NCBI GenBank assembly: GCA_943788095.1 | Contig: CALSOZ010000012.1 | Location: 1 to 32,917, forward strand | From: an uncultured Flavobacteriaceae bacterium | GTDB taxonomy: Bacteria > Bacteroidota > Bacteroidia > Flavobacteriales > Flavobacteriaceae | Direction of reading: 5' to 3' | DNA length: 32,917 bases | Shown: piece by piece, positions 1 to 32,917 of the stretch | Layout of the letters: every line of letters starts with the position of its first letter | How positions within the stretch are numbered: the stretch's first letter is position 1 | The notes under the pieces: model-generated | Seen by the model: only the letters and a program-made list of their open reading frames with translations | Database searches by the model: none | What the model was told of the DNA's origin: nothing | Position numbers and translations under genes: made by a program

Positions 1-346
1 GGTACTAAAAGATCCGGTTCCACTTGAAATGTAATCACAGGTTAAGCAGGTTGAAACGAATCCCATTCCCATTCCGCCATAGGCTTCAGGAACCGCAGAC
101 ACCTCAAGAAACCCTAAGTTCGCCAGCTTTAACGCATACATGTCTTCGGTCAGGGCATAATCTTTAGCTTCAAAACGCGCTCTGTGAGGTATGATCTCAC
201 GATCGTTAAATTCCATAACCGCTTCCTTCATCATGGTTTGTTCTTCCGTAAAATTCTTCAGGAGTAAATACGTCTTCGCATTTTGTTTCTTATTACTAGG
301 AACTGACCTCCTCGTAGGATAAGTCTGTTTGTCAGTTTGCTTCCAT
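1..346 (-). pseudogene. fadE: Acyl-CoA dehydrogenase, N-terminal part (FadE-like), frameshifted and cut by window edge
   Basis: This would be the FAD enzyme that opens each beta-oxidation cycle by oxidising acyl-CoA to enoyl-CoA. The minus strand reads LRGGQFLV, then ETKCEDVFTPEEF, TEEQTMMKEAVMEF, PEAYGGMGMGFVSTCLTCDY and SSGTGSFST, the usual N-terminus of the roughly 600-residue FadE-type family. These pieces lie in different frames. Breaks are near 314-320 (TTATCC where TTA-CTA is expected on the coding strand), 289-296 (GTAATAAG where GTA-AAA-G is expected) and 247-256 (one extra T after GAATTT). The probable start ATG is at 344-346, just after a degenerate heptad repeat. It is the last visible gene of the fad operon. 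I think the breaks are sequence errors, because the protein between them is well conserved. The family call is firm; the start is less certain. Confidence 0.8.
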
Positions 347-392
347 GTTTTTGTATTAAGATGTTATAGTATTCAAGTAGTCAAGATTCCTA
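340..392. repeat. Degenerate AGTATTA-type heptad repeat
   Basis: Read on the plus strand this holds GTATTAAG (353-360), then AGTATTCAAGTAGTCAAG (369-386). These are decayed units of the heptamer that surrounds the intact four-helix-bundle gene at 1835-2188. It lies between the decayed four-helix-bundle gene and the acyl-CoA dehydrogenase start codon, matching the position of the heptads between the intact gene and the thiolase. Confidence 0.5.
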
Positions 393-407
393 GACTATGA
401 ATGTCTT

Positions 408-587
408 TCAGATCTCAATACTTGAAATCATTTTTTGTATTTGTTTTAGTTTTTGTTCTAATTCTTTATATTTTTCGTCGGAAGTATAACTTTTACTGAA
501 AGCTACGTTCAATTGTGTTTCCCATTCAAAAGCTGAAACTAACACCATGCTTTCATTCCAAATCTTTAATTTCTTAAAATTATGCAG
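408..587 (-). pseudogene. Decayed four-helix-bundle protein gene (23S rRNA IVS-protein/bAvd-like family)
   Basis: The minus strand reads HNFKKLKIWNESM, then directly FEWETQLNVAF and TSDEKYKELEQKLKQIQKM, then a TGA stop. The first piece matches the start of the four-helix-bundle (S23/IVP) family and the last pieces match its C-terminal half. About 50 central residues, including the usual GLTSQ..RRSAVSIPSNI..G block, are missing. The expected start codon is CTG (585-587), where the family has ATG followed by H-x-F. It lies between the thiolase stop and the acyl-CoA dehydrogenase start, the same relative place as the intact copy one gap upstream. Degenerate heptad repeats follow it. The internal deletion and lost start make it a probable relic. 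Confidence 0.65.
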
Positions 588-619
588 AGTCTTTTCTCTT
601 GGTTCTTTTCGTCTTGGTT

Positions 620-1816
620 CTATTTAAGAAATTCAATAATTCCACACGCCCCTTGTCCAGTCCCCACACACATGGTTACGGCTCCATATTTGCCTTGCAT
701 ATTCTGTTTACGCATTTCATCAAACAACTGTACCGATAATTTTGCGCCCGTACATCCTAGTGGGTGTCCCAATGAAATCGCGCCACCATTTGGATTGATA
801 ATCTCTGGGTTAAGGTCTAATTCACGTATTACTGCTAAGGATTGAGAAGCAAAGGCTTCATTCAATTCTATCAATGATAAATCCTCTTGTTTTAGTCCTG
901 CTTGTTTTAATGCTTTTGGAATGGCTTTTACGGGCCCAATACCCATAATTCGAGGCTCAACACCTGCGGCGGCATAGTTCACCAATCGAGCAATGGGTTC
1001 CAAGTTTAATTCTTTGACCATATCTTCACTCATGACCATCACAAAAGCAGCTCCATCACTCATTTGTGATGAGTTTCCTGCAGTGACACTTCCGCCAGCA
1101 GCAAAAACGGCTCTCAATTTTGCTAAAGCTTCTTTGCTAGTTCCTGCTCTAGGGCCTTCATCTTTGGTAACCGTATATGATTTAGTTGCTTTTTTTCCAG
1201 ATGCATCAATATAATTTTGTTCAACTTCAATAGGAACTATCTGATCTTGAAAACGGTTTTCTGCTTGCGCTTTTAATGCTTTCATATGGGAATTATATGC
1301 AAACTCATCTTGATCTTCTCTAGAAATTTTAAACTGATTTGCAACGGCTTCTGCGGTATTTCCCATGCCCCAATAATAATCTTCGTGTCCCGCTTTTATG
1401 AGGTCATAATTCAGTTCTGGTTTATAGCCAGTCATCGGAACACTACTCATGCTTTCTGCACCACCTGCGATGATACAATCGGCCATTCCAGCTTGAATTT
1501 TTGCTGTTGCCATTGCTATTGTTTCTATTCCAGAGGAACAAAATCGATTGACTGTAACTCCAGGAACATCCACAATGTCTAATCCCATTAACGAGATTAA
1601 TCGTGCCATATTTAATCCTTGAGATCCTTCGGGCATCGCATTACCAACAATTACATCATCAATCCGTTTTGGATCTAAATCGGGCAGTTCTTTCATCATG
1701 TGTTTGATGGTTTCTGCGGCTAATTCATCGGTTCTTTTAAAACGAAAGACGCCTTTTGGAGCTTTACCTACGGCGGTTCTGTATGCTTTTACAATGTATG
1801 CTTGTTTGCTATTCAT
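620..1816 (-). CDS. fadA: Acetyl-CoA C-acyltransferase (3-ketoacyl-CoA thiolase)
   Basis: This cytoplasmic enzyme splits 3-ketoacyl-CoA with CoA to give acetyl-CoA, the last step of the beta-oxidation cycle. At 398 residues it has normal thiolase length. The nucleophilic cysteine is C93 in NRFCSSG. The C-terminal catalytic block is GHPLGCTGAK with H351, and the second cysteine is C383 in CVGTGQGACG, where many thiolases have C-x-G-G-M/G-x-G. NEAFAS is also present. The start ATG directly follows a heptad repeat (1817-1848), so its leader is formed by the inserted cassette; I see no Shine-Dalgarno, which is normal in this phylum. The order fadN-fadA-fadE equals that of the Bacillus subtilis fadNAE operon. 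A biosynthetic acetyl-CoA acetyltransferase is less likely given these neighbours. Confidence 0.93.
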   Translation of the reverse strand: MNSKQAYIVKAYRTAVGKAPKGVFRFKRTDELAAETIKHMMKELPDLDPKRIDDVIVGNAMPEGSQGLNMARLISLMGLDIVDVPGVTVNRFCSSGIETIAMATAKIQAGMADCIIAGGAESMSSVPMTGYKPELNYDLIKAGHEDYYWGMGNTAEAVANQFKISREDQDEFAYNSHMKALKAQAENRFQDQIVPIEVEQNYIDASGKKATKSYTVTKDEGPRAGTSKEALAKLRAVFAAGGSVTAGNSSQMSDGAAFVMVMSEDMVKELNLEPIARLVNYAAAGVEPRIMGIGPVKAIPKALKQAGLKQEDLSLIELNEAFASQSLAVIRELDLNPEIINPNGGAISLGHPLGCTGAKLSVQLFDEMRKQNMQGKYGAVTMCVGTGQGACGIIEFLK

Positions 1817-1848
1817 AGTATTAAGATTATTGTATTAAGTATTAAGAC
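1817..1848. repeat. AGTATTA heptad repeat between four-helix-bundle gene and fadA
   Basis: The sequence holds AGTATTAAG (1817-1825) and GTATTAAGTATTAAG (1832-1846). On the minus strand this repeat supplies the last residues (L-N-T) and the TAA stop of the four-helix-bundle gene at 1835-1837. It ends against the ATG of fadA at 1816. Confidence 0.8.
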
Positions 1849-2188
1849 TTCTTTGAAGTGAGAAATTCATTTTTGTGATTTCTAGAACTTCATTTATAAT
1901 AGGTCTTACATTTTCTTCTTTTATTAAGTTTAATCGAGTCGATAAATATAATTGTGTTAATAATTCATAACAAGAACCATTTGCAATTCCTAAAAATTGC
2001 TTAAACTCTCCTTTTGTGTTTCTTCCAGCCCCTTCAGAAATATTTGATGGGATAGAAACGGCACTTCTTCGAAGTTGAGATGTCAAACCATATCTTTCTT
2101 CTTTTGGGAAATTTTCAGATGCTTTGTAACATTTTTCAGTGATGTCCATTGCTTTTTGCCATATTTTTAATTCTTCAAACTTATGCAT
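1835..2188 (-). CDS. Four-helix-bundle protein (23S rRNA intervening-sequence protein/bAvd-like)
   Basis: This 117-residue protein opens with MHKFEELKIWQKAMD and carries the family block YGLTSQLRRSAVSIPSNISEG (about residues 35-55), followed by GEFKQFLGIANGSCYELLTQL. It therefore belongs to the small all-helical S23/IVP family (TIGR02436-like), which is found in insertions of 23S rRNA genes, in diversity-generating retroelements as Avd, and very often as stand-alone genes in Flavobacteria. Relatives form pentamers that bind nucleic acid; the role of stand-alone copies is unknown. Here it sits inside the fad operon between fadN and fadA, with heptad repeats on both sides. Its stop codon is made by the repeat. 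No reverse transcriptase or rRNA gene is nearby, so neither known context applies. Confidence 0.9.
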   Translation of the reverse strand: MHKFEELKIWQKAMDITEKCYKASENFPKEERYGLTSQLRRSAVSIPSNISEGAGRNTKGEFKQFLGIANGSCYELLTQLYLSTRLNLIKEENVRPIINEVLEITKMNFSLQRSLNT

Positions 2189-2209
2189 GGGGTTAAGTGG
2201 TTTATTGTT

Positions 2210-2243
2210 AGTAATGAGTATTGAGTATTAAGTATTAAGTAGA
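2210..2243. repeat. Phased AGTATTA heptads upstream of four-helix-bundle gene
   Basis: Four heptamers lie exactly in phase: AGTAATG (2210), AGTATTG (2217), AGTATTA (2224), AGTATTA (2231), then AGTAGAT leading into the first 84-bp unit. On the minus strand they lie upstream of the four-helix-bundle start. Confidence 0.8.
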
Positions 2244-2689
2244 TTGTATTAATTTTAAAATATTCATTTCGATTCTATATAATTTATTGTCTTTGTACTT
2301 AATTCTTTGCAGTCAGTATTAAGAAACTAGTATTAAGTATTAAGATATTAGTATTAAGTTGTTTGTATTAATTTTAAAATATTCATTTCGATTCTATTAA
2401 TTTATTGTCTTTGTACATAATTCTTTGCAGTCAGTATTAAGAAACAAGTATTAAGTATTAAGTAGTTTGTATTAAATTTAAAATATTCATTTCGATTCTA
2501 TATAATTTATTGTCTTTGTACTTAATTCTTTGCAGTCAGTATTAAGAAACTAGTATTAAGTATTGAGTATTAATTAGTTTGTATTAATTTTAAAATATTC
2601 ATTTCGATTCTATATAATTTATTGTCTTTGTACATAATTCTTTGCAGTCAGTATTAAGAAGCTAGTAATAAATAGTTTGTGTTAATTTT
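2244..2689. repeat. Array of 84-bp direct repeats separated by heptad-multiple spacers
   Basis: Four near-identical units run from TTGTATTAATTTTAAAATA to CAGTCAGTATTAAGAAAC: 2244-2327 (84 bp), 2363-2445 (83 bp, one base lost), 2467-2550 (84 bp) and 2579-2662 (84 bp). A fifth, truncated unit starts at 2677 and diverges at about 2690. Spacers are 2328-2362 (35 bp), 2446-2466 (21 bp), 2551-2578 (28 bp) and 2663-2676 (14 bp), all multiples of seven and built from AGTATTA-like units. I find no open frame through the unit on either strand. Conservation between units is very high, so duplication looks recent. Confidence 0.9.
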
Positions 2690-2718
2690 CAACGCCTCAA
2701 TTATATTATTTTCTTAAC

Positions 2719-2741
2719 TAAATACTTAATACTTAATACTA
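2719..2741. repeat. Heptad repeat abutting the fadN stop codon
   Basis: The sequence reads TACTTAATACTTAATAC on the plus strand, i.e. AGTATTA units on the minus strand. The corrected fadN stop codon TAG (2739-2741) is the first part of the repeat (TAGTATTAAG on the coding strand). The cassette thus begins exactly at the end of fadN. Confidence 0.75.
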
Positions 2742-5151
2742 ATTACGAAGCGGTTTCCCTGTTTTTAACATATGCTGTATCCGTTCTAAGGTTTTACGTT
2801 CGGTACATAAACTTAAGAAAGGCTTCACGTTCTATATCCAATAAATATTGTTCTGAAACGAGCGTTGGTTCAGATAAATCACCTCCAGCCATTACATAGG
2901 CTAGTTTATTAGCAATTTTCATATCATGCGCCGAAATGTAGTTGCTATCTTGCATCGAATCGGTACCGACTAAAAACATCCCTAAAGCTTGTTTTCCGAG
3001 TACTTTGACGTCGGTTCTTTTTATTGGTTGTGTATATCCAGCATCTGCCATTAATTTTGCGTGTTGTTTTGCAACGGCAATTTGTCGGTCTTTATTTACC
3101 ACTACCACATCTTTTCCTTTTTGTAAAAGGTTTAAATCAAATGCTTCATAAGCAGATGTCGATACTTTTGCCATTCCAATGGTTAAGAAATGTTCTTGTA
3201 ATACATTTAATTGAACATCGCCTTTTTGGAACTTATCTTGTGCTCTTAAGGCCATTTCTTTTGAACCTCCTCCGCCAGGAATCACACCAACTCCAAACTC
3301 AACGAGTCCCATGTAAGTTTCAGCAGCTGCCACAACTTTATCAGCGTGTAAGGATAATTCACAACCACCGCCTAAGGCCATGCCATGTGGCGCCGAAATA
3401 GTTGGGATTGATGAATATCGCATGCGCATCATTGAATCTTGGAAATATTTGATCGCCATATTAAGCTCTTCATATTCTTGCTCTGCAGCCATCATGAAAA
3501 TCATTCCAATGTTGGCACCCACCGAAAAATTCGGACCTTGATTACCAACCACTAAACCTGCAAAATCTTTTTCAGCCAAATCAATAGCTTTATTTAGGCC
3601 TGCTAACACATCGCCACCAATGGTGTTCATTTTTGATTGAAATTCTAAGTTGAGGATTCCGTCTCCTAAATCTTCAATAACCACTCCCGAGTTTTTAAAT
3701 ACTTCGTTTGTTTTTCGAATGTTATCTAAAATGATGAAACTATCCTGACCTGGGATTTTTGTTTGTGTTTTACTTGGAATGTCATAGGCAAAGGACGCAC
3801 CATTTTTAACACTATAAAATGATGAACTGCCTGAAGCTAACATCTCATGGACCCAAGAGGCAGGTTCTAAACCTTCCGCTTTCATAAGTTCAATTCCTTT
3901 TTCAACACCAATCGCATCCCAAATTTGGAAAGGGCCGTGCTCCCAACCAAATCCTGCTTTCATGGCATCGTCAATTTTATAAAGTTCATCGGTTATTTCA
4001 GGAATTCGATTTGAAACGTATGCAAATAGGGCGGTAAAACTTTTACGGTAAAAATCACCTGCTTTGTCTTTTCCTGAAACTAAGACTTTAAATCGGTCAA
4101 CGACTTTATCAATTGTTTTTGTGAGTTCTAATGTGGCAAATTTTGCCCGCTTAGCAGAACGGTATTCCAAGGTATTTAAGTCTAAACTTAAAATTTCTTT
4201 TTTACCTTCCGCAGAAACCGTTTTTTTATAAAATCCTTGTCCTGTTTTGCTTCCAAGCCATTTGTTTTCCATCATTGAATTGATGAAATCGGGTAATTCA
4301 AACAACTCTAAACGCTCATCTTTAAGGCAATTTTCTCGAATGCCGTTGGCAACGTGAACCAAAGTATCTAAACCCACAACATCGACCGTTCTAAAGGTGG
4401 CCGATTTTGGGCGACCAATGACTGGCCCCGATAATTTATCCACTTCTTCAATCGTTAGATCTAAATCCTTGACCGCATGAAACAAACTTTGAATACTAAA
4501 TATGCCAACTCTGTTTCCAATAAAAGCTGGCGTGTCTTTAGCAATGACAGAGGTTTTTCCTAGAAATTGTTCGCCATAGCCTGCTAAAAATTCTAAGAAC
4601 TTCAGGAGTTGTTTGGGGTCCTGGAATAATTTCAAATAATTTTAAGTAGCGTGCTGGGTTAAAAAAGTGGGTTCCACAAAAATGTTTCTGAAAATCTTCA
4701 CTGAGACCTTCACTCATGAATTTTATTGGAATTCCAGAAGTATTGGACGTGATTAAAGTCCCAGGTGTGCGGTATTTTTCTAAGTTTTCAAACACCATTT
4801 TTTTGATGTCCAATCGCTCTACAACCACTTCCATAATCCAATCGACATCGGCTACTTTTGCAATGTCGTCTTCTAAGATTACCCGTGGTAATTCGCTGTG
4901 CAAATTTTTGATGGTAAATAGGGGAGGGCTTCGATTTCAAAGACTGCTTCAAGCGCTTCATTAACCAAACGATTTCGAACAATTTTGTCCTCTAAAGTGA
5001 GTCCTTTCGCTTTTTCTTTCGCGTTGAGTTCTCTGGGGACAATGTCTAAAAGTAATACATCGACTCCAATATTGGCAAAATGACAAGCAATTCCGCTGCC
5101 CATGATCCCAGAACCAATAATCGCAATTTTTTTTATTCTTCGTGTTTTCAT
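2739..5151 (-). pseudogene. fadN: 3-hydroxyacyl-CoA dehydrogenase/enoyl-CoA hydratase (FadN-like), four frameshifts
   Basis: This bifunctional enzyme hydrates enoyl-CoA and oxidises 3-hydroxyacyl-CoA with NAD. The N-terminal Rossmann motif is IIGSGIMGSGIACHFANIGV, the dehydrogenase motif is GTHFFNPARYLKLFEI, and the crotonase half with ALGGGCELSLHADKVVAA and GVGVIPGGGGSKEMALR is at the C-terminus, the FadN order and the reverse of E. coli FadB. The frame breaks four times, each fitting one extra base: near 4943 (GCA-G-TCT), 4872-4876 and 4593-4595 (both CTT-A-GA on the coding strand) and 2813-2816 (CTT-A-AG). Removing four bases from 2413 leaves exactly 803 codons, ending ERKTLERIQHMLKTGKPLRN and TAG at 2739-2741. 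Without the last correction the frame would stop at 2794. It starts 19 bp after marR. I expect it to be intact in the organism. Confidence 0.9.
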
Positions 5152-5170
5152 CTAAGTATAAATAGGGTTG

Positions 5171-5602
5171 TTAGAATATTTTTTTATTTGAGATCAAATT
5201 CATGATACAATCGGATACTTCATAAAAGTGTTCGAGCTTTTGTTCCGAAATTTCATTTTTGATGACATTGTTAAACTTTAATACATTTTGTTTGACTTCT
5301 TCTCTGTTTTTGAGCCCCGAATCCGTTAAGTGGATGAGCACGCCACGACCATCATTGGGATTTGGTAACCGTTCTATTAGACGCATGCTTTCCAATGTTT
5401 TTAAAATTCTTGATAGACTGGTCGCTTCCATGCCCATTTTTGGACCTAATGCGGTTGATGGTGTCCCATTTTGTGGATCTACACTTAGGAGTGTAAACCC
5501 TGTTGCCATTGTGATTCCATAATCGGATGCTTCCTCATTATACATCCTTTGAACAGCTAACCAAGTCGTTCTCAGAACATAGTCTATTGTTTTCTCTTTC
5601 AT
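5171..5602 (-). CDS. MarR-family transcriptional regulator of the fad operon
   Basis: This is a winged-helix repressor-type protein of about 143 residues from the ATG at 5600-5602. The frame runs on upstream to a TTG at 5663-5665, but those extra residues cover the promoter and operator region, so I prefer the internal ATG (MKEKTIDYVLR). The winged-helix part reads MGMEATSLSRILKTLESMRLIERLPNPNDGRGVLIHLTDSG, the typical recognition helix and wing. It is the first gene of the operon, with fadN starting 19 bp downstream. By family and place it probably senses acyl-CoA or a fatty acid and represses fadN-fadA-fadE and itself. The palindromes at 5643-5654 and 5672-5683 would be its sites. The ligand is inferred, not seen. 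Confidence 0.88.
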   Translation of the reverse strand: MKEKTIDYVLRTTWLAVQRMYNEEASDYGITMATGFTLLSVDPQNGTPSTALGPKMGMEATSLSRILKTLESMRLIERLPNPNDGRGVLIHLTDSGLKNREEVKQNVLKFNNVIKNEISEQKLEHFYEVSDCIMNLISNKKIF

Positions 5603-5623
5603 AGTGTCTCTAATATCTTGTCT

Positions 5624-5631
5624 CAAATATA
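5624..5631 (-). promoter_or_regulatory. Bacteroidota -7 box for marR-fad operon
   Basis: The minus strand reads TATATTTG, a full match to TAnnTTTG, 21 bp before the marR ATG. No TTTG is found at the usual distance upstream; the first palindrome (5643-5654) lies where the spacer and -33 region should be, which fits a regulated promoter. Confidence 0.5.
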
Positions 5632-5642
5632 ATAAAATATAG

Positions 5643-5654
5643 TATGCACGCATA
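5643..5654. promoter_or_regulatory. Candidate MarR operator, site 1
   Basis: TATGCACGCATA is an inverted repeat with perfect 5-bp arms (TATGC/GCATA) around a 2-bp centre. It sits 12 bp upstream of the -7 box of marR, where a bound dimer would block RNA polymerase. Confidence 0.55.
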
Positions 5655-5671
5655 GTAAAATACAAAAAAGT

Positions 5672-5683
5672 TATGCATGCATA
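5672..5683. promoter_or_regulatory. Candidate MarR operator, site 2
   Basis: TATGCATGCATA is a perfect 12-bp palindrome sharing its arms with site 1. The two centres are 29 bp apart, just under three helical turns. Confidence 0.55.
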
Positions 5684-5710
5684 GTATTATTTGTGAGTTT
5701 TTTAAACTAA

Positions 5711-5848
5711 AACGGGAAGTGTTGGGGAGTGGGAGATCTTTACCAAAGAATCACAACTAAAGGAAAGAGCAAGAAATTAGCTTTAAGAGCCGTTTCTAAT
5801 AAGCTGCTAAAACAGTGTTTTGCAATTGCAAAATCAGGGCTTCCTTAG
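5711..5848 (+). pseudogene. Transposase C-terminal remnant, IS110-like
   Basis: The plus strand encodes DLYQRITTKGKSKKLALRAV followed by SNKLLKQCFAIAKSGLP and a stop. The pattern KGKSKK-LALRAV-NKLL-FAIAKSG resembles the C-terminal end of IS110/IS1111 transposases. The frame is closed by TAA at 5708-5710 and TAG at 5846-5848, so only about 45 residues remain and no catalytic part is seen. It marks the left side of an accessory patch between the fad operon and the acyl-CoA synthetase. The family call rests on a short motif. Confidence 0.5.
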
Positions 5849-6024
5849 GGTCCAACTTTTGTATATCTATTAGAGACTAAGTAGTAAGTGAACTCTAAAA
5901 TAATGAACCAAAAACGCATAATTATAATTCCGATTCCAATTTTTGATTTCATTTCAGATTTAGGTCAAATTAGCCACAACGTAAAAGGCTATGCACAGTA
6001 ATTTTAACGATTAAATAAACGAAT

Positions 6025-6285
6025 ATGAATAGAGAAGAACAAGAACATAGAGAACGACTAGAGATATTAGAAAAACACATTGGCGAATATTACTATATGA
6101 TTGGTGATATACATAGTAAGATAAGCGATGCGATGGAAGATTACCACAAACGTAAGTTAAAATTATGGGGTATAGCCAATGTTGTAGGGCGAAGCGAACA
6201 GTTGGTTTGCGAAGAATGTAAAGAACCTGTGGTTGAGCCTTACGCTGAAAGATATGGTAAAAAGTTTTGCTTAGAGTGTATGTAG
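6025..6285 (+). CDS. Small zinc-finger protein of unknown function
   Basis: The product is 86 residues. The N-terminal half is charged and helical (EEQEHRERLEILEKHIGEYY), probably a short coiled coil. The C-terminus has two Cys pairs, CEEC and CLEC, about 20 residues apart (C-x2-C...C-x2-C), which should bind one zinc ion. The layout recalls short DksA/TraR-like or LIM-like proteins, but I see no DksA acidic motif and do not claim that function. It is the only plus-strand gene in this part of the window, between a transposase remnant and a palindrome/hairpin region, which suggests an acquired gene. It is a real gene by its frame, start and Cys pattern; its role is unknown. Confidence 0.65.
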   Translation: MNREEQEHRERLEILEKHIGEYYYMIGDIHSKISDAMEDYHKRKLKLWGIANVVGRSEQLVCEECKEPVVEPYAERYGKKFCLECM

Positions 6286-6316
6286 TAAACTTATTGCCTA
6301 CAACTACTGTATATAA

Positions 6317-6328
6317 ACCACTAGTGGT
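6317..6328. promoter_or_regulatory. Perfect 12-bp palindrome downstream of zinc-finger gene
   Basis: ACCACTAGTGGT is its own reverse complement. It lies 32 bp after the zinc-finger gene stop. It could be a protein site, a recombination site or part of a larger fold with the hairpin at 6354-6396, since GTGG/CCAC arms recur there. Confidence 0.4.
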
Positions 6329-6353
6329 GTTTATTTCCATTATATCTTGTTTT

Positions 6354-6396
6354 GAGTGGTTCAATACATCCCAAATTGGTGTGTATTGTGCCACTC
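6354..6396. terminator. Long hairpin between convergent genes
   Basis: The left arm GAGTGGTTCAATACA (6354-6368) pairs with TGTATTGTGCCACTC (6382-6396): 15 positions with two mismatches, around a 13-nt loop. It sits between the convergent zinc-finger and acyl-CoA synthetase genes. There is no T-tract, so it is not a classic terminator. A bidirectional transcript end or a mobile-element end are both possible. The rest of 6286-6576 shows no gene. Confidence 0.45.
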
Positions 6397-6576
6397 ATGT
6401 TTTCCAAGTGTTCTATATCCAATAAAATAATATCTTAAGCTTCGGTTAAATTGCTTATTGAAGAATCAGATTTGGGATCTAAGTCTGATATAAATGTATA
6501 AAAAAATCACATACATCCAAAGATATACATGATTTTAATTGTTGATTGCGCTATGTTAGCGGTTTAAAAATTAAAT

Positions 6577-8352
6577 TTAAACGTCGGTATAAATTTTAGA
6601 CACCAAATCTTTATAGAGGTCATAAATGACACTTCGTTTCATTTTCATCGTTGGGGTGAGGTGGCCACCTTCAATGGACCAAACGTCTGGAGTGAGTTCA
6701 AAACGTTTGATTTGTTCCCATTTCCCAAAGCCTTTGTTAGATTTATTGACCTCTTTTTGTATGCGTTCAATTATAATATCTGATTTACAAATGGCTTCTG
6801 GTGTTGGGGCTAGGTTTATTTTTTTTCGCTCAATATACTCTTTGATAAATTCAAAATTAAGTTGAATTAAAGCGGCTGGCATTTTCTGGTTTTCGCCAAT
6901 CACCATCACTTGTTCGATAAAATTAGATTCTTTTAAATCATTTTCAATAAGCGTTGGGATGATGTATTTTCCACCCGAAGTTTTAAACATTTCTTTTTTA
7001 CGCCCCGTAATTTTAAGAAATCCATCGGAATCAATTTCGCCTTTATCTCCAGTGTGAAAATAGTCACCACTCATCACTTCGGCAGTTTTTTCAGGATCTT
7101 TATAATAGCCTTTCATCACGTTGGGGCCTTTGATTAAAATTTCGCCATCCTCCGCAATTTTAACTTCCACATTAGAAATGGGTTTACCAACGGTTCCAAT
7201 TTTGAAATGATGATTGGCATACATTCCTACCGAAACGACAGGAGAGGTCTCTGTAAGTCCATAACCTTCCATTATCATCATTCCCGACGCACAGAATATA
7301 CGTGCCAATCGCGGGTGTAGCGCTGCACTCCCTGAAACCATGGTGTGTAACTCACCTCCAAAGGCGGCTTTCCATTTACTAAAGATTAGTTTTCGTGCTA
7401 TTTTTAATTGAAACTCATACCAAAACCCATTGGCTTGGTACGGTTCATAGCGTTCGCCAAGTTTGATGGCCCAGAAAAATAAGGCTCTTTTAATCCCTGT
7501 TAATTCGCTGCCTTTAGCGTTTATTTTATTAAAAACCTTTTCTAATAAACGAGGCACTACACTCATGAGGTTTGGCTTGACCTCTTGTGCATTTTCACCA
7601 ATTTTTTCGATACTTTCAGCGAAATAAACACTGGCTCCAGCATGTTGATAAATATAAATTAATACCCGTTCAAATATATGACACAAGGGTAAAAAGCTAA
7701 GCACTCTATTAGTGCCTTGCATTAAGGGTAATCGCGGCATACTTGCCAGTACATTTTCTACAATATTGAAATGCGTTAACATCACACCTTTTGGTTTTCC
7801 GGTCGTTCCTGATGTATAAATAATGGTGGCTAAATCGGCAGGAATCACTTCTGACTTCCGAGTTTCGACTTCGGATTGTGTGCGGTCATCGGCACCGAGT
7901 TCTAATAATTCAGTATAATTTTTACAGTTTTTAATCATATCAAAACTGAATACCTCTTTCAGTTTTGTGTTGTCTTTTACTTCTAAAACTTTATTGTAAA
8001 CTTCTTCGTCCGACACAAAACAATAAACGGCTTCACTATGATTTAAAACATATTCATAATCATCAGATGATATCGTTGGATAGATCGGGATATTTTGCGC
8101 TCCAACTTGTAGCACTCCAACATCCACAATACACCATTCGGTACGGTTTGTTGTAGATATAATCGCAATTTTATCATTTTTCTGAACCCCCATTTTGAGC
8201 AATGCTCTACTAAGTGCATTGGCTTTTTCTAGGTAATCTTTTGTGGATGTTTTAACCCAATTACCGTCTTTTTTAGAAACAAAAGCAGCTTCTAAATTAT
8301 GTGTGTCTATTTGGTAATGCGCAAAATCAAAAAGTCGAGTAATTGGTTTCAT
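6577..8352 (-). CDS. Long-chain fatty acid-CoA ligase (AMP-forming)
   Basis: This 591-residue enzyme activates long-chain fatty acids with ATP and CoA, feeding the beta-oxidation genes nearby. The ATP-binding motif YTSGTTGKPKG is at 179-189 and is followed by VMLTHFNIV. Further motifs are EGYGLTETSP (A5), YFHTGDKGEIDSDGFLKITG (A7-A8) and GRKKEMFKTSGGKYI. Its length and motifs match the FadD/FAA1-like group of the ANL superfamily, normally a peripheral membrane protein. It lies upstream of the fad operon on the same strand but is separated by about 900 bp with an accessory patch, so it is probably its own transcript. Chain-length preference cannot be read from sequence. Confidence 0.92.
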   Translation of the reverse strand: MKPITRLFDFAHYQIDTHNLEAAFVSKKDGNWVKTSTKDYLEKANALSRALLKMGVQKNDKIAIISTTNRTEWCIVDVGVLQVGAQNIPIYPTISSDDYEYVLNHSEAVYCFVSDEEVYNKVLEVKDNTKLKEVFSFDMIKNCKNYTELLELGADDRTQSEVETRKSEVIPADLATIIYTSGTTGKPKGVMLTHFNIVENVLASMPRLPLMQGTNRVLSFLPLCHIFERVLIYIYQHAGASVYFAESIEKIGENAQEVKPNLMSVVPRLLEKVFNKINAKGSELTGIKRALFFWAIKLGERYEPYQANGFWYEFQLKIARKLIFSKWKAAFGGELHTMVSGSAALHPRLARIFCASGMMIMEGYGLTETSPVVSVGMYANHHFKIGTVGKPISNVEVKIAEDGEILIKGPNVMKGYYKDPEKTAEVMSGDYFHTGDKGEIDSDGFLKITGRKKEMFKTSGGKYIIPTLIENDLKESNFIEQVMVIGENQKMPAALIQLNFEFIKEYIERKKINLAPTPEAICKSDIIIERIQKEVNKSNKGFGKWEQIKRFELTPDVWSIEGGHLTPTMKMKRSVIYDLYKDLVSKIYTDV

Positions 8353-8468
8353 TGAATTGTGATAAGATTGAACTATTGCAAAGTACTAATTTTTAAAAGA
8401 GTATCAAAAATCAACCTTTTAAAAATTAGAATTTGAAGAACAAGAATATTTTTAATAAAGATACACTA

Positions 8469-11400
8469 TTATTTCAAGGCTTCTAACCATTTTTTTGCAT
8501 TCACAAAAGCTTCGAGCCATGGCGATACTTCATCGGATCGGTTCTCTGGATAATGAGCCCAATTCCATTGGAAGGTAGACCGTTCAATATGCGGCATTGT
8601 TACTAAGTGTCTTCCAGTAGGATCACACATCATGGCTGTATTAAAGTCAGATCCATTTGGGTTATGTGGATAGGACTCATACGCATATTTACCTACAATA
8701 TGATATTGAGATTCTTCATAAGGCAGCACAAATTTCCCTTCGCCATGAGAAATCCAAACCCCTAAAGTTGAGCCTTCTAAGGAAGACAGCATCACCGAAT
8801 TGTTTTTTTGAATTTTTACAGATGTAAAGGCACTTTCATGTTTTTTTGAATCGTTGTAGGTCAGTTTTCCATGTTTGGCATGCTCTGGATTTATCAAATC
8901 TAACTCCATCCAAAGTTGACACCCGTTACAGATTCCTATTGAGAGTGTGTCTGTGCGATCAAAGAATTTTTTGAGCGCTACCTGTGCTTTTTCGTTGTAT
9001 TTAAATGCGCCAGCCCAGCCTTTTGCAGAGCCCAAAACATCACTATTGCTAAAGCCACCAACAGCCCCTATAAATTGAATATCTTCAAGTGTTTCACGGC
9101 CCGAAATCAAATCGGTCATGTGAACATCCTTCACATCAAATCCTGCCAAGTACATGGCGTTTGCCATTTCGCGTTCAGAATTACTACCCTTTTCCCGAAT
9201 AATGGCTGCTTTTGGTTTGTTGGCCTGATTTATGATCGGTAATTTTCCTGTGAATTGTGGCGGAAATTTGAAGTCTAGCGGTTGATTTTTATAGGTTTCA
9301 AATCGAGTATTTGCCAAACCATTTGCCGTTTGTTTTTGATCGAGTAGGACCGAAGTTTCATACCAAACATCTCTTAATTCACTAACATTTAATGAGTAGG
9401 AATCTGCTGCATTTTTAATGTTTAAAACAGGCCGATGTGTCACACTCCCAAGTTCATGAAAGTCAATAGACGCTTTGGACAGTTCAGCGGCTACAGATGC
9501 ATCGACTGCCTGAAATACAATCCCTGAGTTTTCAGAGAACAAAAGTTTAATGCTGTCGGCTTCATTGAGTGCACTTAAATCCAAGTCAGCCCCTAAATTT
9601 GTATCCGAAAAACAGAGTTCTAGTAACGTCGTAATCAACCCTCCAGAGGCTACATCATGACCCGCTACAATCTTGTTGTTGTGAATCAACTCCTGAAGCG
9701 TATTAAATACTGTTTTTACATAAGTTGCACTTTGAACATTTGGTGTATCGGTTCCAATTTTATTTAAAACTTGACCAAATGCACTACCGCCTAATTTATA
9801 TGTATCCTGAGAAATATTGATGTAATAAATAGGGCCTGCATTGTGTTTAAATACAGGTTCAACGACTTTAGAAATGGCGTTACAGTTTCCTGCTGCCGTA
9901 ATAATAACTGTTCCTGGAGATACCACATCGCCTTCAGGGTATTTTTGTTTCATGGAGAGCGAATCTTTTCCAGTCGGAACGTTAATCCCTAAGTCAATTG
10001 CAAATTCAGAAACCGCTTCAACAGCACTATACAAACGGGCATCTTCGCCTTCGTTTTTACAAGGCCACATCCAGTTGGCAGAGAGAGAGATACTTTCCAA
10101 ACCGTTTTTCAAAGGCGCCCAAATAATATTGGTCAGTGCTTCTGTAATGGCAACACGACTCCCAGCTTTAGGGTCTAAAAGTGCCGCAATGGGTGCGTGT
10201 CCAATGGAGGTCGCAATCCCTTCTTGACTCATGTAATCCAAAGCCATCACTCCAACATTGTTTAAGGGCAGTTGCAAAGGCCCAACACATTGTTGTTTGG
10301 CGACTTTTCCGCCCACACATCGGTCAACTTTATTCGTGAGCCAATCTTTACAAGCGACAGATTCAAGCTTTAAAACGTCCTCAAGGTAGTTTTGAAACTT
10401 GGAAGGTTCGTAAGAGATAGCGTCATAATTTCGGACGATTGTTTGATCCTCTAAAATTGTTTTTGGAGAGCTTCCAAACATATCTTCTAAATTCAAATCC
10501 ATAGGCTTGTTTCCCGTAGATTTTGATTCAAACACAAATCGGTGGTCGCCTGTCACATCGCCTACCGTGTACATTGGTGAGCGTTCTCTATCGGCAATTT
10601 TTTGTAAGGTATTAATGTGTTTTTCAGAGATGACAAGTCCCATCCGTTCTTGAGACTCGTTGCCAATTAATTCTTTATTTGAGAGGGTAGGGTCTCCAAT
10701 TGGAAGCTGATCTAAATCGATATGTCCTCCGATATCTTCGACCAGTTCAGAGAGGCAGTTGAGATGTCCACCTGCTCCGTGGTCATGAATAGATACAATA
10801 AAATTTTCTGGACTTTCGATCATGCCGCGGACGGCGTTTGCTGCACGTTTTTGCATTTCAGGATTAGAACGTTGCACGGCATTCAGTTCAATCCCACTAG
10901 AAAACGCTCCTGTATCAGCCGATGACACGGCAGCACCTCCCATTCCAATGCGGTAGTTTTCACCGCCTAAAATGACAATTTTATCTCCTTTTTCTGGCGT
11001 GTCTTTTATAGCTTGATCGGCTTTTCCATATCCAATGCCTCCCGCTTGCATGATCACTTTGTCAAAACCGAGGCGTTGGGCATCTTCTTGGTGTTCAAAA
11101 GTAAGGACCGACCCACAAATGAGGGGTTGGCCAAATTTATTTCCAAAATCTGAAGCACCGTTGGAGGCTTTAATCAAAATATCCATGGGCGTTTGATAGA
11201 GCCAGTTTCGTTCTTTAAATCCAGCTTCCCAAGGTCGATTTTCATTTAACCGCGAGTAAGAAGTCATATAAACCGCCGTTCCTGCCAATGGCAAGGAGCC
11301 TTTTCCACCTGCGAGACGGTCTCTAATTTCGCCTCCTGACCCTGTTGCAGCCCCATTAAAAGGTTCAACAGTTGTGGGGAAATTATGGGTTTCTGCTTTA

Positions 11401-12131
11401 ATCGAAATCACAGATTCATAATTTTCTGTGGTATAAAAATCGGGTTTATCAGCGCTTCTAGGTGCAAATTGTTCGACAACAGGCCCCTTAATAAAAGCGA
11501 CGTTATCTTTGTAAGCCGATACAATTGTATTGGGGTGTTGTTTGGACGTTTCTTTGATGAGTTTGAAAAGAGAGGTTGGTTTCTCTTCCCCATCAATAAT
11601 AAACGTTCCATTAAATATTTTATGTCTGCAATGCTCCGAATTGACTTGCGAAAACCCAAAGACTTCCGAGTCGGTGAGGGGGCGATCAATTTTTTTACTG
11701 ACTTGGTTTAGATACTCAACTTCATCTGCATTTAATGACAATCCTTCTTGATCGTTATAGGCTGCAATATCAATGATGTTTAAGATGGGATCTGGAGTAA
11801 TGTCAATATCAAAACTCTGTTGATGTAAACCTTCAAATTTCTCAGAAATCATAGGATCAAAATCCGAAAATTCAGCTTCAATTTTATGAAACTCTTCAAT
11901 TCGAATAATACCTTCAATGCCCATATTTTGGGTAATTTCGACGGCGTTTGTACTCCAAGGCGTAATCATTGCTGCGCGAGGACCCACATAATTTGAATCA
12001 AGCGCTAGGAGTTCAATCTTTGGTTGGTCACCAAAAAGCCATTGTAATTTGGTAATTGTATTGGAGGATAAATCGTTTATTGTTTGAACGGCAAAAACCT
12101 TTGTGTCAAGGCTTCCAAAAAAATGAATCAT
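8469..12131 (-). CDS. purL: Phosphoribosylformylglycinamidine synthase, single-chain type
   Basis: This enzyme makes FGAM from FGAR, glutamine and ATP, the fourth step of purine synthesis. The frame extends upstream to 12164, but the family N-terminus MIHFFGSLDTKVFAVQ points to the ATG at 12129-12131, giving 1220 residues. An N-terminal PurS-like part is followed by two ATP-grasp-like AIR synthase halves (GSGGEIRDRLAGGKGS, HDHGAGGHLNCLSELVEDIG). The class I glutaminase at the C-terminus has its nucleophile in GICNGCQLW and the PHIERSTFQW motif. The frame is unbroken over 3.6 kb, which contrasts with the broken genes at the window ends. It needs no separate PurQ or PurS. Confidence 0.95.
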   Translation of the reverse strand: MIHFFGSLDTKVFAVQTINDLSSNTITKLQWLFGDQPKIELLALDSNYVGPRAAMITPWSTNAVEITQNMGIEGIIRIEEFHKIEAEFSDFDPMISEKFEGLHQQSFDIDITPDPILNIIDIAAYNDQEGLSLNADEVEYLNQVSKKIDRPLTDSEVFGFSQVNSEHCRHKIFNGTFIIDGEEKPTSLFKLIKETSKQHPNTIVSAYKDNVAFIKGPVVEQFAPRSADKPDFYTTENYESVISIKAETHNFPTTVEPFNGAATGSGGEIRDRLAGGKGSLPLAGTAVYMTSYSRLNENRPWEAGFKERNWLYQTPMDILIKASNGASDFGNKFGQPLICGSVLTFEHQEDAQRLGFDKVIMQAGGIGYGKADQAIKDTPEKGDKIVILGGENYRIGMGGAAVSSADTGAFSSGIELNAVQRSNPEMQKRAANAVRGMIESPENFIVSIHDHGAGGHLNCLSELVEDIGGHIDLDQLPIGDPTLSNKELIGNESQERMGLVISEKHINTLQKIADRERSPMYTVGDVTGDHRFVFESKSTGNKPMDLNLEDMFGSSPKTILEDQTIVRNYDAISYEPSKFQNYLEDVLKLESVACKDWLTNKVDRCVGGKVAKQQCVGPLQLPLNNVGVMALDYMSQEGIATSIGHAPIAALLDPKAGSRVAITEALTNIIWAPLKNGLESISLSANWMWPCKNEGEDARLYSAVEAVSEFAIDLGINVPTGKDSLSMKQKYPEGDVVSPGTVIITAAGNCNAISKVVEPVFKHNAGPIYYINISQDTYKLGGSAFGQVLNKIGTDTPNVQSATYVKTVFNTLQELIHNNKIVAGHDVASGGLITTLLELCFSDTNLGADLDLSALNEADSIKLLFSENSGIVFQAVDASVAAELSKASIDFHELGSVTHRPVLNIKNAADSYSLNVSELRDVWYETSVLLDQKQTANGLANTRFETYKNQPLDFKFPPQFTGKLPIINQANKPKAAIIREKGSNSEREMANAMYLAGFDVKDVHMTDLISGRETLEDIQFIGAVGGFSNSDVLGSAKGWAGAFKYNEKAQVALKKFFDRTDTLSIGICNGCQLWMELDLINPEHAKHGKLTYNDSKKHESAFTSVKIQKNNSVMLSSLEGSTLGVWISHGEGKFVLPYEESQYHIVGKYAYESYPHNPNGSDFNTAMMCDPTGRHLVTMPHIERSTFQWNWAHYPENRSDEVSPWLEAFVNAKKWLEALK

Positions 12132-12161
12132 TCGTTTAGGTTTGAATATTATTCGTTCCCA

Positions 12162-12195
12162 CAAATTTATGATTTTCCAGAGAATTTTTAAACAA
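12162..12195 (-). promoter_or_regulatory. Possible purL promoter
   Basis: The minus strand has TAAATTTG (12162-12169), a full TAnnTTTG match, 30 bp before the chosen purL ATG. A TTG lies at 12193-12195 with a 23-bp spacer, longer than the 19 bp seen at other promoters here. Its place also favours the ATG at 12131 over the ORF start at 12164, which would overlap the box. Confidence 0.45.
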
Positions 12196-12274
12196 TTTTA
12201 ATCTCTATTTTTCAGAGTTATTCACGAGTTTTAAACATCTAAAACATCACTTTAATAACTTCAAATACGTGGCC

Positions 12275-12436
12275 TTATGGGCCGATGCGTTTTTTGACCT
12301 GCACTCCAAAATCAATGGTCATTTTCACGTTGTATTATTGACCAGACCATAAATCGGAACTATGGATCGATTTTAAATATTTAGTTAGAATCAATTTACC
12401 AGTGATCGCGTAAATTTCAACGTTTAAAAGGGTATT
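12275..12436 (-). pseudogene. Remnant of a type IX secretion C-terminal sorting domain
   Basis: The minus strand reads NTLLNVEIYAITGKLILTKY, then SSDLWSG, an in-frame TAA, then YNVKMTIDFGVQVKKRI. This follows the pattern of type A sorting domains (N-V-E-I-Y-x-x-x-G-K-L ... I-x-L-S-x-L-x-x-G-x-Y-x-V-K ... V-K-K-I). No intact secreted protein is attached, and an in-frame stop interrupts it. The rest of the gap 12132-12486 holds the purL promoter candidate and nothing else I recognise. It is probably the tail of a lost exoprotein gene; the match is short and based on pattern alone. Confidence 0.5.
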
Positions 12437-12486
12437 TGAATTAAAACATGCTTCATAACATAATCTTAAATTTAAAAGTAATTGGT

Positions 12487-13698
12487 TTATTTCTTTTCTA
12501 ATAATGCCATATAGAAGCCATCATATCCAGTTTCGTGGGCTAATATTTTTTTGTCTTTTATAAACGTAAAATCAGCACCTGCTTCCGACTTTAAAAAGGT
12601 TTTAATTTGAGTTTCATTTTCAGACGGCAACACAGAGCAAGTTGCATAGACCATTTTTCCTGTTGGCTTTACCATTTTTGAATATTGCTGCAAAATCTCT
12701 TGTTGGGTTTGTCGAATTCGATCGATAAACTCAGGTTCTAGCTTCCATTTTGAATCGGGATTTCGTCTCAAAACACCCAATCCAGAACAGGGCGCATCAA
12801 TCAATAAACGATCGGCTTTTTCGTGTAGTTTTTTGATTGGTTTTGTAGAATCAATCACTTTCATTTCAATATTATGGGCGCCATCACGACGGGCTCTAAT
12901 CTTTAATTTTTTTAATTTACTTTCATAAATATCCATCGCTATTACAGATCCTTTATTTTCTGTCAATGCAGAAAGGTGTAAGGTTTTTCCGCCGGCACCG
13001 GCACAACAGTCCACTACCTTCATTCCTGGTTTTACATCTAAAAAGTCGGCAACGAGCTGAGAGGATGCATCTTGAACTTCGAACCAACCATTTTTAAAGG
13101 CTTCAGTTGTAAATACATTGGCACGTTCTTTTAGCTGTAAAGCATAATGATAGCCTTCAATTTCGATGGTTTCTATGCCTTCCGATTCTAATTTTAATTT
13201 TAAATCGGCTTTCGACGTTTTTAAGGTATTGACTCTAAGAATCACATCGGCTTGCTTGTTTTGCATCGCTAACTCCTTGGTCCACTTAGCTTCCCCTAAT
13301 TCTTTAACTCCTAATTCGTCCATCCAATCTGGAACCGATTCACGGAATTTACGTTCTTTAGAGAGTTCATCAAATCGCCCTTTGATTTTTCGAGAAGGGG
13401 TGCCTTCAAAATATTTCCAATCGGGAAGTTTAATGCCTTTTAAAGTCGCCCATACGGCAAACAATCGCCAAGCATCATCTCTACTAAAAGGCTCTTTTAT
13501 GAGTGCGATTTCTGCATACAAGCGTTTCCATCGAACGATATCGTAAGTAGTTTCGGCTACAAATCCACGGTCGCGACTGCCCCAACGTTTATCACGTTTC
13601 AATAATTTTTGAATGACTTTATCGGCATATTCTCCTTCATTAAAGATGAGTAAAAGTCCATCAATGACTGCAAAACATAAATTTCTGTGTAAACGCAT
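12487..13698 (-). CDS. RsmB/NOP2-family rRNA (cytosine-C5) methyltransferase
   Basis: This 403-residue SAM enzyme should methylate a cytosine in 16S rRNA. The N-terminal helical part (about 1-120) resembles the NusB-like domain of RsmB. The Rossmann domain has VDCCAGAGGKTLHLSA (229-244) for SAM. The two catalytic cysteines of the m5C family are C304 in DAPCSGLGVLRRNPDSKWK and C354 in YATCSVLPSEN. It is a single gene between the sorting-domain remnant and the divergent lipoprotein gene. A TAACTTTG box on the minus strand (13719-13726) lies about 20 bp before the ATG. The exact target base cannot be assigned from sequence. Confidence 0.88.
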   Translation of the reverse strand: MRLHRNLCFAVIDGLLLIFNEGEYADKVIQKLLKRDKRWGSRDRGFVAETTYDIVRWKRLYAEIALIKEPFSRDDAWRLFAVWATLKGIKLPDWKYFEGTPSRKIKGRFDELSKERKFRESVPDWMDELGVKELGEAKWTKELAMQNKQADVILRVNTLKTSKADLKLKLESEGIETIEIEGYHYALQLKERANVFTTEAFKNGWFEVQDASSQLVADFLDVKPGMKVVDCCAGAGGKTLHLSALTENKGSVIAMDIYESKLKKLKIRARRDGAHNIEMKVIDSTKPIKKLHEKADRLLIDAPCSGLGVLRRNPDSKWKLEPEFIDRIRQTQQEILQQYSKMVKPTGKMVYATCSVLPSENETQIKTFLKSEAGADFTFIKDKKILAHETGYDGFYMALLEKK

Positions 13699-13790
13699 AG
13701 GTGTAATAATTTGTGGTGCAAAGTTACGTTTAAAAATGCTAATTATAATAGATAATATGTATATTGAAATTTCATCAATTTTAAACCAAA

Positions 13791-14825
13791 ATGATCATGA
13801 AATACGCAACAACTATCGGTGTGGTTATACTCTTTTTTTTGAGTTGTAAGCAGTCTCAAAAAAGAAATTCAAACTCTTTTTCGAGTGTTAAGATTGAAAC
13901 GATTGTAGAGGATTCATTACTCAATATCAGAGCGATAGAATTTAATAATAACAAACTCATGGCGGTTTCTTCTATTGGAAATAGGTATACAATTGATGTG
14001 GATACAAAGAAAGTTTTAATTGACAGAGTCTCTACTGACACGATTAATTTTCGAGCCTCTGCTTTAGTAAACAACACGTTTTTTTGCCTAAGCATCGGGA
14101 ATCCTGCACTCTTGTTTAAAGACGATGTATTGGTGTATAAAGAATCCCATCCGAGTGTTTTTTATGATGCGCTTCATTTTTGGAATTCCAATGAAGGAAT
14201 GGCGGTTGGAGATCCTATCGGTGGCTGTATGAGTGTGATCATAACCAGAGATGGAGGAGAAACCTGGCATAAAACGCCTTGTGAATCACTGCCGCTAGCA
14301 AATGATGGGGAAGCCGCTTTTGCTGCCAGTGATACAAATATCGCTATTGTAGAAAATCAAGCTTGGGTGGCCACAGGAGGGCGTTCGAGTCGTGTGTTAT
14401 ACACCTCCGATAAAGGAAAAAGTTGGAGTGTTTTTGAAACTCCAATCATTCAAGGCGAGGAAACGACTGGGATGTTTTCTATTGATTTTTATGATGCGTT
14501 AAACGGCTTTGCGATCGGGGGAGATTATACACAACCAAATAATCAACATTCCAATAAAATTCGTACGAGAAATGGCGGGAAAACTTGGGACGTGGTGGCG
14601 CAAGATCAAACACCAGGGTATCGAAGTTGTGTTCAATTTATTCCAAACAGCAACGCAGAAGGATTGATAGCGGTTGGTTTTGAAGGCATCGATTACAGTT
14701 CTGATGCGGGCGATACATGGAAACCGCTGAGCGATAAAGGGTTTTACACTCTCCGTTTTGTCAATGATAGCGTTGCCTATGCGGCTGGAAAAGGTAGGAT
14801 ATCTAAACTCATTTTTAAAAAATAA
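13791..14825 (+). CDS. BNR/YCF48-like beta-propeller lipoprotein
   Basis: The 344-residue product starts with a lipoprotein signal (KYATTIGVVILFFLSC), with the lipobox cysteine at residue 19. A second ATG two codons downstream (13797) is equally good. The body carries repeated blade motifs of the sialidase/photosystem-assembly-factor type: ITRDGGETWHKT, YTSDKGKSWSVFET, RTRNGGKTWDVVAQ and YSSDAGDTWKPLS, i.e. S/T-x-D/N-x-G-x-T/S-W. It should be an outer-membrane or periplasmic beta-propeller. Homologues in Flavobacteria are often labelled oxidoreductase, but I see no redox motif. It converges with the periplasmic protein at 14845-15303 and lacks an obvious partner. Its function is unknown. Confidence 0.8.
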   Translation: MIMKYATTIGVVILFFLSCKQSQKRNSNSFSSVKIETIVEDSLLNIRAIEFNNNKLMAVSSIGNRYTIDVDTKKVLIDRVSTDTINFRASALVNNTFFCLSIGNPALLFKDDVLVYKESHPSVFYDALHFWNSNEGMAVGDPIGGCMSVIITRDGGETWHKTPCESLPLANDGEAAFAASDTNIAIVENQAWVATGGRSSRVLYTSDKGKSWSVFETPIIQGEETTGMFSIDFYDALNGFAIGGDYTQPNNQHSNKIRTRNGGKTWDVVAQDQTPGYRSCVQFIPNSNAEGLIAVGFEGIDYSSDAGDTWKPLSDKGFYTLRFVNDSVAYAAGKGRISKLIFKK

Positions 14826-14844
14826 TTAAGAGAAGAACCCGTTT

Positions 14845-15303
14845 TTAACGTTTTTGATTTTTGTGTCGGCTTCTCAACCGTTTCATCATTTGACGATTAA
14901 ATTCTTCTTCAGAAATTTTTAGGCATAATATTTTTTTTGAAGAAATTATGTTTTTCAATTCCAAATGAAATGTTTCTTTTAGCACATTCAGCTCAGCTTC
15001 AGCGGCGAGTAATTCATTTAGTTTGACTAGTGCGACTTCTTCAGAAATCGTATTGATTTGCCCTTTCAATTCGTTTTTAATTGCTCTTAATTTTTCATGT
15101 CTTAATTTCATTTGAGCCTTGTCAAATGCATTATAAATTGGCCAAAACTTCTCAGCTTCACTTGTAGATAAATCTAATTTTTCAGTGATGAAAGCAATCT
15201 TCATGGTCTTTATTTTTTCTTTCATTTCTTTTCGTTCCTGCGGTTGAGCGGAGACTGTCATTGAAACACAGACGAGGCAAAATATAAATATTAGTTTTTT
15301 CAT
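14845..15303 (-). CDS. Spy-like periplasmic protein of an ECF sigma module
   Basis: The 152-residue product has a Sec signal peptide (MKKLIFIFCLVCVSMTVSAQ). The mature part is almost wholly helical and charged, with KIAFITEKLDLSTSEAEKFWPIYNAFD near its start. This L-x-L-T/S-x-x-E-A-x-x-F-W-P pattern is common in Bacteroidota proteins annotated as sensor of ECF-type sigma factor and resembles Spy/CpxP chaperones. It starts 9 bp after the probable anti-sigma factor, the third gene of a sigma-led unit. I infer that it senses or relieves envelope stress; no ligand is visible. Confidence 0.72.
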   Translation of the reverse strand: MKKLIFIFCLVCVSMTVSAQPQERKEMKEKIKTMKIAFITEKLDLSTSEAEKFWPIYNAFDKAQMKLRHEKLRAIKNELKGQINTISEEVALVKLNELLAAEAELNVLKETFHLELKNIISSKKILCLKISEEEFNRQMMKRLRSRHKNQKR

Positions 15304-15312
15304 GAGTATTTT

Positions 15313-15777
15313 TTAATCAATTAATAAAGATTCTAAAGCAGCGTTTTCAAAAATATAGGTTTCTATTTCCGATGATGAAATACTTATTGGATTAAAATTA
15401 TCAAGCTCATCGGAAGTGAGTAAACTAGCGAATTCATCACTTTGAATTTCTTCATTTAATAAATAGTTTTCAATCGCTTCTGCAGTTAAGGTTTGCGGGG
15501 TTTCACTTGGCCATGAGAACATCAGTAATAACACCAAAGAGGCTGCAATTCCAGACAGATAAAAAGTAGTTTTTTTATTTAATTGTTGAAGCGTTCTTGC
15601 ATTGGCTGTTTTAGGGAGTCTTATTTCTAACTTTTCAAAGTAAGTATCGGGCGTTTTAAAGCCTGATTCTGAGACTGTTTGTTTCAAAGTTTGTTCTAAA
15701 ATAAAGTCCGTGTCAAAGCTCTCAAAATAGGCTTTGGGCACTTTAAATCCAGATGTTATATCGCTTTTAAGAGTCAT
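15313..15777 (-). CDS. Single-pass membrane protein, probable anti-sigma factor
   Basis: The 154-residue product has a cytoplasmic N-terminal part with a duplicated motif, GFKVPKAYFESFD (10-22) and GFKTPDTYFEKLE (39-51). One membrane segment follows (FYLSGIAASLVLLLMFSW, about 72-89), then an acidic Ser/Glu-rich tail outside. It starts 30 bp downstream of the ECF sigma gene and is followed after 9 bp by the Spy-like gene. Size, topology and place fit an anti-sigma factor, but I do not see a ZAS-type zinc motif, so this is inferred from context. The paired GFKxPxxYFE motif could be the sigma-binding part. Confidence 0.65.
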   Translation of the reverse strand: MTLKSDITSGFKVPKAYFESFDTDFILEQTLKQTVSESGFKTPDTYFEKLEIRLPKTANARTLQQLNKKTTFYLSGIAASLVLLLMFSWPSETPQTLTAEAIENYLLNEEIQSDEFASLLTSDELDNFNPISISSSEIETYIFENAALESLLID

Positions 15778-15807
15778 ATTGTTTTGACTTTAGTTTTTTT
15801 GTTAGGT

Positions 15808-16350
15808 TTAATTGTCGCTTAAATAAGATTTAATTTTTTTGACTGCGATATGATAGGATGCTTTTAATGCGCCTTCGCTAGTGTCTAAAATTTCAGACAT
15901 GTCTTTGTATTTTATTGCATCAAAATATTTCATATTAAAGATCAATTTCTGTTTTCGGGGTAACTGCGCTATGGCTTTTTGCAATTTTAATTGAATTTCG
16001 TCGCCTTCAAAATAGACATCTGCTTCTAAGTTTTCTAGGGCTAGTTGTTGTAATATTCCGTTAGAGATTTGATGGCGCCTCGCTTTTGAATTTAAGAATG
16101 TAATTGCTTCGTTTGTGGCGATACGGTACATCCAAGTAAACAGTTTACTATCGCCTTTAAAGTTGTGAATATTTCGAACAATTTTAATAAATGTGTTTTG
16201 TAATACATCATCAGAATCGTCGTGAGAAATGACTATTTTTCGGATGTGCCAGTAGAGGCGTTCTTTGTAAAGCTCCACAAGAGTTTTGAACGCTAATTCC
16301 TTAGTGTCGTCGGATTTAAGTTGTCTTAGTAGCGTGGCTTCGTTTTGCAA
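15808..16350 (-). CDS. ECF-type RNA polymerase sigma factor
   Basis: The 180-residue product has region 2 (DSDDVLQNTFIKIVRNIHNF, then SKLFTWMYRIATNEAITFL) and region 4 (LPRKQKLIFNMKYFDAIKYK, then MSEILDTSEGALKASYHIAVKKI), with no region 3, as in ECF sigma factors. The start is TTG at 16348-16350, giving MQNEATLLRQ; I see no nearby ATG that would keep region 2 intact. It lies 56 bp downstream of the ABC exporter gene and directly upstream of the membrane and Spy-like genes, so it could be cotranscribed with envelope genes or start its own stress unit. The target promoters are not known. Confidence 0.9.
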   Translation of the reverse strand: MQNEATLLRQLKSDDTKELAFKTLVELYKERLYWHIRKIVISHDDSDDVLQNTFIKIVRNIHNFKGDSKLFTWMYRIATNEAITFLNSKARRHQISNGILQQLALENLEADVYFEGDEIQLKLQKAIAQLPRKQKLIFNMKYFDAIKYKDMSEILDTSEGALKASYHIAVKKIKSYLSDN

Positions 16351-16406
16351 TTAGTTTCTTTAAAATTTTTGACTCTAACCAACGAATAAGGTTTAATATA
16401 CGGATT

Positions 16407-18230
16407 TTATTGAAAGGATTGCATCGCAACTAATTTACTATACACTCCTTGTTGGTCTAAGAGTTCTTGGTGTTTGCCTTGTTCAACAATTTCACCTTTT
16501 TGCATCACGATAATTTCATCGGCATTTTGAATGGTTGAAAGTCGGTGTGCAATGACAATCGACGTTCGGTTTTTCATCATGTTTTCGAGGGCATCCTGAA
16601 CCAAACGTTCACTTTCAGTATCCAGTGCTGAAGTCGCTTCATCTAAAACCATGATGGGCGGGTTTTTAATCACGGCTCTGGCAATACTCAGTCGTTGTTT
16701 TTGGCCACCTGATAATTTATTTCCAGAATCTCCAATATTTGTATCTATTCCTTCTGGTAAGTCTTTGACAAATTCCCAAGCATTTGCAATTTTTAAAGCA
16801 GCGAGGACGTCTTCATCGGTAGCGTCTGCTTTTCCTAGTAAGATGTTATTTTTGATGGTTTCATTGAATAAAATGGAGTCTTGTGTGACCAATCCCATAA
16901 GACCTCTTAAAGAGTGTTTAGTGAGGTCTCTAATGTCTGTTCCATCAATATTGATGCTTCCTTCATTGACATCGTAAAAACGGGTGACCAAATTAGCAAT
17001 GGTCGATTTTCCACTTCCAGATTGACCAACCAAGGCAATTGTTTTTCCTTTTGAAACTCGCATTGAAAAATTCTTTAAAACGAGTTGGTCTTCGTACTTA
17101 AAATTAATATTGTTTACAGTAATCTCTTTTTCGAAGTTTGTTTTTATCTGTGCGTTTGGACGATCTTTTAGAGGCGATTCTGTATTGAGAATTTCCATGA
17201 CTCGTTCGGCAGCGGCATTTCCCCGTTTCACGCCATAACTTGCCTTGCTAATCGCTTTTGCGGGTGTAAGAATGTTATAGGCCAATCCCATATAAACAAG
17301 AAATAAACTAGCATCTAATGATTTCTCATTTAATACCATATTTCCTCCATACCAAAGCAAGACAGCAATCACTGTAATCCCTAAAAATTCACTTGTGGGG
17401 CCTGCTAAATTTTGTTTGTTTATTAAGGTATTTGAAAACTTATAAAAACGCGTTGTGGAGGATTGAAATTTAGTCCTAAAATTTTGTTCGCCATTAAATC
17501 CTTTAATGACTTTAAGTCCCGAGAGGGTTTCATCTACAATAGATAAAAAATAACCTTGTTCTTTTTGAACTTTATTTGAATTTCGTTTTAGAGATTTTCC
17601 TATCAATGAAATCACAAATCCAGAGAGCGGAATAAAGATTAATACAAAAATAGACAGCTTTGCACTGATTATAAACATGGTGGTAATCGTAAATATAATC
17701 GATAAGGGTTCTCGTACTATGAGTTCTAAAATAGATAAAAAGGAGTGTTGAATTTCTAAAACATCTGTGGAGATTCTCGACATGGTATCGCCTTTTCTTT
17801 TTTCAGAATAAAAGGCTAATGGCAGGCTGGTAATTTTGTCATATATTTCGTTTCTCATATCTTTTAAGACGCCATTTCTAAGAAAGGTAATAAAAAACAT
17901 TGCTAGATAGCCAAAGAGATTCTTTAAGAGAAAGGACCCAATGACAAAGGCCACCATAAAAATAAGAACATCTTCATTGCCTTCGGTCTTTTTAAGAGTA
18001 ACAAAATAATTTAAATAATCTTCTAGGTAAGTTGTGGTTTTTCCGATTCCTTGCCATAAAGGTTTTGTTGATACAGGTTTAGAATCGCCAAACAATACTT
18101 TGAGCATTGGAAATAAAGACACCATTGACAAGGTTCCAAATAACGCATAAAAAACATTACAAATAATATTTAATATCGCATAAAACTTATAAGGAATTGC
18201 GTAACGAAGAATCGATTTTAAGTAATTCAT
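16407..18230 (-). CDS. ABC exporter, fused permease and ATPase (MsbA-like)
   Basis: The 607-residue half-transporter should act as a homodimer in the inner membrane. The N-terminal part has about six membrane segments with the coupling region ITSLPLAFYSEKRKGDTMSR. The ATPase part has Walker A GQSGSGKST, signature LSGGQKQRLSIARAV, Walker B IMVLDEATSALDTE and the H-loop in IAHRLSTIQ. Its start overlaps the stop of the phosphohexomutase gene by 4 bp (ATGA), so the two are translationally coupled. Transport of a lipid or lipopolysaccharide precursor is likely by resemblance to MsbA, but multidrug export cannot be excluded. Confidence 0.88.
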   Translation of the reverse strand: MNYLKSILRYAIPYKFYAILNIICNVFYALFGTLSMVSLFPMLKVLFGDSKPVSTKPLWQGIGKTTTYLEDYLNYFVTLKKTEGNEDVLIFMVAFVIGSFLLKNLFGYLAMFFITFLRNGVLKDMRNEIYDKITSLPLAFYSEKRKGDTMSRISTDVLEIQHSFLSILELIVREPLSIIFTITTMFIISAKLSIFVLIFIPLSGFVISLIGKSLKRNSNKVQKEQGYFLSIVDETLSGLKVIKGFNGEQNFRTKFQSSTTRFYKFSNTLINKQNLAGPTSEFLGITVIAVLLWYGGNMVLNEKSLDASLFLVYMGLAYNILTPAKAISKASYGVKRGNAAAERVMEILNTESPLKDRPNAQIKTNFEKEITVNNINFKYEDQLVLKNFSMRVSKGKTIALVGQSGSGKSTIANLVTRFYDVNEGSINIDGTDIRDLTKHSLRGLMGLVTQDSILFNETIKNNILLGKADATDEDVLAALKIANAWEFVKDLPEGIDTNIGDSGNKLSGGQKQRLSIARAVIKNPPIMVLDEATSALDTESERLVQDALENMMKNRTSIVIAHRLSTIQNADEIIVMQKGEIVEQGKHQELLDQQGVYSKLVAMQSFQ

Positions 18231-19963
18231 TTGATCAAATTCATATCTTGAATAATGGCTTCAATTTTAGCATCAAGTGTTTTTTCGGTTGCAATAAATG
18301 CCGCAGCGTTGGATAAGGGAGTGTTCACGCTAATATAAAACTTTATTTTTGGTTCGGTTCCGCTTGGGCGAAGCGCCACTTTACTGCCATCTTCAGTCGT
18401 GTAAATCAACACATCTGCTTTTGGTATTGAAATGGGTTCAGTGGAATTTAAAATGAGATTTTTACAGATGGAAAGTTTAAAGTCCTCTACAGTCACCACT
18501 TTTGAGCCATTGATAGAAGCCACTGGATTATTTCGAGCGGACTCCATAATATTTTTAATTTCTTGACTGCCTTCAATGCCTTTTTTGGTGATTGAAATTA
18601 AGCGTTCTTTATAACATCCGTGTTCAATATATGTTTCAATTAATTCTTTAAAAAATGAGCTGTCATTTGCTTTGGTATAGGCTGCAATTTCACAAGCGAG
18701 TAGGGTGGAAGTGACCGCATCTTTATCACGTACAAAGTCACCAACCATAAATCCAAAACTTTCCTCGCCACCGCCGATAAAATCGAGTGTTGGAAAATCT
18801 TTAATCATTTTGGCAATCCATTTAAAACCTGTCAAACCAATTTTACATTCAACGCCATAGGCTTCTGAGAGTTTAGCGATCATCGGAGTTGAAACAATGG
18901 TCGATCCAACAAACTGATTTCCATTAATAGCGCCGTTATTTTTCCACAAATCCAATAAAAATTTTGTCATCATGATCATGGTCTGATTGCCATTAAGTAA
19001 CACCATTTTATGATTAAAATCACGTACGGCGATTCCTAAACGGTCACAATCTGGATCGGTACCAATCACAATATCGGCTTGCACTTCTTCCGCAAGATCT
19101 AACGCCATTTTTAGGGCTTCGGGTTCTTCTGGATTTGGAGACTTTACGGTTGGGAAATCGCCGTTTGGTTCCGATTGTGCTTCCACTAAGTGTACATTTG
19201 TATAGCCAGCACGTTTAAGTGTTTCTGGAACAGCTGTAATAGAAGTTCCATGCAAAGCCGTAAAAACAACCGATAAATTTTCACGAGAGGCTGCGTTATT
19301 CACTTTCAAACTTCCATTTTTTACAGAAGCATTTATAAAAACATCATCCACATCGTTTCCAATGGTGTGAATCAATTTTTCTTGAGCCATAAAGTTGATG
19401 TCTGTATATTTTAATGAATTTATGAGATTAATTATTTCACCGTCAAAAGGAGGTACGAGCTGTCCACCATCTTCCCAATACACTTTATATCCATTGTATT
19501 CTGGGGGATTATGTGAGGCTGTTAAAACAATTCCGCATTGGCAGCCTAAATGTTTGACCGCAAAAGATAATTCGGGAGTCGCACGAAGGTCTTCAAATAA
19601 AAAGACTTCAATTCCATTGGCAGAAAATACATCTGCTACAATTTTAGCGAATGACTTACTGTTGTGTCTACAATCATAGGCAATGACTGTTTTAATGGGC
19701 TGATTTGGATACGTTTGGTGTAAATAATCACTGAGGCCTTGGGTGTTTTTCCCAAGGGTATATTTATTAATTCGATTGGTGCCAACACCCATAACCCCTC
19801 GCATGCCGCCAGTACCAAATTCTAAATTTTTGTAAAAACTATCGTTGAGTTCTTCGGGATTGCTCGTTTGAAGTTTTTCAATGGTGTTTTTAGTGTCTTC
19901 ATCAAAAAAAGGCGACAACCAAGTCGCTATGTTTTCCTGAATTAATAAATCTGTTTTAGACAT
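18227..19963 (-). CDS. Phosphohexomutase (phosphoglucomutase/phosphomannomutase)
   Basis: This 578-residue enzyme interconverts hexose 1- and 6-phosphates, supplying sugar nucleotides for envelope glycans. The phosphoserine is S150 in TASHNPPEYNGYK. The metal loop is GTDPDCDRLG, the sugar-binding loop is GGEESFGF, and the phosphate-binding loop is RPSGTEPKIKFY, so all four active-site loops are present. The length fits the PGM2-like group used by Bacteroidota. A TACATTTG box on the minus strand at 19981-19988 could be the -7 element, though no good -33 box is seen. It is coupled to the ABC exporter by a 4-bp overlap. Glucose versus mannose specificity is undecided. Confidence 0.92.
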   Translation of the reverse strand: MSKTDLLIQENIATWLSPFFDEDTKNTIEKLQTSNPEELNDSFYKNLEFGTGGMRGVMGVGTNRINKYTLGKNTQGLSDYLHQTYPNQPIKTVIAYDCRHNSKSFAKIVADVFSANGIEVFLFEDLRATPELSFAVKHLGCQCGIVLTASHNPPEYNGYKVYWEDGGQLVPPFDGEIINLINSLKYTDINFMAQEKLIHTIGNDVDDVFINASVKNGSLKVNNAASRENLSVVFTALHGTSITAVPETLKRAGYTNVHLVEAQSEPNGDFPTVKSPNPEEPEALKMALDLAEEVQADIVIGTDPDCDRLGIAVRDFNHKMVLLNGNQTMIMMTKFLLDLWKNNGAINGNQFVGSTIVSTPMIAKLSEAYGVECKIGLTGFKWIAKMIKDFPTLDFIGGGEESFGFMVGDFVRDKDAVTSTLLACEIAAYTKANDSSFFKELIETYIEHGCYKERLISITKKGIEGSQEIKNIMESARNNPVASINGSKVVTVEDFKLSICKNLILNSTEPISIPKADVLIYTTEDGSKVALRPSGTEPKIKFYISVNTPLSNAAAFIATEKTLDAKIEAIIQDMNLIK

Positions 19964-20039
19964 GAAATAGGTATTTTTTACAAATGTAAATATTTGTGAA
20001 CATTTTTGGATTGTTTTAGGCTTTTTTTAAGGATATAAT

Positions 20040-20987
20040 TTAGTGGTCTGTGACTTCGGTAACATGGTATCGTTCTTTGTTTTGTCGGGTTTGAAGAATA
20101 ATTTCCCCTAAAAATCCAGCAACAAAAAATTGAGTTCCAATAATCATGGTTGATAATGCAATGAAAAATTCAGGTCGATTTGCAATAAGACGCCCCGAAG
20201 GATTTAAAAATAATTTATCGACCCCAAGATAGGTTGCAAACCCGAGACCAATGACAAACATTATAACTCCCAAGAGCCCAAAAAAGTGCATAGGACGTTT
20301 TCCAAATTTGGAAGTGAACCAAATTGTAATCAAATCTAAAAACCCATTTATAAATCGTTCCATGCCAAATTTTGTTGTTCCATATTTTCGTGCTTGATGA
20401 ATGACTACTTTTTCGACGATATTACTAAAGCCAGCATTGACTGCCAGTACGGGAATATACCGATGCATTTCTCCATACACTTCAATAGTTTTTATCACCT
20501 CGTTTCGGTATGCTTTTAATCCACAATTAAAATCATGAAGCGAGAGTCCAGAGATCTTTCTTGCGGCCCAATTAAATAATTTTGAGGGCATGTTTTTGGC
20601 GAAAAATGAATCGTATCGTTTCTTTTTCCATCCTGAAACAATATCATAACCTTGCTCTTTTATCATTTGATATAGCGCAGGAATTTCATCGGGACTGTCC
20701 TGTAAATCGGCATCCATGGTGAGGACTACCGCGCCTTTAGCGCGCGCAAATCCTGCATGTAAGGCTTGAGATTTTCCAAAGTTTTTAGAGAATTTAAGTC
20801 CGACGACGCAACTGTTTTTATTGCGAAGGTTTGTGATAACGTCCCAAGATTTGTCAGAGCTACCATCATCAATAAAAAGAATTTCATATGAAAATTGATT
20901 GGATTGCATCACAGAGACAATCCAATCGTGTAATTCTTCTATAGAATCTTGTTCGTTAAGCAGAGGTATGACTACCGAAATATCCAT
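20040..20987 (-). CDS. Family 2 glycosyltransferase, DPM1/GtrB-like
   Basis: The 315-residue protein has a GT-A domain with DISVVIPLLNEQDSIEELHD at the start, FIDDGSSDKSW (38-48) and the metal motif DADLQD (92-97). Two membrane segments follow at about 234-259 and 274-298. This is the layout of polyprenyl-phosphate glycosyltransferases such as GtrB and ArnC, which load a sugar on undecaprenyl phosphate at the inner membrane. It lies 76 bp upstream of the phosphohexomutase on the same strand, which fits a role in envelope glycan synthesis. The sugar cannot be told from sequence. Confidence 0.88.
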   Translation of the reverse strand: MDISVVIPLLNEQDSIEELHDWIVSVMQSNQFSYEILFIDDGSSDKSWDVITNLRNKNSCVVGLKFSKNFGKSQALHAGFARAKGAVVLTMDADLQDSPDEIPALYQMIKEQGYDIVSGWKKKRYDSFFAKNMPSKLFNWAARKISGLSLHDFNCGLKAYRNEVIKTIEVYGEMHRYIPVLAVNAGFSNIVEKVVIHQARKYGTTKFGMERFINGFLDLITIWFTSKFGKRPMHFFGLLGVIMFVIGLGFATYLGVDKLFLNPSGRLIANRPEFFIALSTMIIGTQFFVAGFLGEIILQTRQNKERYHVTEVTDH

Positions 20988-21020
20988 TCAATTTACTTTT
21001 GAACATCAAAAGTAAAGAAA

Positions 21021-21551
21021 TTAAGCGTCTTTAGTATCAGATTTCTTCACGATTAATGCGATGATCAATCCAATAACAGCATAAATTGCCAATCTAAAAA
21101 CAAATGCTTGGGCTTGCATCCCTAACGAAAAGTTGTTTTTGGTACTCGCTTCTTCGATGGCTGCTTGAATCACCTCTTGGGGTGCACCAAAACGTTCCAT
21201 GGTTTGCTTTGATAAGATTAAAATTTGTTCATTTAAATAGGTGGCTGCTTCTGGATCAATATATGTAAATATTGCAATTCCAACGACCGTAGCGATCAAA
21301 GTTCCTACAGCAATAGTAATAAAATAAGAAGCAAATGCTTGTTTGAAACTAATGAACCCATCTAATATTTTTTTTGATTTTAAGGCTGAAACAATTCCAT
21401 AAACAATCACCAGAATAAAAAGGATAATTCCAAGCCACCATTCGGTGAATAAATCGAGGTTGACCGCGTAGATTACAACGCTTATGATTGATAAGAGTGC
21501 TCCTAAATAAAGTCCATAATTAATGGCAGATGTTTTTGTAGTAGATTCCAT
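21021..21551 (-). CDS. DUF4199 membrane protein
   Basis: The 176-residue protein has four hydrophobic segments: LYLGALLSIISVVIYAV, WWLGIILFILVIVYGIVSAL, ASYFITIAVGTLIATVVGIAIF and AFVFRLAIYAVIGLIIALIV. The central motif KILDGFISFKQAF is typical of DUF4199, a family almost limited to Bacteroidota. It often stands next to a DPM1-like GT2 gene, as here, where it lies 33 bp upstream of that gene and is probably cotranscribed. A TATATTTG box on the minus strand (21598-21605) may be its -7 element. The function is unknown. Confidence 0.85.
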   Translation of the reverse strand: MESTTKTSAINYGLYLGALLSIISVVIYAVNLDLFTEWWLGIILFILVIVYGIVSALKSKKILDGFISFKQAFASYFITIAVGTLIATVVGIAIFTYIDPEAATYLNEQILILSKQTMERFGAPQEVIQAAIEEASTKNNFSLGMQAQAFVFRLAIYAVIGLIIALIVKKSDTKDA

Positions 21552-21644
21552 AATTTTAGTTGAATTAAGTTTAGTTATATTAATTTGACACAGAAATCAA
21601 ATATAAGTTACATTTTTAATTAAAAAAATAAAATTAATAAACTG

Positions 21645-21674
21645 TTGTAGTTTTATAAAAAATATATAAATTTG
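21645..21674 (+). promoter_or_regulatory. Promoter of rpmE2 (Bacteroidota type)
   Basis: TTG at 21645-21647 and TAAATTTG at 21667-21674 are separated by 19 bp, fitting the -33/-7 consensus. The start codon is 33 bp after the -7 box. Confidence 0.65.
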
Positions 21675-21707
21675 CAACTCGAAAAATCGAATAAAATAGT
21701 TTAAGTG

Positions 21708-21959
21708 ATGAAAAAAAATACACACCCAGATAATTATAGAGTAGTAGCATTTAAAGATATGTCAAATGAAGATGTGTTTTTAACAAAATCTACCGCAGAC
21801 ACAACTGAAACTTTAGATGTGGACGGTGTAGAATATCCATTAATTAAAATGGAAATATCTAGAACATCGCACCCATTTTACACAGGTAAATCTAAATTAG
21901 TTGATACTGCTGGACGAATTGACAAGTTCAAAACTAAATACGCTAAATTCAAGAAATAA
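21708..21959 (+). CDS. rpmE2: 50S ribosomal protein L31 type B
   Basis: This is a large-subunit protein of 83 residues from ATG 21708. The frame allows a GTG one codon earlier (21705), but the ATG gives the family start [20 protein letters not shown]. The conserved C-terminal pattern [20 protein letters not shown] is present. It lacks the CxxC pairs of zinc-binding L31 and is therefore the zinc-independent type B form. It stands alone with its own promoter and a strong terminator after it. In other bacteria such paralogues are zinc-regulated, but in Bacteroidota type B is usually the only L31, and I see no Zur-like site. Confidence 0.96.
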
Positions 21960-21983
21960 TAACGTTTCTTTTAAGAATATACT

Positions 21984-22017
21984 AAAAGCCTTTCAACTAT
22001 TGAAAGGCTTTTCATAT
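21984..22017 (+). terminator. Intrinsic terminator after rpmE2
   Basis: A perfect 13-bp stem AAAAGCCTTTCAA (21984-21996) / TTGAAAGGCTTTT (22000-22012) closes a 3-nt loop and is followed by a T-rich stretch. It lies 24 bp after the L31 stop and separates it from the next gene. Confidence 0.9.
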
Positions 22018-22036
22018 TTTTACACAAAGTTTTGGT

Positions 22037-23209
22037 ATGAATTATATACTTTTTGACGGTCCAAATAGAGATGCATTATTGCCATTTACCTATACACGTC
22101 CAGTTGCAGATATTCGGGTTGGTATTTTGACCATTCGAGAAAAATGGGAATTATTTTTAGGTGCTACCACCACCACAGTGACGGAAGATTATCTGTCCGA
22201 CAAATTTCCGATGGTTGAAATGGAACATAATATAATGATCAATGCGTCCTACATCCCAACGGAAGTGTTGGTCCATCAAATTAAAAATTTAAAAGAGAAT
22301 CAAGCTATTTTTGAGGGCAATTCTATGGTTGCGTTTTATAGTTTAGAAGATCGAGAAATTGATATTAATTCGTATGAATCCCTTACTTGTGAAGGATCTG
22401 TATTGAAAATAGAAACAACTTGGGATATTTTTTCAAAAAACGGTGATGCGATCAAAGCGGATTTTAAAATATTAACTGCAAATAGAACCTCAGAGCCCAT
22501 TCCAGAACAGACAGTGGCTTTTAATCCTGAGCAAATTTTTATTGAAAAAGGGGCTAAAATACCATTATGCGTTCTAAACGCTACAGAGGGGCCTATTTAT
22601 ATTGGAAAGAACACTGAAATCATGGAAGGCAGTATGGTTAGAGGGCCGTTTGCGTTGTGTGAAGGATCGACCCTAAAAATGGGAACTAAAGTTTATGGAC
22701 CAACGACTGTTGGACCGCATTCCAAAGTAGGAGGTGAGGTTAATAATGTTGTATTTTTTGGGTATTCCAATAAAGGTCATGATGGATATTTAGGTAACGC
22801 TGTAATAGGTGAGTGGTGTAATTTAGGGGCTGATACAAATAATTCAAACCTCAAAAACAATTATGCAGAGGTTCGGTTGTGGAGTTACGAGACCGATACT
22901 TTTGCCAAAACTGGATTACAATATTGTGGGTTGATGATGGGAGACCATAGTAAATGTGGAATTAATACGATGTTTAATACGGGAACTGTGGTTGGTGTGA
23001 GTGCGAATATTTTCGGGGCTGGTTTTCCACGTAATTTTATTCCTAGTTTTAGTTGGGGTGGCGCCAAAGGGTTTACAACCTATTTAACTTCAAAAGCATT
23101 TGAAGTTGCTGCTGTGGTAATGAAACGCCGAGGTTTAGAATTTTCTACTCAAGATTCGGCTATTTTAGAGCATGTGTTTAATCTCAGCGCAACCTACCGA
23201 AACGATTAA
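22037..23209 (+). CDS. GlmU-family sugar-1-phosphate nucleotidyltransferase/acyltransferase-like protein
   Basis: The 390-residue protein begins MNYILFDGPNRDALLPFTYT, a form of the nucleotidyltransferase domain that lacks the classic GxGTRL loop. The C-terminal half is a left-handed beta helix with hexapeptides such as GPIYIGKNTEIMEGSMVRGP and VYGPTTVGPHSKVGGEV. Flavobacterial homologues are labelled GlmU family protein or glucose-1-phosphate thymidylyltransferase. It would work in sugar-nucleotide supply, but the substrate is not clear, and the changed N-terminal loop leaves open whether that half is active. Its TAA stop overlaps the convergent SBP stop within TTAA at 23206-23209. Confidence 0.8.
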   Translation: MNYILFDGPNRDALLPFTYTRPVADIRVGILTIREKWELFLGATTTTVTEDYLSDKFPMVEMEHNIMINASYIPTEVLVHQIKNLKENQAIFEGNSMVAFYSLEDREIDINSYESLTCEGSVLKIETTWDIFSKNGDAIKADFKILTANRTSEPIPEQTVAFNPEQIFIEKGAKIPLCVLNATEGPIYIGKNTEIMEGSMVRGPFALCEGSTLKMGTKVYGPTTVGPHSKVGGEVNNVVFFGYSNKGHDGYLGNAVIGEWCNLGADTNNSNLKNNYAEVRLWSYETDTFAKTGLQYCGLMMGDHSKCGINTMFNTGTVVGVSANIFGAGFPRNFIPSFSWGGAKGFTTYLTSKAFEVAAVVMKRRGLEFSTQDSAILEHVFNLSATYRND

Positions 23210-24828
23210 TTTTTCTGAACGTTTTTAATATCCAATAAATTAGTAGGGTTGATGCCTAATCCACGGATGTCAACTGAAGTAAATCGGACCACTTCATCAT
23301 AAAACAACACAACTACTGGCGCCTTTTCGACCACGATAGAATCCATTTTTTTATACAGATTGATGCGACTTGCTTTGTCTGTTTCCAGCATTGCCTGTTC
23401 GTACCAGCGATCAAACTGCTCCTCCTTAAAATGGGTGTAATTGGGGCCATTAGGCGCAAAATTTGGACTGTAAAATAACGACAAATAATTCTGTGCATCG
23501 GGGTAATCGGCGACCCAACTCGCTCGAAATAAATCCACTTTTCCATTTGATTTTGCTGATTTTAAAGATGATGGAGGGATGACTTTTATGGTGATCATTA
23601 AACCAATCGATTGTAATTCACGTTGAATAAATTCACTAAAACTTAGATAATTTGAAGTTGTAGTGATTGTGATGGATGGTTGTTGGTTGCCGGATTCAAT
23701 TCGATAGGTCTCTAATAACTGTTTTGCTTTTTCAGGTTGATAGTTATAGCCAACTTTTTCGTTATGCCCCGGAAGTCCTTTTGGAATAAACCCTCCTAAG
23801 GCTGGAATTCCAATGCCGTTTCTCAAATATTTCATCATTTTAGCGCGATCAAAACCATAATTCAAAGCCTGACGAATCAATTGACTCTGGTATTCAGGAA
23901 CCTCCGAATCCATATAAAATCCAAAATATTCTGTATTTAGATAGGGCGCTCTGAGCATTTTAACCGTTGAATTATAAGTTGGTTTTAAAGTGCCATTCGC
24001 ACTCAAGATATCATCTTTATATGAAGCATCTAGTCCCGATACAAAATCAATATTCCCTTGAATAAACTGTAAAAACTCACTTTGTTTGTCTGCCAAAAAG
24101 CTAATCGATACCGCTTCTAAATACGGCAGCCTTTCGCCTTTCGAATTGGTTTCGAAATAGCGCTCATTTTTTCGGAATATTAATTTAATGTTTTCTTCCC
24201 AACGTTTAAACTTATAAGGTCCAGTACCGATAGGATTGGACCTGAAATCACTGCCATAATGCATTACAATTTCTTTGGGAACCACACTACAGTATTTCAT
24301 TGTTAAGAGTCCTAAAAACGCAGGAAAAGGGGTTTTTAAATTGATTTGAAATGTATGTTGATCAAGTGCGGTATAGGATTCAACATTTTGAAGCACCCAA
24401 CTACCAGGAGACGCTAATATTGGATCTTTTAGACGGTCAAAACTAAACACAAAATCATTAGCAGTTACGGTGCGTGTTTGGGTGTTCCCAAATAAGGAAT
24501 GGCTGTGAAAATTAACATCATTTCTAAGTTTAAACGTGTACACTTTAGCGTCTTCAGAAATAGTCCATGATTGCGCAATGGCAGGGGTGACATTCATTAA
24601 AGAATCCATCTGAACCAAGCCATTAAACAATTGATTAACAGCCCAAATGTCAGCGTTGTCTTTTGCAAAGGCAGGATCTAAAGACCCAATATTTTTATGT
24701 TCGTTGTAACGAAAGACTTGCTTGGATTTAGAATCTTGTTTTTTCGAATCACAACTCACAAACAAGGAACTGAAAATTAGAAGACTTCCAATGCACCGCA
24801 GGAAGTAATTAAAGGCTTGCTTTGTCAT
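23206..24828 (-). CDS. Peptide-type ABC transporter substrate-binding lipoprotein (SBP family 5)
   Basis: The 540-residue product has a lipoprotein signal ending LLIFSSLFVSC, with Cys at 26. The family 5 body starts FRYNEHKNIGSLDPAFAKDN and has LFNGLVQMDSLMNVTPAIAQ, then SWTISEDAKVYTFKLRNDVNFHS, and RSNPIGTGPYKFKRW, the DppA/OppA signature. It should bind peptides or similar solutes at the outer face of the inner membrane. No permease or ATPase gene is next to it, so it must use components encoded elsewhere. It diverges from mtaB with only 45 bp between the starts, and the mtaB -33 box lies in its first codons. Confidence 0.88.
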   Translation of the reverse strand: MTKQAFNYFLRCIGSLLIFSSLFVSCDSKKQDSKSKQVFRYNEHKNIGSLDPAFAKDNADIWAVNQLFNGLVQMDSLMNVTPAIAQSWTISEDAKVYTFKLRNDVNFHSHSLFGNTQTRTVTANDFVFSFDRLKDPILASPGSWVLQNVESYTALDQHTFQINLKTPFPAFLGLLTMKYCSVVPKEIVMHYGSDFRSNPIGTGPYKFKRWEENIKLIFRKNERYFETNSKGERLPYLEAVSISFLADKQSEFLQFIQGNIDFVSGLDASYKDDILSANGTLKPTYNSTVKMLRAPYLNTEYFGFYMDSEVPEYQSQLIRQALNYGFDRAKMMKYLRNGIGIPALGGFIPKGLPGHNEKVGYNYQPEKAKQLLETYRIESGNQQPSITITTTSNYLSFSEFIQRELQSIGLMITIKVIPPSSLKSAKSNGKVDLFRASWVADYPDAQNYLSLFYSPNFAPNGPNYTHFKEEQFDRWYEQAMLETDKASRINLYKKMDSIVVEKAPVVVLFYDEVVRFTSVDIRGLGINPTNLLDIKNVQKN

Positions 24829-24851
24829 TATAGATGATAATTGTAAATTTG
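24821..24851 (+). promoter_or_regulatory. Promoter of mtaB (Bacteroidota type)
   Basis: TTTG at 24821-24824 and TAAATTTG at 24844-24851 are 19 bp apart. The -33 box overlaps the start codon region of the divergent SBP gene. Confidence 0.7.
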
Positions 24852-24873
24852 TACACTTGGTAAAAGTACAAGA

Positions 24874-26208
24874 ATGATTGATAGAAAAAAAGTCGCATTT
24901 TATACGTTAGGGTGTAAACTGAATTTCTCAGAAACCGCAACAATTGCAAGAACCTTTGAGAACGAAGGCTTTGATCGTGTTGATTTTTCAGAATTTGCAG
25001 ATATTTATGTCATCAATACCTGTTCTGTCACAGAGAATGCTGACAAGCGATTTAAAACCATAGTCAAACAAGCCCAGCGTTCAAATTCAGAAGCTTTTAT
25101 GGTTGCAGTGGGCTGTTACTCTCAATTGCAGCCCGAAGAGTTAGCAGCGGTCGATGGTGTTGATTTGGTGCTTGGCGCCACCGAAAAATTTAAAATTACC
25201 AACTATCTAAACGAGCTTACTAAAAATGACATGGGCGTCATTCACTCCTGTGAAATTGAGGATGCCGATTTTTATGTGAGCAGTTATTCTATCGGCGATC
25301 GGACTCGAGCTTTTTTGAAAGTTCAAGATGGCTGTGATTATAAATGCACCTATTGTACCATTCCGTTGGCTCGTGGAATTTCTCGTTCTGATACCCTTCA
25401 AAATGTGTTGGATAATGCCAAAAAAATTTCTGATCAGGGTATTAAAGAAATTGTTTTAACAGGCGTTAATATTGGGGATTACGGTAAAGGAGAATTTGGA
25501 AATAAAACCCACGAACATACGTTTTTCGACTTAGTAAAAGCCTTGGACATGGTCGAAGGGATTCATCGATTGCGAATTTCATCGATTGAGCCAAATTTAT
25601 TAAAAGATGAAACCATCGATTTTGTAGCACAAAGCAATTCTTTTGTACCACATTTTCATATTCCTTTGCAGAGTGGGAGTAATGTGATGCTCAAAGCCAT
25701 GCGCAGACGTTATATGAAAGAACTTTATAAAGATAGAGTAGAACATATCAAAAACGTTTTGCCAAATGCTTGTATTGGAGTGGATGTCATTGTTGGATTT
25801 CCAGGTGAAACAGACGAATTGTTCTTAGAAACCTATAATTTTTTAAAGGCATTAGATATTTCTTACCTTCATGTGTTTACGTATTCCGAACGACCCAATA
25901 CCCATGCAGCGACCTTGCCCAACGAAGTACCAAAATCTGTTCGCTCCAAGCGGAGTAAAATGTTAAGAGGACTCTCGGTTAAAAAGCGCCGTGCATTTTA
26001 TGAAAGTCAGATAGATACCCAGCACACCGTATTGTTTGAAGGTGAAAATAAAGAAGGATACATACAGGGGTTTACAGAAAATTACGTCAAAGTAAAAACC
26101 CCATGGAATCCAGCGTTGGTCAATACTTTGCATGAGATAACGCTTACTAAAATTGATTTGGATGGATTGGTGAAAATTAAATTTGAACCAATACTTGCGA
26201 AAACTTAA
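24874..26208 (+). CDS. mtaB: tRNA t6A37 methylthiotransferase MtaB
   Basis: This radical-SAM enzyme turns t6A37 into ms2t6A37 in tRNAs reading ANN codons. Three cysteines of the N-terminal domain (C14 in TLGCKLN, C50 in NTCSVTENAD, C81 in VGCYSQ) bind one 4Fe-4S cluster. C154, C158 and C161 in CDYKCTYC bind the radical-SAM cluster. NTCSVTENADKR and CTIPLARGISRS are typical of MtaB rather than MiaB or RimO. A short TRAM-like domain ends the 444 residues. It has its own promoter. The stop overlaps the convergent GNAT stop in TTAA (26205-26208). Confidence 0.94.
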   Translation: MIDRKKVAFYTLGCKLNFSETATIARTFENEGFDRVDFSEFADIYVINTCSVTENADKRFKTIVKQAQRSNSEAFMVAVGCYSQLQPEELAAVDGVDLVLGATEKFKITNYLNELTKNDMGVIHSCEIEDADFYVSSYSIGDRTRAFLKVQDGCDYKCTYCTIPLARGISRSDTLQNVLDNAKKISDQGIKEIVLTGVNIGDYGKGEFGNKTHEHTFFDLVKALDMVEGIHRLRISSIEPNLLKDETIDFVAQSNSFVPHFHIPLQSGSNVMLKAMRRRYMKELYKDRVEHIKNVLPNACIGVDVIVGFPGETDELFLETYNFLKALDISYLHVFTYSERPNTHAATLPNEVPKSVRSKRSKMLRGLSVKKRRAFYESQIDTQHTVLFEGENKEGYIQGFTENYVKVKTPWNPALVNTLHEITLTKIDLDGLVKIKFEPILAKT

Positions 26209-26501
26209 ATTCGAATTCCTACAGGAAGCATTTTTCGGTAACGTCGATTTCGACGAATGAATTTAGCCACTGGAGGACTCGTCGGCACTACACTGATATT
26301 TTTTTCAATAATATCCTCTAAAACTATTTTTAAAAAATCTTCCAGAAATGTTTCGGACTCTAAAACTTCAGGAATATTTAGCTTTGTTAAGAAAATTTTT
26401 CGTTCTTGTTGAGAATATTCTAGGGTTGCAAGTTCACCACCAACTTTTAACTCATATTGGCGTAAAAAAGAATTATCTATCAAGTTAGAAGCATCAAACA
26501 T
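26205..26501 (-). CDS. Small GNAT-like N-acetyltransferase (YjdJ-type)
   Basis: The 98-residue product has the one-domain pattern of the YjdJ/GTL3 group: NSFLRQYELKVGGELATLEY, then KIFLTKLNIPEVLESETFLEDFLKIVLEDI, then ISVVPTSPPVAKFIRRNRRY. This matches the family's short E-Y...T-x-V-P-x...G-x-G-x-A-x-x-L...P-x-C-P-F-V-x-x-Y-I frame. However, the usual G-x-G acetyl-CoA loop after the PE pair is replaced by ESETF, so acetyl-CoA binding may be changed. It converges on mtaB with a shared TTAA stop. Substrates of this family are largely unknown. Confidence 0.72.
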   Translation of the reverse strand: MFDASNLIDNSFLRQYELKVGGELATLEYSQQERKIFLTKLNIPEVLESETFLEDFLKIVLEDIIEKNISVVPTSPPVAKFIRRNRRYRKMLPVGIRI

Positions 26502-26583
26502 AAAAAAAAAGTTTTTAAGTAGGTTTATAAATACTATTTTGCAAATTTACAAAAAATAATTAACTCGTTAATTAATACCTTAA

Positions 26584-27255
26584 GTGAATCAAAATCAAAC
26601 GAAGATACCTGTTTATTTTTTACCCGGTTTAGCTGCTAATTCTAGCATTTTTAAAAAAATACAGTTAGATGCAAACGCTTTTGAAACCCATTTTTTAGAA
26701 TGGATGATTCCATTTGAAGAGGAATCAATTTCTGAGTATGCCATCCGATTTTGTAAGAAAATTAAGCATGCAAATGCTATTTTGGTTGGGGTCTCTTTTG
26801 GTGGAATCATCGCTCAAGAAATGAACTTGGTTTATAAATTCAAGAAAATTATCATCATTTCGAGTGTCAAAGCCCGTCACGAATTGCCGCTGCACCTCCA
26901 ATTAGCGGGGAAAACTAAAGTATATAAATTACTTCCCACCAGTCTTTTTGCTCAAAACATCGATTTATTATCTAAATATGCCTTTGGAAAACCGATTGTC
27001 AAGCGATTAGACCTTTACAAACAATACTTATCCATTACCGATAAACGCTATTTAGATTGGGCGATCAAACAGGTTGTTTCATGGAATCAAGAGACGAGTG
27101 ACCCTAACTTGGTTCACATCCATGGCGATCAAGATATTATTTTCCCGATTGAAAACATGAAAAATTGTATTGTTGTGGAAGGTGGTACCCATATATTGAT
27201 CCTCAATCGGTACAAATGGCTGAATGAAAATCTTCCTAAATTGATGCTTAGCTGA
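26584..27255 (+). CDS. Alpha/beta hydrolase
   Basis: The 223-residue protein starts with GTG at 26584 and has a complete serine-hydrolase triad: S71 in GVSFGG, an Asp at about 182 or 184 in HGDQDIIFP, and H203 in GGTHILI. The oxyanion loop is FLPGLAANS. It has no signal peptide, so it is cytoplasmic. It lies just upstream of the lytic transglycosylase on the same strand, with 47 bp between, but no functional link is evident. It could be an esterase or thioesterase; the substrate is unknown. Confidence 0.82.
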   Translation: MNQNQTKIPVYFLPGLAANSSIFKKIQLDANAFETHFLEWMIPFEEESISEYAIRFCKKIKHANAILVGVSFGGIIAQEMNLVYKFKKIIIISSVKARHELPLHLQLAGKTKVYKLLPTSLFAQNIDLLSKYAFGKPIVKRLDLYKQYLSITDKRYLDWAIKQVVSWNQETSDPNLVHIHGDQDIIFPIENMKNCIVVEGGTHILILNRYKWLNENLPKLMLS

Positions 27256-27302
27256 TATGTGATGTTTTTTTTGTAATTTTAAACTCATAAACCCTTATTA
27301 TT

Positions 27303-28226
27303 ATGCGCTACTTAAAAAATAATTTTTTAATTTTCGGAACGATGGTTCTGATTGGATTTATAGTTTTAGCCTTTACAAGTCAACCAGTTCTTGAAAATGA
27401 AGGCTCTACATTTGAAAACGATTATAACATCTATGCCCTAGAAATTCCAGAAGTCTTAGATTTTTCAGGCGAATCCATGCCGCTTCAATCGCCAGACATA
27501 CGCGAACGTATTGATCGCGAATTATTGGTGAATACCTATTGGCAATCGAATGGTTTGCTATTATTTAAGCGTTCCCATAAATATTTCCCAGTCATTGAAC
27601 CTATTTTAAAATCCTATGGCATCCCAAATGATTTTAAATATTTAGCTTTAATAGAGAGCGGGCTTCAAAATGTGACCTCTCCTGCAGGAGCAAAAGGGTT
27701 TTGGCAAATCATGAAACCCACAGGCAAAGAATATGGATTAGAAATTAACTCCAACGTGGACGAACGTTATGATTTTGAAAAATCGACTCACGTAGCCTGT
27801 CAATACATCCTTAAAGCCAAAGAGAAGTTTGGAAACTGGACCTTAGCAGCAGCAGCTTACAATGCGGGAATCACAGGCATTTCTAAGCGATTAGAAGATC
27901 AAAATGTATCTGGGTATTATGATTTATTGTTAGGAGAAGAAACAGGCCGCTACCTTTTCCGAATTGTGGCATTAAAAGAAATCTTTTCAACTCCAAAAAA
28001 GTATGGATTCAACTTTGATGAAACGCATTTATATACGCTCCCAGAAACCTATGAGGTTAAAGTGGATACTGCGATTACAAATATGGTGAAGTTTGCCGAG
28101 AGTTTTGGATTAAATTATAAACAATTAAAAATGCACAACCCTTGGTTAAGAGATCCTTTTTTAAATAATAAAACTCGGAAGTTATACACCCTAAAAATTC
28201 CTAAGAAGGGGTATTATTCAAAATAA
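27303..28226 (+). CDS. Membrane-bound lytic transglycosylase (SLT domain, MltD-like)
   Basis: The 307-residue protein has an N-terminal membrane anchor or signal (FLIFGTMVLIGFIVLAF). The SLT domain has catalytic E118 in LALIESG, then SPAGAKGFWQIMKPTGKEYG and AAAAYNAGITGISKRLEDQ. It cleaves peptidoglycan glycan strands to 1,6-anhydro ends. The C-terminal about 55 residues (VDTAITNMVKFAESFGLNYK onward) look like a single LysM-like or MltD-type tail, shorter than the several LysM repeats of E. coli MltD. It ends 3 bp before the convergent TPR gene. Confidence 0.88.
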   Translation: MRYLKNNFLIFGTMVLIGFIVLAFTSQPVLENEGSTFENDYNIYALEIPEVLDFSGESMPLQSPDIRERIDRELLVNTYWQSNGLLLFKRSHKYFPVIEPILKSYGIPNDFKYLALIESGLQNVTSPAGAKGFWQIMKPTGKEYGLEINSNVDERYDFEKSTHVACQYILKAKEKFGNWTLAAAAYNAGITGISKRLEDQNVSGYYDLLLGEETGRYLFRIVALKEIFSTPKKYGFNFDETHLYTLPETYEVKVDTAITNMVKFAESFGLNYKQLKMHNPWLRDPFLNNKTRKLYTLKIPKKGYYSK

Positions 28227-28229
28227 GAA

Positions 28230-28799
28230 TTAACGCCGCTTCCCACCGCGTTGTTGTTGACCTCCAAAATGTTGATTTGGCATTGCCGCTTTTTTCATCT
28301 GTTGCTTCATCATTTTAATTTGTTCAGACAACATATCTCTTTTGTCGAGTTTTTGTGCTTCTTGAAGTAATTTTTGTGCTTCTTGTTTGCGTCGCTTTGT
28401 AAAAGCAATTCCGGCAAGGTTTAATTTCGCCATAGCTAAATCATGGTCCATTGATAAACCAAAGCTGACTGCATTTTTAAAATACTTTTCAGCATCATTC
28501 ATATTGGTTTGAGAAACCATAATCCCTTTAAGAAAATTATAATATCCCTGTTGTTTTTTGGTGAGTGCGGTTTTTGGGTTTTTAATTTTATTAAGCAAGC
28601 GATCTGTACCAGGGAAATCTTGTTTTCGAAGTTTTAAAAACGCTAATAAAATCAGTTCGTTTTTGAAATAAAGAAACACAAAAACAGACGCAAGAAGAAT
28701 GAGCATGATGCCATTTCCGACATAGGTTTCTATAATTTGATATACAGCATACGCGAGGATCGCAGTAGCAAGGAATAGTTTTATATTTTTATTGAACAT
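28230..28799 (-). CDS. TPR-containing membrane protein of unknown function
   Basis: The 189-residue protein begins with two membrane segments (LFLATAILAYAVYQIIETYV and GIMLILLASVFVFLYF). A cytoplasmic helical part follows, with TPR-like units such as KKQQGYYNFLKGIMVSQTNM, then NDAEKYFKNAVSFGLSMDHD and LAMAKLNLAGIAFTKRRKQE. The C-terminus is basic and Gln/Gly-rich (HFGGQQQRGGKRR). It probably anchors a protein-protein interaction module at the inner membrane. It diverges from rpmH; I know no function for this family. Confidence 0.75.
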   Translation of the reverse strand: MFNKNIKLFLATAILAYAVYQIIETYVGNGIMLILLASVFVFLYFKNELILLAFLKLRKQDFPGTDRLLNKIKNPKTALTKKQQGYYNFLKGIMVSQTNMNDAEKYFKNAVSFGLSMDHDLAMAKLNLAGIAFTKRRKQEAQKLLQEAQKLDKRDMLSEQIKMMKQQMKKAAMPNQHFGGQQQRGGKRR

Positions 28800-28865
28800 A
28801 ATCTAGATTTTTATTAAGCGAGTACAAAGGTAGTAAAAACAAATCAAAATTATTTTAAAATTAGG

Positions 28866-28896
28866 TTTGTCAAAGTAAAAACTCTTTGTATATTTG
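28866..28896 (+). promoter_or_regulatory. Promoter of rpmH (Bacteroidota type)
   Basis: TTTG at 28866-28869 and TATATTTG at 28889-28896 are separated by 19 bp, a full consensus match. The leader to the rpmH ATG is about 70 nt. Confidence 0.72.
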
Positions 28897-28973
28897 TGCC
28901 GCGCTTTGAGATAGAACTTAAGGCGCATTTTTTAAAGAAAATCACACGAGTAAAGTTTTAAAAATATACTATA

Positions 28974-29132
28974 ATGAAAAGAACGTTTCAACCCTCCAAA
29001 AGAAAGAGAAAGAACAAACATGGTTTTAGAGAAAGAATGGCTTCTGCAAATGGGAGAAAAGTTCTAGCTAGAAGAAGAGCCAAAGGCAGAAAAAAGATCA
29101 GTGTATCTTCTGAAACTCGTCACAAAAAATAA
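28974..29132 (+). CDS. rpmH: 50S ribosomal protein L34
   Basis: This 52-residue basic protein reads [20 protein letters not shown], then [20 protein letters not shown], then [12 protein letters not shown], the complete L34. It has a consensus promoter and a terminator right after it, so it is a single-gene unit. It is next to carB here and not to dnaA/rnpA as in many other phyla. Confidence 0.97.
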
Positions 29133-29153
29133 TGATTAACAATTGTTAATATT

Positions 29154-29187
29154 AAAAAGGTGTTGCTAATAGCAACGCCTTTTTTTA
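29154..29187 (+). terminator. Intrinsic terminator after rpmH
   Basis: AGGTGTTGCT (29158-29167) pairs with AGCAACGCCT (29171-29180) with one G-T wobble and a 3-nt loop. Flanking A and T runs lengthen the stem and give the T-tract. Confidence 0.9.
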
Positions 29188-29244
29188 TACCCAAAGGTTA
29201 CTTAATTTCGTATCTTATTATATTACAACCAATTACATTTAAAA

Positions 29245-32091
29245 ATGCCTAAAAACAAAGATTTAAAATCAATTTTAATTATAGGTTCTGGACCTATCGT
29301 CATAGGACAGGCTTGCGAGTTTGATTATTCAGGAACTCAAGCGCTTCGTTCTCTAAGAGAAGATGGAATCGAAACCATTTTAATTAATTCTAATCCAGCA
29401 ACTATTATGACGGATCCTGCGATGGCCGATCATGTATATTTGTTGCCTTTGACTACCAAATCAATCATCAAAATATTAAAAGAGCATCCTCAAATTGATG
29501 CTGTTTTACCAACGATGGGTGGTCAAACCGCTTTAAATCTTTGTATTGAGGCCGATGAAAAAGGGATTTGGACCGATTTTGATGTTGAAATTATTGGAGT
29601 TGATATTGATGCAATTAACATTACAGAAGATCGAGAGAAGTTTCGTGAATTAATGCTTAAAATCGGTATACCGATGGCACCACAAGCCACGGCGACTTCT
29701 TATTTAAAAGGAAAAGAAATTGCCCAAGAATTTGGGTTTCCTCTAGTCATCAGAGCCTCTTTCACTTTAGGAGGTGATGGTGCGGCCATTGTACATAAAG
29801 AACAAGATTTTGATGAATTATTAACTCGTGGTTTGGAAATTTCTCCAATCCATGAAGTGATGATTGATAAGGCTTTATTAGGCTGGAAAGAATATGAATT
29901 AGAATTGCTTAGAGATTCGAATAACAATGTTGTCATTATTTGTTCTATTGAAAATATGGATCCTATGGGGATTCATACCGGAGATTCTATCACTGTTGCA
30001 CCTGCCATGACTTTAAGTGATCGTACCTATCAAAGAATGCGAGATATGGCCATTCACATGATGCGCAGTATTGGCGATTTTGCGGGTGGATGTAATGTAC
30101 AATTTGCAGTATCTCCAGATGAAAAAGAAGATATCATAGCCATCGAAATCAACCCTCGAGTCTCTCGATCCTCGGCTCTTGCAAGTAAAGCAACTGGATA
30201 TCCAATTGCTAAAATTGCGGCTAAGTTAGCTTTAGGTTATCACTTAGATGAATTAAATAATCAAATTACAAAATCGACATCGGCCTTATTTGAACCGACC
30301 TTAGATTATGTGATTGTTAAAATACCACGTTGGAATTTTGATAAATTTGAAGGTTCTGACCGAACATTGGGATTACAAATGAAATCGGTTGGCGAAGTAA
30401 TGGGTATTGGACGTTCGTTTCAAGAAGCTCTTCACAAAGCGACCCAATCCCTAGAAATCAAACGAAATGGTTTAGGAGCAGATGGCAAAGAGAATAAAGA
30501 TTACACTCAAATTATTGATAAACTAACATATGCAGTCTTGGGATCGTGTATTTATTATTTATGATGCCATTCAGATGGGAATTCCATTGAGTCGAATTCA
30601 TGAAATCACTAAAATTGATATGTGGTTTTTAAAACAATATGAAGAATTACATTTCAATTAAAAAGAAATTTCGACCTATACAATTGACACTATAGAAAAA
30701 GTTACTGCTTGAAGCGAAACAAAAAGGGTATGGCGATCGACAAATTGCGCACATGTTCGGCTGTTTAGAAAGTCAGGTGTATAAAAAACGAGAAGAACTA
30801 GCGTATAATCGAGTTTATAAATTAGTAGATACTTGTGCTGCAGAATTTGAAGCCAAGACTCCTTACTATTATTCAACCTTTGAAAGTGATATGGAAACTG
30901 CCGATGGCAACGTTTTTCAGATAATGAAAGTATTGTTTCTGATAAGAAAAAAGTGATCGTATTAGGGTCTGGTCCCAATAGAATTGGTCAAGGAATTGAG
31001 TTTGATTACTGTTGTGTGCACGGCGTTCTAGCTGCCGCAGAATGTGGCTATGAAACCATTATGATTAACTGTAACCCTGAAACGGTTTCAACCGATTTTG
31101 ATACAGCGGATAAATTATATTTCGAACCTGTATTTTGGGAACATATTTATGACATTATTAAACACGAAAAACCAGAAGGTGTTATTGTACAATTAGGCGG
31201 CCAAACGGCTTTAAAACTTGCTGAGAAATTAACCAAATATGGTATTAAAATCTTAGGAACGAGTTTTGAATCTTCGATTTAGCTGAAGACAGAGGCTTGT
31301 TTTCTAACCTTGTTGAAAGAAAATAATATTCCTTATCCAGAATTTGACATTGCCACGACGGCCGATGAAGCAGCAGCCATTGCCGATGTATTAGATTTTC
31401 CAATTTTGGTACGACCGTCTTACGTTTTAGGAGGGCAAGGAATGAAAATTGTAATTAATAAAGAAGAGTTAGAAGAACACGTTGTTGATTTACTAAGAAA
31501 ATGCCGGATAATAAATTATTATTAGATCATTATTTAGATGGTGCAATAGAAGCCGAAGCAGATGCTATTTGCGATGCAGAGCAATGTATATATCATTGGT
31601 ATTATGGAACATATTGAACCTTGTGGAATTCACTCAGGAGATAGTAATGCAACTTTACCGCCTTTAATCTTAGGTAATTTGTAATGCAACAGATTAAAGA
31701 TCATACCAAAAACATTGCGTTAGCATTAAATACGGTTGGTTTAATAAATATTCAGTTTGCTATTAAAGATGATATGGTTTATATTATTGAAGCCAATCCA
31801 AGAGCCTCTAGAACAGTTCCTTTTATAGCCAAAGCATATAGAGAACCTTATGTAAACTATGCAACTAAAGTGATGTTGGGAGAAAAAAGTAACGGATTTT
31901 AATTTCAATCCTCACTTGAAGGCTATGCCATCAAACAACCCGTTTTCTCTTTAATAAAGTTTCATAATGTAAATAAGCAATTAGGTCCTGAAATGAAAAG
32001 TACTGGAGAAAGTATTCTGTTTATCGATAGTTTAAAAGATGATGAATTTTATAATTTATACTCCAGACGTAAAATGTATTTGAGTAAGTAG
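29245..32091 (+). pseudogene. carB: Carbamoyl-phosphate synthase large subunit, intact first half, many frame breaks in second half
   Basis: CarB makes carbamoyl phosphate from ammonia, bicarbonate and ATP for pyrimidines and arginine. The start IIGSGPIVIGQACEFDYSGT and the first ATP-grasp half (HTGDSITVAPAMTL, INPRVSRSSALASKATGYPI) are clean to 30535. The second half is conserved ([68 protein letters not shown]) but spread over frames. Breaks lie near 30536 (GCA-G-TCTT), 30660 (in-frame TAA), 30703, 30916 (one T short), 31275, 31312, 31508 (one A short), 31580, 31660-31685, 31890 (one A short) and 31912. The end is RRKMYLSK and TAG at 32089-32091. The span equals 949 codons, close to the family's 950. 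Such an enzyme is not expected to be decayed in a free-living cell, so I infer sequence errors. Confidence 0.92.
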
Positions 32092-32116
32092 AAATTTACT
32101 TCAAAATCAGTTATTT

Positions 32117-32141
32117 AAAGCCGCATTTAGCGGCTTTTTTT
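32117..32141 (+). terminator. Intrinsic terminator after carB
   Basis: AAAGCCGC (32117-32124) pairs with GCGGCTTT (32130-32137) around a 5-nt loop and runs into a T-tract, 25 bp after the carB stop. Confidence 0.9.
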
Positions 32142-32185
32142 GTTTCCAGAAACTAATGTGAAGTTTAGCTCAAGTTAAAATTTTG

Positions 32186-32193
32186 TATATTTG
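32186..32193 (+). promoter_or_regulatory. -7 box of the metalloprotease gene
   Basis: TATATTTG matches TAnnTTTG, 37 bp before the ATG at 32231. The -33 box is weak (GTTTAG near 32163-32168). Confidence 0.5.
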
Positions 32194-32230
32194 TTTGATA
32201 GATATTAAATTTTATTAAACACATTAACCA

Positions 32231-32917
32231 ATGAAACTCAATTATTTAAAAGTAATTCGGTATGATTGCACTCTTTGCGTCTTACAGTATCAATGCGCAA
32301 ACACTGACACCAATAGTGCCTACTTTAATATCACAGGATGCGAACCAGCAAAACTTTAAAGAATTTTGTGGTGCCGATTCATTGCACAATGAAAAAATGA
32401 AAAATGATCCTCAATATAAAGAACGTCATGAACAAATGAAATTGGCGATTAAAAATGCGGCTTCCAAGAAATTTGTACCATCAAACGATATTCTTCAAGT
32501 CCCAGTAGTTGTTCACGTGATGCACAAAGGCGAAGCGATTGGAACAGGAACTAATATTTCAGACGAAAACGTTAAGTTAGGCCTCCAATATTTAAATAAC
32601 TATTGGAGAAAAAGAGCCAATACCTTAGGTTTTGGAGAAGGCGTTGATATGAAAATTGAATTCATTTTAGCCATACAAGATGAAACTGGTAATACAACCA
32701 ACGGAATTGAACGTGTTGATATGAGTGGCGTTGCGGCCTATGTCGAAGGTGGTGTTGGAGATGGTGGTCTAGAAGATCACAATTTCGATCCAGAAATAAA
32801 CTCTCTAAAAGAATACAGTATTTGGGATCCAACAAAATATTATAATGTGTGGATTGTAGATGAAATTGATAATTCAAATTGTTACACAGGAGGCTCCTAC
32901 ACTGCGGGATATGCCTA
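32231..32917 (+). pseudogene. M43 (pappalysin-like) secreted zinc metalloprotease, N-terminal part, one frameshift
   Basis: The ATG at 32231 gives MKLNYLKVI. One extra C near 32258 then shifts the frame, which continues GMIALFASYSINAQTLTPIV, together a normal Sec signal peptide ending in INAQ. The frame stays open to the window edge, about 218 codons. It carries VPVVVHVMHKGEAIGTGTNI, SDENVKLGLQYLNNYWRKRA and EYSIWDPTKYYNVWIVDEID, the propeptide/early catalytic region of cytophagalysin-type M43 proteases (I/V-P-V-V-x-H-V-x-H ... I-x-x-Q-I-x-x-L-N-x-x-F/Y-R). The zinc motif HExxH lies beyond the edge. Such proteins usually end in a type IX sorting domain. An alternative is an internal start at 32262, but that leaves too short a signal. 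Confidence 0.78.

Follow-up and report, generated by a model that had tools for sequence, protein, structure and literature searches.

Four-helix-bundle genes between inverted heptad arrays in operon gaps of Bacteroidota: a probable counterpart of 23S rRNA intervening sequences

The cassette in the fadN-fadA gap and its protein

The DNA analyzed here (the window, a stretch of 32,917 nucleotides from an uncultured Flavobacteriaceae bacterium) carries two neighboring genes of a fad operon: a fadN-like 3-hydroxyacyl-CoA dehydrogenase/enoyl-CoA hydratase gene (2739..5151), frameshift-broken in this assembly, and downstream of it the thiolase gene fadA (620..1816), with Thiolase_N/C profile matches. 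These genes and all features of the window described below lie on the minus strand. The gap between them (1817-2738) contains a four-helix-bundle (4HB) gene (PF05635/TIGR02436) between heptad arrays; the sequence-only reading had described heptads, 4HB gene and longer repeats as filling this gap, and all of these are real and lie where it placed them. The 4HB gene (1835..2188) is co-directional with fadN and fadA, encodes a protein of 117 aa of the S23 (23S rRNA-intervening-sequence-protein) family, and is the sole ORF of at least 60 aa inside 1817-2738.

The gap is filled exactly: the fadN stop codon TAG (2741-2739) overlaps the first heptad, and the last heptad abuts the fadA start codon (1816-1814). 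The 5' arm, (AGTATTA)n on the sense strand, occupies 2713..2741 and starts inside the fadN TAG. The 3' arm, (xxxxACT)n on the sense strand, occupies 1817..1849 directly before the fadA start; it overlaps the last codons of the 4HB gene and comprises, by eye, about five units, one of them degenerate. The two outer arrays are inverted, the heptads at 2713-2741 running opposite in direction to those at 1817-1849, a feature absent from the sequence-only reading. Just upstream of the 4HB start codon lie inner heptads (2207..2241) in the orientation of the 3' arm, and four tandem composite units extend over 2217..2671, with starts at 2658, 2546, 2441 and 2323. These had been taken for 84-bp repeats, but their actual period is 105-118 bp. 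Each consists of outer-type and inner-type heptads around an AT-rich loop, and the array forms a tandem ORF-less hairpin; the units resemble a heptad hairpin present once in each of three relatives (G002, G006 and G009), with alignment scores of 48.5, 56.0 and 51.0 against shuffled maxima of 33.5, 34.5 and 35.5, respectively.

A chance origin of the heptads is excluded. The word AGTATTAAGTATTA, with at most two mismatches, has 10 matches in the window, all within 1831-2740, where 0.52 are expected, and none of 100 shuffles reaches 10; the exact 15-mer AGTATTAAGTATTAA occurs four times in the draft genome, each time within the fadN-fadA cassette. The absence of an rRNA gene and of a reverse transcriptase, noted from the letters alone, was upheld: no Rfam RNA family is found in the window at gathering scores, the neighbors of the cassette are fad genes, not 23S rRNA, and the reverse transcriptase profile RVT_1 (PF00078) has no match in the draft genome (75% complete), while the same search was positive in 3 of 14 control genomes.

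The protein of the window scores far above the family cut-offs (PF05635, 138.6 bits against 33.8; TIGR02436, 130.4 against 24). Its AlphaFold2 monomer model has a pLDDT of 96.2, and the best Foldseek match of this model in the PDB is 2gsc (TM 0.94), with 2rld at about 0.80; by its model, the protein has the four-helix fold of 2gsc and 2rld. Each of these two entries contains five chains, and the title of Lin et al. describes the homologue 2gsc as five four-helix bundles. The predicted fold is also like that of Avd of diversity-generating retroelements (DGRs), with TM of about 0.8 to 4dwl and to the Avd chains of the DGR RNP structures 8ub7, 8ube and 8ubb. Unlike Avd, the window protein lies below the Avd cut-offs (NF033474, 30.1 against 80; bAvd, 23.4 against 40), in a draft genome with no RVT_1 match.

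PF05635 has three matches in the 1.74-Mb draft genome: the one between fadN and fadA, one beside fadA, and one between atpA and atpG on contig C1. The last is a second copy, with differently spelled heptads of its own (AGAGTTT type) and inverted ends. The copy beside fadA is a decayed 4HB gene (408..587) in the gap between fadA and an acyl-CoA dehydrogenase gene, with an internal deletion and no ATG at its start; it scores 31.1 bits with PF05635 (match at 423-539), below the cut-off of 33.8, and 29.5 with TIGR02436, above the cut-off of 24. By eye, remnant heptads remain on both sides of it, at approximately 583-621 and 347-420. The sequence-only reading had not recorded this decayed gene.

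Recurrence, empty sites and residence

We found the 4HB family in 39 of 60 genomes of relatives (E 0.001) and in 212 of the 296 genomes of a phylum-level sample, taken from its named loci to be Bacteroidota, the source genome being included in both counts. From the 60 genomes we assembled 111 cassettes, three of them from the source genome, which account for 113 of 145 match rows; the 32 rows left out are mostly weak, truncated or at contig ends. Both neighbors are co-directional with the 4HB gene in 105 of the 111, four cassettes being without a neighbor and two having one opposed. The sites are very diverse, with 48 neighbor clusters for the 93 cassettes used in the distance sets (no stop, 90-150 aa).

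Periodicity was evaluated in the gaps that flank the gene. The lag-7 identity is 0.48 and 0.49 in the two flanking gaps, with harmonics at 14, 21 and 28; shuffles give 0.32, and 173 control gaps taken from these loci give 0.33. Among lags 5-11, the best period is 7 in 82 of the 111 cassettes and 8 in 20. Heptad tracts occur in 80 of 158 gaps adjoining 4HB genes versus 23 of 156 control gaps, so that the tight association of this protein family with 7-bp repeats, proposed from the window, is borne out around other family members.

The inversion of the arms also holds over the set of cassettes. In the 92 cassettes with gaps long enough for the comparison (at least 20 and at least 15 nt), the upstream gap aligns with the reverse complement of the downstream gap with a mean score of 14.9 within the same cassette and 7.7 between cassettes (0 of 2000 permutations), compared with 9.3 and 7.4 in direct orientation. 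The upstream gap of the window cassette itself aligns poorly with its own 3' arm (score 7), because the inner heptads and hairpin copies intervene. On the sense strand, G exceeds C in 88 of 107 upstream gaps and C exceeds G in 76 of 92 downstream gaps; exceptions to this skew include the window's clade within its genus.

To examine presence and absence, we inspected two sites, selecting ORF-less forms by eye: 30 of the 52 genomes with a thiolase match, and 30 of the 55 with an atpG match. At the fadN-fadA site, a 4HB gene is present in nine genomes (two of which, G008 and G010, have contigs that stop short of fadN) and a heptad hairpin of 70-119 bp without an ORF in eight (by eye); one carries another palindromic insert, and 12, six of them in the window's genus, have a gap of only 3-14 bp. 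At the atpA-atpG site, a 4HB gene is found in nine loci, in one of them within a shortened gap, six have gaps of 12-17 bp, one is without atpA, and the remaining 14 include five ORF-less heptad forms (by eye). Empty gaps thus occur within the window's genus at both sites, and the arrangement between fadN and fadA is not fixed in all relatives. In sister species, one and the same fadN-fadA gap is occupied by cassettes with different proteins and different heptads, and the heptad copy number varies between near relatives. The cassette recurs at dozens of gaps in sense orientation, and its sites are found occupied, with an ORF-less hairpin, or empty.

Nine fad operons pair a gap holding a 4HB gene or its remnant with a second gap holding an ORF-less form. 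In seven of them the repeat spelling of the ORF-less form resembles that of the cassette (cosine 0.37-0.63), the exceptions being G023 (0.08) and G003 (0.28); these pairs are not independent, since near relatives share spelling and some forms score higher with the cassette of another genome.

How mobile are such cassettes? One protein clade spans several sites and empty sites exist, indicating that each cassette comes or goes as a unit, by gain, by loss or by both, and any autonomous movement is putative. We observed no near-identical copies at different sites among 267 cassettes, the best DNA match being 81.7% over 246 nt, and no transposase in the cassette. Any target-site duplication would be masked by the divergence of the gaps and the repetitiveness of the arms. 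The mobility suggested by the sequence-only reading holds up only in the sense of gain or loss and of one clade spread over sites; recent jumps, a transposase and a phage or viral match were all looked for and not found, and gaps before a thiolase gene are occupied repeatedly. Distances between 4HB proteins correlate with those between the FadA proteins beside them (r 0.59 overall, 0.34 within the family). The overall picture is more like slow residence with loyalty to sites than like active transposition. Two specific vehicles were considered and rejected: a transposon spreading by recent copy-paste, as no ORF exceeds 82% at different sites among the 267 cassettes, and phage carriage, as neither the phage records nor a pattern scan of viral contigs with two clades gave a match.

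Beyond the phylum, the window protein matches 33 plasmid records, and 19 of 20 among the matches listed are from Cyanobacteria. In 18 plasmid loci, the best period is 7 in nine, 8 in seven and 9 in two, extending the self-associated cassette of the sequence-only reading, at period 7 or 8, to 16 of 18 loci outside the Flavobacteriaceae, most of them cyanobacterial. Calothrix and Nostoc are among those with inverted sides, and at least two loci (Pseudanabaena, L341; Oscillatoria, L350) have direct ones. In plasmid AZO_p2 of Azospirillum lipoferum, a 23S rRNA gene identified by Rfam contains the 4HB ORF, the arms of which are inverted heptads, complementary at 31 of 36 positions. This true 23S intervening sequence has the same anatomy as the operon cassettes and, as a single locus, ties them to the classic 23S elements.

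Repeat spelling and the number of units

We compared the spelling of the repeats with the relatedness of the proteins. Over all 93 cassettes there is no global correlation between protein distance and repeat similarity (Spearman 0.014). Close proteins at different sites do share repeats: below a protein distance of 0.4, the mean cosine is 0.29 (20 pairs), against a background of about 0.115. Octad cassettes also cluster by protein, nine of 16 having another octad cassette as nearest neighbor, compared with a shuffle mean of 3.1 (11 of 1000 shuffles as high). Since the coupling is confined to close proteins, we tested it on one clade, that of the CAGT repeats.

From the best 80 of 381 loci of this clade we dropped two from the discovery genomes (L198 and L217), leaving 78 out-of-sample loci, and required at least two copies of the word within 100 bp upstream or at least one inverted copy within 80 bp downstream. 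CAGT reaches the upstream threshold in 55 of the 78 loci and the downstream threshold in 66, compared with 2 and 11 in a background of 106 other cassettes. Neither TGAC, the word reversed, nor ACTG, the word on the wrong strand, reaches the upstream threshold in any of these 78 loci (best 80 of 381). The 75 of these loci that could be grouped by downstream gene (three have too little sequence) fall into 16 site clusters; at least one locus has CAGT downstream in 15 of the 16, and the upstream threshold is reached in 11, the sixteenth cluster consisting of VQDL loci only. This VQDL subclade (8 loci) has a spelling of its own: downstream, CAGT is found in 0 of 8 and AGTGT in 8 of 8, including at a site shared with CAGT cassettes, and the upstream threshold is reached by CAGT in one locus and by AGTGT in six. 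Of the 70 loci counted as non-VQDL, which include L267 (VQDL-type, but interrupted by a stop at its fourth codon), 17 have AGTGT downstream and 2 reach the upstream threshold for it. In cyanobacterial relatives at about 50% identity, CAGT was found in 0 of 10.

The CAGT cores are spaced 6 or 7 nt apart, and none at 8. Spacer identity across loci is 0.32 upstream, which is near random, and 0.46 downstream, where spacers are partly shared, and common descent of the array therefore adds to the signal. The core is kept more strictly than the spacers, as expected of a recognized motif. Between the two arms of one cassette, spacers are weakly complementary (0.41 versus 0.34; 2 of 1000 permutations). 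In this one well-sampled clade, comparison of sequences shows repeat spelling following the protein clade rather than the site, and suggests that the protein may read its own repeats.

The number of units per arm was counted in two clades. With spacing of 6 or 7 and one mismatch allowed, CAGT units have a mode of five in both arms (26 of 78 loci upstream and 30 of 78 downstream, from the best 80 of 381), within a range of 1 to 13. Five control words have a mode of one; for TCAG, a word that overlaps the motif, the modes are five and four. In the window's clade, AG at exact 7-nt steps most often forms runs of five, both upstream (13 of 31 arms) and downstream (15 of 31, counting the last 33 nt of the ORF); the mode is one for shuffles and one or two for other dinucleotides. 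Across the whole set, with each site contributing a single cassette, chains of exact trinucleotides drop in number beyond five, but their mode is three. From these counts and the five chains of the homologous structures, we infer that one protomer reads one unit. The suggestion of the sequence-only reading that the repeats may be the binding site of the protein is supported indirectly, by the five-unit counts of the two clades and by the spelling across sites.

A candidate mechanism and its alternatives

Short ORFs of the S23 family are known from 23S intervening sequences, for example in Coxiella and Leptospira, where the arms form a stem that is cut by RNase III (PMC4990558). Like these, the cassette is part of a transcribed unit and has complementary arms at its ends, on either side of a short ORF of the same family; unlike them, its host is a protein operon, it is found in dozens of gaps, and its arms are heptads whose spelling follows the protein. 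We consider it probable that the cassette is the intercistronic counterpart of the 23S intervening sequence and that its ring-forming protein recognizes its own arms. It would be a passenger lodged after the stop codon of one operon gene and ahead of the start codon of the following gene, with inverted arms of 6-8-nt units flanking a 4HB gene; about five units is the most frequent number in the two clades counted. The protein may assemble into a ring of five, the arrangement given for its homologue in the title of the 2gsc paper, and each protomer would recognize one unit, so that the protein of each cassette would read its own arms. In the operon mRNA, the complementary arms could be folded together, bridged by the ring, or both, which would set the passenger apart from host messages. 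Predicted RNA duplexes are more stable between matched arms than between mismatched arms, at -24.8 versus -12.5 kcal/mol over 88 cassettes and -36.9 versus -31.6 kcal/mol within one clade; the whole window cassette folds no better than its shuffles (z -0.4). The stem would perhaps be exposed to RNase III; cleavage is reported for the 23S elements and is here assumed, by analogy, for the operon cassettes. Movement between sites would be rare, and most copies would be old residents that decay to ORF-less stems and then to nothing.

A broader reading is put forward only tentatively: the 4HB genes may encode a very large family of ring proteins, each specific for its own five-unit address, that live as passengers in operon transcripts and 23S rRNA. 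Cassettes and ORF-less stems would then form private networks of self-recognition, and the spelling would be a readable code with one protomer per unit and spacers of 2-4 nt.

Several alternatives have to be weighed; they are not mutually exclusive, and the probabilities that we attach to them overlap. The 4HB protein might instead be a local regulator that serves the host, an autogenous controller of translation or mRNA stability of its own operon, similar to TRAP and kept for the benefit of the host. The protein is under strong purifying selection (dN/dS 0.05-0.11 at fadN-fadA, from four congeneric genomes, and 0.04-0.13 at the atp site, from three), the downstream arms stop immediately short of the start codon of the host gene (by eye), and the gap before the thiolase gene is occupied in 36 of 60 loci, including in a family of another class, the first 30 of these loci having been picked by similarity to the window protein. 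All of this would suit a regulator; purifying selection counts for the main reading as well. Its distribution suits a regulator poorly: presence is patchy within one genus, the sites are very diverse (the 48 neighbor clusters), one gap can hold different cassettes with different heptads, and 24 of the 145 match rows contain stop codons, with other rows truncated. We regard this explanation as doubtful.

Alternatively, the arms could act at the DNA level, as double-stranded binding sites at the ends of a transposon-like or replication-linked element, inverted as transposon ends are. The core is indeed kept inverted on both arms while the spacers are only weakly complementary, and the arms show no significant RNA-strand bias: changes compatible with G-U pairing number 73 against 62, which is not significant, and the sense duplex is the more stable in 46 of 77 and 46 of 88 comparisons, also not significant. 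Against a DNA element stand the 117-aa helical bundle without transposase or nuclease, the lack of recent jumps, the sense orientation of nearly all copies in operons, and the copy within 23S rRNA. Heptad tracts in gaps that adjoin no 4HB gene point the same way, with a modest difference, being found in 25 of 251 co-directional gaps compared with 3 of 88 others (divergent, 1 of 44; convergent, 2 of 44). Although the strand tests do not separate RNA from DNA, we give the lead to RNA because of the homology with the 23S element and the sense orientation, and consider recognition at the DNA level unlikely.

It could also be that the stem alone matters, the arms being an RNA hairpin for processing or stability of the operon mRNA and the 4HB gene an incidental cargo. 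ORF-less stems are common, and of seven picked by eye, five fold better than shuffles (z -4.0 to -6.8, four of them at -5.2 to -6.8), the other two being weak (z -1.3 and -1.5); in some genomes, the atpA-atpG gap holds hairpins free of heptads (by eye). A stem requires no fixed spelling, yet the spelling tracks the protein, and we judge this explanation distinctly improbable. Neutral slippage, in which the heptads would be tandem-duplication noise of AT-rich gaps with no link to the protein, could account for copy numbers that differ between near relatives and for heptads in gaps without a 4HB gene (the 23 of 156 control gaps), but it is contradicted by the protein-linked spelling in the 78 out-of-sample loci (best 80 of 381), the inverted match of the two arms, the constancy of the core while upstream spacers drift, and the excess over control gaps, and is very improbable.

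The proposed passenger with a self-recognizing ring protein is best placed by comparison with other known systems. TRAP, the trp RNA-binding attenuation protein, is a ring that binds an array of short cores with spacers of 2-3 nt, one core per protomer, and its fold is not known to be related to the 4HB. Like TRAP sites, CAGT cores are spaced 6 or 7 nt apart, never 8, and most often number five, for a protein proposed to form a ring; unlike TRAP sites, the arrays of a cassette occur twice and inverted, and their binding is putative. REP/BIME palindromes with RAYT genes likewise combine one coding copy with many ORF-less intercistronic palindromes, as seen here, but the cassette has no transposase and its spelling differs from cassette to cassette. 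Heptamer repeats also include the STRR repeats of Cyanobacteria. The TAACTGA heptamer repeats of Beggiatoaceae, Cyanobacteria and Bacteroidetes, mostly found just upstream of start codons, were proposed to act in translational control, with S1, Csp and Csr proteins named as candidates, and their author noted relatives with shorter gaps and no obvious repeats (PMC4679880). Like the TAACTGA and STRR repeats, the arms are intergenic direct repeats of 7 bp, and ACTG, the core of the downstream arm in the CAGT clade, is part of TAACTGA. Unlike the repeats described in that paper (PMC4679880), the main text of which mentions neither "four helix" nor "S23", the cassettes show inverted pairing across a gene and spelling linked to its protein.

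In the open-licence literature, none of the titles and abstracts among the matches listed joins S23 or 4HB genes to heptad repeats, and the literature covered assigns these genes no function beyond being encoded in 23S insertions and being located near cas genes or DGRs. Such genes are common in Bacteroidota, and a link to their own repeat arrays offers a concrete and cheap test of function. Heptamer repeats and 23S insertions may belong to one type of element and, should the code hold, protein-repeat pairs would be available in nature by the hundred for reading the rules of recognition.

Members of the family also appear in other settings. Some of the plasmid 4HB loci described above sit within cas operons. 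PF05635 genes have been noted in DGR neighborhoods (PMC10053308), 18 were counted in cas loci (PMC3936711), and in F. columnare a four-helix-bundle gene between the guanylate kinase gene and nadD is entered in a table of phage elements (PMC5524665).

Reading frame of fadN and a paired fad locus

In the window, fadN (2739-5151, minus strand) is split over several frames, with ORFs at 2794-4635, 4538-4903 and 4879-5151, and its true C-terminus (...GKPLRN) is encoded in a different frame from that of the long ORF. These broken frames may reflect assembly indels or a pseudogene. In the draft genome of one relative (G002), the fadA - four-helix-bundle gene - acyl-CoA dehydrogenase locus is present twice (L038 and L040); because the contamination estimate of this draft is 8%, the pair represents either a duplication or a mixed bin.

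Hairpins and palindromes in operon gaps

We observed by eye that the atpA-atpG gaps of four relatives (G026, G029, G033 and G034), belonging to several genera, carry hairpins without heptads, suggesting that a stem at this position may itself be useful. In a locus of G037 (L118), ORF-less heptad hairpins occupy two operon gaps close together (6871-6948 and 7873-7949), both with heptads of a single type, GTTTGAG. GC-rich palindromes of the CCTCTCC/GGAGAGG type fill both fad gaps (L156) and the atpA-atpG gap (L182) of G036, as well as the atpA-atpG gap of G032 (L188); these palindromes are an intercistronic insert distinct from the heptad cassettes.

Cassettes on cyanobacterial plasmids

Four-helix-bundle (4HB) cassettes are also found within CRISPR operons at three loci on cyanobacterial plasmids, with the gene order cas6-4HB-cas4 in L341 and L353 and cas10-4HB-cmr3 in L355. 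Plasmids 1 and 2 of a single Calothrix brevissima strain (L338 and L339) have in common a 3.6-kb block, at 97.5% identity, that contains a phage-type integrase gene, an S23 gene and further genes.
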